Origin: Coniochaeta sp. PMI_546
Taxonomy: Eukaryota; Ascomycota; Sordariomycetes; Coniochaetales; Coniochaetaceae
Length of the DNA stretch: 64,000 nt
Assembly (NCBI GenBank): GCA_021432605.1
Contig: MU271149.1
Coordinates: 2,294,001-2,358,000 of the forward strand
Direction of reading: 5' to 3'
Part shown: piece by piece, positions 1 through 64,000 of the stretch
Layout of the letters: every line of letters starts with the position of its first letter
Position numbering within the stretch: the first letter of the stretch is position 1
Notes under the pieces: generated by a model
Seen by the model: the letters and a program-made list of their open reading frames with translations, nothing else
Databases searched by the model: none
Told to the model about the DNA's origin: nothing
Position numbers and translations under genes: made by a program

Positions 1-551
1 CTGTCTCTAGGTTGTCTCATCAGAGCAACTTCCCGGTTTGTCGCGCCTGACACTGCAAAAGAGAAGCAGTCAATCATCCCAGAGAGCTGAAGCAACTTCT
101 GGCTGGTGGCACAGCCGGGAGCGGCATTCATCTACATATCTCGCGACCATAAACACTGCTTAACAAGCGGGTCTGAATAGCTCCCGCAGCCGAAGTACAC
201 AAGACAGAGCAAAAGTCTGCGAAGGAGGTGAAGCAAGCAATAAGCTATGTGAGTACCGAGCAGGGAGACGAATCATCGTAGAACTTTGGTACGCCATGGC
301 ATCACTGGACAAAGCGTCGAACCGGATGTATGGATTCCCGCCAGTGAATCCGAGTACAAGTTGACACTTGGTTCAACCACGAACTCAGGAGGCATTTCTC
401 GTAGCTATATAAAGGCCGCTGTACGCTTCAATGCTAGCACCTATCTCTTCTGCATACATCTACACCACACGGTATCTTGTTCTAACCTGCAGCAGCTGGT
501 CCTTCTCCCGTCTGAGTCCAAATCACCATAATCGTACTTCAGCATCCAGCC
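1..551 (+). promoter_or_regulatory. Upstream region of the NMA111-type protease gene
   Basis: No gene is supported here. A TATA-like box (TATATAAAG) lies at about 406-414, some 140 bases before the start codon at 552. It is followed by a pyrimidine-rich stretch at about 440-520, a common layout for fungal core promoters and 5' leaders. The rest, 1-400, shows nothing I recognise. Confidence 0.5.
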
Positions 552-3500
552 ATGCCGAAGCACAAGAGAACTAGGGCTTCAAAGTCCACGGATGTGGATA
601 TGTCTCGTAGCGAGACTGACGCAGATCACTCCGGGCCTTCAGGGCTCCATACTTCCGATATGCCGCCGTTGTTGAAAGATGAACTCGCCAGTATTCATCA
701 TCGTCTGGCAAACCTTGAGCAAATCTGCGGCAGCAAAGACGAGGATAAGTGGCAGGCCGCTACAGACGCGGCCATCCAAGCTGTAGTGACAGTCGTGGGG
801 ATGTGGCCGGTGCCTTTCGACCTGGATCCACCGCGTACCATTTCGGCGACCGGATTTGTTGTTCATGTCGGCCCCGAGATTGGGTGAGCATATATCGAAG
901 CATTCAGGAGACATGCTGCATCAGCTGACCGTCCTCCTCTACTTAGTATCATCGCGACCCCCCGACACGTCGTCGGCGCGGGTCCTTTCGAGGGGTTCTG
1001 CCGTTTCGCCAACAACGAGGAGGTCAATGTCTCTGTTCCCTGGAGAGATCCCATCCACGATTGCGCCTTGCTAGTCTTCCAGGTCAAGGATATCAAGGCC
1101 GCAAAACCTGTCCCCTTGCGTCTCAGACCCGACCTTGCCAAAGTCGGCATGGATATCAGAATCGTGGGCAACGACGAGGGCGAGGAGCTCGCCGTACTTC
1201 CAGGTGTCCTCAGCAGGATTGATGCCAATGTTCCTAATTATGGTCGTAACATTTACAACGACTTCAATACCAATTACCTCCAGGGAAGCAATGACGCCAG
1301 CGGTGGTAGTTCTGGCAGTCCAGTCATCGACATAGACGGTTTTGCCATCGCCATGATAGTTGGGGGAAGCGATAAGGGCGCCACCAATATGTTCCTGCCC
1401 CTTGATAAGTTGCAGCGCGCCTTAGAGTGTTTGATCGAGGGGAAGCCTATCACTCGAGGTGACATCGGTTGCCAGTTCTGGATAGAGTCTCTCACGAAGT
1501 GCGAAAAGCTTGGCCTTAGCGACCAGTGGAAGGAGACAGTCCAAGACGCTTGCCCATGGACGAACAACATGCTGGTGGCCAAGCAAGTTCTTCCTGGAGG
1601 GCAGTCCGATGGAAGCATAATGGAGGGCGATATTCTCGTCAAGATTGACGACGAATTCACTGTCGACTTCATCAGACTCGACGATGTCTTGGATTCGAAC
1701 GTCGGCAGCACCATCACGCTCCTGTTGCTTAGGAATGGTAACGAAGTCGAGGTTGAGGTCGAGGTTGGCGACCTATACAAGAACACTCCCGATCGCTATG
1801 TCCTATACGCAGGAAGTGTCTTTCAGAATTGTTCATATCAACACGCCCGTCACCATCACATGCCGTGCAAAGGTGTAGTAGTTTGTGGTGACGGGAGCGG
1901 TTCTGGAATCTGGGACCGATGCAAGTGGCTGATCCAGAAAGTCAACAACAAGCCGGTCCCCGACCTCGACACATTTGTCGACATAGTTACAAACATCCCG
2001 GACAATGCTTTCGTTCGGTTTGCCATCGAAGACCTCAATTCTAGCCCACGCATACCGTCAACGATGAACATGATGATCCACCGCCTTTGGCATCCCAAGA
2101 TACTGCTGGTCATGCAGGGGAAGTCTGGGCAATGGGAACAGAAGGTTCTTTGCGATCGACCGGCTGATCCCGAGATTCCCAGCCCCATGAAGGGCTCGTT
2201 TCCTCAGCTTGAGATTGACGATCCGGCTTTCTCTTGCGTGTCAAACTATACCCGCAGCTTTGTCCGTGTGGTATGTGAGATGCAAGTCGCGGTTGATGGT
2301 GAGGCGAATATACTGAGGACAGGAGATGGTTTCGTTGTCGATGCGTCCCTAGGCCTCGTCCTGGTTTCGCGACACCTCATCCCACACGACTTCAGCTGCG
2401 TCTATGTTATCATTGCTGGCTCTATCTCCTTAGATGCAAAGATCCTATTCCACCACCCGGAGCATAACTTTGTCCTCATCCGGTACGATGCGACCTTAGT
2501 CGACGCCGACGTTTTCAGCGGAGTGGTGAGCGAGACAGAAGTCCGTCAAGGCGACGAAGTGTACTTGCTCGGACCTGACGGCTCTGCCATCAACCGCATT
2601 GTGCACGAAAAGACAACGGTCACCAAGATCTCGCCGCACTACTTGGACCAGGAGAAATCGTGGTCACCCGCTTACTGTGCGACAAATTTCGACTGCATCC
2701 AAGTCGGAACACCCCTAGGCAGCTCATGTGAGACGGGCGTTCTAGTCAACCAAAGTGGCGAGATCGTAGCTCTCTGGCTGCAGTATAGAGGACAGGGGGT
2801 GGAGGATGGACATGAACAGTGGTGGAACCGAGGATTTTCCCTGAAAACCGTAGAGCCCGTGATATCGCAGATCCGAGACGGGCTGAAGCCGAGTCTGAGA
2901 ATCCTCGGGGCCCATTTCTGGCCGACTACAAAGCATAATGCGCGGAGCAGCGGTGTTTCCCAACACTGGATGGACAAGCTGGAGTCGGCCCCTTCGGCAT
3001 CACATCAGTTCTTGCAGGTTGATACGCAAACGTCTTTCTGGAATGTGGGAGAGTCAAACAGGCTTCAAGTAGGCGATATACTCCTTACCATCAACGATAG
3101 GTTCGTGACCAGTTTTTCGGACCTGGACCATATGTATTGGAAGGGCCAGGAGACTCCGGTAGCCCTAGTTGTGCGAGACGGTGTGGAGCTGTCTATCGCG
3201 CTCCAGACCTTTGCAGCTGAAGAAGTCGAGATCGACCACATCGTCTATGTCTTGGGTGCTGTTGTGCAGAAGCCACCCCACACGGTCCGTCGGCGACTCA
3301 GCAATATTCCCAGCGACGTTTACATATCATCAGCAGTCGATGGGTCCCCGGCCGATCTGTACGGCAAAACCAACGTCTTCATCACTCATGTCAATGATAA
3401 ATCAACCCCGGACCTCGTGTCATTCGTCGATGCGATGACGAGGATCGGGCCCGAAGAGGGTATGAGTCCAGTCTTTGATACCCTCTTCCACCATTTTCTT

Positions 3501-3684
3501 TCGAGCCTATCTTGCTAACTGGTTTCCTTTCGATCTAGATTTCTGCGTCGTGGTCGTTGGTTATGATGGAGAAACGAAGGTGATCCCAATCAGGAACCAC
3601 ACATATTTCCATCCGCTTCGGCAATGGAGGAAGGATGAGTCGTGCGGTGGTACCTGGCGCGAAGTAGCCTGTGACAGGGAGTAG
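552..3684 (+). CDS. nma111: NMA111-type HtrA-like nuclear serine protease
   Basis: Two-intron gene: exons 552-883, 947-3459 and 3539-3684, giving 996 residues, the usual length for Nma111. The N terminus is basic (PKHKRTR), like the nuclear signal of Nma111. The first trypsin-like domain keeps the full triad: His about 118 in TPRHVVGAG, Asp about 149 in PIHDCAL, Ser about 233 in GGSSGSPV. PDZ-like segments follow, then a second protease-like domain (about 435-620) and further PDZ-like units, the duplicated architecture typical of the family. In yeast the protein is a nuclear pro-apoptotic protease. Compared with the Nma111 sequences I remember, this copy is divergent: TPRHVV replaces TNRHVV, and the second domain carries a His in SRHLIPHD. 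It may therefore be a second paralogue and not the canonical gene. Family assignment is firm; orthology is not. Confidence 0.85.
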
Positions 3685-4850
3685 GAGAAGTATTTTGATC
3701 TGTGAATTGCAGAGCACAAAGCAGAATGGCAGTTTTGGATTGATCGAGAAGTGCAGCTGGATCAAGACCTAGACTCTGAAGTTTAGTTTAGACGTAGAGA
3801 ATAGGATCTTTTCTCAATAACTTGTCGACTTGGTTCATCGTCAACCTTACTTTGAATTGGCGGCTAAGCGCCGGAAAGAAAGTAATCAGAATGTAAGTGT
3901 AACATTCTTTGCAACTCTCCACGGAGCTTGTTCTGTGGGTTGCACGCAGTCCGTCTCCTTGCCCGGCGGCCCGACAGAGTTATTACATTGCTATTTGGGT
4001 ATACAAGGGTAGCCGTGGCAATTCAGGAACCAACTTGACTCATAAAACCAATTTCTCCTGTTGCCTCCTAACAATATGCCAATGGACAAGTTTGGTTCCA
4101 TCCCATCCTTGGACAAACCAATCCCACCAGGCGTTCCCGCCACATCTGTCAAGCGAAAGACGGTATATTGACGACCTGAACCATCCACAGCAAGAGTCAT
4201 AGACACGGAGGTTTCACTTAAGTATTTCTTCCTTTTTCACAGTCTTGAATTCCTGTTTTGGACACAAGGGATTTTGCCCGGCCGACACAGTCCAAAACTG
4301 AAGTTAAGGTTCGACTTGACTCCTCGTACACCGGAGGCACGGAATTCCCCTCACAGCATCACAGACTCTAAGACTCCTGAGAGAGACACCGCAGATCTGT
4401 CGTCCTGCTTAAAACGGACTCTGGAAGCCTAGAATCGGCTTGCGCGATCAAGCTTTCTAGAGAGCCCGGCCTGACACGTTTTAGAAGATTTATACTTTCG
4501 TTCTTTATTTCATATATCAATTGTACTGGAGATCCCCAGCTGGTGGATTCAAGGTTTGCGAATGTACCGGTTGCAGCATGTCGGATGCTCTCGGGATATC
4601 GGAGACAAACCATTCAAACCGCAATTATATTCGCCAGTTCAATCCACGGTCATTTGAAGAAGCGAACAATCTGAACGTATGTACCGGTGTACCGGGCCCT
4701 AGAGACCTACAGCGCGGACATCAGGGACAGTCTTGGATTATCAATCATGTTTGCAAGAGCGTTGTGTGATTAAAAGTGTCATGTATGGAAAAAGGCCTGC
4801 TATTTGACGTCAAATCTGATTTCTTCCCGTTATCCAACTGTGTCTTCCCT
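3685..4850. other. Intergenic, no gene seen
   Basis: Only short overlapping frames without recognisable domains. This is the shared 3' side of two convergent genes (protease and C2H2 protein). I see no RNA gene or repeat in it. Confidence 0.5.
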
Positions 4851-5918
4851 TTATCCGACTGTGGTATTTGACTGAAGGTCTTGATGTGTTTCCACTCCGC
4901 CACATGACGCGCCCATCTGAGGATGTGCTGTCCGTTTGTGCTTAGTTAAGGAGTCGGACCGACCATATGCCTTTCCGCAAGACACGCACACGTGAGGCCG
5001 CTCCCCAGTATGCACTCGCGAGTGAAGGATCAAGTCGTTCGGCCGCTTGAATCCCTTCGCACAGGTCTCGCACTTGTGAGGACTCTTGCCGCCATGTCGG
5101 AGCTCGTGGACACGCAAGGTGGACCGCCGCGCGAATCGATCACCGCAAGTCTCGCACTCGTGAGGCCTCTCTCGAGTATGTACCCGCAAATGGTTGCGCA
5201 AGTTCTCCCGCAGTGGAAATGCCTCACCACAGGTTTTACACACATGATCGCTGTCTTCTGTTTGCACATGGTTGTTGGAGGTGCAGGCGCGAGGCTTCCC
5301 GATTCCATGTAACTGCAGATGCCGGCGAAAGTTCCGCTGTTGGATCGATTTGCCGCAGGTGCGGCAAGTCTCCCGCGCTTGAGGCATCACCGGACCATGT
5401 GTTTTTCTGTGTCGTCTTAGGGCATTCCCCGAACCAAAACCCTTTCCGCAAGTCTCGCACACATGAGGCGTCATCTCGTTGTTTGTCTGCTCGAACCGCG
5501 GATCAGGCTCAACGGTGCTGGTATCACGGCCGGCGTCACTGGCAACCACTGCGCCTACGCTTTTGATATTGAAATGCGGATCAGGCGTAATGATCCTGGT
5601 ATCATGGTCGGTATAGCTTTCATGATCTGTGTCGTCAAAGCCAAACAGTTGTTGAGGAACGTCACCGGCGTCGATTGTAAGATTGTCGGCTGATTCTATA
5701 GCTCGTCCAGGAAGTGTCGGCGTAGGTCTAGGAGGTGAGGTGAAAGTTCGTCTCAGATCACTAGGCAAACATTTGGAGACTGTCGGCTGCGAGAGTCCTG
5801 ATGAGAGCGATGACTTATCGGGAAATAGATTTGTTGAGAACGGATTCGGGAGTAGATAGGGACATAGCTCAGGGTTAAGTAGAGCTGATATCTGTATCCG
5901 TGCCGTGTCTTGTCCCAT
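4851..5918 (-). CDS. C2H2 zinc-finger protein with six fingers
   Basis: Intronless frame. I start at the ATG at 5918 (MGQDTARI, 355 residues), because the 46 codons upstream are low complexity and read like leader sequence. The N-terminal 150 residues are Ser/Thr/Pro-rich and acidic, as in many activation regions. The C-terminal half holds six C2H2 fingers of form CxxC-x12-HxxxH: CETCGKGF, CRTCGKSI, CKTCGEAF, CETCGDRF, CETCAKGF and CVSCGKAY. The last four are joined by near-canonical linkers (HTRERPHEC, HTGERPHVC), which points to sequence-specific DNA binding. Finger 2 is shortened in its middle (SIQQRNFRRHLQLH) and is followed by a non-canonical spacer, so fingers 1-2 and 3-6 probably form two blocks. 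A transcription factor with unknown targets. Confidence 0.8.
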   Translation of the reverse strand: MGQDTARIQISALLNPELCPYLLPNPFSTNLFPDKSSLSSGLSQPTVSKCLPSDLRRTFTSPPRPTPTLPGRAIESADNLTIDAGDVPQQLFGFDDTDHESYTDHDTRIITPDPHFNIKSVGAVVASDAGRDTSTVEPDPRFEQTNNEMTPHVCETCGKGFGSGNALRRHRKTHGPVMPQARETCRTCGKSIQQRNFRRHLQLHGIGKPRACTSNNHVQTEDSDHVCKTCGEAFPLRENLRNHLRVHTRERPHECETCGDRFARRSTLRVHELRHGGKSPHKCETCAKGFKRPNDLILHSRVHTGERPHVCVSCGKAYGRSDSLTKHKRTAHPQMGASCGGVETHQDLQSNTTVG

Positions 5919-8900
5919 TGAAAGCGTAATCGAAATGACTCTCTCCCGATGAGCGACCTGGAAGAGCGAGTGGAGGTGCAATGTTACCAGCAGGTGGGAT
6001 GGTCGCGAAGAAGAGGAATTTATCTTTTTAACCAACGAACATCCGGGGACCTGCAACCGCCAGGGTCGGCAACAAGGAAGATAACACAGGTTACCGTCGT
6101 CTAACTTCTTTTCTTGAGTAGCCTTTTGGTAGTCGTCATTCTATGGCTCTATGAGGCTTGATAGATCCATCTCAAGATGAGGCACGGATCCCGTCGTAGC
6201 TCAAGAAGGTAGACTTGCAACTGACGTGCCCCTTTTGCTTCGTCCTTTCCAGCTCAGGCATGCAGAGTTGGCGTCGCAGGTCCTTCAAGATTGCTACGCA
6301 CCTGAGGTTGAGACAAGCCCAGAGTCGTATTTGCTTTTTGCTGACACTTTCGAGACAACCTCACGGGTCGCTCGTTGGGCTCTCGAATAGGGTGCCAATC
6401 AAACTTCAAGGTTCAGCTATGTCCACACCAGCGTCCTCGACCAACAAACAGTGTTACAAATGGGTGAACCAGGGGATGGGCCACAAGCAAACCAGGGGTT
6501 GCTATACCACATGCTAACGAAAAGTAGCACTGGCCAAAATTCAGGTTAGGTTGGAGCAAAGAATCCCTCAGCCGATGATAAAGCCACACCTATCGGTAGC
6601 AGTCATGTCATCGACTTGCCGCACTGTGTCGCCGATTAATACTGACGTATCTATTACCCATTCGAACTTGAGCTCAATCGAGAGGTTGCAGACTCTTGAG
6701 CAAATGTTCCTCAGTGCTAAATGTCGTAACGTCATTGACGTTGTCTAGGTGTAGTAAATCTCATTCTACCGATACTACAAATCATGAGCTTACCCCTTCT
6801 TGCCCATCCTGCCAGCCATACCACCACCTCGCACTTTTGTGCTTGCTCCAAGTCACAAGGTCTGAAGCAAGACCCTAGATACATCAGTTTTTGATTCTCC
6901 AAGGTCGATGAGTGATCAGGTAAAAGTCCAATTCTCCTCTTATAGTTCCCCGTTTTCGCTCCAGTATTCTGCTGTCATCCAACGGCTGGTATAGCATGGA
7001 GCAGGAGTCGGAACATGGTGTGAGTGACTCGAGATTACCTTAGAATTGTCTAGTCACAGCTTACTGGCTAAGATGCAGGCGACGTTCCGCATGAGTATGT
7101 AAGAGCCACGGCTCAACTAAGGCAGCATCACAAGGCAGGGCAGGCAATGAGGCGAACCAAGATAGAGTCACAAACCGCTGCCTGGAAGCTGCCGTGGGGA
7201 AAGAAACGACTTGAGATGACCGATCTTAACGGAGAAAACAACATCATCTCGAAGACTCAGATACCGAGTAGCTCTGAGAAGACGATTAACAGGGGTTAGT
7301 GACATGCGACTGTCGTTCCGATACTTAAGACTACCTCCACCTTATATGAGGTTGGTTCAAACATCGACGTAGCCGAAGCGGCACCCTGTCGAAGATCATA
7401 ACACGTGTACGTGGAATGCCCAGGCTCATTCTTTCGGCCTTAATATGGGCGTGTAAATATCGGGGCCAAGTGGAGGCAACATTGGTACACCATCCGAAGT
7501 GAGTCTACTACTTCCATTGTAGGTACCTTAGTTAGACTCCGTTTCTCCAACTAAGGTACCTTGGTAGGGTACTTTGACTTTGAGATACCAAGTCGGGCTC
7601 AGGTCTACATGTCCGTATTACAGATACCGTATACGTACCTGAAGGTCACCGCAGTCATGGACCCACGCCACATAAGTTGTGCAGTGCTCTGGAGTTGACC
7701 GGCCGGATACTCCCTTTTGAGACGTCCGCAATATGCCTACCCACCAGGTCTCATTAAGATGAACTCAGATCGGTACACGTCTAGAAATCCCCACAATACC
7801 TCACTCAAACATCCTCAAGCTCTCGCCGTGCATAACAGCGAAAATATCAACACGCATCAGAACTGAGTGAACAGCAAATGACCTCTGGACTGGCAGGGCG
7901 AGATTAGCTGGTCTAAGGAGAGTGGAAGGGCCCGTCTCGGCCACTGACCTGTGCATCTAGCTATCGACACCGCAGTATGACGGTGGGTGTAGAAATGTAC
8001 TACTGCAGTAGACTGGGTACACGAACCAACAAGATAAAACAGGCTTTGATGAGCGCTTTACCTAGGAGGGTAGTGTGGTATGGCAGCCATCAAGTGGTGG
8101 GTCATCGGCCATGCCAAACACGTAGATTCAATCATAGATGGCCAAGGTACCCAGGCGATTTACCTGCAGCAGTCCGTGAAAGTCTCCATGCATGGCCTCT
8201 AGCTCACAGTAGTGGCTGGCAATATCCTTGTCGAGCACTTCCGAGCTTACTCCAACGGCCTGACATCCGCTGCGCAGGCCTGCCTTCCGGCATGCCTTGA
8301 CCCTGCCCCCCCCTTAAGCGCCATTCCAACCCATTCGCCTACTCTGCGGTCCTTCGGCCATACTACTTTCGTCCCTCGAACCCGTTGTTTGACTGTTGCT
8401 GTTTGACACCTTCGTTGGTTATATAGGTGTTTCGGCTCTCAACCTGACGTATCGCCTTATCGACGGTTCGTAGGTTGTGACGGCGAGGTAATAAGCTTCC
8501 CCTGCCCGGCTAGTGATCTGGCATTGTACGGCTGATGCTGTCTCTCCTCATTGTTGCGGTTTCTGGCGCGCGTCGATATCAGAATGAAGGTCTCCGCTGG
8601 TTGTCAGCAAGACACCGGCTACTCAGGGCAAGGTGTTGGCCCGAGAAACAGCCCGCAGCCACTATCAACCAGATGTTCACCGGCTTCATCACGAGAAATT
8701 CTGTGGCCCTTTCGTCACAGAGACCTCAGCCTCGTCCTTTCGCACGAGAATTGGTACATCTGTCCGTCGCAAAGAGCGTGGTGCCGCTCCCGCTAAGAAG
8801 TACCAGTACCATGGCCGCCATACTAATTGCCTTCACATTCCCCTGTACGAGAGTCGTTGTACCAATGTCTGTCACCCATAGCGCTGTGACACGACCTTAC

Positions 8901-9080
8901 AGGAGTACCGACGCCCACGTCTGTTGACCAGAGCGCCGTCACTCATCTTCACATTAGTACCATCGTCAATCACCTCCATAAGATCAAAAGTTAACATTGT
9001 TATTCTTATCCTGGAACGCGCATTATCCTCAGGTGTAGCAGCCGCACGTTACGTCTGATTTCGATGATTTCGAAAGCAGG
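5919..9080. other. 3-kb gene-poor stretch with a GGTACC hairpin
   Basis: No frame here has a convincing product. Short frames at 6215-6517, 7977-8300 and 8535-8927 show no domain and no consistent splicing. The first few hundred bases must hold the promoter of the C2H2 gene on the minus strand, and the last few hundred that of the Zn2Cys6 gene. The one clear structure is the inverted repeat at about 7520-7563. Confidence 0.5.
7520..7563. repeat. Imperfect inverted repeat around GGTACC
   Basis: Left arm TAGGTACCTTAGTTAG and right arm CCAACTAAGGTACCTT are near-perfect inverted complements separated by about a dozen bases. The same AGGTACCT word recurs at about 15775-15830 and 48130-48200. It may be a small repeat family, a MITE remnant or a hairpin at a transcript end. 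Confidence 0.5.
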
Positions 9081-11781
9081 ATGTCCGCAAAAATAGACAA
9101 CACCGACTCCCAGATTCAACGCCTTGCCATTGTCGAAGCCAAAGCAAAACACAGCCTAGTTCTAGCGGAAGAGCGCATTTGGAAGGAGATATCCAAGAAG
9201 GTCAGAACGAGACGCCGTGCTGAAGAGGGGAGGGACCTCCGAGACAGTAAGGATCGTCTCGTTGACGCAGAGCCGCGTCACATTGACGAAGTCTACCTCC
9301 TTGACGACGAGATCAACTGCCTTGACGAAGACATTCATCTTCTCCACGAAGAATATGTTGCTGCTGATCGCAGTATCATGTTTATCGCGAGACTCAAATC
9401 AGCTGCTCGGATATTCGATCGATTTCCCATATCCCCATATTCCAGAAGCAAGTTGCTTGCCTTCAAGAATCACGTTTTCGAAGACCCAGAACGCACAAAT
9501 CTATTACGTCGACTGAGTATGACCGCGGTCCAACCATACTCCGTTCTATTATGACGCCCAGGCCGAGATAGAACAACTTCCATGGAATGAAGTCGATATC
9601 ATCAACCTTGACAACTTTGGTGACCAGCTCGAATGCAATCAAGCTATTGATACATACCTCAGCAGCCGAAAGAGTCATTTGAGGTTTGCTACACTATATG
9701 AATCGCTGAAGCGCAGGCCTCGTGGTGCCACCGGAATTGATAGGACACAAGACTTCCAGCCCGAAGTCGAGCAGGTGGAGGGGACCTCAACAGCAGCCTC
9801 TGGTAAGCGGATATATACCTGTTTGGTTATGGTTCGCTAACTATTGCCGCAGGTCTGGAACCATCTGTGCCTCCTTGGCCGCCATTTCAAGTTTCCAAAC
9901 GGGGCTCTGTGAGCGAACCCCCCTCCAAGACGCTGTCAATGAGTAATCCCGCTGGTATTTCTTGTCCGGATGGCGTCGAAACAACGCCCAGTTATCCACA
10001 GCTCAATTCTGGTCAGCCCTTTGAAATCATGCAAGAGACGGTCCCATGGCAGCATAGCACAGGGGCTCAACTTGGTCGGAGTACGGGTGCTGAATGCGAT
10101 TCCGCAATCCTTTTTGAGAGTCTGGCGCCGCCCTCTGAGAACAGGCCAATTCAAATCCACCAGTATCCGTTGGAGAATCCACCTTTCAACGGCGGTTCTG
10201 GGCTGATCCGAAGTGAATCTCCAGAAAGAGCGAGGCCGATAAGTCAATGCAATGGTACAGCCGTGTCTTCAAACCCACAGCCACCGAAGAAAAGGAAACA
10301 TGACGCCGAGGAAGAGACTGAACATTGTAAGTCCCATCCACATCACGCTCGAGGCATATAGATAGTAACAGAGGGGCTCTCGGAACGCAGCACCGAACAC
10401 CAGCCGCGATACCCTACATTCAACCCCAAGCATCCCCTTTCTCGAATATTGGCAGACGACTACGATGAGAAGCATCACCAATTCGGCTCGTGTCCCCTCT
10501 TCCGGACACTGTCAAACCACCTTCTCAATTCAAGGAGAATCTCTCGAGGCCTCAAGTCAAGCGGTCCAAGTTGATTCACTTACTATCCCAACACAAGCAC
10601 GTCTTCATGGCCAGTCTTCTAAATGTGCAATGGATGCTGCCTTCAAAATCGACCAGCCATGCAATCCTGGCAATATGTCTGTCCAATTCCCAGTTACAAA
10701 CCATGGAGAACTCCGCATCGATCAGCCGTTCTTAGCAGCAACATCGAACGGGCTTTCAAGTGTACACGCCAGTGAAACACCAACCAGGCCCTCCTTGCCT
10801 GACGTCAACGGTCCGAACCGCCTGCAACCAGAAAGTACCACTTCTGAGCAATTGTTCCACGTTTCGTGTCTTCCAACGTCCGACATGAGGTTTGGAACAT
10901 CCATGTCCAACCCTACGGGACTACGTCAAACAGAACAGAAGGATCCTTTTCAATGTACTGATGAGCAGGCTGCCAAGTGTGTTACTTACGACAGCGCAAC
11001 CCCGAACATCCACCTGCATATGGCGCTGCTGATGGATTCGGACCATGTACAGACCACGGGCGTGGAAGGGAAATCGCCCAAAATGACCATTCCTGTCGAT
11101 ATGACCACTTCAGCCATGGCCAAGGGGGTATCCGACGACGTCAACTCGACAGACTGCCTCGAGGTAACACAGACCACAACAGCGGGGCCTGAAGGCGGCG
11201 CGGAAAAGCCAGGACTTTCAAACCCCCAAGCGCCGTCTTTTGGCGTCCTGAGGAGACAAAGCTGCAACTATTGCCGCAAGCGGAAGCTCATGTGTAACGC
11301 TACAGTCTGCTCATGGGAAGTGCGCAATACGCCACAGACACGCAACCGCAGAAGGTGTGACAGCTGTCGCAGGAGCAAGCAGAGATGTGACGTCACGGAG
11401 ACAACTGGATGCACGCAGTGTATCCTCCGGAGCCTGCGGTGCACGATGACGGACTCCCAAAAGCCAACAAAACCTGATCGCCTCGTCGAGCTTGCAGATG
11501 AGGAGGGGTCGGCGAGACACGTCAGATGTCCCGGGAACATCCACAATCTCGGCCCAGGGAGCAGAAAGTTCTCGGTGGAAGCTCTCGGTGTGCCTGTCGA
11601 GGGCCTTCCTGCACAACTTCTCCCACCCAATCCCAATGGGCACTACCCGCAACCGACGCCTGAACCCCGCGTTACGGCCACTACTGGGTCCGAGTCTTCA
11701 GATCACCCTCGTATGGGAGCCTTGCGGAGCGAGGAAGAGAGTGCGTGTACCTCGTCGAGCTTGCTGAAATGCAACGTATAA
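9081..11781 (+). CDS. Putative regulator with C-terminal Zn2Cys6 cluster
   Basis: Proposed exons: 9081-9516, 9572-9802, 9853-10326 and 10391-11781, joined by introns of 55, 50 and 64 bases with GT-AG ends; the spliced length is exactly 844 codons (843 residues). The N-terminal 150 residues are charged and predicted by eye to be coiled coil. A long Ser/Pro/Gln-rich middle follows, with a basic nuclear-signal-like stretch (PPKKRKHD). Near the C terminus is a complete fungal binuclear cluster, C-x2-C-x6-C-x7-C-x2-C-x6-C, beginning CDSCRRSKQRC. Just before it is a second half-cluster, CNYCRKRKLMCN. Zn2Cys6 domains usually sit at the N terminus, so a C-terminal one is unusual. No fungal-specific middle homology domain is visible. 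Function and targets unknown; the first intron is the least certain. Confidence 0.62.
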
Positions 11782-12317
11782 AGCAGAAGCGCATCATCAG
11801 TCAATGGCCAAGCACACCACATGACAAGAGTTGTCCACAAGACCGAAGTGATAAGCCTCCCAGGTATGCGGAATACAAACTCAGAGACGTGCTACAGTAC
11901 TTGGGATTGTGTGTGGGGCACCTCAGTCTCTATCGAGACAGTCGAGATGAGGGCAACAGATGGTACAGATCTCTGCCCACTTTAGGCATCGAGATCGCAC
12001 TCCTCCTGGACCGGTGTGGTTGCGGTGAAGGTTGCCTTGGCACTTGCGGCATGCTACACATTGCAGATGCTCGCATTCCGGTCAGCTCGTTTGAGGAGAT
12101 CGGGGAGTGCAAGGTGATCACTAAGTTCAGGCGCTTACTCTGCACTCGAGTAACGACTCGCGTGTATGGTCTTGGTAGCGTTGAACTCCGATTTCTTTGC
12201 CCGAGGGCTCTGTTTATGTTTATGGGGGGCGTTCATGTCAAGATATGCGTGGAATCCAGGGAATGGGCCGCGGAAAAGGTCAACAACGGTGCATTTGAGG
12301 GCTCGATTCTACTCTAG
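11745..12317 (+). CDS. Hypothetical 190-residue frame overlapping the regulator end
   Basis: Open frame starting within the last codons of the Zn2Cys6 gene in another frame. It has a Cys-rich centre (RCGCGEGCLGTCGM) and no domain I recognise. I tried to splice it to the preceding gene and found no phase-compatible intron. It may be an independent small gene, an alternative 3' exon or a chance frame in a 3' UTR. Confidence 0.25.
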   Translation: MYLVELAEMQRIKQKRIISQWPSTPHDKSCPQDRSDKPPRYAEYKLRDVLQYLGLCVGHLSLYRDSRDEGNRWYRSLPTLGIEIALLLDRCGCGEGCLGTCGMLHIADARIPVSSFEEIGECKVITKFRRLLCTRVTTRVYGLGSVELRFLCPRALFMFMGGVHVKICVESREWAAEKVNNGAFEGSILL

Positions 12318-13040
12318 CGCTCATCCTGGGTAGTATACAAGGTCATCTCTAACCCCTCCATGTCTACGATCCCACTCGTGAGCTGGAACAGCCAGATACT
12401 ACCCTTTTCATAGTCTTTCATCTCAACGAACTCGAGATTCACACAGACCGATTCCAGAAGCTCTTTGTTGACCATCTTGATGCAGGCTGCGCATGCGTAG
12501 CCGGTATGATAAGTCTCGACGATCTTGTCCGAGCTCGTTCCCTCCTGCGGAAGATTTAGCTCAACCAACTTGCGACAGTGCCAAAGACGGCTGTTTGGGC
12601 CTTACCCATTCCGCGACCTGCTCCTTGATCCGGTCCTCGCTCCAGTCCGTCACTTCTACCTTCTCGGGCCTGTTGGCACTCAACTGTGGGAGCCGAAGAT
12701 TTTTATTCTTCGCGGGAAATACAGGTCGAAAGCCGGGTAAACTTGAAATCTGACAGTCAGGTTTGAATGATTTGTTGGGTTACTCCTACCGTCGAGCAGT
12801 TATCAAGGTAGATAGACCAGAGCGCAGGATGGGAAACATTCGATTAACGGGGCGGCTATAGTCCAGAGATACGGGTCGCCATAGGTGATGAAAGAGCCCT
12901 AGAGGCGGGGTTTCCCTTGGAGCTGCAGGCGCCTGGTGGGCAGTAGTCACGGCTGCAGGCACAGTCGCAGAGCTGATCGTAGAGGAAGGAATCCATTCCA
13001 GGGCCACCTTGGCCGTCGAGGCCAGTGAGGAGAAGCAGTA
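12314..13040 (-). other. Small Cys-rich spliced gene or gene remnant
   Basis: The minus strand carries coding-like segments. One near 12890-13030 begins with a hydrophobic run (VLLLLTGL) and continues into a Cys-rich stretch (LCDCACSRDYCPPGACSS). That stretch resembles the short Cys-rich modules found in some fungal secreted glycoside hydrolases such as GH71 and GH18 proteins. One near 12610-12745 includes EKVEVTDWSEDRIKEQV and joins by a clean 61-base GTAAGG...CCGCAG intron to the terminal exon 12314-12568 (ETYHTGYACAACIKM...). The pieces do not form one uninterrupted model by eye, so this is either a gene with introns I could not place or a decayed copy. Function unknown. Confidence 0.35.
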
Positions 13041-13336
13041 CTATAAGAGACTGATAATTAATAACGGCTCAATGCCCATGGTATCATCTATTAATCAATA
13101 AAAACTACTCCTATCTTCGTCCAAGGCTTAATTAACATCAAGACAAAGGAAAGCTAGGTAATCGATGCGAATACTCTCCTCTGGCATCAAAAGTTTACAG
13201 AATGGAAAAGACATTATTTCTCTATATTCGATTGCAGCATGTTATGTTATAATTTTCAGTGACCGGATGCTTAGCCTCGAGGAACCTGTCTATAGACGTC
13301 TCAACCCCAAGTGCCATCTCACACAGCCCAACGCTC

Positions 13337-14381
13337 TCACCACTGGTCATCATGCTTCGGCTTGATGTCGTCCTCGACCCACAAAGCGACCTTGCGCGTG
13401 GTCTGGCCGTTGCCGAGTTTATGCGCGGGGTCGTACTTGAAGACGCTCCTGCCGTTGGTGCCCGACGGAGCAAACAGCCTGGGGTCGTCGTTATTGAGCG
13501 CGACATAGGCGCAGTCCCTCCATCGGTTCAAGTCCTTGAGCGCCGGTATGATGTCGCCGACCGTGTCGCGGATCTCCTTCCACTGGGCCGGGTACCCGAC
13601 GTCGTCGGGCCCGGCCTCGTGGGAGGTCTGCGAGGGGTGGACCAGATAGGCGCGGATCGAGTCGTCGGCGACCTGCGAGGCGTCGAGCTTCGGATGGTAG
13701 GTCCCCCCGTTCCGTATGACGTCGATGACGGTGGCCTTGAACAGTTCATCGTTGGTCTGGCCGGGCGGGTCGCGCCACTCGTCGTCCGGGTCGAACGAGA
13801 CGTTCTCCCACCAGTGCGTGGCGTAGACGCCCGTGCGGCTGATGATGTACATGGTCGTGCAGCCGGACAGGCCTGTGACGCCGGTGCTGAACTGCTCGCC
13901 CGGCCCCAGGGTGGAGAACTTCTTGATGATAGCCGTGCTCATCTCTGGCGCGTGAGCCGTCTCATATTCCGGCACGATGGGTTCGGACATCAGTGGCAGC
14001 TCTCTCCGGTAGAAGGCTCCGATGCTCCTCTTGGGCAGCTCCATCCGCTTGGACAGGTCGTGGGGATCCGAGGAGACATTGCGCGAGAGCTCAATGATGT
14101 CGAACGAAGCCGGGATTTGCTGTACCCGGCTCGTTGCGCCGGTGGTCGCCAATCTGGGTCCGCATCTGTTCCGGGATCGCTTGACCAGGCGATGCAGGGC
14201 TCGTTTTTCGAGAGAGGGCAGAGGGACTGGTTTACCTGCTCACATTATTTTCCCCATTAGCATATATATAGAATCATCGGCGAGCGGAGAGGCCGGTCTT
14301 GGGGCGGGTCATCGTACACTCAAGGAGCGACTGGGCAGAACCCGCAACGCCTAGCCAGAGAAGCAGGGCACGCAATTTCAT
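13337..14381 (-). CDS. Secreted protein with CNF1-like LSGC/His deamidase signature
   Basis: Two exons, 14318-14381 and 13337-14235, with an 82-base GTACGA...GAGCAG intron; 320 residues. Residues 1-18 form a signal peptide (MKLRALLLWLGVAGSAQS). LEKR at 30-33 is a Kex2-type dibasic site, so a propeptide is likely removed. The core contains TGLSGC (Cys about 147) followed exactly 15 residues later by His about 162 in VYATHWWEN. An LSGC cysteine with a downstream histidine is the catalytic signature shared by bacterial CNF1-type glutamine deamidases, BLF1 and CheD, and the 15-residue spacing equals that of CNF1 (Cys866/His881). Around it the protein belongs to a family I know only as uncharacterised ascomycete proteins. 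Deamidase-like activity is inference from the motif; a structural relationship without activity is possible. It lies among other secreted or interaction-type genes. Confidence 0.7.
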
Positions 14382-14764
14382 CTTGGACCAGCCCGTCGAT
14401 GCTTGGCGTGAAGTGTAGGAGTTAGTTGGGACGGGAGGACGTCGACGCCTTTCTTTCCACGACAAATCTAGTTACCCAGCAGCGAGGGATGGGGAATAAA
14501 CGCTGGGGAAGTTATATTGTTGCCTTTTCTGTTCCTCTAGTAAAAAAGTCTGCGACTTGTCGTGGTGAGATTGCAAGTGGAAGCAGTGGTCGTGATATTA
14601 CCCTACAGTGCAGTAGCTTGCCGCGCTCTGACTTGCATCCGTCAAATAATAAATATTGTACCATCCCTGACTACTTTGGCACAGCCTCTCTCCGAAAGCC
14701 TCCGATGCGGCACGCTGAATGACCAGGGTCCAGTCGGTATGTTGGCATGTCCGAGAAAAGACTG

Positions 14765-15641
14765 TCAGTGGGTCATGGTCAGATTGGGGGCCGAGTCTCG
14801 CGAATTCGCGCCATAGGACCGAAGTAGGTCAGTGATGGTCTCGCGCAATTCTCGCTGGCCGATGGCTTCTGCCATTTCCAGAGGCGTCTTATTCTCCCCG
14901 ATATGTTTACCTGTCGCGCGTGTTGCTGGGTTGGCGCCAGCGTCGAGCAGGGCCTTTACCGTGTCCGGCTTGCCGGTGCGGACGGCGTAGTGCAGGGGCG
15001 TCCCCCACTGGGCCGACTCGACGTTGGGATCGAGGCCTTTGCGAAGGAGCAAAGCGATCACGACAGGCCCCTGACGTACACGCGGTGCAGCAGCGGCGAA
15101 GAGCAGGTCCGGGGTAAGGTGGGCCCCGGATGCGATCAGCTGCTCGACGAGATCGATTGCTACGCTCGGCTCGTCGGCGCTGACGATGGCGGATACCAGC
15201 GGGCTGACACCACTTGGGCCCGTAAGGTTAGGATCTGCGCCGCGAGAGAGGAGCTCGCGGGCGCAGGCGGCACTGGTCATGAAGCTGCATCGCAATTCTG
15301 TCAGCTACAATGACGAGACTTGCGAGATGCGGCGCGTACCGTAGCAGCGGCTCGCCATTCGAAAGCCGCACGTTGGGGCTCATGCCCTGGTCCAGGAAAT
15401 GCCGGATCACAATGGGACTCTGCTTGCAGTCCTTGCCAGGAAGAAGATCCAGAGCCTGCGCTGACACAGTTGCCCCGGCGGCAAAGAGCGCCGCAACAAC
15501 TTCGGAGTGGGCACCCTCTGTGGCAAGGGCTAGCCCCTCGTCGAGATCCTCGGCCGTTAGAGAGTCGTTGGCGGCGGCTTGTTGCATCTTTTGGAGGTCC
15601 CCATCAGCGCATGCGTCGAGGAAGACTTCGTTGGGGGCCAT
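14765..15641 (-). CDS. Ankyrin-repeat protein
   Basis: Two exons, 15340-15641 and 14765-15284, with a 55-base intron (GTACGC...GATGCAG); 273 residues. I start at 15641 (MAPNEVFLDACADGD), since the upstream part of the frame lacks repeat character and the ATG opens directly into the first repeat. About six ankyrin units are visible, with recognisable cores such as GTPLHYAVRTGKPDTVKALLDAGANP and weaker ones such as SPLVSAIVSAD and EVVAALFAAGATV. There is no signal peptide, membrane segment or catalytic domain, so it is probably a cytosolic binding protein. It is transcribed in the same direction as the CNF1-like gene, 384 bases upstream of that gene's start. Partner unknown. Confidence 0.8.
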
Positions 15642-15999
15642 GGTGGTGGTACGTCTCGTCTGTGCCTCGAAAGAAAACAGAGAAGAGAAGAAGCGCATTC
15701 GATATACCCTGTAGGTTTGGTGAAGCTGGACCGGAATGTGCGGGTGTAAAACCAGCCATATCATCTATACTAGGTACCTTATATACCTCATGTAAATAAG
15801 GTCAGGTACCTCTGCCTTACATTAGAGGTACCGCACCGCTCAGCGACACGGAAGGCACAGCAGGGCATCCCGTCTCCGACAACCTGGGTCCTGTAACGAC
15901 GTTCAATTAAGGTTCTACCTGTTATCGACACCAGCCACCAGCTGGCAAAGGAGGAGACTCTCTTTCCAAGAGAGTAAAAGGAACAACCTTCTACCTAAA

Positions 16000-16145
16000 G
16001 ATTTATCTTACTTTTATTCTAATTTTTCTAACTATATATATATATATCTTTTTATTTAAATATAAATTTTATTTTTCTTAATCTATATCTAAGTATTGAA
16101 TATAAGATCAAAATAAGCTTATATTTAACTAAGAATATGTAGTCT
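16000..16145. repeat. AT-rich tract, possibly RIP-mutated
   Basis: A short island rich in TA and TT/AA, including a TATATATATATATAT run near 16035-16048. Composition alone suggests repeat-induced point mutation of an old repeat; I could not identify a parent element. Confidence 0.4.
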
Positions 16146-16644
16146 TATAGAAAACACCTTGTCCGCTAGAAAACAATTTTCTAACGGATATTATTAGCGC
16201 CTGAATATCAAACTGCAGTGCATGATGTGCCAACCTCGTTTTGGCCAAGTGATCGCATGTCAGATACCATTTTCCACAGCCCGCCCTATGCGGCATGGTA
16301 ACCAATCCATCTCGAGAAACTTTGGCGAGTCGACTCATTTGTGTTGGAAAACGCTACGCCTTCCGGCCCTCCGCTTCGTTTCGAGCACTTAGTGAACGTC
16401 TGGAGCCGACACCGTTCGCACGCTGGTCCTATTAAGATAACACGGTTCTCTCGACCGGGGCCTTTGTCGAGCTGACGACCCTGCGCCTGCGCCGTACCAC
16501 TGCTGCAAGACGGGTGATGGTTGGCTGAAACCCTCCATACGTGTCACGCGGATTTGTCACACGCCGACCAGTAGCCAGCGATGCGTTTCCATCCTGATCC
16601 GAGTCAAATCAGAATACCAACTTGCGAAAGCCTCCTGCATATAT

Positions 16645-16748
16645 CGTATGAATTACCCTTTTGGGCCACCTACTCAACTGCTAACCCTGAGAACCTAGAG
16701 GATATTCAGCTGATTTGATTGAATTGGCCCAAAAGGGTAGTTTATACG
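16645..16748. mobile_element. MITE-like 104-bp element with 24-bp inverted ends
   Basis: The left end (16645-16668) and right end (16725-16748) are inverted complements at 22 of 24 positions, including a perfect 15-base core TACCCTTTTGGGCCA. The 56-base interior has no coding capacity. I see no clear target-site duplication, so it could instead be a stem-loop regulatory element. Confidence 0.45.
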
Positions 16749-17131
16749 GCATTTACATGCATTGCCGCAGCTACTCTAGCTGTCGGTCTCATTTGCGACC
16801 GACGACATTGGTAATCTGCAGAGGGAGACGCCGGAGAGACGAAGGTGCCGAGTAAGGCGAGTGCCCGGCGAAGCGACGTGCGCGGTTCGAGCCAGCTGAA
16901 AGGAAGACAAGGGGTAGGAAGGTATGCATCTCATCGACGAGGAAGAGGAAAGGAGAGAAGGCCTTGCTCGATCCGGGATACTGACATGATACCTGGCCTC
17001 GCTACGGCTCATACCACTACCTAGGTAAGCTATATATCGTGTGTAGCAGGATCGAGCACCTACTTAGGATCGTGTGTGTCCAGGTACAGATTATTGCTCT
17101 CCCTTGACTTCTCCCATGGGAGTCTGACACG

Positions 17132-20100
17132 ATGTCGTCTCTTAGTAGTTATCTGGTCTCTTTGCTGAACATTCTAACTCTCTGCTCGCTAACGCAGCGT
17201 GTCCTGGGCGATGTAGACTTTATCTTCGTCGGCGATCTCAGCCAGTATACAACAAATGGGGTATGTACATATGGTCGCAACAGCTTGATGGGCCTGGATT
17301 CTAACCGCCAACTCTATCCAGGTCCCCACGCCCACTCTCACCGGATCCGCGATCCAGATCACTGCGGTGGGTGACCCGTCAGACAATGGAATTATGATGT
17401 TCATGTCGCCAGACAAGCTGGCGAGTCTTCGAGGCGCGCTGGCAAGTAAGTGCGGTACCCAGTTCGACTCGGCGTGCTATGACGCTGTGATGCATGTCCT
17501 CGAGAACGACCGTGTCGTTCTGCAGTCTCGCGACGTAAACGCGTCTGATGAGCTTGCTCCGCGTAATCTGGGCCTTCTCGGCGCCGGTGCCATTGCACTA
17601 TCTGGCGTGCTTTTCCCGCTTTTCTACGAGGAGGAACACTACGTGCCTCACCCTCTTGTTATTCCGCCACCTAAGATCGAGGATGCCTTCGGGCTCGAGA
17701 CAGCAAGTTCCATAGTGGTTGTCACGAGCAGCAGCGTTGCCATGCCCACCATCACCGAGTCTCCGGAGCAGACCGCCCCGATCGGGTAAGAACCCGATCC
17801 GGAGTTCCCGACTTTTCCCCCGAGCATTCTTGCACAGCTGACTGATGGGCCTCCAAATAGTGCGGCAGCTGCCATCACCACCTTTGCGAGTGCTATAGGC
17901 GGTGCGAAACCAGGCGATATCGGCATCGAGCTGGATCCCGCCGTGGCAGCGCACGTTCAGGCCCTGCTATCGGGCACCAACAAGCACGATTGCGACGTGG
18001 GTGCCCACTTCTTCGACAATCCCACCAGCAAGCGCGCGTTGGACCTGGCCGACGTCGTGTGCGGCGCCCAGAACCTGCTGGCCGACGGCATCGGCCGCGA
18101 GGGGATCGCCGACTACTTGGTTGTAGATCCGGGCCGCCTCCCGTGGACCGGGGCCGACGTGGTGGCGGCTGTCAACACGCTTGTGGCATGGGCTCTGACC
18201 CAAGGGGCACGGCTGAATCCTGGCGTCCCCGCCCAAGAGCTGCGATGGATGGCCGTGGGCGCTTTCGGGCTATCGTGGGCCTTCATTTTCAACGGCTTCA
18301 TCACGACCAACAATGTCATCCCTGCGGCTTCCCTCAAAGGAGGGCCCTCCGCTACCGTGTGTCCCTTGGAAACGGCCACCCAATGTGGTGCCAGGTGCGG
18401 CGTGAACGCGTGGGCGCCGCAGTACGAGTGCACGACGACCTGTTCGACCGTGACGAGCTGCGACGCCACGTCGGCGCTGACAACGACCTTGACGACCACG
18501 TTTCCAGTCTTCCCCCACGCACCAACTGGGTCACAAGTGCCTCCAACTGCACCGCTGCAGTATCGTGCTAGGCCCACGGGTCAGCCGGTGAAGCCCGGCA
18601 CCGAGCTGCGTATCCTCCCCGTGGGGGACTCCATCACTGTCGGGTTTGCGAGCAACAACGTGGAGAATGGCGTGGCCGGCGACGGGAATGGCTTCAGACT
18701 CGAGCTCCGTAATGATTTGGCCAAGGACAATGTTGTCTTTGCGGGAACAGTCTCGTCGGCAGTGGGCACCATGGCTGATGGGTGGTTTGTAAGACATGCC
18801 TCTCCGACTCAACTTGCAGGGTATTAAGTACTGAGACTGACGCGCAATCATGTACAGGCAGCATGGTCCGGCAAAACGATTCAGTACATTGCAGCCCACG
18901 TCGGCGAGTCACTGAAGGGGCGGCCCAACATTATTCTCTTGCACGCCGGAACCAACGACATGAATCAAGACACCAACATTGCCACCGAAGGAAACGACCC
19001 GGTAGCTGCTGTCGGGCGCCTTTCCTCCCTGATCAGCCAGATGCTGGAGGTGAACCCATCGGCCGTCATCATCGTTGCCATGATCATTAATGTATGCTCC
19101 AACATGGCATTCCAGAAGAGCAACACGATCAGGTTCAACAGCCTGATTCCGAACATGGTCTACACCGACTTTGCCAGCAAAGGCCACCACGTCTTGACGG
19201 CTGACTTCTCCACCTTTCCATCCGACACTGAACTACAAGATTGCGTCCACCCGACCGCCATCACCGGCTATCACCTGCTGGGCGACTACTGGTACGACTT
19301 TGTCAGCCAGATCCCCTCGGACTGGATCAAGGCCCCAGAAGGACCGGATCCGGCCCACACGGGAGGCGGAAATGGCGGCATTGCGACCGACATCCCGCCC
19401 CCGAATTGGGGGCCTATCCCTGTCCAGCGCACTTCGTTTGATGTTATCTACAACTCTTGGGCGCATGACTGGTACGATCCAGACATTACTGTGATGATGA
19501 TCTGTATCGGCCCCCCAAAATGGTACCCCACCGGCGAGATCGCGCTCGGGCTCGGCCATCTGGGCGCCTGGAAATATGCCAAGAACTGGGTTCAAGCGGG
19601 CGAAGTCGCCAGCGGCATTCACCGCGACGCTGCACATGTGAGGCTACACGACATGAACGGAGACGGAAAGGCGGATTATGTCTGGCTCGACGCCCAGACG
19701 GGCATGATCGTCTGCTGGCTGAACAACCTCCCTGAACCGTGGTCTCCCGCAGGCACGAACAACAGCATCATCGGCAGCGGAGCCGGACCCGCAGACTCGG
19801 TCTTTATCGCTGTAAGCAAACCACACAAGCTCCTCGTCTTCCGTCTTCTATCTCGGCTAATGAACTCGGCTTCGCGCAAATAGGACATGAACGGCGACGG
19901 TCTCGAAGACTACATGGTTGTCGACCCGAACAGTGGCGCCGTCAATATCTGGTGGAACTGGGGTTCCGATAACAACTGGGTCAACGGATGGAAGTTCACC
20001 CAGGGCGGCCAAATCGCCTCGGGCGTTCCCCACGCGAACTGGGACACAATCCGATTCCCGGACATCAATGGCGACGGCAGGGCGGACTATGTCGTCGTCG

Positions 20101-21656
20101 GCCAGGGTGGCGCCCTCCTGCACTACATGAACACCGGAACGGTGGGAGGAACAGATGTCCTGTTTCTGGCCCAGGGCGGCATCGCCACCGGTGCGGTGTC
20201 GGACATCACCAGGCTGGTCTTTGCCGATGTGAGTGTTCCGAGATATCTCCCACCTAGTCAACAGTTCTAACCTATGCGTCCAGATGAATGGAGATGGCCG
20301 CGATGGTGAGTCTTGGCTACATTGGGCTTCTAACATCGCAGCCACTGACTGGTTGCAATTAGACTATCTCATCTGGGACGACCAGGCTGGCCTCACTGGC
20401 TTCCTGAACCAACCGACGCACAACGAGGGCGTGCCCCTGTACATCAACCAGGGGCCGCCCAAAACCATTGCCGACGGCATCACACAGCTCCCGAGCTCCA
20501 TCAGACTTGCTGACATGGACGGCGATGGCAAAGACGACTATGCCTACATCGACGACAACGGCGCCATCTGGCTTTGGTGGAACCGCGGCACGACCGACTC
20601 CCTCAATGCCCTGAAAAACATCAGGTTTGCCGATATCAATGGCGACGGTGTGAGTGGTACCGTAAAGCATGAAGGTTGCACTACTGATACCCCATCCCAG
20701 CTCGACGACTATATCTGGCTCGACACCGCGACCGGAGCCCCGACCGTGTTGTGAGTTGCTGGCCTAGCGCAGCTGCCGCTCATTGCTAAGGAAGATGTGC
20801 TGATCATGGAAAATGGCTAGTCTGAACTCCCTACCCCCCGACTCTAGCGATGCCTTGGGTTGGAAGTGGAACTCATTGAACGGGGGAAATCCTATCGCCT
20901 CAGGGGCTGGCCCGGCCTCGCAAGTCCAATTCGGCGACATCAACGGCGACGGCAAGGACGACTACCTCGTCCTCGACCCCGTGACGGGCGAGCTGACGGT
21001 CTACCTCAACGGCGGGCCCTCGACCGACGGAGTCCACCCCTGGACCTGGCAGCCCATCGGCTCCATCGCCACGGGCCTCGGCCCCGGCGCCGACGTCCGC
21101 TTCGCCGACATCGACGGCGACGGCTACGACGACTACATCTTCCTCCATCCCAACGGCGGCACCACCATCTACCGTAACGTCTTCAAGCTGAACACGCCCC
21201 TGCCGAACTGGCGGGCGATGCCGTCGGTCGACGCGTCGGGCATCTCGCGGCCCCCGTCGCAGATCCAATTCGCCGACATCAACGGGTGAGTGTCACGCTC
21301 CGGTTCTTCCACCTCACTGGGGTCTATTGTGGACAATGGGAAAAAAGAAACTGACTGAGAGACTCCTTTTTTGTTCCATTCACAGAGATGGCAAGGCCGA
21401 CTACATCTGGACCAGGCCCGAGGACGGCGCCGCCTTCGTCTGGCTGAATGACTACCCCAACCTGCCGACGTGGCTGGCGCAGGGCCAGGTGTTTGGCGGC
21501 ATCGCCGCGTCCGGCTCCCTGGTGCGGTACGCCTCCATCGCGGACACCGGGCGCGCCGACATCGTCGCCGTCGACCCCACGACGGGCGCCATCTCGGCAT
21601 GGTTGAACGGGTGCAACGCCATTCTGGGCCCGAGGCTGGACAAGATTCCGCATTGA
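17132..21656 (+). CDS. Secreted SGNH hydrolase with FG-GAP/VCBS repeats
   Basis: Ten exons: 17132-17260, 17322-17785, 17861-18788, 18858-19811, 19884-20228, 20284-20305 (22 bases), 20363-20649, 20701-20750, 20821-21285 and 21386-21656. All introns have GT-AG ends, and the spliced length is exactly 1305 codons (1304 residues). A signal peptide (residues 1 to about 26) is followed by an unrecognised region of about 460 residues with a hydrophobic segment (LGLLGAGAIALSGVLF), a second hydrophobic patch and a Cys cluster, then a Thr-rich linker. Next is an SGNH/GDSL esterase domain: block I ILPVGDSITVGF, block III HAGTNDM, block V DCVHPTAITGY, supplying Ser, Asn and Asp/His. The C-terminal half holds about ten FG-GAP-type repeats with the calcium loop D-x-N-G-D-G-x-x-D-Y, probably a beta-propeller. 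The role is likely extracellular ester or acetyl hydrolysis on a polysaccharide or glycoconjugate (inference). Confidence 0.85.
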
Positions 21657-22597
21657 GGAGGACGAGCTAGCCGGAACGGACTGAACCTATAGGGGTTTTG
21701 TAACAGGGTGTGTGTGAACTGTGTAGAAGAGCGGCCAAGGTAATTAATTGCTCGCGAGTCTTTGAGCTTGTGATCTGCTGGGGCACGGAGCTAAGATTTG
21801 TGAGAGATTTTGCTCGGCTCTCGTTCCTAGTTCTGGCAGATCTTAGGCTGCTTGAACGTGGGAGGTTGAGGCATATCACGTCGATCTGAATATATACTAT
21901 TTAAAAAGACGTGGAAAACTCGTCAGTACGCTCCACATCCTTGCTATAAATACACCATCTTACTGCACAAAAGCTTGGCTATTCTTGCAGTGATGTTTTA
22001 GGTCTACCCGTGCTATGGCACGCATGTCGATCGCCTCCTGGCAACAGGAGCCGTTTCTGAAGGGAGAAGAGGGCCACCATGATTTGCACCTCCCATCAGT
22101 GTAGCTGCCGCCACAAGTTGGTCGCAGCCCGTCCCTGACGGGGTAAGCGTTCCCGCACCCTGCCAAGCTGGTTACCCTTAATGACCAACTGGGTAATGCT
22201 AGAAGAGCGAAAAGCCCAATGCCGGTGGAATAGTTCTCAATCATTAGGCGCGGGATGGATTTTCTTCTCCTCAGCCTGGGTCACTTCGACCTGGTTTGAC
22301 TGCGGCTCGATTCACTCCAGGGTAGCCCGACGGACCAACGACTTTGCCATTTGAGCTACCACCCCTTATGCGGCACCAGCTCCTCCCCATCCTGCACCTA
22401 AATTTGGCGCCGCAAATTTACGATACTATCCAGCGTAATTCCAAATTGTACTACCTTGTCAGGGTATTCTAGAACCTCGTTATTGTCGTTATCTTGATCT
22501 TTATCCTCGTTGTAACCTAGATCAAGGTCGGATCCGGCTCAAGAGGAAGTGTGTGAGAAAGTTACGAAGACTCTGCTTTATAAGGTAGAAGTCGTCT
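21657..22597. other. Intergenic, with a weak tRNA-like A box
   Basis: No gene seen. On the minus strand at 22347-22358 there is a perfect match to the pol III A-box consensus (TAGCTCAAATGG) in a short tRNA-like context, but no convincing B box or closed acceptor stem. The right side abuts the transposon. Confidence 0.4.
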
Positions 22598-24459
22598 TAA
22601 GTTAGTGCACCTATCCTCCGGACACCCCTGTCTTCCGGACACTCCAAAAATCCACACCGAAGACTTACACCACTCTATTCAACCTACTCTACCCGCACTA
22701 CTAGACCTACTACAATACAATCGCCTGCCTCACTGGGTATATCTGACTCGCTGGATTCATCTACACTATTTTCAGCCTCCCCAGCCTCCACCTGGGCCCT
22801 GTAGATGGCTTCAATATTGGCGAACTTCGAATTGGGGCTTGTTTTGACCTTCTTGCGCTTCCTACGCTTCCCAGCCTCAACCTGGGCCTCCAAGGACTTG
22901 ATCTTCTGTAGGGAGGTAGCCAATTGTATATCCTTCTCATCAATAGCTTTTTGAACCTTGTAGAATAGTTGACGTCGCGTAGTAATAGGTTGAACTCGGT
23001 GGCTTAAAACGTTCAAAGAACGCCTCAAGTCTTGCGCCTTCTTAGGAGTCGACCACACTGCTAGGGAACCTTCAAACGCGGCTTGAATTGAAGCTGCAGG
23101 ACTAGCCATTCCAGGAGTACTTGGATTGGCTGGTTCTGCAGCTGGTTTGTTAGAGTTTTCCAGTAGAAGTGGGCTGAGTAGTGGTTTAGCCATTGTCACT
23201 GGCCAAAGACCTGTCGCTTTCCACCCACTGCGTATATTCTGGCTGGTTAACCCGGCTAGGCGTGCTCTCCGATAGCAGTCAAGGAATCCACGCTTTCCAA
23301 CAGCTGTAGAATCAGTCAAATTGACTAAGGTATTGAGCTCTTTCCTATAGGCTGCCTTGAGTGACGAGAATACTGCTAAATCCAAGGGCTGTAAGACGTG
23401 GGAGGTGTGAGGAGGTAGGAAAAGTAGGCGTATATTATGCTTGAAACACAGCCACATAAACTCCGTAGTTTCGTGGCTACCGTGGCCGTCTACTATAAGG
23501 AGCCGCGGTTCTGGGGTAGCCGGTTGGGTGCCCGGGATGAAGACCCTTTCCAGCCATTCTACAGCGGTAGAATCAGTAATCCAGCCCTTTTCCGTCGCCG
23601 TAAACTGCCAGGGACCGTATGGAGCTAGGTCGAGTGGAAACCATTGCTGCTGAACTGACTGGCCTTTGAATATAACCAGTGGAGGTAGGTGCTTCCCTGT
23701 AGCCGAGATACACTCGACGAAGGAGGTCCAGGCACGTGAGCCAGGCTGTTTCCTGCGTATTGCTACCTTCTGGCGGCTCCCTAGAACCAAGCCATTGGTT
23801 CCCTGACCTTCCATTATCCCTGCCTCATCCATATTCCAGCGGTTCTCCGGCTTGACTGCCTTCATCTCTGGGATCTCGAAGAGCTTGAACCACAGCCTAA
23901 TAATATCAGTCGTAGCTCCGTTGACGCGCTTAGAATCGATAGATTTGCTCCGTTGGGTCTTAATTACCGGGTTCCTGCGTAAAAAGCCATCAATCCAGCG
24001 TTTGCCGAGTGGTGAGAGGTCTCCTTTAGTAGCTAAGATCTGGCTAACAAAGGACCTTACTTGCGCGTGGGTTGGTGGAAGGCCTAGTGCAGCCTGCGTC
24101 AATATCCACTGCGTCAAGTGGTCTTCCTGGACCTTAGAAAGGCGCTGTCGGCCAGAGAAGGCAGTAGACCAAGGTTGGGTGCCGTTGACGCGGTCATGAA
24201 GTGTAGCCCTTGGAATTCCCCAGTCGAGAGCGGCCTTCCGCAAAGACCGGCCTCTTGCGATAGCTTCAAGCGCGGAATTAACGTCATCTTCAGTATATTG
24301 CTTCATAATTGATTGATCAAACACCTAGTAAAATATCAGCTTAATTGGCCTTGTTTTGATGGAGATATTCAAGATTGAAGGTGGTGGGTGGAAAAAGCGG
24401 TGTGGATTTTTGGAGTGTCCGGAAGACAGGGGTGTCCGGAGGATAGGTGTACTAACTTA
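22598..24459 (-). mobile_element. Complete Fot1/pogo-family DNA transposon with TA duplications
   Basis: Terminal inverted repeats of about 60 bases: left 22600-22659 and right 24398-24457 match with one visible mismatch (GTGCACC versus GTACACC). Each repeat contains an internal direct duplication of TCCGGACAC. TA dinucleotides at 22598-22599 and 24458-24459 are the expected target duplication. The element is about 1.86 kb, the usual Fot1/Pot size, and contains a single uninterrupted transposase frame. Near-identical ends and an open frame point to a recent insertion. It shows no obvious RIP damage. Confidence 0.93.
22684..24303 (-). CDS. Fot1/pogo-family transposase
   Basis: 539 residues from the ATG at 24303 (MKQYTEDDVNSALEAI, the conserved family start; an in-frame ATG lies seven codons upstream). 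An N-terminal psq-type helix-turn-helix (RSLRKAALDWGIPRATLHDR) is followed by a CENP-B-type second DNA-binding domain (about 60-135). The catalytic DDE_1 domain shows WNMDEAGI, LLIVDGHGSH and HTSHVLQPLD, which carry the three acidic residues of the DDD triad. The C-terminal 120 residues are charged with a coiled-coil-like stretch and a basic RKRKKVK. It cuts and pastes its element at TA sites. All catalytic motifs are present, so it looks functional. Confidence 0.93.
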   Translation of the reverse strand, partial: KQYTEDDVNSALEAIARGRSLRKAALDWGIPRATLHDRVNGTQPWSTAFSGRQRLSKVQEDHLTQWILTQAALGLPPTHAQVRSFVSQILATKGDLSPLGKRWIDGFLRRNPVIKTQRSKSIDSKRVNGATTDIIRLWFKLFEIPEMKAVKPENRWNMDEAGIMEGQGTNGLVLGSRQKVAIRRKQPGSRAWTSFVECISATGKHLPPLVIFKGQSVQQQWFPLDLAPYGPWQFTATEKGWITDSTAVEWLERVFIPGTQPATPEPRLLIVDGHGSHETTEFMWLCFKHNIRLLFLPPHTSHVLQPLDLAVFSSLKAAYRKELNTLVNLTDSTAVGKRGFLDCYRRARLAGLTSQNIRSGWKATGLWPVTMAKPLLSPLLLENSNKPAAEPANPSTPGMASPAASIQAAFEGSLAVWSTPKKAQDLRRSLNVLSHRVQPITTRRQLFYKVQKAIDEKDIQLATSLQKIKSLEAQVEAGKRRKRKKVKTSPNSKFANIEAIYRAQVEAGEAENSVDESSESDIPSEAGDCIVVGLVVRVE

Positions 24460-25035
24460 CTCCTTGCTTCTGAGTGTGGCTGATTCCAACTAGACCTTGT
24501 AGCAGTATGAGAAAGGCTCGTTTCTATCCTTGACCACGACAAAGGCTCATCAAGGGAGAAACAGGCGCGCTGATCCTAGATTATGAGCAGGTGATATTCA
24601 TGTCAGTGTGATCTCATCGCATTTCCTGGTGCCAGTCGGGCTTCGATTGCCCAAATCGCAGGGCAAAAATGAGCACAACCAAAGCCAATGTGTGTTTGCC
24701 GTCTCTAGACCTACTCCGATAAACGTGTATCTCAGAAGTGTACGTGTTTACCAGTCTTCGAAAGGTAAATCCAGACCATGACTGATCACTGATACTCTCA
24801 GGAGGGAGTAATGCACAGTCCGATTTACACCTTCAGTTGAAATGCCTTCGCAGTATCTACACAGAGAAGAATAATTGACGTTGTGGTAAACTAATACATG
24901 TGGCGGCACCTTGAGGCAGCGCACAGCACTGGAGTCTGATTGACATGAATGTCGTCGTACCAGATCTACCATCATCGCAATATACGACGAAGAAGATGTG
25001 GGCAGCATGACGTGATATTTACTCAGCAAATACGT
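24460..25035. other. Intergenic, nothing seen
   Basis: Lies between the transposon and the adenylate-kinase gene end. Only short frames are present, without domains. Confidence 0.5.
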
Positions 25036-26480
25036 TCATGACCGCCAATATTCCTCTCCATGCTGCGTCTCTTCATTCGTGGCTACGTCCGCCAATGATG
25101 CCTTCCACTCATTGACGAAAGAGAGCTTCAACCTCGCCTATAGAACCATTGCAGTCGATCTAGCTCCTCTGTTAGTTCACACATATTCGCCTGAAATTTC
25201 GCGGATTCCTTGCCTTGTACGTCTTCGGGGCGGATAGACGCTCCCACACTGGCTTGTCACTCTCAGAGAACTTGTTAATCCTATCCCTGAGTCTTGCGGC
25301 ATCGTCATCCTCTCGTTTTGAAGTTTGGGCGCGGAAAGTCAGTCGACCAAGCATATTGTTCTCATCGCAGTCCATGATGAAAGTTGAATACGTGTCTTTC
25401 ACCTAGTGCCGGTCAAAAAAAAACTCGTCGGGAAAGAAAAGAGGATAAAGGCATACCTCTTGTTCAAAGGCATCGAGATGTTGCTCGCTTCTGGGGAAGC
25501 CATCGAGAAGGATCGCGCATCTGCCCCTTGTCTGCGCGCTGTCGAGCTCGCGAGCGAGCGGCTTCATGACCAAGGCCGGTGGAACGACAACCCTCTTCGC
25601 GATACTCTTGCTGATGAACTCCTTGAAATGAGACTTCTCGTCTGCCTGCTCACGTCGCAGCAAGTCTCCGATGGAGATATGAGCGAGCTCATACTTCACC
25701 GCAGCTCTGGCGCACTGGGTCCCCTTGCCGACACCAGGCCCACCGACGACAAGAATGAAGGAAGCTCGACGTGACCTCCTGCGCGATTCGAAGACGTCCC
25801 ACTTGCGCACGACTTCATCCGCTATGCCCTTGAGGTAGTCATCCGTAATCGCATCGAGAACCTCGGGCCCTCGAAAGTCACGCAGCTGGAGTTCGGGGTG
25901 CCGGGTACTGGGCTCGAGGTCGGGATACACACAAGTGTAGCGGAAAAGCCTGCTGTAAAAGATCGAGCTCATCGATCTGGTGAACGACAACGGAGACATG
26001 GCTCTTATGCAGTTCGTACTCGTTCCAGAGGTCCTCAACCCGGTCTGCAAGGGGGTTTCCGGCGTTTCTGAGGAGACAAGCAATGAAGTCTAGACCCAAC
26101 TCCTCTCGTTCGCGCTTCTGGTCATTCTCTCGTTAGACACGCGCACCGTCCATCGGCTCTTGGGAATAGACGATTACCTGCACTGACGCCATCCGACGGT
26201 GTTACGTCTCCGGCAATAGTTTCGGGAGCATCGTGGACCAAAACCATCTCTATAACTCTCGCTCGGTCGATTTAATTTGCCTACCAGACATTGTTAGCTA
26301 CGGAAGAAGTGCTGGTACGCTCATTGCCCGTCTTAGCCTTACCCAGGGGTACGTCAAGCAGATCATGGCCATTTGATACATGTGGTCGGCGACACTCTCC
26401 GGGTCTGGAACCCCCCGTTTAACCCATCCTCGGCGCGGGAGGTTCTTCAGAGCTCCGATTGTTGTGAGGAACCCATCCAT
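25036..26480 (-). pseudogene. HD-domain phosphohydrolase fused to adenylate kinase, apparently damaged
   Basis: The 5' part encodes an HDDC2/YfbR-type HD domain (5'-deoxynucleotidase family): GALKNLPRRGWVKRGV, PESVADHMYQMA, then VLVHDAPETIAGDVTPSDG with the HD pair, then DLWNEYE. The frame then runs into DFRGPEVLDAI and an adenylate/UMP-kinase domain: P-loop GGPGVGKGTQ, AMP-site IGDLLRREQ, LLDGFPRSEQ, and lid/C-terminal TSKREDDDAARLRDR. A 54-base intron (GTATGC...CACTAG, about 25406-25459) joins the last two cleanly; a possible further intron leads to a stop at 25036. In the HD half, a TAA sits two codons before IDRARVIEM (near 26266), one exon junction near 26140 does not keep frame, and the frame changes near 25950 (a TTTT run or a 43-base intron). 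The kinase half looks intact. Either a recently damaged gene or one with unusual splicing. Confidence 0.55.
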
Positions 26481-27637
26481 GATGGCTTATCCGCTCGATA
26501 TCTCATCTGAAGATGGGAAGGCTCAGGAGCATGCGATGCGAGGGTCAGAGTACGTTGAGGAGCAAATGCAAGCAGGCCGGCCTGAGCCTATCACCAAAGG
26601 CAGGCAAGGCATCAATACATCGCTGCCCCGCCCTTGTGTAGATGATCTCAAGCCTTTCCATTTCCGGGCCAGTTGAAAAAAGGTTGGGGGAATTGTTTCT
26701 TGCCGGGGAATTTAAACTTCAAGTGACAAGTATGTAGGCTCGCAAGTCATCTTACTCCCATAGAAAGTGTAGGTATGGTAGAATACATGTCGCGGACGAT
26801 GGGTTTCCACCAGACATCGAAGGATTACTGCCACGTCCTCGCTCCGATAGTACCTAGTCCGCCCTGAACATCTTGTTCAGTGTAATAAGGATAGTAGCAT
26901 CTTGGACGAGACCATGCCCTAGAACACTCCGGTTTCCGATTTGTCCTTGGACAGCTTGGTTAACTCCCTTCCCATCCTGCGAGGTCCTACTGGGCTTCTT
27001 GGATGCCTGCTTTTGGAGACTACGAACGCAGCCAAGGCTGCTCAGCAATGCGGACGGTTAGAGAGACGCCAGACAGCGCAACGCTCGAGCATTCACGTTA
27101 CAGAGGCTGCTCCGGTCCAGATACTGGTGTAGACTCGATCATCGTCGCCAAGCAATAACTGACACGTTCTCATATCCATGCCGCACCAGTTGCAGCGCAG
27201 TGGTCAGGCCCCAACCGACACTGGCAATCATCAGTAAGTGGTCCTCCATGAGTTGTGACACTTGCAGTATCTCACTCACCTGAAGACAAGGATCTTGGGC
27301 TCAACCCTCATATTTACAAGTCTTGAGCGGATTAAGTCTTAGCCACATTATCAACAAAATGTTAGGAGTTCTCTCGACCGCGTGGTGGACGGGTGTCAGG
27401 ACTTTAGGCTCAGAGCCAGGTCTATATCAAAGAGGTTGGATGACTATTGATGGCTTATTCGAGTCCTATACTTGATACGGATGGTACTCCATAATGTCCT
27501 CCAATGATGACAGGTGTGTCACTGCCCCTGTAAAGTCCTCGACGTCATGGCTGGGTGCTGAATTGATTCATGAGATCTGACCGAGTCATTACCAACAAAC
27601 TAACCATGACAGAAAATCATCAGGTGGCAGACACGTT
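26481..27637. other. Intergenic, nothing seen
   Basis: Contains only short unrelated frames. The left part is the upstream region of the HD/kinase gene and the right part is 3' to the esterase. No RNA gene or repeat recognised. Confidence 0.5.
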
Positions 27638-29263
27638 CTATCTACAAGAGAAGCTGTCCGGCTTCTTCTCATCCCCAGTCCCGTCATAAGTCTGCTTCTT
27701 GGGATAAGGACACAGCGGCCTCTGCCTCAGCACGCCGGAACTGGGGTCATTGGACCTAGTCCACGTCGTGGCGATGATCTCATCGATCACCTTTCCCTTC
27801 TCGACCCAGTCCATCACGGCAAGGAAAGCGTCGTGCCGGGCGTCCTCGAACCCGGGAGTCGAGTACACGTCCGTCCCCAGCGTGCCGGCGGCGTTGGCCC
27901 CGGCAAAGTACCACGGGGCGTCCTCGGCCGTGCCCGTCACGTGCTGCATCCCCGGCACCTCGAAGTAGCGGAACCAGTCGAGCAGGGCCGCGTGTCCGCC
28001 CAGCGCGGCGGCGGTCTTGTTGTAGAATACCCCGGCGCTGCCGAAGGGGATCAGGGCGTCGGCCTGGCCGTGGTACATGAAGATCTTGCCGCCGCGGTCG
28101 CGGAAGGCGGCCATGTCGGCGTAGGCGTCCGCGTCGCAGTTTCCGGGGTCGGCGGCGTCGGCCTCCCAGACTATGCTGTCGCGGTACGTCGTCCAGGACC
28201 AGGTGGGGTCGCCGAGGAGGAAGTTCTGGATGTAGCCGTCGCCGAAGCTCGAGGGTGCGTCGCCGGATAGGAGAAAGGCCCACTGGGACTCAGAGCTGAG
28301 TCCCAGTCCTGGAAAGGCAAATTTGCCGTCAGCGATGTAGGGCGAGTGGATCTTCTGCACCGTCTCAATCTGGGCTGGGGTTAGGCAGGAAGTGGTGTCG
28401 GCCTTGTCGGCCGAGCAGGCTAGAGTCGAGTAGTCGAAGTTACACAGGTCCGGACGCGTGATGATTCCATCAGTCAGACCGTCGACGCCGTCGCACTGCC
28501 GCAGGACCTCTCTCTCGAGAACAGGGAAGAGAGACGGCGGGACGCGGTTCGGTGCGTCCGCGGGCAGATTGTAGGTCGCTACCTTTGTTGTCCAGGTTTG
28601 CAGGTGGCTCGTCCACCATGCGGGCGCGCCGATGACCATACCGTCGAAACTATCCGGTGAGATCTGCGCCTCCTTGAGACCCTGCCGCCCGCCGGTAGAG
28701 CCGCCCATGTAGTACGAGTACTTGATCTCGGAGTTGTAGTACGCCTCTGCTATCTTCTTGCCTAGCTCGACCGAGCCGTGCATGGCGCGGTAGCCGAAGT
28801 CTTTCTGCGTCTCGGGATTGTGGAGCGCCCAGGTGTTGTCGCCCAAGGTCGAATTGTGGCCGGTGTCAGTCGACACGACAGCGTGCCCGTAGCGGACGCC
28901 CTGGGCCATGTCCAGCCAGTTGATCCCGCCTCCGAACCCGCCGTTGCCGACGGCGAGGAACCGGGAGTTCCAGGACGCCGGAAGAAACACGCCGAACCTG
29001 TAGGATGATTCGGGGGACGAGGTGACCTTGACAGTGACGGCGCATAAAGATGGTAGATTTGTCGGGTTCGTCGGGTACAGCAGATTCAGCGCCCCCTCGC
29101 CATACGTGCCGCCATTTTCGACCTTGACGGCAGAGAAGACCGAGGCTGAGGAGCCCAAGATCCTGCTGAAGGTGTCCACAGAGCAGGCCGCATTGCAACT
29201 TGCGTTCCCAGACTGGAAGGAGAGGGCACCGAACAGGAGAGAGGTCGCCGTTTCTGCCTTCAT
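27638..29263 (-). CDS. Tannase/feruloyl-esterase family hydrolase
   Basis: Intronless, 541 residues, with a weak secretion-type N terminus leading to NASCNAACSVD. The family's oxyanion and fold motifs are present: NGGFGGGINW, STDTGHNS, ALHNPE, FGYRAMH and GGSTGGRQG (Ser about 189), then HGQADALIPF (Asp about 402) and GMQHVTG (His about 441). A CDGVDGLTDGII calcium-binding-like segment is typical of this fold. Known family members hold their active site with a disulfide between the residues next to Ser and His (CS-D-HC motif). Here those positions are Gly188 and Val442, so both cysteines are missing together. The likely role is extracellular hydrolysis of aromatic esters such as feruloyl or galloyl esters; substrate uncertain because of the altered active site. 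Confidence 0.88.
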   Translation of the reverse strand: MKAETATSLLFGALSFQSGNASCNAACSVDTFSRILGSSASVFSAVKVENGGTYGEGALNLLYPTNPTNLPSLCAVTVKVTSSPESSYRFGVFLPASWNSRFLAVGNGGFGGGINWLDMAQGVRYGHAVVSTDTGHNSTLGDNTWALHNPETQKDFGYRAMHGSVELGKKIAEAYYNSEIKYSYYMGGSTGGRQGLKEAQISPDSFDGMVIGAPAWWTSHLQTWTTKVATYNLPADAPNRVPPSLFPVLEREVLRQCDGVDGLTDGIITRPDLCNFDYSTLACSADKADTTSCLTPAQIETVQKIHSPYIADGKFAFPGLGLSSESQWAFLLSGDAPSSFGDGYIQNFLLGDPTWSWTTYRDSIVWEADAADPGNCDADAYADMAAFRDRGGKIFMYHGQADALIPFGSAGVFYNKTAAALGGHAALLDWFRYFEVPGMQHVTGTAEDAPWYFAGANAAGTLGTDVYSTPGFEDARHDAFLAVMDWVEKGKVIDEIIATTWTRSNDPSSGVLRQRPLCPYPKKQTYDGTGDEKKPDSFSCR

Positions 29264-30328
29264 AGTGTTAGGTTTTGGCTAGCCACAGGGTGCTTCGCGG
29301 GTAGATGAGACTCACCAAGGCAGAGAAGCCCATACTCGGCAGTTTTCTATATATTGCCTGATTACGGTGTATGCTTCAATGCTACCCCGAGACGATGACG
29401 CTGGCACCTTCGTTAGGAGGGGGCTTGGTCTATAAACTTCGGCTTATAGGGACGGGAATCACGCTTGATGTGGTGCAAAGGCTGTAATGCCGGCAATGCA
29501 ACCTATGATATACCTGTAGCTATATGTGGTGCAGGAAGACTTGGTGAAGGTTTCCACCAACGCAACATTCAAGAGGGGAAGTTTTGGGGTCATTGCCCCC
29601 ATGGGACGGCATTATAGCTTGTCGCCAGGGTAGTTGTTGTGGGAAGTGGTCGGCAGTTTCTCCATGGCATCGTCAACCGCACTAGAGGATCAGACTAGCA
29701 CAATCAACCCGGATGGTCTTGGTTCCTCGTCTCCGCTTTCGGGTGTCCGCTGATGCGTCACAGTTTGAACTCCATGTTGTGGTTCTATACGTCCTTGAGA
29801 GTGGACGTGCGGTCTACTTTGGGCTTACGAGTATACGAATCCTGGAGCTAGACCTCATCGAACGCTGCACTGAGTTCCATGGGGCTCTTTGGAAGGGTCA
29901 TCCAGAATGGTTTGTATCCTTCCAGAGCCGAGACGGGAAGAATGTTTTCTTGGACGGAGCAGAGTCCGCACTAGACGGAACAAAGCATCTACACTCGTGC
30001 GGGGGATGTGAAGTTGGAGAGCTCCCCGCATCGACTCCATTTTTCGGGCATTGTTCTGGACTGCTGTCGCCGGGATAGACGCAGAGGACCTTCAACCTTC
30101 TCCTCATGATAGTGGATACAACCGTCCCAAGGTCTACGCGACAGTGAGGTCATCAAGGGGTATGAACGGGGCGAGTTTCCGTCTCTGAATAGCATCCCAG
30201 TCATGGTCGCACAGACTATCTGGAACTGTTGGCACGATGCGGCTTCAATGGCTGAATCGCGAAAGAACAAATGCCAAGCAAACGAAACAAAGCAGCGTGG
30301 AAGGCCCCGCTGCCCGTCGGGATGCACT
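29264..30328. other. Intergenic, nothing recognised
   Basis: Includes the upstream region of the esterase. A 121-codon frame at 29713-30078 (plus) has no domain and competes with frames on the other strand, so I do not call it. Confidence 0.45.
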
Positions 30329-31956
30329 CTAGCGCTTATGTTTCTTGGTTGAATCGCGTTTCTTGTGTTGCTGGGATTTTGATGGGGGGCTGTTTGATGC
30401 CCTGTTTCGCTTCGAAGTAGTCCGGTCCTGTGCACTGAAGCTAGACGTGACGCTCGTAGAGAAGCTCATGGCCGGTTCGGGACCAAGCGACGTGGACTCC
30501 TGGCTGGGCTCTTCATCCACTGCATCAAGATATTGGAGAGCAGCAGGTGCCTCGTCAAGGTCCTGATGTGCGGCGTGATTTTCAGTGCCGGCAGCAGCAT
30601 AGTCTTCACAACCTTCGAGTTCGACACCAGTAGATTCTACATATTGCAGCGTCTCGGTAACTATGATGTCCGCTTCCGGTGGTGCCCCTGTCCCAGGCTG
30701 GCGCGCTCTTGTATTGGCCGCTTGGATGAATAGGTCGCGGTGGCCTTGTGCTACATCTCTAGCGTTGCGGAATGCCGTCGCTCCTTGAACGAATGTCTCG
30801 CGACTATCCGTCATAGCGAAGGCTCTGAGCGTCGTCATGTGATACTCGGGCCGCCCCCCCGGCGCGGTTGGCGCCGTGACGTGGTGCGTGTACAGCTGGA
30901 GCGTGCCTGTGCCGGCGTGGTAGGTCGAGCTGTAGCTGTAGGCATTGCCGTCGAATCCAGGCTCCTCATCGCCGTAGTTCTGTAGGGCGTGCATCGCACG
31001 CGCTCCGATTGCTCCGTCTAGACCAGCTTGCCGTTTCGCGACGTCCGCCCCTCCCCATGGAGCTTTGGCCTCGAGGAAGAAGTTCGGCGCTGCTGGGCGC
31101 CTAGTCGCGTTTGTGTCCGAAGGTATGATTAGACTGTTCAGGTCTTCTGTCACTGCTGCGTCGATATCGCTTAGATATGCCCCGTCGTAGAAGTCCGGCT
31201 TCGCATCAACCGTAGCACCATCAGTGACAGATTCCATGTTGTTGAAAAGGACGTCCCCACTGTTGGCTATATCTGTGCTGCCGCTTATGACTGGGATTAT
31301 CTTGCGCATAACATCGCCTTCGGAACCTAGATGATCGTGTTCGTCCTGGAAGTGTTCAAATGCGCCGTCGGAGAACTTGGATGGTGAGAGTGATGGCCTT
31401 GGTTGATGCAAGTCTACGGTGTTACCCGGCTTCGATTTCCGGCTGTGCAGGTAGACGTTGTTGTTATTGAGATGCTGCTCGAATGCCTTGTCATATGCCG
31501 ACGACCTCCTGGTTGTAGTAGTAGTCGGTCTTGTGGACTGTGTCGACTTGCTTGGGCGGCTCGAAGACGCGGAGCTGCTGGCAGCCATGATTCGCTCAAC
31601 TCCTTTCGGTTCGGAATACTAGGCCAATAGGTCAACAGCTGTTCTATAGAAGTATCATATGGCAGTCATACCCCTCGAAGATGGCGAAGATCTGGGCCGC
31701 CGTGTCGTGCGAACCGGACGCGGTCAGTCGTGTGTACCGCAGGTGCCGCCGGTCCTGGGGCCGTCTGAGCGCTGTTTCGCCGGTCGAGTTCTCGCAGTGC
31801 ACGACGCGTGAGCGGGACTCTAGAGAGGCCGTCCCAGAACTCTGGCGGAAAGTTGCGGTAGTGAGGTTTGTCTGTCGACTTGGTCTTCTTGCTGGGACGG
31901 CGGTCTTGCGAGAGGTCGTCTGCGCGCGGTCTCTTTCGAAGCTGCGATGTCGCCAT
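30329..31956 (-). CDS. DUF7924-like fungal protein (possible PD-(D/E)XK fold)
   Basis: Two exons, 31672-31956 and 30329-31618, with a 53-base intron (GTATGA...GCCTAG) that joins HLRG to YSEPKG; 524 residues. The basic N terminus (RKRPRADD, RRPSKKTKS) suggests nuclear location. A Ser/Thr-rich linker follows, then a conserved core with PNFFLEAKAPWG, RQAGLDGAIGARAMHALQ, YHAGTGTLQLYTHHV and TFVQGATAFRNARD. This core matches the fungal family I know as DUF7924. The D...FLEAK pattern is reminiscent of PD-(D/E)XK nuclease-fold proteins, but activity is unproven. The tail is disordered and ends in Lys/Arg-rich KKRDSTKKHKR. It is transcribed divergently from a CK1-type kinase, with start codons about 540 bases apart. 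Function unknown. Confidence 0.75.
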
Positions 31957-32492
31957 GGGCAGCCACCTTCGAGGGTTTTGATCGAGGGGAATTCGGCGTG
32001 GATATTCAGGCCGCGCTTCGTTGCGGCCAGGTCTGAGCTGGCTGCTGCAGAAGACTGCTCAGATGGTGTGCAAGTCATGAGGATGATTGGCGCGGACCGC
32101 GTCGTTGCCTGGGACGAGGCTTGACGTTGGTCGGAGCCAGAGCGCGTCGCGATTTTGAGTGGAAGATGGCAGCCAACGACCACTGCACTGGAGTAGCATC
32201 AGGCGCCTTGCAGCGGGGATATGGCGCAGGTTGCGGGGTAGGTCGCGCATCAGCCACCATGGCCAGGGCCATGGCCACTCAGACCAGCCTGGCAAGGACG
32301 CTGAGTTAGGTGATGTGAGTACCTGCTGAACATTAGGCAAAGAGTAGAGTAAGAGCACTTCATTGCAGGTGTCCAATCTTGCTGAGACGACGATGATGAT
32401 GGCGATACGATCGAGATTCTTATTTCGTCCGATTTCTTGATTTCTTGATCCCGAGATGCCGTGATTTCGTGGTTCCAACCGCCATTCCAGAA
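31957..32492. promoter_or_regulatory. Divergent intergenic region between DUF7924-like and CK1 genes
   Basis: A 536-base gap between two start codons on opposite strands, so it must hold both promoters. I see no clear TATA box. Overlapping minus frames across it look like leader sequence. Confidence 0.45.
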
Positions 32493-33571
32493 ATGAAGGT
32501 AAAGTAACGATATCTCTGACCACTCTATCTATCATTATGATAGACCTGCTCACAAACCATCCAGGACATTCTCATCGCCGAAAGGTACCGCGTTGATCGC
32601 AAGATTGGCGCCGGAGGCTTTGGCCTTGTTTATTCTGGTGCGACGTTGTCTTTCACTGTGCTCTCGGTACGCGGGTCGTCGTCGCTAACCCATGCAGGGA
32701 CCGACCTCCAGTCCGGCGAGGAAGTCGCCATAAAGCTCACATATGTTCGAGATGACCCCGAGCCGCTCAGAGGGGAGAAAGAGACGTACGAGGCGCTGGC
32801 CGGCGGGGTAGGTATTCCGCGCGTACGCTGGTTTGGACAGGAGTGCGACTTCTACGCGCTGGTTCATGACGTCCTTGGTCCCTCGCTTGAGGATCTATTC
32901 AACTACTGCGGCCGGAGATTCTCGCTCAAGACCATCCTCCTCATCGCCGACCAGGCCATCTCGCGGATCGAATACATCCATTCCAAGGGCTTCCTACATC
33001 GCGACATCAAGCCGGACAACTTCTTGATGGGCATCGGTAGGCAGGGGAACACGCTCTACACGATCGATTTTGGGCTTGCTAAGCAGTTGTCCGATGCTGA
33101 GCGTTGCAAAAATGCTGAGGGCCTTCCCCTAGGCGGTACCAGACGGTACGCAAGTATTCGTAACCACAACGGACGTGGTAGGTACTCCGTTATAGGTCCA
33201 ATCGGTCTGTTGCTGCTAAAGTAGGTATAGAACAGTCGCGCGGGGACGACCTCGAGTCGCTTGGATACATGTTCGTGTACTTCGCCCGCGGGTCCTTGCC
33301 GTGGCAGGGCCTAAAGGCGGCTACGGACAAGGAGAGGGACGAGCGGATCAAGGCGAGCAAGGAGAGCTTGTCGGGCGAGGCGCTATGCGACGGTGTTCTC
33401 CCTGAACAATTCGCCACGTACATTGACTATACCCGGTCCCTAGGTTTCGATGACAAGCCCGACTATAAATACCTTCGGACGCTATTCCGTCGCTTATTTG
33501 CAGCTAAAGGTTTAAAATACGATAACGTTTTCGACTGGACTGAGAAGAGGTTCCAAGAGCTCTGTGGCTGA
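32493..33571 (+). CDS. Casein kinase 1-type Ser/Thr protein kinase
   Basis: Proposed exons: 32493-32498, 32565-32637, 32698-33177 and 33225-33571, giving 301 residues with the phase kept throughout. The first exon (ATG AAG) is a two-codon exon and the least certain part. The kinase domain is complete: glycine loop IGAGGFG, VAIKL lysine, [12 protein letters not shown] catalytic loop, [10 protein letters not shown], and the CK1-specific features GTRRYASI in place of APE and [15 protein letters not shown]. The protein ends soon after the kinase core, like short CK1 forms, with no long C-terminal tail or palmitoylation motif. Members act in DNA repair, morphogenesis and vesicle traffic. The glycine loop (GAGGFG versus the usual GSGSFG) and RNHNGRG in the activation segment make it divergent, so it is probably a paralogue and not the main housekeeping CK1. 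Confidence 0.82.
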
Positions 33572-35544
33572 AGCGGGATCTCCCGCAGGGACACCGCAGA
33601 GATACGGCATAGGCCAAGATCAAAGACGTCGACGAGAGATCTAACCCATGAGGAGAGATTAGGTAGCACAAACCTGGGCATGTCAGCCGATAGGTAGACA
33701 AGCAGTACCCCATGAGAGGCATCTGGCTTGTCAGATCAACCCTGCGACCAGTCTAAGTATTCATTGAGGTTTTGAGATTGATCTCTAAGTGAGACGCATG
33801 GTCTTAGCGATCTGATACCCGGCAGCTTGTTAAGTCCTTCGGCGTACCTGACCTAAACAGCAGGAATCCACGTCTGGATCCTTAGACTACCTCACTTCGT
33901 CATGTATCACCTGCCATCGCTAAGTTTCATGCGCACAGTGAATGTTAGACTCGTCATGAGCAGAAGGATCCTGAGGAGCGAGCAGTCATGAGATTCTGCA
34001 CATCATTAACGTAATTAGTAAGAGGTAACAGCCAGGCTCCATGTGTTTTCTTGAGGCCAGCACATCTCACTTGACGACCCATCGTCTTCGCTCTGGTACG
34101 AGGCCTCATGCTCAGGTATTGCGTGAATCTAAGCATGAGTGCTGGGCACCCATTCATGTGAATAACTCGACCAGCCTGGGCTCGCAAATCAACGTTGGGT
34201 TGCAAGCATTAAAGAGACTCGCTGTCGATAGGAGACTACCGTCTTCCAACCTCGTTCTTCTTTTCCCCCTTTCTTTTTACGTCAAGTCACACCCTGCCGT
34301 AGCACAACTCACCCCAAGACTCAGACTACATTCCGAGAGATTTCTTTGCTCTCGTCGCTCATGGCTTCTGAACTACATCTTTCCCAGATATGTGAGGAAC
34401 ATAGGCCTTAAGACAATCTATGAGTGTAGTGACCGTAAGTGCGTGGATCAATCTTACTTTCACACCTTGCCATGACTGGACTAAGACCAATCATACTGGT
34501 AACGAAACTCCTTTTGTGTTCGAAGAGACCCAAGGCAACACGTGGCAAGCCCAACTACAGAAATCTGGAAATCTAGCTCTACTGATTCAAGCTACCTATC
34601 ACCACACTGATCTCATCTGGGATTGTGGTGCTGACGGACGTGAAAGCAGCTAGGATTGCTTAGGTGATATTCGCATGGTATCGAGCTGCCGTTCTCTTGA
34701 GCACCTTATCGGCGAGTCTCGGAACCAGCGATCCTGGGGAGCGGTTTACTTTGTCGACGGCTCTGACTATGAGATTGAACAGCGGTCCCAAACTAAGACC
34801 GAACAATAAATGAGATACAGACTTTGCGATACAGGTTTCTCGGGTTCTTCGAGACTCCCAGCCTACACATCTGACAGACCGGAGGCCCAGAGCTCAGGCA
34901 TATCATCCATAAACAAGGAATGCCGGCCTTTGCATGTGGTCGACCACAGGGTTTGGAGCCAATTTTCTTTGACATATACCACATGTGGCGTTTGCACAGT
35001 TGGTGTTTGCGGCATGTAGTCTTTGTGTTCCGAACGCGGAAATGTCGGTTGACGAAGCAAGGGCAAGCAGTCTCTTTGTTGCTTGTGGCAGACAAGATAT
35101 TGCCATGAAACTCAAGCTCGACCTTTTGAACCGCTGGATGAAGTACTGCTCAGCTGGATATCAGAAAACCGATGTATCATTCCGATGTGAAAACAGGTAT
35201 CATTATCTTCAAGACAGTCCCGTCATCTACTCATCTCGCAAGGATGTGTCGGCCTGTAATCATCACTGAAGGTGATCAGACAGTAGAACGCTGAAAGCTC
35301 TGGATGTGGCCGCAATTACGTAGAGGTGTTAGCCTGGGGACCGAAACAGAATTGAAGCTCCTGGATGCAGACTTGTATTGTGGCCCCTTTGTTGCTCTCA
35401 TTCCTAGCTGAACCGCATTGTCTTCCGGCTTTTTAACCCTCGCATGCCCCCTCGTCTCTCAGTTGCTTCTTCGCTTCAATGTCCACGCGCAGACGTAAAA
35501 AGACTGGTTGACGATATAGGAACCTCAAGCCACACTAGCCCGCG
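33572..35544. other. 2-kb intergenic stretch, nothing recognised
   Basis: Several frames of 60-145 codons on both strands, none with a domain or consistent codon character. A pyrimidine-rich segment near 34255-34290 could be a promoter or leader, but I cannot tie it to a gene. Confidence 0.45.
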
Positions 35545-38500
35545 ATGCTCGCCAGATGGACTCAACGCCTGAGAAGGACGCTGGGGTCTCAAAATGACCC
35601 CAGACCTGCCTCTGGTACAAACCAAGCCCGTGGCGACAACCGCACCCCCAGCACTGAAACCGCTCACCGAAATCTGGACCAGGACCAGGAGACCGAATCA
35701 GATGTGGCACGAAAATCTGCCGCCGAAGGTCACCGGCGCGAGGTCCTGCTTCGCAAGCCAGCACGGCAGCGTTGGAACGCAGCCATCAAGCCGCGATCCC
35801 AAGCATTCAAGGAGATCGTGACCATTTTCGAAGACAAGCTAGCCAGAGGTGACATGACGATCCAGAAGATCCTGGACGCGTACTTCACCAAATACGAGCG
35901 CGACCTGGTGACACCTGCCGACAAGCGCCATAACAGGGCGCTGGCCAAGATCCAAAGGCGCAACCGCGCCCGGTACAGGATGCTCATGCGGTCGCAGAGG
36001 TTCGCCCCCTGGGCCGACCAGGCTACCAGCTTCAACGTCAAGCTGGCCATGCTGTGGTTCGGCTTGCCGGTTGCGCCCTTCGAGTTCGATCTGGACGACG
36101 AGTTTAGGAGCAGTAGTGATACCGCCGACGATATCGCCGAGGCTGAGACGGAGAGGAGGCGGGAGAGAGCTGCGCAGAACGAGAACTCGTTGAGGTTCTT
36201 GAATAGTTATGGCAAGCGGCACTTTGGCAGAGACAATCTACGCGGTTGGTAGTCTTCTTTTCAACTCTTGATGTGCATCTACGAGTGAACGTGTGGCTGA
36301 GAAGGCATCCAGATCCAGACCCGACCTTTGAGGCGTACTATGCCCTCAACCACCTGTATCCAGTTGCGGCAAAGAAAAAGCGCCGTGGCGGGTATAAGCA
36401 CTACGCTTCTACCAGCCTGCGTGGCGGTGGCTTGGCCGAAGAACTGGTCGACATGGACGTCGATGACTTCAACGAGTCCGACATCGACGTCGATGAGCTA
36501 AGTGACACCAATCCCTCGGACCATGACTCGGCCGGAGAAGACGAAGAAACATCTAAGAGATCCGCAGATGTCTCGCTTCGTGGCGGTGCTACCATTTCCC
36601 AGCCATTGTTGAAGAAGGCTTTGGAGCTGAGTGGCCAGCTTTTGAGGCCAAAAGACACCCCTAAGCCCAAGCAGCCCAAGCCTGGAGTGCACTTCGACAA
36701 AACCGCGTCGCAGACGGAGAGCCCGGAAACTGGCACAGCGAAAGGAAAGGAGCCTGCTCGCGACCTCCCACCAAAACCCAACCCCTTCATAAAGCATGTC
36801 GACCCCAAACCGCAACCTCCCACTCAAGAGCAGCGCCAGCGCGACATGCGGGAGGGAACCTACAACAAGCCACCGTCGGTGCACACCGACAACAAGATCC
36901 CGCAGAACGCCCCGCCGGTCGAGAAAGTGCTCCGGTTCGGGTCCGACAACCTGCCCACGATCTCGCTGGGGGTGCTGACGCCGACCGAGCAGCGGCGGCT
37001 GCAGCTCGACCACTACCACATGCGCAACATGCTGCTCGAGCGCAGCCAGAAATGCCCCTACCGCGGCTGCGACAGGGTCATCTCCCTGGCCGAGGAGGAG
37101 CGCATGCAGCAGCACCTGGCCGAGGCGCACACGGGCGACGGGTGCAACTTCTGCGACGAGGTGCTGTACCGGCACTGGACCGTGAACCAGCGCAGGGCGC
37201 ACTTCCTCAAGAAGCACAGCGAGCTCTTCCTCAGCATGAGAGAGGTGGAGGACGACAACAGCTTCAGGGCCGGCGCCCGCCCCCACGGCCGGGTCGACTA
37301 CGACCGCGAGTCGCAGTGGACGTACTGCGCCCGCTGCGGGCGCAACCATACCGACCTCGACGCCAAGGCCGACCGCGAGCACCACGACTCTGTCTGCTAT
37401 CCCGGGGCTCCGGGAGGGGACTGGGTGGCCTGCGGGGATTGCGGCGTGATCTACTCCCGCACGGAGAGACACAAGTGCCGCGAGGTGCTCAACACGTTCG
37501 AGTGGCCGTACTGTCTCGACTGCGGTCTGGCCACGGGTCTCTTCAGCGACCTGTACCGAGGCAAGCATCAAATGTTCTGCAGGGGCATCGGCAGCGAAGA
37601 GGCAAAGTACTGCCCGTGGTGCGGGCTCATACTCACCGGGTCCCCGGGCATGAAGGTCCACCACGTCGACTACGACTGCGCCCAGCAGCCCGACGGCGCG
37701 GCGGAGGGCCCTCTCGACGAGCACGGCGAGCCCTGGCCGTTCGAGCCGCCGATCGAGGAGCAGCAGGGCGAGGAGGAGGAGCAGGAGCAGGAGCCGCCGG
37801 AGGTGTGCACGGTGTGCAAGAAGACCATCATCCACCTCGACGCCCACCTGCTGCTGAAGCACATCGAGGACAACCACGCCGGGTACACTGGGTTCTGCAT
37901 CTTCTGCAAGCTGGACTACGAGAGGCGGGGGTGGGCGGACGACCGGAAGAAGATACTGCTCCACCTGGACGACCACATCCACGGCCGCAAGGAGAAGATG
38001 GCGGCCGATCTGGTGGAGACGCTGGACCTGCCGTTCAACCACCCGTACCGGCTGCGTGCCCTCCGCCAGAGAGACTATGCTGGCGTCAAGGACTTGCGGG
38101 AGCTGGAGCATACCAAGCAGCTGTACGACAGGCTCTGGGAGTCGTCGCGGAAGCAGATGGCGGAGAGCAGCGAGGACAAGCAGCAGATCGCGTGGCTGAG
38201 GGAGGCGCTCCTCGAGGCGGAGAGGAAGCTGGCGGAGGCGGAGAAGGGTCTCGAGGGTGGAGACGGAGGTGAGGGAGCCAAGTCGACGGAAGCGGCTCCT
38301 GCAGTCCCGGCCATTCGTGTTGTCCCGGACACTCCTGCTGTTCTGGACACTCCTGCTGTTCCGGCCACTCGTGCTGCTTCGGTCACTCGTGCTGCTCCGG
38401 CCACTCGTGCTGTTCCGGCAACCCCTGCTCCTATCACTGCAGCTCCTATCACTGGGCAGAAAACAGACAAGAAAGACAAGGAGAAGGCAAAGGAAAAGGA

Positions 38501-38899
38501 CAAGGTGAAGACCACACCGGCACGCAAACAGGTTACGATGTGAGTGTCCACACCAGAGAGACCTACTTGTCTTCCTCCTCCTCCTCAACCGCATTACTCA
38601 CAAATTTGTCTCCCAGAGCCGCAGCCGCCGCGCAAACCCCGCCACCAACCGCAGAGAAGCGAAAGGCGGCAGCCCGTCCCTCGACGACGACAACATCGAC
38701 AAGGGCTGCGGCGGATCGGTCGTACCGGCCGAGCGGGGCAGGGGCGGATCGGTCTGACTCAGACGCATCCGCCGAGGAGGCGTACCGGGCGGAGGAGGCC
38801 CGGCTGAGGGCGGAAAGTAAGCGGAGGAGGACGGCCAACCGAGATCCGTCCTTCCGGCCCGGGGTTGGGGATGATGACGATGATGACGAGGAATGGTGA
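35545..38899 (+). CDS. Large multi-zinc-motif protein, uncharacterised
   Basis: Three exons, 35545-36244, 36313-38539 and 38617-38899; the spliced length is exactly 1070 codons (1069 residues). The N-terminal region (to about 235) is basic and helical (KILDAYFTKYERDLV). An acidic Ser/Asp-rich linker follows. The central half contains at least eight CxxC-based motifs: CPYRGCDRVI..H..H, CNFCDEVLYRHW..H..H, CARCGRNH..C, CGDCGVIYSRTERHKC, CLDCGLATG..C, CPWCGLILTG..C, CTVCKKTIIH..H and CIFCKLDYER..H..H. These are C2H2-like and C2HC/C4-like. A predicted coiled coil comes next, then a Pro/Ala/Thr repeat tract, a Lys-rich stretch (KKDKEKAKEKDKVK) and an acidic end. I do not recognise the family. Nucleic-acid or protein binding in the nucleus is a reasonable guess, no more. 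Confidence 0.72.
38300..38455 (+). repeat. Degenerate in-frame minisatellite in the multi-zinc gene
   Basis: About nine tandem units of 15-18 bases built on CGTGCTGYTCCGGCCACT, encoding VPATRA/APATRA-like repeats. The repeat keeps frame, so copy-number change would alter the protein length without breaking it. Confidence 0.65.
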
Positions 38900-40295
38900 G
38901 GGGCGTGCCGATTGAGTTGAAATCTCTTGGGGGAAAAAACAAGGAAATCAAAGTGATTAGCCCGTGGTCCGGAAAGTATGACGGGTACGAAGAAGTAGGG
39001 GCCTGAGCGGGTGAAGTCATCTGCCGTGGCGAAGGGGAAGAAGGACGCGCAGTGATGAAGGACGTATATGCAATGTGTCAACCAAGTACGTCAGGCAGGA
39101 GGAAGGAGATTGGAAGAGTCAGTAGTCCTTGTCAAGTTTGTGGTTCCGCTTGTTTATCTTGTCAGTGCGATATCTCTCGATCTCTGCGCGCGCGTCCTTC
39201 TAGTCTAGCAGTCGTGTGCGATATCTCGTTGGCTCTGATTTTCCTTGGATTTTGATTGACAACCATCATCTCGAATCAATGAGAGTCGTGCAAATGAAGT
39301 GGTCGATGAGCCATGATGCTACGCAGTTGACGTGCTCTCGCTTGGGTGATGGATGTCCTGGAGATTACTATTAATACTTATTTGACTTTTCATTGTCTAC
39401 GTCAATCAGGAAGCATGATGCTTTTGAGTGTTTCGCGATTGTCGCGACGCGGTAAGTATCCGGAGGTCTGTATCGTCGGTGTCTCCCCCAGCCGCAACGG
39501 CGTCGGCGGCAGTCGGTGGACCGCCAACAAGGTTACGGCGCTGGTAATTTCACGGAAGCGATACCACTGCTGTACCTTGATTACCACAGTAAGGTAAGGT
39601 AGTATGCAAGATGCAGCAAATGGGAACCGTTCCAGCGGGAAAGCCGGGTGGGATCAGGCCCATCAGGGGTCTAGTGTGTATGCCGGAACCCCATATGCCA
39701 AGTCCCAGCTCATGCCCAGGCCATGCCAATCCCCTGCCAATCCCAATGCCAGGTGACGCATCCCCTCGTCAAAAAAGTTTAGAGCGGAAACCGTCGGTCA
39801 ACAGCCGGCCAGCAGCGGATCCGGCAGCGGCAGCGGGAGACGGCAGCGGATACACAGCGGATAGCTCGCCGGCAGGATAAGATACAGACAGTGCTTTACC
39901 TTGTCCGACTTCCTTCTTGCAATCCATTCCCTTCTCTTCTAGACAAACTGTTAATGCTTAATTCCCTTGACCCTCCTTTTGACACCGTTCCTGTCCTGTT
40001 TGCCACGCGCAAGACTCAGACTCAGACTCAGACTCAAACTCTGACTTCGACGACTTCGACTCCGACGATCCCTTCTGGACGAGTCGTGTTGGAATCCCGT
40101 GCGTGAACCCAGCTGTGTAACACGTCCACACGCTTGTCCTCCTGCTGTCACACCCATCCACGACACACCAGATGCGGCCGGTAACGAGGTCTGCCGCCCA
40201 TTGACATGTAAAGCCTGGCCCCCTCTGCCCTCTTGGCCGTTGTACCCTGATGGCTGCATCATCTGCTGACACGACACTCTACCACCAGCAAAAGG
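38900..40295. other. Intergenic with short tandem repeats
   Basis: No gene seen. About 39700-39755 has repeated TGCCAATCCC-like words. About 39810-39865 is rich in GCAGCGG units. About 40010-40050 is a (GACTCA)n run. These low-complexity tracts lie upstream of the sulfite oxidase gene and probably fall in its promoter or leader. Confidence 0.5.
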
Positions 40296-42593
40296 ATGAC
40301 GACACTTCGAGCCTCCGTCCGTCTGTCCCTCGAGACCATACTCTGCGCGACGAGATGTCCACAGCCGAACCGCCCTCTTCGCCAATGCCATAACCTCCGG
40401 CCAGTACCCGCGAGCTGTCCTCGGCGAGCCTTCCACAGCACCTCACACAGCGCGAAGCCGACACCACAAAAGCCGACTGCCCGGAGGCCAAAGACAGCAA
40501 GAGTCGCCGCGCCACTGACAGCAGCCGGCGCCGGACTTCTCGGCCTCTTCACACTCTCTCAATGGCGCACGGCGGAGGTCAATCCCCCAAAACAAGAAGA
40601 CAAGGCCACTGAACCGACGCCAGCCGCCACCGACAACCGCGACCCATCCCTGCCGCGGTTCCGCCTCCAAGACGTCCGCAAGCACGATGCCGCCTCGGGC
40701 GAGCCATGGGTCACCTACGAGGACAAAGTCTACAACATAACAGACTGGGTGGCGGCCCACCCGGGCGGCGACGTCATCCTCCGCGCCGCCGGCGGCAGCA
40801 TAGATCCCTACTGGGACATCTTCACCATCCACAAGGCGTCGCACGTCTACGAGATCCTCGCCCAGTACCTGGTCGGCTACATAGACGCCGCCGACCTGGT
40901 CGACGGCAGACCGGCAGCGGAGACGATCGAGGACCCTTTCGAGCAAGACCCGGACCGAGACCCCAGGCTCATCACCCACACCGCCAAACCCCGAAATGCG
41001 GAACCGCCAAATGCCGAACTGGACAAGGAGTTCCACACGCCCAACGAGCTGTTCTACGTGCGGAACCACATGTGGGTGCCCGTCGTCGGGGAGGACGAGG
41101 CGGACAACCACGTCCTGACCGTCGAGCTGCCGGACGGCGAGACGCGGGAGTACACCCTGGCCGACCTGCGGACGCGCTTCAGAACCCACCGCGTCACGGC
41201 CGTGCTGCAGTGCAGCGGCAACCGGCGCAACGACATGACGCGGCACGCCGGCAAGACCAACGGGCTGCAGTGGGGGGTCGGCGCCATCAGCAACGCCGAG
41301 TGGGAGGGCGTGAGGCTCGCCGACGTCCTGGCCGACGCCGGCCTGCGGGTCGCCGACCCTTCGGTCCTGACCAAGTCGTCGTCGTCGTCAGACGATGACT
41401 CCTCTTCTCCTCCTGACCAAGACCAAGATGACGCCAGTGACAGCGACAGCACCAACACCATCACCAACCCAGCCGACCACCACGTCCAGTTCTCCGGCCT
41501 CGAGGCCTACGGCGCCTCCATCCCGCTCGCCACCGCCGTAGATCCCAGGGGGGACGTCCTGCTAGCCTTCGGCATGAACGGCCGCCCCTTACCGCGCGAC
41601 CACGGCTACCCGCTCCGGTCCGTCATCCCGGGCCACGTGGCGGCCAGGTCCGTCAAGTGGCTGAGCCGCATCGTCGTCGCGGACGAGGAGAGCCCGAGCC
41701 AGTGGCAGCGGCGCGACTACAAGGGGTTCGGCCCTAATGAGGGAGCTAACCCGGACTGGGACCGGGCTCGCGCCATACAGGAGATGCCTATTACGAGCGC
41801 CATTACGCGGGTCTGGGTCGGGGACGGGGTGAGGAGGGGGGAGGTGCCGTGGTTGAAGGCCGGGGAACTCAGGACGCGGCTGAACGTTAATGCGGAATCG
41901 CATGACGAGGAGGATAGCTCCGAAGGAAAGGGGGTAGCCGACCTCGCAGCCGTGGAGAAGCAAGTCGGCTTCACCGCCAAGGGAAGCAAACTTCCTCCTT
42001 CCTCCGATCCCGCCAGAGATCTCAGCCCCGCCGCCGTCGCCACCAACCCGCCGTGCCACGACTCCCGCACCTCACCGACAGCAGAGCCCGTCGCCCTACA
42101 GGGCTACGCCTACTCGGGCGGGGGCCGCGAGATCAGCCGCGTGGACGTCAGCCTCGACGGCGGCCGGACGTGGGACCAGGCCGACCTCGTCGACGACTGG
42201 GCCCGCCAGCGGTGCAAGGGGACTAAGCACTGGGCCTGGACGCGCTGGCGGTACGTCGGCCGGCTTCCTCCGCTGCCCGACTCCTCCTCCTCCTCCTCCT
42301 CTACCGCGGCAGGACGGCAGGAGAAGGAGAAGCACTGCGCCGAGCTCGTCGTCAAGGCTACCGATGACTCGTATAATACCCAGCCTGGGGATCACAAGGC
42401 TATATACAACGTCAGGGGCAACCTGGCTACGGCCTGGCACCGTGTCAAGGTCTGTCCGCGGTGTGTCACTGGTGGTACAGACGGGTCTGCGAGGGGGGTC
42501 ACCTGGTCCACTGCCGAGACGTACGGGTGCGGCTTCGAGAAGGAGGCCGAGGAGGTGAGGGAGCATATGCTTGCTTCTTCTGAGGGGAAGTGA
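40296..42593 (+). CDS. Sulfite oxidase, mitochondrial (cytochrome b5 plus Moco domain)
   Basis: Intronless, 765 residues. The Arg/Ser-rich presequence (about 1-45) followed by a hydrophobic segment (about 70-88, VAAPLTAAGAGLLGLFTLSQW) fits a bipartite signal for the mitochondrial intermembrane space. The cytochrome b5 domain has heme ligands His about 155 (AAHPGGDV) and His about 183 (HKASHVYEIL). The molybdenum-cofactor domain follows, with Cys about 306 in LQCSGNRRNDM as the Mo ligand, then the dimerisation domain (GYAYSGGGREISRVDVSLDGG, ATAWHRV). It oxidises sulfite to sulfate, the last step of sulfur amino acid breakdown. Fungal and animal homologues are nearer 450-550 residues. The extra length here is two low-complexity inserts: Ser/Asp/Gln-rich about 367-400, and Ser/Glu-rich about 535-600. 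Their lack of intron signals suggests true insertions. Confidence 0.92.
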   Translation: MTTLRASVRLSLETILCATRCPQPNRPLRQCHNLRPVPASCPRRAFHSTSHSAKPTPQKPTARRPKTARVAAPLTAAGAGLLGLFTLSQWRTAEVNPPKQEDKATEPTPAATDNRDPSLPRFRLQDVRKHDAASGEPWVTYEDKVYNITDWVAAHPGGDVILRAAGGSIDPYWDIFTIHKASHVYEILAQYLVGYIDAADLVDGRPAAETIEDPFEQDPDRDPRLITHTAKPRNAEPPNAELDKEFHTPNELFYVRNHMWVPVVGEDEADNHVLTVELPDGETREYTLADLRTRFRTHRVTAVLQCSGNRRNDMTRHAGKTNGLQWGVGAISNAEWEGVRLADVLADAGLRVADPSVLTKSSSSSDDDSSSPPDQDQDDASDSDSTNTITNPADHHVQFSGLEAYGASIPLATAVDPRGDVLLAFGMNGRPLPRDHGYPLRSVIPGHVAARSVKWLSRIVVADEESPSQWQRRDYKGFGPNEGANPDWDRARAIQEMPITSAITRVWVGDGVRRGEVPWLKAGELRTRLNVNAESHDEEDSSEGKGVADLAAVEKQVGFTAKGSKLPPSSDPARDLSPAAVATNPPCHDSRTSPTAEPVALQGYAYSGGGREISRVDVSLDGGRTWDQADLVDDWARQRCKGTKHWAWTRWRYVGRLPPLPDSSSSSSSTAAGRQEKEKHCAELVVKATDDSYNTQPGDHKAIYNVRGNLATAWHRVKVCPRCVTGGTDGSARGVTWSTAETYGCGFEKEAEEVREHMLASSEGK

Positions 42594-43497
42594 AGATATT
42601 GCATAACTTTGGGTACGGGATGGCGTGTGGGCGTTGGATTGGTCGGATTTGCAATCATTAATCACCCTGTCTAGAGCTCGATGGGTCGGGTTCGCTGGGA
42701 GCAGCGCGGCGTAGGGCTAGTCACTGGAGGGTGCGGTATACCTGGGACCACACTGTATACTGGTGTTAATACCAATCGAAGTAATGGAAAGCGTCACAGG
42801 AAGTGAACTTGTGACTGTTGAGATCCATCATCAACCAAGCTCCTCACTCTTGGATGACTGAAGTTGCCACTGCTATGCAAGTGGCTTGATCACCGCATAT
42901 AACATCACTCTAAGACCATCCTTAAAAGAAACATATCACTACAAGCCGCTATCTATACATGGCTGATCGCCGACATGTCTCCTCGCTCGCCACCGTGTTC
43001 TCTGCTCACTCTCACTCAGACCAGCCACGTTTCTGCACCGAGTATCTCAATTGTAAAGGATCATGTCCCCTGATCATTATACACTCCCATCTATGGCGTT
43101 TACAAGGGCGCTGTGACCGTCCACCCGTCGTCTATGCCCCCCCCCCAGCAATACCACTCACTAGTGAGTACTGCTTACACCATCACCTCCAGCCCAAAAT
43201 CTAAATTTACACCAACCGGATACAGCACCCGGGACTGCAAGGGATGAGCCAAGTATCCTCCTCCTCGTAGTTCTCATGCAGCCAAGCCAGAAGCTCATCA
43301 CAATGCACGCGCCTCCTCGGTCGCACGCTTCCTCGACGACGACGACGGTAGGACCACGGCAACTAGCAGCAGTCGGGCCTGCAGGGCACAGGCTCGAAGG
43401 CGCCAATGTCCAAATGCCGCAATACCCACCGGATGATATAGCGGCAGTCCACACGCCTCGGCGCCCCGTCCTCCCCGGCGGTCGAGGACCTCCTCCA
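42594..43497. other. Intergenic, nothing seen
   Basis: Convergent 3' ends of the sulfite oxidase and Rpn2 genes. It includes a CCCCCCCC run at about 43139-43146. Frames here are short or antisense to the Rpn2 C terminus. Confidence 0.5.
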
Positions 43498-46400
43498 CTA
43501 CTCGTCATCCTCGGCGTCGGTGTGATAGTCGAATGGGTCCGGGACGGGCGCCTCCTCGTCGCCCTCCTGGTCCTCGTCGATGGCAGTGAGCACGCCCGCG
43601 GCCGCCGCAGCCCCGCTTCCCGTGCCCGGCTCGTTGCGCCCGGCGTGAGGCGTCGACTGCTGCGAGCCCGCGGCGCCACGGGCGATGATGTCCTGGAGCT
43701 CGCTGAGGTTGAGCCTATCCGCGCCTTCTGCCCCCTGGAGGATCTGTGCGAGACGATCCGACCGCTCCTGGAGGCTGCGACCTGTCGCTGGCCCGCGCGC
43801 CGTGGACCCGCCTGCCGCAGGGCCGCCGGCTACCGGTGCTTTCTCGGTCGTAACCTTCTTCAGCTTCTCTTCGATGAGGACCTTGGGCTCGTCTGGCCGG
43901 GTATCCTCCAGGAGAAGTGGGCCTCCAGTTGGCTACATTAGAGGAGGTGTATTAGCATTACCGAACAAAATGAAAATGCGAATTATGTCTTTACGCAATG
44001 ACTCACCTTCTTGACCGGCTTGAACCGCCCAGCCGGGAAGCTGATGTACTTGAGCTGCCCCGGCAGCACCCGAGACATGTTCTCGATCTCGTAGCCGACC
44101 TTCTCCCGCTCGGCCTTCTTCTTGGCCTCGGTGGTCGCAGACGTCTCCTTCTCGGTGATGTCTTCGCCCTCTTTCTTGTTGTCGTCAGTCTTGTCGGCCT
44201 TTCCCTTGTCGTCGTCCACGTCCATCTTGTCGCCGGCGGGTTGGCTCGAGCCCGTCTTGGCAGCCGTGGGCGTCGAGTCGACGTCCATGCTCTCGCGGCG
44301 CAGGGCACGCTCCTTCTTCTGTGCTCGGCGCTTGGCTTGGGCGGTCGTCGATAGAATGGCCGTGATGACCGGAGCGGGGCCTTCTTCAACCTTGGCCTCC
44401 TGCTCGGGGGGGTAGTCGAAGAGACTTGGCCGGGTAGCGCAGCTGAACTTGAAGCTCGGGATCTCCAGATCGGAATCCAGGCCGATGATCGAAGTCGGGC
44501 TGAAGCTGAGAGACAGGAAGTGGGTGAACGGGAACCAGTACCAGTACTGCGTGAAGACCGCCATGCCGACGATGCCGGCCATGTTGAGGTTTCCGGTCTG
44601 TGTCTGCAGCCCGATGGTGCAGTTCCGGCCACCTGCGTCGATGATACCCAGCGCCAACGAGGCACCGAACTTGGTCATCGCGTCCTCGTGGCGGTCGCCG
44701 ACCACCTTCCTCAACGTCTTGCGGATGGCGGCAACCTTGGGGTTCATGACCTCATTTTGCTGAACCATGATCATGGAAAGCGCAATGAGTGCTCCCTGAC
44801 GGACGAAGTCGGACGGATCCTTCATCATCGGCTCCAGCAAGTCAATGGCCTCGTCTAGGCCAGTGCCGGCACACGAGATACCGAGTGCCATGGCTGAGCC
44901 GTACCGGACATGGGGGTTGTACGATTCAGCGAGCAGTTCGACCATTCGGGGGACACTGCCAGGCTTGCGGAACATGATAAACCCGAGACTCATGACAGCG
45001 ATCCGGCGAACGTCGTCGTTGACATCGCTCACGGCGATGTGGAGCAGCTTTCGTATCGCCTTGTTGCTGCCGGTACCGCAGTAAGCCATGGCAACAGTGA
45101 GGATACCACCGTAGCGGAGAGTCGGGTCGGGGTCGCTCAGGAGACCGTCGATCATAGCGTCGGCACCTTCCTGGCGGCCATACATGATCAATGCCATGCC
45201 GATGGCGCATCCACGGACAATCTTCTCGTGAGTCGTGTCGTGGGCGTACGTGAACATGTCCTCGAGGGCCTTGGCGTTGCCGGTGCCCAGCATGATCAAG
45301 CCCATGGACAAGCCGACGGCCTCTCCGTTGAGCGCAGAATCAGTGAACAAGACGTTCTTGAGGCTCTCAAAGATCTGCTCGTTGCCGGTGGCCATGCCTG
45401 CAATGCCTAGACCCAGAGCGCCGCCATGCTGGATCACCTCGTCGTCGGTGCTGGTGAACATGGTGCGCAGGTAGTCCAGGGCATCCGCACCGTGGTTGGC
45501 GTGAATGAGGCCGTACGCGTAGAGGGCGCCACCTTGGCTGTAAAGCGATCCGCTGCTGATGCCATTTTGCTTTGGCAGGTATGGCTCGAGGAGCTTCCGG
45601 GACTGCGTGAGGTTGCCGCGATGGATGACACCGAGGGCTGCTGTGGCCGTGAACTTGGACCAGTTGACTGCCTTGCCCAACCAATCCAGGTTGTCGCGGA
45701 AGAACTTGTCGTGCGTAGTGCCGGCGTTCATGAAGGCATTGCAGAAGGTCACGGCGGTGTGGAAGATGGAGTTGCGGCCCTCCAGACTGTCGCGCACCTT
45801 GTTGAGAATGCTCAGATCCGTGTGGTTGTTGCGGTAGAGGAACTCGAGGTTCAGCTTGATCGTCTTGGTGCCGTCGAGAATGTCGCGGATGTTCTTGAAC
45901 GGTTTAGCCAGGTTCTCGGGGAGCTCCTCCTGAGCCGGCTCCTTCTCTTTCGCCGTGGAGTCGTCCTGGTCATTCATCAAAGCATCAGACTCCTTCGCTT
46001 CGCCATTGTTCTCGGGCTCCGCTTCGGGTTGCTTAGGGGCCTCGCCGGAAGGAAGAGACTGGATGACCTTGCCTAGAAACTCCTGAGTTCCGTTATCGTA
46101 GAGGTCAAAAGCAATCTGGTAAGCGATCGCGATGGACTTCCTATCTCCATTGTTGACCAGAGTGCGGAGCATCTTGGAAGCCTGTTCATCAGAATCCAGG
46201 TAGACGACACATTTGGCGATGGCGAAGTAGTCGGGATTGGGGATCTCGTTGAGGAGTTCGAGGATCAGATGTAGGATCTCGGTCCGCAGGCTCCTCTCTT
46301 GGACAATGTCCATGCAGATGCCAAGGATGTACTCCATCAGCTCTTCGGCAGGACCCTGGCCGGCTTCGGGTGACTTGCCCTTGGATTGCTTCTCGTCATC

Positions 46401-47204
46401 GCTCGCCCTCTTGATGACTCGGCGGAGAACATCAAGATTCTTGGATTCGACAGCGATACCGACAACCTGCTTGTATTTGCCCTGCTCGAGGCAGTTCTCG
46501 AAGAGCCTCTCGATGACCCTCTGCAGGGCCAGCTCAGTGTCCGTGTTGATGTCGGCAACAGACGAGGACCGGCCTACTTTGGCAGGCTGGAAGGTAGGAT
46601 CAAGGATGGTATTGTCCGTCGAGGCGCGGGAGAGCAGAGACTTGGAAGGCAGGGTAGTCTGCGAGAAGGGTGTCGTGGGCGAGATCAAGGCAGAGCTGTC
46701 GGCAGCACCAGCGGCAAAGGTAGTAGCGATGGCCGGGAGCTCGACATCGAGTTTGGACAGCTTGGATGGAGTATGGCGCGAGGAAGAAACGGCGATGTAC
46801 TGGTCGACGCACTTGGAGATGATAGTCTCCTCGAACTCGCCGGGGGCATCGAGGCGGAAGAGGTCACCGGCGGCAAGGGCGAAGCTCATGCTTTCGTTGT
46901 AGGCCTGCAAGTGATAGTAGACCTTGGCGCAGACGAGAGCAGCCAGCTGGCGCTCAGAGAAGGTCTCATCTTCCCAGAGGGACTCGCTGTGGTAAATCAA
47001 ATGTCAGTGTATCACGAACCATCGGGCACAGAGCGAGGAACAGAGAGAGATGGGTGCCTACATCTCGCTCAGCGAGCCGGCCACTTCGGTCCAGACGGTG
47101 TCAATGTCCTCGTTCAGAGTCTTCAGGGCGAAGACCTTGAGCTCGGGCTCGTCCTCGGCAAGGAAGGCCAAGATGCCCTTGGCTGAGGTGAGGAGACCAG
47201 GCAT
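43498..47204 (-). CDS. rpn2: 26S proteasome regulatory subunit Rpn2
   Basis: Three exons: 47062-47204, 44007-46986 and 43498-43932, giving 1185 residues; introns of 75 and 74 bases have GT-AG ends and keep phase. I start at 47204 (MPGLLTSAKGILAFLAEDEPELK), the conserved Rpn2 N terminus. A helical N-terminal half is followed by the proteasome/cyclosome repeat toroid, with units such as GGALGLGIAGMATGNE, RYGGILTVAMAYCGTG, RYGSAMALGISCAGTG and GASLALGIIDAGGRN. A Lys/Glu-rich disordered insert and a C-terminal beta domain follow (RVLPGQLKYISFPAGRFKPVKK, then LLLEDTRPDEPKVLIEEK). Rpn2 is the large scaffold of the 19S base and places Rpn13 and the ubiquitin-processing machinery. The C-terminal extension after the beta domain, ending in acidic DYHTDAEDDE, is where the Rpn13-binding tail would lie. 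Confidence 0.95.
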
Positions 47205-49030
47205 TGCGACTGATTGTGCTTTTGTTGATGGCTTGTTGAGCTTGTGGCGACGGACGGCAGAGGACAACAACTAGTCTGGCCGGGATGAACAGCAATCTCT
47301 GATACTGAATAGATTTCTTTTCTGGTGTCTGCAAGCTTGAATGAAGCCTTACGCACTTGGAGATGAAAATGATGAAAAGGCGAAAGTCAAGATGTCAACA
47401 ACAGACACCACACAACTAATTGAATCTGAAGCTCGAGGGCCAGAGAGGAAGAGAAATTGGAGCTCGGGTTCTGAAGGCAGGCGCGACCCACGGTTTGCTT
47501 GCTCCACGTCAGTCGTCAGTGAGCTCCTGCCTTGCGCTGACCCGAAATGTGAGCTATGCCGGATTGAGCTTGGACCCTTTTTTTGTGCCCAGAGCATCTC
47601 CAATCAAATGAGCAGGGTGCCCTTACATAATGTGTCTCCATCAGCTAAACTATGTCTGGCTTAGCGTACTTTTTATTTCTCCTAAGAGGCCTAACCAACC
47701 AGCCATCCATCCCAGCTGGCCAAGCAGCCAACCAACCAACCGTGTGCCTGTTTCATCATGACGATGATGCTCTGGCTTTCCGTTGTCGCACTGATGAAAG
47801 TCTGCAGGTCTGGAACGAACATCCATCTCAAAACTGTAAACCAAGAAGTATGCGAGTGACCTCTTGTTGCAAGCAGACGCGATGAAGCAGCAGCAACAGA
47901 AGGTGCATCTTTAGCAGTTGGTCAACCCAAGGTAGTTCCTGTCGTAGTCCTGGTAGGTATCTTAACAACCTTACATGCCAGAAATCCACATTCCAGCGAG
48001 GGGGAACTTGGGTGACCTACTGGCCCTACTAGAGGCGGTACTTGGACAGCAAGCGGAGATTACCGCGTCTAGCCATGTAGTTTTGCTTCTCTTCGTTAAC
48101 AGCGCCCATGTCTGTACTACTGTGATAAGAGGTAAGGTAGGTAAGGTACCTGTAGGGAGTAAGGTAGGTATCTAAGGTAGGTAGGGTACCTAAGGTAGGT
48201 TCCATAGCCCGCAAAGTCAAAATCGCAGCGCAAACGTGGACAAACACCAACCGCCAAGATCCCTGCGCACCTCAACTTTTTCTTTCATCCCCGTTGGATC
48301 CTTTGCTTTCACATCTATTTGCATCTATCTGCATCTGGCTTTCCTGACACGATCAGACCCGGCCAGCAGCGGCTTTCTCCTCCCGCTCTCATCGCTGTTG
48401 CAAGCTGGCCGATACAAGCTTGTGTTGGACGAAATTCCATCACTTGCGACGACGATTTCCATCGATTACGCGAGACGATGCGACCTGCTGCGTCTTGGGG
48501 GCAGTGAAGTCGCGTGTGGCTGCCTTCTCGCGATCAATTGCTCCCCCCCTCCTCCCTATACTGAGCCCTATCGCGCACCCCCGGGACAGCTCTTTGTCGA
48601 AGCTTCATCAAGCTTATCTCGTCGTCTGCCTGTCGCCTGTCGCAGCTGATAGTCCCTGCTGTTAATCACAGCGTGCAGTGCAATCTGAGAGCTCCCGTGC
48701 CTTCATTTTGATACCTGATCACACGAGCTGGACACGGAACCACCAACGACTTGTGCAGCTCATACAAACAAGACAACATGCCATCGCGTACGATTACGCT
48801 CTGAACAGCAGTCGCATCTACCCTCGCAGTGTTTTTTGTTTTATTATTTCAACATCGACCATCTGTCCTGATATCGCAGCGCCAGACACGGCCGGAGCTT
48901 GCTTGACTAGGAGTGCACATGATCCCCTGCAGGAGGACACTCGGTGTACACCACAGCTGGGAGCCGTTCACGACAGGGCGGGCTTGGAGAGCACAAGACG
49001 TGCTGGGAGGAGCAGCATTCAGACGAAGAG
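47205..49030. promoter_or_regulatory. Divergent region between rpn2 and the capping triphosphatase gene
   Basis: A 1.8-kb gap between two start codons on opposite strands. About 48120-48205 is an island of (TA)AGGTAGGTA/GGTACCTAAGG words. From about 48240 to 49030 the sequence is pyrimidine-rich with several small upstream frames (for example 48236-48649), consistent with a long 5' leader for the triphosphatase gene. I see no obvious proteasome-gene element near rpn2. Confidence 0.5.
48120..48205. repeat. GGTACCTAAGGTAGG word island
   Basis: Tandem, imperfect GGTAAGGTAGG/GGTACCTAAGG units, some palindromic. Similar words occur near 7520, 15775 and 55735, so this is a genome-wide intergenic motif and not a single-locus feature. 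Confidence 0.5.
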
Positions 49031-51839
49031 ATGAACATCAACAATCTGCTCAGCGGTGGGCCTGCGCCTGCGCCGTCCAAGCCACCGCCGCCCCCGCAAC
49101 CTCAACCTCAACCTCAACCCCAATCTCAACACGCCCAGCAGCAGACGCATCACCAAGTACACCAGAATCAACAGCAGTCCTTGCCCTCGACCCCCGTCCA
49201 GAGCATCCCCCCTCAGTCCTTCCGCGACTACGGCCATCATCCGCAGCCATCGCCAACCCGTGGGCTCTCGCAAGAATATGTCGCCCACCAGATGCCACAA
49301 GGTCCTTACGGATCGCCCCAAGCCTATCACCACCAACCGCCATACGCTGGCCGGCCTGCTCCACCTCCGCTTCAACCACTTTCCTCCAACGACATCCGGT
49401 CGCCGGGCGCTGGCTCGATAATGGCTCCCGGGCCGTCGCCGTACCGTCCAACACCGACGTCGTCCATTAGCTCCGCCAGCGGAGGTTATCCGTTTCCCGC
49501 TCCGCAACAAACGCCAACCAGTCCGGCACAACGTCACCAATATCCGCCGACGAGTGCATATCCGGGGAGAGATGGATACCCTCAGCCCGGCGGCGCCATG
49601 GGTGGACCAGGCGTGCCAGGACCCTCGCCTTACGCACAAGGGCCGCAGATGCCACAGACACCCCCCGTCGGTACACCCGGCGCCACACACCCGTATCTGC
49701 AGCAGAGGACATCATCAGCCTACTCGGCTACTCCAACATCGGCCACAAATCAACAACAGTATGGACCGCCGTTTGGCAGTCCGATATCGACGACGCACCC
49801 TCCACCACCATATCCCGAGCATGCGCGCCAGCAGTCACAACCTCCGACCCCACTGGGGCCCCCTCCGCGACAAACCTCCGTTCCGCAGGGCTATGCTCAA
49901 CCACCGAGTCCTTACCAGCAACGAATGTCGTCGTCGGCAAGCGCCTACCCTCCGAGTCTGATTCACCAAATTTCGCCTCGCCTTCACCATCCACAGGTTT
50001 CACCTTCGGCACCTGCCCCACCCTCTATTTCCCGAGTTCCAAGCAATCACAGCATCTACGACAATCCCGTCCGTGTCGAGTCAAATCGAGGTTCGCAATC
50101 ACAAAGCGAGAGGGACCGCAGTCTGAGTGTCTCGCCAAAAACACGGATCCCTAGTCTTCCAAGCAGTTCAGGCCAACCCGGCTTCTCAGTACCCGACTTG
50201 GAAGCCCGCACAAATCCGATGATTTCGATGCCTACCGCGACTTCCTCTTTGGACTCAAGTCGCGATATGGCACGATCTGACCGTGCGGTCACGCCCGCCA
50301 AGCGCAAGCTAGAGGACAGGGACCTGAGCCGGGACGAGCTGGAGAAACACGACATCCGGCCCCCGCCATTCGACACGCCGAACGGCTACGAGTCAAAGCC
50401 AGACGCTATGCAACTCTCTCGCGCATCCGCCTCGCCGGTCGTGCAACGCAGGAAGCGAGTGCGGTACAGCACCCGGCCAGTGTGGGCACAACGCCACGTC
50501 GAGGGCATACGGCTCAATGCCGGCAACTTTGTGCTCCGGAAGCCCGCCCACAACGTCGGAACACAGACCAACGGGAAGACTGATTCGTTCTCGAGGTCCG
50601 AGTTCGCCAGTCGGCACGCGTCTCCGGAAGAAAAGCGCTCCATAGCACCTTCACAACCTATACCAGCTACGGCACAGGCTCCCGTAGCTCCGCCGCCGCC
50701 ACCTTACGAGTTACCCAACAAAGATGGTCCTCTGGGGCCATGGGAGAGCTGCATCACCGGCACTCCTCCGTTTGACGATGTTTCTCATGTCGTGGCGGAC
50801 TTCCTCTTCATGAAAGTTGTCAAAAACGAAGACATGGGCGAGATTATGAGCCGGAACGTCCAGTTCGAAATCGAGGCCAAGATGGGCACGCTGATCAGCA
50901 AGGACACCAATGAACGGGTCAGCCTCCCGGTCCTTACGGAATGCGTTCTCGTTGACAACGGGCGGGTGGCGTTTCAGAGCAATATGTCTGAGGTAAGCTG
51001 CGTCTCGATCGCTCAAACTAATTAACTTTTCGTGTGGCGCCCAGGGTTATACTGACTATTGGTTGTCATTCATCTAGGCTCAGCACAAGGCATTCAACGA
51101 CTACCTCAACCTGCTGGTCGTCGAGACGCACCCCGAAGCACCCCGTTTCGACAAGGATGGACGACCAAAGCCCCCGCGCGTGCCGATAATGTACAAGCAC
51201 CGCAGGGAGACGGACAAGTTCTTCGAGCTGCCCCCCTCGATGCGCGCACGACTTCCGGCATGCGTCCAGCACCGGATCCCGGCGAAGCACTCGGTCAAGG
51301 TACGGGTCACGTACGACCAGACCACGGGCAAGGTCATAGCCATGATCGTCAAGGCGCGCGTGGCCGACCTGGACCTCTACATCCCCACCTGCGCCTTCGA
51401 CTGCCGGATCAGCGTCAACCTCGAGATGGACTGGGACGGCTCCCTCGAAGAGCTCGAGAGGGAGGCGGTGTCGCACGATGCGTCGCCGGACCGCAGGAAG
51501 GACCGGCTGAGCTACACGCAGAGCCACTACCAGATCGACCTTACACAGGTCACGCATGCGGTCGCAGGCCTTCATGTGAGTTTTATTTTGCTCTTCTTTG
51601 CACCTGGGCTGATTATTCAGTACAATTTTTTTTTTTTTTTTTTCGCTGACAACCCGAGACAGAATGCGCATCGAATAGAGAAAGAACACGAGATAGAGAT
51701 TGAGGTCTCGGCGGCGACCGTGATAAAACAGGGTCTGCTCGCGGAGAGGGGACAGGAACACCAGTACGCCGAGCTGGTGGAGGGCCTGGTCAACAACGTC
51801 CGGCACCTCGCCCGCAAAGCACGCACTTTCAGGGATTGA
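49031..51839 (+). CDS. cet1: mRNA 5'-triphosphatase, capping enzyme beta subunit (Cet1 type)
   Basis: Three exons: 49031-50992, 51078-51575 and 51663-51839, giving 878 residues; both introns keep phase 0. I use the ATG at 49031 (MNINNLLSGGP), since the region before it reads as leader. The first 500 residues are Pro/Gln/Ser-rich and disordered. The C-terminal third is the triphosphate tunnel metalloenzyme domain. It starts with PLGPWESCITGTPPFDDVSH, carries the first metal-binding strand FEIEAKMGTL, basic tunnel strands (KVRVTYDQ, DCRISVNLEMDWDG, RKDRLSYTQ) and the last metal strand HEIEIEVSA. It removes the gamma phosphate of nascent mRNA, the first capping step, as a partner of the guanylyltransferase. 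The fold is unrelated to animal capping phosphatases. The second intron carries a run of about 19 T next to the acceptor. Confidence 0.94.
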
Positions 51840-52434
51840 CCCTCCGAAACGTGACATCGAGGAAAGATGTGTCGGGTTAACTTGATATATTCGTCATGAC
51901 CCTCGTTTGGGTCAAAAACTATTGGCGTGATTTTCCCCCATGGGTTGCCTATTTTTATTTGGCGGTATTCGGTATTAGAGTGAGGCTTGCTCAACGCTGG
52001 AACAGAACAGATACCAAGGGAGTAAAAGGGACAAGGAAATCGATACAGGCACGGGTTGTCGCCGTCTCGATAGCAACAGGGGCGGGAAATATCATTGGGT
52101 ATATCACCTCTGCAGAACTGGCGGGTAACAAAACCTCCGCCGTTGTCTCTTAATCTGGACGATGATTCCATTTCCCAAGCAGTGTACTGAATAAACATAG
52201 ACGGGCACATGTTATCCTTTTGTGTGGTTGGAAGGGCGGCGGTGCTCAGTTTGGGTATCGGGCTTGCCACCAGAGCGGGTAGTGCCCTCGGCTGTCCATG
52301 GTAGGAGACCCGTACATAGAAAGGACACTCCCGGTCTTGGAACACTTTCAACATAGACTTATGGTGGAATGTAACCAAGGCTGGATGCCCTTCAAGCATA
52401 CCGACTTCTACCTCAGTTTCAAGCGTCAGAGCCG

Positions 52435-52481
<47 letters not shown>

Positions 52482-52661
52482 TGGGTCCGGAATGTGGTCA
52501 TGTTTCATGGATCTCTCTGTTAGGCAGTGTTCAGGTTGAGCTTTCTTAGTTACCTACACTCGACCTTCATCACAGTGATGTATGTACAGTATACAGAAGT
52601 ATGATGCCAGTTTCCACGTTTTCACCCACCCAGTGAACCACACTGATGACATCAGATCAGA
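51840..52661. other. Convergent 3' region with a long poly-C tract
   Basis: No gene seen. It lies between the 3' ends of the triphosphatase gene (plus) and the propeller gene (minus), and contains the 46-base C run at 52436-52481. Confidence 0.6.
52436..52481. repeat. Poly-C (poly-G on minus) homopolymer of 46 bases
   Basis: Uninterrupted C from 52436 to 52481. The length is exceptional for a homopolymer of this base, and the count may be affected by sequencing or assembly. Confidence 0.9.
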
Positions 52662-53540
52662 TCAGATCTTAACAGTAACGGCAAACACCCCCTGGCCAGC
52701 GCCGACATATGCAACATTCTTGTCCTTCTCGGTCCGTCCGAACGCGCACGATGTGGACCCCGTCACGGATCCGACACTGGTCGGCTTCCCGACAACCGGG
52801 TCGACCTCGACCAGGGAGTTCCCGCTGTTGGTGGCCACGTAGATCTTGCCGTTGGGGCCGAAGCAGAGGTCGTCGCCCATCAGGTTGGTCCAGAGCGGGA
52901 CCACGGCGCCGGTGGCCTTGGCGCTGCTGGCGTCGACGGGGACCTTGTAGAAGCTGTTCTTGAAGATGTTGGTGTACCAGACCACGCCGTCCTTGTACTT
53001 GATCCCGTCGATGCCGAAGGGGATGCCGCCTGAGGGCGCCATGGTGGGGTCGGTGAGGGCGACGGAGTAGTCGCCCGTCGAGATGGTGAACTTGTACACG
53101 TTGCCTTTTCCCGCGTCGGCCACCAGGACGGTGTCGTTGTTGAAGACGGCCAGGCCGTTGAGGTTGTTGGCCTGCGTGATGGTCTTGATGAGGCTCGACT
53201 TGGGCGAGGTGCCGGTGAAGTCGACCTTGTAGATGCCCTTCCCGCCGATCACGGCGAACACATCCGGTGCGATCTCGCCGATGCCGCTCAGGCCTGATGC
53301 GCCGGTGACCGCGATGGCTGTGGAGGAGGTCTTTGCGACCGGGTCCACGGCGTACAGGTTTGCGCTGTTCATGTTGGTGGCCAGGACGATGCCGTTAGAC
53401 CGGACGGCGACATTCTCGATCGAGGTGAGCCGCACAACTTGCGTGGCTGTTGACTGCCGGGACTCAATCGCGGCACCGGAAACAAGGGTCGAGAGGAGAA
53501 TCAGGGGCAGGCTACCCAGCATGGATGTTAACTGCAGCAT
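52662..53540 (-). CDS. Secreted SMP-30/NHL-like beta-propeller protein
   Basis: Intronless, 292 residues; the first ATG is at 53540 and an alternative at 53522 (MLGSLPLILLS). The N-terminal signal peptide ends near SGAAIESR. The rest is a run of similar blades with motifs such as NGIVLATNMNSANLYAVDP, NNDTVLVADAGKGNVYKF, GIPFGIDGIKYKDGVVWYTN and GPNGKIYVATNSGNSLVEVDP, the pattern of six-bladed SMP-30/gluconolactonase-like propellers. Such proteins bind a metal ion or act as lactonases, and they recur in fungal secondary-metabolite and cell-surface contexts. The metal ligands cannot be assigned by eye, so catalysis is uncertain. Confidence 0.75.
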   Translation of the reverse strand: MLQLTSMLGSLPLILLSTLVSGAAIESRQSTATQVVRLTSIENVAVRSNGIVLATNMNSANLYAVDPVAKTSSTAIAVTGASGLSGIGEIAPDVFAVIGGKGIYKVDFTGTSPKSSLIKTITQANNLNGLAVFNNDTVLVADAGKGNVYKFTISTGDYSVALTDPTMAPSGGIPFGIDGIKYKDGVVWYTNIFKNSFYKVPVDASSAKATGAVVPLWTNLMGDDLCFGPNGKIYVATNSGNSLVEVDPVVGKPTSVGSVTGSTSCAFGRTEKDKNVAYVGAGQGVFAVTVKI

Positions 53541-54801
53541 CGCGGACGGGTGCTGGAGGGAGCAAGAATAAGAAACGAAGGCGGTGACCGTTGGCTACCT
53601 TGCTCTCTTGATATCTACAGGACAAGAGTATGGAACATTGGTAAAACGAAATTCAAGCTAGAATAGGTAGTCACTCTTATGGCACTTTCACCATCGCCTT
53701 CCCTCGTCTCCCCCACAGCCCGGGGTCATTCATATTATATGGTCATATAGAGGACTGTATATATGGTCTTGGCGTGGATCAATTGGAGATATTGGGGATC
53801 TGAGATGGCTAAAGTCTAGACTTAGAGCTGGGGACCCAGTTGCTGTGTGTGTAGCCCTTCTCGGACTCTATTTTTGCTAAAGTCCCGGGCTGGAACCCGC
53901 GAACTTTGTCGGGACAAGAAAGATGCAATTTGCAGTCGCTTCCCCTCGAGACGGCCAAATAGAGTAACAACGGCCTGACATGTTCCCCAGTGACTCCACT
54001 CCCTCTGTTGTGATTTATTTGTCCGCATGAGACTGCCATGGCACAATCCGGCAGTGTCTGACCAGGAAGGTCGAGGCCACCTTAGCAGCGTTGAGCAAGC
54101 AGGCTTGTGGCACCCTGACAACTTTGTACGTGTCAAAGGGTCTAGTTGATGCCTTACACTGATGTGTCACACCTATTCATGATGAACCAGATCTACTTAA
54201 GTCTATGTCACATCATGCCGAGCTTCTATATACGATAACACGTGAGGGAAGATTCTGTTGAATAGTATCAACATCTATTTACTACCTTACCTCAGCGGTG
54301 CAAATGCTTAAAGACATAAGCACACACTGCCTACTTACTGAGTACCTCGTAGAATGTCAACCTCTGTAGGTCCCGAGGGCTGGGAATGAGATTGCATTCA
54401 GGAAATAGTCGGATTGACCGATGCTTGTTTGTTGTTCAGATGACACAAGGCTCGATACTGGGGACGTAGTGTGAAATAATCGAGTCCACTCATGTCTTTA
54501 TACAAAGCTTGACAGGGACAAAAGACTGTTCGTTTCATGTAAGTCACGAGTTGGGGCATCAGAACACGAGTACATACCAACTGCCTTTGTGCCGGTCTCA
54601 AAATAGAAGTCGAGAGCGCTACTGACTAGATTTACAGAACTTGTCATGCCTATACTGTGTTCATGGCAGTGTTTGCTTGCGCCCTCATTGTGCTCCCGAA
54701 CATATAAAAAAGGCTCCCCAAGGGCGATGAAAAGCAGTCACCTATCATGTTCATCTATGTACGACTCAATACTCCTGTGCTGTAGAGCTCTCAAGACAAA
54801 C
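53541..54801. other. Intergenic, promoters of propeller and LysM genes
   Basis: Divergent gap with no gene seen. A strong TATA-like box (CATATAAAAAA) at about 54701-54711 lies some 95 bases before the LysM start codon. Confidence 0.5.
54701..54711 (+). promoter_or_regulatory. TATA-like box of the LysM gene
   Basis: CATATAAAAAA, about 95 bases before the ATG at 54802, fits a core promoter for this short gene. Confidence 0.5.
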
Positions 54802-55392
54802 ATGCGATACCTCGCTGTGCTCTCCCTACTTGCACACTGGCTCATCACCGCCGCTGCAGACTACTTCCCCTACAGCGAGACATGGCCCGAGCCAAGACAA
54901 CCCGGCTGGGACCGGGCTTGCAGACTGTGGGCCAAGGCGCAGAAAGGCGACACTTGCTGGCAGATTGCTTCTCAGCTTAATATCGACGTTGGATACTTCA
55001 TGCACATGAACCCTCAGCTCCAGGGCGACTGCGAGCACAACCTGTGGGCCGGCTACTGGTACTGCTTGGGCTATCACATTCCTCCAGGTCCAGATCCTAC
55101 GACCCTACCTCCCCCAAAAAATACAGAGACGGCCTTCATAACCAAGTCCACAGATAGGGCGTCGTTCAGTGTGATCACGGAGCCGCAAATCACAACACCC
55201 CTCACGACTGCATCGCTCGCATCTTCCAGTACGGTCACGGACAACCCGTTCTTGAACTTGCCGCCGCCGCTCGATACCGAGACGGATTTTACTACCAAGT
55301 CTACCGATGCGGCATCATTCAGACCTATCACACCCTCGGGGGCCACTTTGACGATACAGTTTGTGAGGGGAACGAGGCTTCCCGTGCTTTGA
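54802..55392 (+). CDS. Secreted LysM-domain protein
   Basis: 196 residues. I start at 54802 (MRYLAVLSLLAHWLITAAA), which gives a good signal peptide; the longer upstream frame lacks one and includes the TATA region. A single LysM domain occupies about 40-95: ACRLWAKAQKGDTCWQIA, LNIDVGYFMHMNPQL, DCEHNLWAGYWYCLGY. It has the cysteines and the W-x-G-x-x-Y-C-x-G ending of fungal-type LysM. The C-terminal 100 residues are Thr/Ser/Pro-rich and contain a duplicated unit (TETAFITKSTDRASFSVIT and TETDFTTKSTDAASFRPIT). LysM domains bind chitin or its oligomers, and small secreted LysM proteins of plant-associated fungi can mask chitin from host receptors; that role here is inference. Confidence 0.85.
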   Translation: MRYLAVLSLLAHWLITAAADYFPYSETWPEPRQPGWDRACRLWAKAQKGDTCWQIASQLNIDVGYFMHMNPQLQGDCEHNLWAGYWYCLGYHIPPGPDPTTLPPPKNTETAFITKSTDRASFSVITEPQITTPLTTASLASSSTVTDNPFLNLPPPLDTETDFTTKSTDAASFRPITPSGATLTIQFVRGTRLPVL

Positions 55393-55923
55393 CGGTGAAA
55401 TGTTGACGAAGATTACTGCCACGCTTTGCGTATACGGGAGTAGCCATCGCCATAGCTTGCGACCTCAATGAGATAACATATGTTTACCCTTTAATCATCA
55501 TTTTCCCTCTCTTTATACATCGATTGGCACTCTTTTCGTGGCACATATTTCTGTCATCAAAGAACTCACTTTTGAAGTCCACTCTAAACTTAGGCCCAAA
55601 AAACAAAAGATTTGATATGTTGCCGGCGCCACAAGCTACAAAGGACTTGGATGCCACCTAAACTTAGCTATGACTGTGCTTTACACCTGGTTTATTGGTA
55701 TCAGTCATAGAGTCTCGGCCCTACAAACATTACCTAGGTACGGTAGTTGCAGTCTGCGAAGTCCTGTGCTTGTGCAGGTCACTTAGTGAATCATTAGTGT
55801 GAAATGTGTATGTAGCATGATAAAAATCCATATCAACATATCCACTGTACCTACCCTAAGTTTTCTCTTCATGGAACCATCCCATATATAGCAACACATG
55901 ACGCTCACAACGCTCCAAGTATC
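55393..55923. other. Convergent 3' region, nothing seen
   Basis: Between the LysM gene and the monooxygenase gene end. Includes an isolated ACCTAGGTACGGTAG word at about 55733-55747. Confidence 0.5.
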
Positions 55924-57933
55924 CTACTTGTACATCGGCGAAGGCGTGTGAGCGTATCGCTCGGCTTCCTGGTACCGTCCCGGGAACTCCCCGCTGACAT
56001 CTGCCATGACCTGGATGGCGATGTGTCGCGACTGCTCATTAAATTCCCCCAGTCAGTAGATGTCTATATCGCCAACAGCTGGGAGCTAACTTACCATGAC
56101 CCGATTGAAATAGCCGCTGATGCCGCCAAAGTACAAGTGAGGATGGCCCGAGTACGTTCCGTACCCGACAAGCTCGCCTTCGTCATCGACGCCGGCAAGA
56201 CTGACGTTCTCGATCGCCGCCGCGGACTTGGCGTCGAGGAACCCGGTCTCGGCCCATTTCTCGTTGAGATCCACGGTCTCGTACCCGGTGGCGAAGACCA
56301 CACCGCCAGCCTCGATGACCCTGTCCGCGCCCGTGTCCCTGTCTCTGACCACCAGCCCGTCCTCGGCGAAACCCCTGGCCTCGCCCCGCTGGATCTTGAT
56401 CCTGTCGTCCAGCACCAGCTGGAACGTCCTGGGCTGGTCGCTGTAGAAGCCCCGGCCCTTCTGCTCGTAGGCATTGGTGATCATGCAAGGGTGGCGGTCC
56501 TGCATGTATCCCTTGGCCTCCAGCTTCTTGGACAATTCCTCCCGCGACTGCATGACGGCGGCGAAGCCGTGCCGGGCCATGTCGCGCAGCACGCCCAGCG
56601 GCATGCCGAACTCGAGGAAGTCGGCTGTGTCGACGGGGATCTGGCCCTGGTATCGTCCGAAGAGGATCGGCTCAGCGGTTTCGTAGTCGAGGAGGGTGGT
56701 GGGGCTCCGCTGGAGGAGCGTCACGCTCTTGGCGCCGTTGACGGCCAGGTTGTGGGCTACGTCGTGGCCCGAGCTGCCCGAGCCGACGACTACGACGTCC
56801 AGGCCCTTGTATGGCTCGGCGGTGCGGTATTCGACTGTGTGTTGGACGTGGCCCTTGAACAGGTGCCGGTTCTCTAGCTTGGGCCACTTGGGTGCGTCGG
56901 TTGGGAAGACCCAGCCGGTCGAGAGGACGATGTTCTTGGCGTGATACGTCTTTTCTTCCCCGGTCTTGGTGTCTCTGGCTGTGACGTGCCACACTTTTGC
57001 ATTCTCGTCCCATTCGTTCCGAATTACCTTTATGCCGGCAAAAACGGGGAGTTTGAGAGTCTCAACGGCGCTTCTGTAGTACCTCTGCAAACCGGGGCCG
57101 TCGAGTATGTCGTCGTATCCTTCAGCTGGAAAGGGGAAGTAAGGCAGCTGCATGACCGCTTTTGGGTTGTGAGTCATCAGGTTCTCGTATCGACCCTGGC
57201 TCCACTGGTAGCCAACTTCTGGCTCCGTTGTGAAGCACACTGCCTTGGCGCCGATGGCCTCGAGCATGACGGCGTTGGTGAGACCGCTGGTGCTGCCACC
57301 GACGACAACAGCGTCTAGGGTGCTGTCGATGTGTGGAAGGCCTTGAGCCTTGTATCGGCCCCGTAAGTTCTCGTCGACACCCAAGGAAGGCTGACGGGGC
57401 AGTGCCTTGAACGGATGTTGATCAAGCGACTGGATAGCGGTGCTCAGAACCCAGACCTTCCACGTGCCATCCACGGGGATCAGCTTGGCCAGTCCGACGC
57501 TCTGGGCGTCCGGGTTCTTGGTCTTGAAGGTGAACGGGACGTCGAGACTCGCCATGGTAGGCGCCAGGCGCACGAACTCGGGCTCGAGAGCTATCCACTG
57601 GTTGTCTTTGGTTGTGAGAGCGAAGTCCGATGGCTGTTTTGTGAGTGCAAGTGTCTTCCACGCTTGCACGATTGCGTCCTTCCCACTCAAGGTCCGCCTG
57701 TCGAACGTGAGAGCTAGGGAATCCCTCCAGAACGGGTCCTCGCTGAAGAGCTTAGAGAACTCATGCCAGTTTCCAGCTTTGACGGAATTGCTGAAGCGGT
57801 TAAGAAAGGCTTCGGCTTCCTTCTTGGGGTCGAGTTGGTCTTCCCCATCAAAGCCAGAAACTTGGGGGATGGCTGATGGTAAATCGGCGACACGGGTGCG
57901 AGTCCGTGGCTTCACAGCAGTTGCCACAGCCAT
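55924..57933 (-). CDS. NTF2-like/flavin-containing monooxygenase fusion
   Basis: Two exons, 56095-57933 and 55924-56031, with a 63-base intron (GTAAGT...GAGCAG); 648 residues, ending SPMYK. Residues about 45-180 form an NTF2/SnoaL-like domain (AEAFLNRFSNSVKAGNWHEFSKLF...DPFWRDSLALT). A two-Rossmann flavin monooxygenase module follows. The FAD-binding strand reads VVVGGSTSGL, where FMOs usually have GxGxSGL. Then comes the class B signature FKGHVQHTVEY (FxGxxxHxxxY), the NADPH strand VVVVGSGSSGHDVA, and ATGYETVDLN near the end. It would oxygenate a soft nucleophile or ketone using NADPH and O2. The NTF2-like fusion is common in fungal members. Substrate unknown. Confidence 0.88.
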
Positions 57934-58923
57934 GCTTGATGTTGGAGGGTGTGTTGGATGTGCTCGGTCTTCTAAGTTATAAGTCGACTTGGATGGGTAG
58001 AGAGTAATGAAGTTGTCTGAGCAGCTTTCATAGAGCTCTGCGAGCCAGGTATATATAGGCTCGTGCAGTGTACATTGTTATATAGCATTTCACTCTCGTA
58101 ACGTCTCATTCATGACACCCCAGCTTTCCATATGCCACAATGTCCGCGGATCTTCGGCCTTCACCATCACAGCAGCGACCAATAGGCCAGCGATTGTGAC
58201 CATCGAACGATCCATATCTGGACGAAAGACTCGTATGCTTCGCCGCCACGCGTTTGTGTGAGAACTTAACTCCATGTCACATCCGCGGCCGACAAATTAT
58301 AGTAAGAACTAGTCTAAAGCGGTGTAAGCAGATGGATACGGTCCTGCGGTCCCTTACTTATTGGTGCGACGTTATTTCGGATCCTGCAGGATTGACTTAG
58401 CAGTTGCCGCGCATCGTACAATCCTTTCGGGAGCGCTAATCTAGTCGTGAGATGTAACCCCCTTGCCCGATCGGGCCTTGCAGACGAAGAGCCGGCATAT
58501 CGAATGTCAGCCGGGTATGCGTACCACGTAAACGTCGATGCATCAGGGGCCATTCGCCAACCAGGCGCTAGTATTATTACCGACATAACCAGGGTGCACA
58601 CTGTATAAGGTATCTATAAGCCTACAACTCGACATATCTCCGTACGTCTTGATGCCTGCGGCAAGGCCGGCGGCGGACTGAACGCTCAACTATCACACCT
58701 TCACAGTACGCACTTGTCTGATGAAGACAGGTCATCTCCCAGGAATCACGACATTCTCTTTACACACGTTTTGATTATAAATCTAGCTCTGATAAGCTAG
58801 AGGTATCATTGGTACGCTTACAAACAAAATATATGTCAAGGGCCCGAAGCCCTCGACTTATGACCACTCCTGCGCCCCCGAGCGCTCATCCAACTACACA
58901 AGTGCAAGTCTAAGACGAACACT
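57934..58923. other. Intergenic, nothing seen
   Basis: Upstream region of the monooxygenase and 3' flank of the reductase. No gene, RNA or repeat recognised. Confidence 0.5.
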
Positions 58924-60043
58924 TCAGGCGTCGCGGATCTTCAGCACCGCCTTACCAAAGTTCTTGCCCTCGAAAATGCCCACCAGACCTTCGGCGGCCT
59001 TGTCGATGCCCTCTGTCACGTGGAGCTTGGCCTTGACGCTGCCTTCGGCCAACCACTTCTGCAGCTTCTCCTGGTGCTCCTTCGCGTAGGCCGGACCAAA
59101 CTCCTTGTCGCTGACGATAAATCCCTCGATGACTAGGCGCTTGGTAATGATGTAGAACAGGTTGGTCACTCCATACCGCTCCTCCGGCTTCTGGTTGTAT
59201 CCCGAGATCTGAACACAAATTTATGTTAACGGCAGGCGAATAACTACACCAGTTTCCTGTAGGGAATTGAGGACTTACCATTCCGCATGCGGCGATCCTT
59301 CCGTGCTGGTTCATCACCTCGAGCACAGCCTCGAGCTGCTCGCCTCCGACATTCTCGAAATAGATGTCGATGCCGTTGGGTGCTAACCTCTTGAGAGCGT
59401 CGAGTGGCTTCTCCTTCTTGTAGTTGAAGCCGCCGTCGAACCCGAGCTCGTTGACGATGAAGTCGAGCTTGTCGTCCGAGCCGACGGACCCGATCACCCT
59501 CAGCCCCTCCCGCTTCGCGACCTGGCCCACGACCTGGCCGACGGCGCCGGCGGCCGAGCTGATGAAGATGGTCTCGCCCTTCTTGGGCTTGCCGATCTTG
59601 TGCAGGCCGGAGTAGGCCGTCAGGCCGGGCATGCCGAGGGGGCCGATGAAGTAGGCGAGGTCGAGGTTGTGCGGGTTGTTGATCTTGCGGATGCCGGGCA
59701 TCATCTCCTTGGTCACGCGGGCGTACTCGGCGATGGGGAGGTAGCCCAGCACGGTCTCGCCCTCCTTGAAGTCGGGCGAGTCCGACTTGAGCACCTTGGA
59801 GACGGTGTCGTTTGTGATGGGCTGGTCGAGCTCGAAGGCGGGCGAGTACGACTTGACCTTGGAGTCGCGCATCTTGCCGCGCAGATAGGGGTCGAAGGAT
59901 GCGTACAGGATCTGTACGACCAGGCCGCCGCTTGGAGGGGCTGCATCGAGGTCGATGGGCCGGTCTTCGACGGTCAGATGCTCGCCCGCCACCGGGAAGC
60001 CGGTGGGGACCTTCTTGAAGATGAGGGTCTTATTTTGTGTCAT
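58924..60043 (-). CDS. NADP-dependent alkenal/one oxidoreductase (PTGR/LTB4DH type MDR)
   Basis: Two exons, 59279-60043 and 58924-59208, with a 70-base intron (GTAAGT...GTTCAG); 349 residues, the usual length. Medium-chain dehydrogenase/reductase without zinc ligands. It has the substrate-side motif SFDPYLRGKMRDSKSY-like (YASFDPYLRGKM), IGPLGMPGLTAYSGL, the nucleotide-binding SSAAGAVGQVVGQVAK, VIGSVGSDDKLDF, and FENVGGEQLEAVLE, all typical of the leukotriene B4 dehydrogenase/prostaglandin reductase family. It reduces the C=C bond of alpha,beta-unsaturated aldehydes and ketones with NADPH. It lies in tandem with the monooxygenase but 1 kb away, so co-regulation is possible, not shown. Confidence 0.92.
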
Positions 60044-62133
60044 GGTTGTGAAGTGTGAAGGGTGATATGTGTTGTGAAGTGTTATGGTGGTTGGAGGTGG
60101 TGAGGTGTTCCTTCAGTGGTAGGTACTTTGGTGTCTACTACGAGGTACAGACTGGGGTAAGTGTTTGTTACAATCAATGTCGAGGTGAATTGGTTTCGAT
60201 CTTGAAATGATGTATACTAATTCAGACCAGTGCTTCTCGACCTTTATATCACGGACAGGAAATCTACCTAGAATATAACGTATTTGATTGCTACCATATC
60301 CACCTTGGGATTATGTCAAGTCGCCATGATTCCATCTGAGGAATCTTGTCGAAGCCTCGGCATCCGCGCTGCGACCCACGATTTGCGTGCAGACTTTTTG
60401 CGACTTTGCCTCGCATGATGACGAGACCTTGTTATGCTCACCAAGCAACACAACCAAAAATTTTGGAGCTCCCCTGCCCGGGAGTTTAAACCCGCGGCAC
60501 TTCCAGGTTGTTTGGAGGTACTTTGGAGCATTCCATCTTCTTTCCGTATCCGAGTCGGGCTCAGTTATTGGCTGGCGCAAGGAATCAGGAGATCGGTTAT
60601 TGCAAGACGTCATGCAAGACTGCCAATCACAGAGTACACAGTCCATAGTACACGTGGACTAGTAGCAGGTACCTCTAACGGGAGCTAAGAGAAGCCACTA
60701 TGCCGCAAAAAGGCTAGCACGCCCACGACTCGCTACCCCCGAATGGTGGAAAGAAAAAGAACGAACAAACGTGCCGTCTCAACTGACTCGGCCGAGGTAA
60801 ACAGCAATTGGATTAGAAATGCAGTTTCATCTTTCTTATCCTTTATCGATTATTAAGATCAATCGAGAGGGGGTGAGGGTAGACGATAGTGATACTGTGC
60901 GTCAAAGCTGTCTCTTCCCTCCCTGAGGCGTAGTACTCTGTGCCACCTGAACAGCTCAGAGGCAAGATCGTTGTCGAAAGGTCCTGAATGCTCTGCAATA
61001 GGTGTATGCTAGAGAATAGATCAAATATACCTAGGCAAGTTCACGGATGTCCGCTTTGGGCTCTTCTGTACGAAATAGGAGCCGTACTGCCGTCGCGCAA
61101 TGTTCGACGAAGACAGGGCCACGATGCGAGTCACGATTGCACGGTTCTGGCTATAAGTGCTAGAGTTGATCATGTACCACCGCTCATTTATGTATTACAG
61201 GGACTCGAGGCACGATGAAGACAGCCCTCGAGGCGGCCCTCATCGCGCTCATATCAGTCATATGGGTGTGACTGGAATCCACCATGCACTAAGTGTAAGT
61301 CTAGACTGGATAGGAGGATAAAATGTCATGTTTCACAGATTAGTTCCTCCAGGAAACGAAGAACAACAAGACTATAACGCAGGCAGCGAGGCAAATGCTG
61401 CCGAATAACTGGATTCCAAGGTACGGCACGGCATTATTCGGCATAGCCTCGCTCAGTGAAGCCAACATCGACTTTCAGACCCATGGTCGTCTCTAGCAAT
61501 GTTCATCATAATTCATAGATATCGGCATTAGGACAAGAATACCTTAGATGGGGGAAACTTTATCTAACCAGAAAGCGTAAGGATACCAATAGGATGCCAA
61601 TAACGCTGCGTATGAGAATCCAGCAGGAGGCCAGTCCAGTTGTGTTTGCCAAGGTCTAGATGAGCATAGCTGATAGCATCTCGACTCTTGACTTGGATGT
61701 GGCATCAGTAGCGGCTTGGTACTCAGGTCCGGACAGTTTTACTGGAGAACAAATGGACATCATGTTGCCTTGCGCTAACATTTGTCGAGCCGCATGCATA
61801 TTGAATAAGGTATATATCCCAGTACACTTGACGGGGAAATTTGACCTCACACAAAGCCATATCTCGACCGGGAGCTGAGCGGTCGTCGCTTTACAGCAGA
61901 GTTGGGCGGAGTGGCCGCCGGAGACAGGCCGAAACGCCAATCGATTAGTCGCTGATTTGACGTGGCATTTTGTTCTAGCATGTTAGCTTGCTTCCGTGCT
62001 CTCAATACCCTCTGACCCATTCTCTCATCGCGCACCCAACATTTCTCCAGCCTCACCTCGTAGAGCAGAACTCGTCGTTCACTCTCTCTCTTTTACCACC
62101 TTGCTCCTTCGTTACCATCATCCCCCAAACTCG
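60044..62133. other. 2-kb intergenic stretch, nothing recognised
   Basis: Holds the reductase promoter on the left and the leader of the kinase remnant on the right (pyrimidine-rich from about 62000). Short frames have no domain. Confidence 0.5.
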
Positions 62134-62964
62134 ATGGATCGATCCGACACTGGCAGGAAACCCCCACTCGTAACGTCTCTCCAAGACCTGACAATCATCG
62201 AAGCCTGGGACGAAGAGACAGACAAACCCAAATACGTCACTTTCTACCACGTCACATTCGACGAAGAGCTTTACTTTGGCCAGCTGTCCAAGAACAAGAG
62301 GGACATAACTCTCGCCGAACACAACTCGGCCCTAGAGTACATTCCAGACGAGGAGATCTATCCAGAGGTTCCGAAAGATGTCACGTTGACGATTGCATCT
62401 GATAGCTTAGATGGGGCCTCGGTGTTTATCAAGAGGCCCGGGCTAAGCTGCTACGAGACCATGAAAAATTCCCAATCCATTCCCAAGGCAATCCTGGAAG
62501 AGACCTTAATCATGGAGCAGGTGTCCAAAACACACCACCCCAACATCATTGGATACTTTGGGTGCCGCGTGAGACGTGGCCGTATCACGGCACGGGTGGA
62601 TGGTATGAGGAGCTGTTCTTCACATCCGAGAAGAAACATGACGAATATTCTCTTGGGAAACTACAAGAGTGGTTGCAAGCGCCAATGTGACAGTCGAAGC
62701 CATAACACGGTGCGAGCTATGCAGCTATTGGGCATAATTTTGCTGGATTTTAGGGCACATCGTAGTCGACAAAATCAATGCCATCCCCCTTATTCACCCT
62801 TTGTAGTGTCCACGCAGCTCGCACCCTTTATATCGTGTGACACCAAGTTCATCGCTAGCTGTACCCTTCCTAACCAAAGGTTAGGCCACTGCTCGTCTGG
62901 CTATGGAGATGATACCTGCTTCGTAGTCTTGGGGATACAAACCCCTATAACCACAGAATTCTAG
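62134..62964 (+). pseudogene. Protein-kinase-like gene missing its catalytic core
   Basis: From the ATG at 62134 the first 150 residues match the N-terminal part of a fungal kinase-like family: DGASVFIKRPGLSCYE (with the VAIK-type lysine as FIKR), AILEETLIMEQVSKTHHPNIIGYFGCRVRRGRIT. Directly afterwards, where the hinge, catalytic loop and DFG segment should follow, homology stops. In another frame the sequence reads WYEELFFTSEKKHDEYSLGKLQEWLQAPM and a stop at about 62690, which resembles the conserved C-terminal tail of the same family (EK+HDE...L.K+..WL). About 150 residues of the core therefore seem deleted, joining head to tail out of frame. The remaining frame to 62964 looks non-coding. 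Non-functional as a kinase. Confidence 0.6.
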
Positions 62965-64000
62965 GTGAGGCAATAACAGAGCAGTTCTCGACACTAGTAT
63001 GGATACGTCCTTGCTGAGGCACTAACATACTTGTGTTTCCCATGTGTTTCCCATCTCCATAACAATGTTTGGGGGGTAGACTTTCCCTTTCGTGGCTGAG
63101 AATCGCATGACTTTTGGTCACAAGTACAGCGGATGAGAGCGTGACAGGCAGAGAAATACGTCGATCTATTCAAACCGACAGATAGATGGCGGAAGGAACA
63201 TCATTCATGGTCCTGAACAGGCTCGTAGCCACACTGAACGCCATGGGCCAACTCACGAGGTAATTATCTGAGCGAATCGCGGCTAACCTGGCATGGGGTC
63301 CGGTGCAATTTATCTGGGCTAACGTTCTTGTTCTAAATCAATCGTATAACCGCAAATTGAATGCGAATGTCTATGTCGCTTAGCCCGAGGCTTGCCATCT
63401 ATGTACATAACTCATTGTTTGCTCGTCAACTCCCTTGCAAGTCAAACCATGCTGAACTATAGAGGGACGTGTAATTACCCAATGCTAACCATGTGTACCT
63501 CACCGTGACATGACATGATCATATGGATATGGTGCAACTTCGGCGTGGCATGAGGGACGCCCCTTACCAAGCCAGTCAGATGCCGGGTCTGGCCTCCCCG
63601 TCACAAACGCCTAACCTATGTTGCATCTCTAATGACAGCTGTCACGGCCTCTCGGTCTCCTCCCGACAATGCTTCAACAATGCGAGACTTCGTTCAAATG
63701 GTCCTGAACGTCTCTGGTCCACAGTCGTGGGAATAGTAAGGGGCGCGTATATTCCCTGCCAATCCGCCTCGTCATTGAACTCGGCAAATTGCGAGCACCC
63801 TGTATGGTTTGTAGCGCCCATTAGCTCGCTTGCTTCTCGGCAAACAAGCTGAAAAAGTTCTGAGTCGATGATCCGACTCCCTCGTTCCAGTCCTGCTCCT
63901 GTTACGTGAATTATCGTCGTTCCTGTCGAGCAGACCTCGTATGACCGTCTTTTCTCCAGCTTGACAGCAATTGGAATCTTGTCGTACAAGAAAAGTCCTC
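62965..64000. other. Right-end intergenic, nothing recognised
   Basis: Two overlapping frames on opposite strands at 63523-63989, neither with a domain. No RNA gene or repeat recognised. Confidence 0.45.

What the first reader, a model, noticed from the sequence alone, without database searches (positions are those of the whole stretch)
13337..14381. Secreted fungal protein with the CNF1/BLF1-type LSGC...His deamidase signature
The protein has a signal peptide, a Kex2-type KR site, and TGLSGC with a His exactly 15 residues later (VYATHWW). Bacterial CNF1-type deamidases, BLF1 and CheD share an LSGC-type cysteine and a downstream His, and CNF1 has the same 15-residue spacing. I know of no characterised ascomycete enzyme of this type. 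The motif is seen directly; the enzyme assignment is inference. If right, it is a eukaryotic, exported member of the glutamine-deamidase fold.
Basis: partly seen in the sequence, partly recalled or inferred. Interest (0 to 1): 0.78.

Follow-up and report, generated by a model that had tools for sequence, protein, structure and literature searches.

The report
Secreted fungal CNF1-fold cysteine hydrolase family
An ascomycete-type genome carries a gene for an apparently exported protein whose predicted shape and conserved cysteine-histidine pair match bacterial CNF1/BLF1-type protein deamidases, next to an ankyrin-repeat gene that may protect the producer; its activity is untested.

The parts
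14318..14381 (-). Exon 1: probable signal peptide
   Evidence: Read from DNA; best 12-residue hydropathy 1.86; of 15 relatives chosen, 14 score 1.96-3.03 and one 1.6. No signal-peptide predictor was available.
14236..14317 (-). Intron, 82 bases, GTACGA...CTAAT...GAGCAG
   Evidence: Inferred from splice signals and likeness of exon 1 to relatives' N-termini; no transcript data.
13337..14235 (-). Exon 2: pro-region and catalytic domain, stop at 13339-13337
   Evidence: 41 homologues from a query of this exon plus two intron-derived residues, 70 in all
14177..14182 (-). Dibasic KR (spliced 40-41), Kex2-type
   Evidence: K in 25 of 28 and R in 24 of 29 aligned rows; the name Kex2-type is recalled
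14162..14164 (-). Pro-region Cys46 (CGP)
   Evidence: Cys in 29 of 29 A1 rows that cover it
14078..14080 (-). N74, sequon N-x-S/T in the pro-region
   Evidence: N in 32 of 33 rows; 40 of 42 sequences with a pattern-matched upstream Cys have a sequon between it and the catalytic Cys
14045..14050 (-). Dibasic KR (spliced 84-85) before MELP; possible start of the mature domain
   Evidence: K 26 of 33, R 30 of 33, M 36 of 37, P 36 of 37
13340..14044 (-). CNF1/YfiH-like catalytic domain (second model, from residue 135 on: pLDDT 94.4)
13886..13888 (-). Ser138, nearly invariant, 9 residues before the Cys
   Evidence: 41 of 42 in A1, 45 of 46 in A5
13859..13861 (-). Nucleophile candidate Cys147
   Evidence: 40 of 41 in A1; register on CNF1 866 / BLF1 94 if ungapped
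13814..13816 (-). Dyad candidate His162
   Evidence: 39 of 40 in A1
13805..13807 (-). Glu165, nearly invariant
   Evidence: 39 of 40 in A1, 46 of 46 in A5
14765..15641 (-). Adjacent ankyrin-repeat gene (two exons inferred), no hydrophobic N-terminus; candidate partner/immunity protein
   Evidence: Pfam Ank hits in its second exon, none in the first; homologous protein adjacent in L002 and joined in predicted proteins P0042, P0055, P0035; its exon-1 part has one match in the own genome

Best explanation
[quoted passage not shown] Shown by sequence and model: hydrophobic N-terminus, conserved pro-region with dibasic sites, catalytic domain with a nearly invariant Gly-Cys...His pair placed as in CNF1. 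Inferred: Cys147 attacks a side-chain amide with His162 as acid/base, so that it deamidates (or transglutaminates) a Gln/Asn of a target protein, after Kex2-type processing and uptake by another cell. Also inferred: the adjacent cytosolic ankyrin protein binds it and protects the producer (about 35% likely). The conserved pro-region Cys may lock the catalytic Cys by a disulfide until release (about 25%).
Confidence: 0.68

Rival explanations
1. Same fold and Cys-His dyad but a different chemistry: an extracellular amidase or peptidase-like hydrolase acting on cell-wall or small-molecule amides.
Against: CNF1, NTAN1 and CheD, all protein or peptide deamidases, match better; the Cys to His distance of 15 equals CNF1's.
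Confidence: 0.2
2. The conserved Cys is structural: Cys46 and Cys147 form a disulfide and there is no catalysis.
For: Cys46 is in 29 of 29 rows that cover it, and 30 of 42 sequences with a pattern-matched upstream Cys have no further Cys between it and Cys147; secreted proteins usually oxidise free thiols.
Against: His162 and Glu165 are as conserved as the Cys (39 of 40 each); the Cys sits at the CNF1/BLF1 nucleophile register; Cys46 lies in a stretch modelled below pLDDT 50 and before a conserved dibasic site that would cut it off.
Confidence: 0.12
3. The fold match is a false positive; the family is an unrelated fungal alpha/beta fold with a chance LSGC-like motif.
Against: Several families of one superfamily fill ranks 1-20 of one list, with a clear gap, and 1-8 of the other, and the register falls exactly on two known nucleophiles if ungapped.
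Confidence: 0.08
4. The ankyrin gene is not an immunity protein but an unrelated or regulatory neighbour, and the enzyme is a secreted effector directed at a host or at the environment.
For: Only two loci with readable context (window, L002) plus three predicted joined proteins; ankyrin proteins are common in fungi (general knowledge); one joined protein (P0035) has the opposite order; no immunity protein is listed for bacterial CNF domains in PMC3482391.
Against: Ankyrin parts 36-60% identical to the window's recur beside or joined to this domain in Aspergillus and Rhynchosporium; its exon-1 part is single in this genome.
Confidence: 0.45

Closest known systems
CNF1/CNFy catalytic domain (bacterial Rho GTPase deamidases)
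   Same: Best fold matches; Cys to His spacing 15; Gly-Cys loop; register on Cys866 if ungapped
   Different: No detectable sequence homology; a secreted fungal protein without the CNF delivery domains; target unknown; 11-13% identity in the structural alignment
BLF1 (bacterial eIF4A deamidase)
   Different: Cys to His distance 12 versus 15 (94/106); its Thr at -6 is not conserved here
NTAN1 (eukaryotic N-terminal Asn amidohydrolase)
   Different: Intracellular; Cys to His 17; Ser at -6; an added C-terminal region (passages of PMC7022378)
CheD (chemoreceptor glutamine deamidase)
   Different: Bacterial, cytosolic; spacing 17; profile comparison not significant
YfiH / peptidoglycan editing factor (DUF152)
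   Different: Bound to UDP-MurNAc in solved entries (titles); the Pfam family has no match in this genome

Membership tests
CNF1/YfiH-like cysteine hydrolase superfamily | CNF1/YfiH beta-sandwich fold | tested here: met
CNF1/YfiH-like cysteine hydrolase superfamily | Conserved Cys and His | tested here: met
   40 of 41 and 39 of 40 in A1; 46 of 46 in A5, from which known exceptions had been left out
CNF1/YfiH-like cysteine hydrolase superfamily | Cys at the same structural position | tested here: met
   First-residue register gives CNF1 866 and BLF1 94 if ungapped; the CheD row is not informative; no residue map was available
CNF1/YfiH-like cysteine hydrolase superfamily | Third element orienting His: Ser/Thr, or a backbone carbonyl as in CNF1 | tested here: inconclusive
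   -6 is Val here, T in 22 of 60; the CNF1 way needs no side chain; Ser138 (-9) is an alternative
CNF toxin family (Pfam PF05785) | Sequence match to the family profile | tested here: not met
   Not among the 4 weak families that 27 members matched at E up to 10; so not filed as a CNF family member
CNF toxin family (Pfam PF05785) | Deamidates a Rho GTPase glutamine | not testable with these tools
   No assay; nothing here points to a Rho target
CheD family (PF03975) | Sequence match to the family profile | tested here: not met
Toxin-immunity pair | Exported toxin beside a cytosolic protective gene | tested here: inconclusive
   Adjacent ankyrin gene without hydrophobic N-terminus, recurring; protection untested

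The most novel reading that the evidence does not exclude
An ascomycete-wide family of exported CNF1-fold protein deamidases, made as Kex2-processed zymogens with a cysteine-locked pro-region and encoded with an ankyrin antidote: a eukaryotic counterpart of bacterial polymorphic toxin-immunity pairs, used in warfare between fungi or other microbes.
Probability: 0.27. Interest if true: 0.88.

Novelty: new variant of a known kind. Interest (0 to 1): 0.72.

Why it matters
CNF1-type deamidases are known as bacterial weapons, with NTAN1 as a eukaryotic cousin inside cells. An exported fungal branch would show eukaryotes using this chemistry outside the producing cell. It would give a function to a family without a Pfam match here and mostly annotated as hypothetical or uncharacterized in Aspergillus, Penicillium and others, and it offers a directly testable enzyme-and-ankyrin pair in tractable moulds.

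Tried and rejected
LSGC as the family signature: rejected; in A1 Gly holds in 39 of 41, Cys in 40 of 41 and the next Thr in 41 of 41, but the Ser varies. Chance motif: rejected on conservation and fold. Bacterial origin of the L002 hit: the record is titled a Deltaproteobacteria MAG, but the contig carries a split ankyrin frame, a hydrophobic N-terminus and dibasic sites, and its protein, nearly identical to P0034, groups with a Cadophora protein at 100/100; taken as fungal contamination. Plasmid tblastn: no match. PADLOC, 3 proteins: none. Profile comparison with CheD: not significant (the run used a wrong option). That CheD set is 21 of 30 loci fetched, chosen by an LGSC pattern, so its Cys is conserved by construction. 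Viral structures: none at E 0.001; best a Mimiviridae ChoanoV1 protein, E 0.03. Foldseek on the truncated model: no CNF in the 50 rows shown of 170. NTAN1 is not among the truncated-model VIA rows, which shows nothing either way.

Rows outside the motif: 11 of 71 sequences lack GC[TS]x13H: P0041 (Cys and His replaced), P0042 (His to Arg), P0038 (Gly to Arg, Cys and His kept), P0040 (spacing 14), P0018, P0030 and P0064 (segment missing), and P0049, P0057, P0058, P0059 (117-148 aa, not looked at). The counts for offsets around the Cys are on 60 sequences picked by that motif, so G, C, T/S and H are fixed there by the picking; S at -9 (58 of 60) and E at +18 (60 of 60) are not. A5 used 45 of 70 relatives; the three joined proteins, many partial ones and known exceptions such as P0041 were left out, so its 46 of 46 is on a selected set. 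The tree used 35 of 70 relatives.

Literature: searches for a fungal CNF-type deamidase (open-licence PMC only; two searches listed 20 of 576 and 20 of 62) showed no such description in the titles and abstract starts listed.

Full report
Gene. The minus strand of 13337-14381 holds a two-exon gene: ATG at 14381, an inferred 82-base intron (14317-14236) with ordinary splice signals, and the stop at 13339-13337. In this 33.5 Mb, 24-contig genome one match was found, with the window's own protein (E up to 0.001) and with the distant relative P0053 (E up to 1).

Chance. LSGC with His at +15 is expected 0.3-0.7 times in 10,000 proteins by composition alone, and it occurs once in the six-frame translation of the window. 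The motif by itself is only a lead.

Family. Three database searches gave 70 relatives. The names given are Aspergillus and Penicillium, Cadophora, Leptodontidium, Rhynchosporium and Rhexocercosporidium, Parastagonospora, Phaeosphaeria and Ampelomyces, Colletotrichum lupini and a Xylariales isolate. Four species were looked up (Leotiomycetes twice, Dothideomycetes, Sordariomycetes); Eurotiomycetes for Aspergillus and the other placements are general knowledge. The rest are unnamed, mostly metagenome, proteins. No named hit is bacterial. The one bacterial record (L002) looks like fungal contamination. The precomputed Pfam column is empty except for ankyrin domains in P0042 and P0055. My own scans of the window, of 31 and of 27 members gave only a few weak, scattered matches, best E 0.041. 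In a tree of 36 sequences the window groups with two metagenome proteins (100/100), then with a Xylariales, a Leptodontidium and a further metagenome protein (98/93).

Conserved residues. In A1 (42 rows, unselected) Cys147 holds in 40 of 41, His162 and Glu165 in 39 of 40, Gly146 in 39 of 41, Ser138 in 41 of 42 rows with a residue there. In the wider but selected A5, Gly146, Cys147, His162 and Glu165 are invariant in 46 of 46 and Ser138 and Thr148 hold in 45. P0041 (Cadophora gregata) has lost both Cys and His, and P0042 has Arg for His.

Export and pro-region. The hydrophobic N-terminus, a KR, a Cys (29 of 29), a sequon (40 of 42) and a second dibasic site before M-x-LP recur across the family. 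A conserved N-glycosylation sequon is further support for passage through the secretory pathway. Thirty of 42 sequences with a pattern-matched upstream Cys have no other Cys between it and the catalytic Cys, and 37 of 42 none after it; the pattern may pick a different Cys in a few, such as P0044. The window's own protein does have one further Cys in the mature domain (exon-2 residue 243). A disulfide between pro-Cys and catalytic Cys, released on cleavage and reduction, is a natural but untested idea; a purely structural disulfide is the rival.

Partner. Upstream on the same strand, 383 bases away, lies an ankyrin gene (15641-14765) without a hydrophobic N-terminus; its exon-1 part has one match in this genome. 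L002 has a homologous ankyrin gene directly upstream in the same orientation. Predicted proteins P0042 and P0055 join ankyrin and this domain in the same order, and P0035 in reverse. The ankyrin parts are 36-60% identical to the window's. The joined proteins are read here as gene models that merged neighbours, though real fusions are possible. Ankyrin repeats are a listed immunity type in bacterial polymorphic toxin systems; the same survey's table lists the CNF domain only in gammaproteobacteria, and with no immunity protein (passages, and section 32, of PMC3482391). The CNF review PMC8709095 has no occurrence of the term 'fungi' in its main text.

Mechanism. Most likely: secretion, Kex2-type trimming, entry into a target cell, amide attack by Cys147 with His162, lasting change of a target protein, with the ankyrin protein neutralising any enzyme in the producer's cytosol. 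Only the anatomy, predicted fold and conservation are shown. Activity, target, entry and immunity are inference.

Verdict. It is not a member of the CNF Pfam family by sequence; it plausibly works like one.

Noticed in passing
window 14765-15641: Ankyrin gene conserved beside the enzyme gene; treated in the report as candidate partner.
   Followed up: partly
window 22687-24324: Transposase frame of 546 codons with DDE_1 and HTH_Tnp_Tc5 domains, about 8 kb from the gene.
   Followed up: no
window 38273-38896: Open frame that begins with a repeated GHSCC-type cysteine-rich unit; may be a repeat rather than a protein.
   Followed up: no
L002 (NYXK01000120.1): Contig of a Deltaproteobacteria MAG in the species-representative genome set that looks fungal.
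   Followed up: partly
UniProt A0A5B8IFF4: A Mimiviridae ChoanoV1 protein is the best viral structure match (E 0.03, prob 0.80); may be a giant-virus protein of a similar fold.
   Followed up: no
P0041 and P0042: Natural members with the catalytic Cys and His, or the His alone, replaced.
   Followed up: no
P0032 and P0066: Their UniRef cluster names ('Endoribonuclease L-PSP family', 'TPM domain-containing') are not borne out: no such Pfam domain was matched in the scan of these members.
   Followed up: partly
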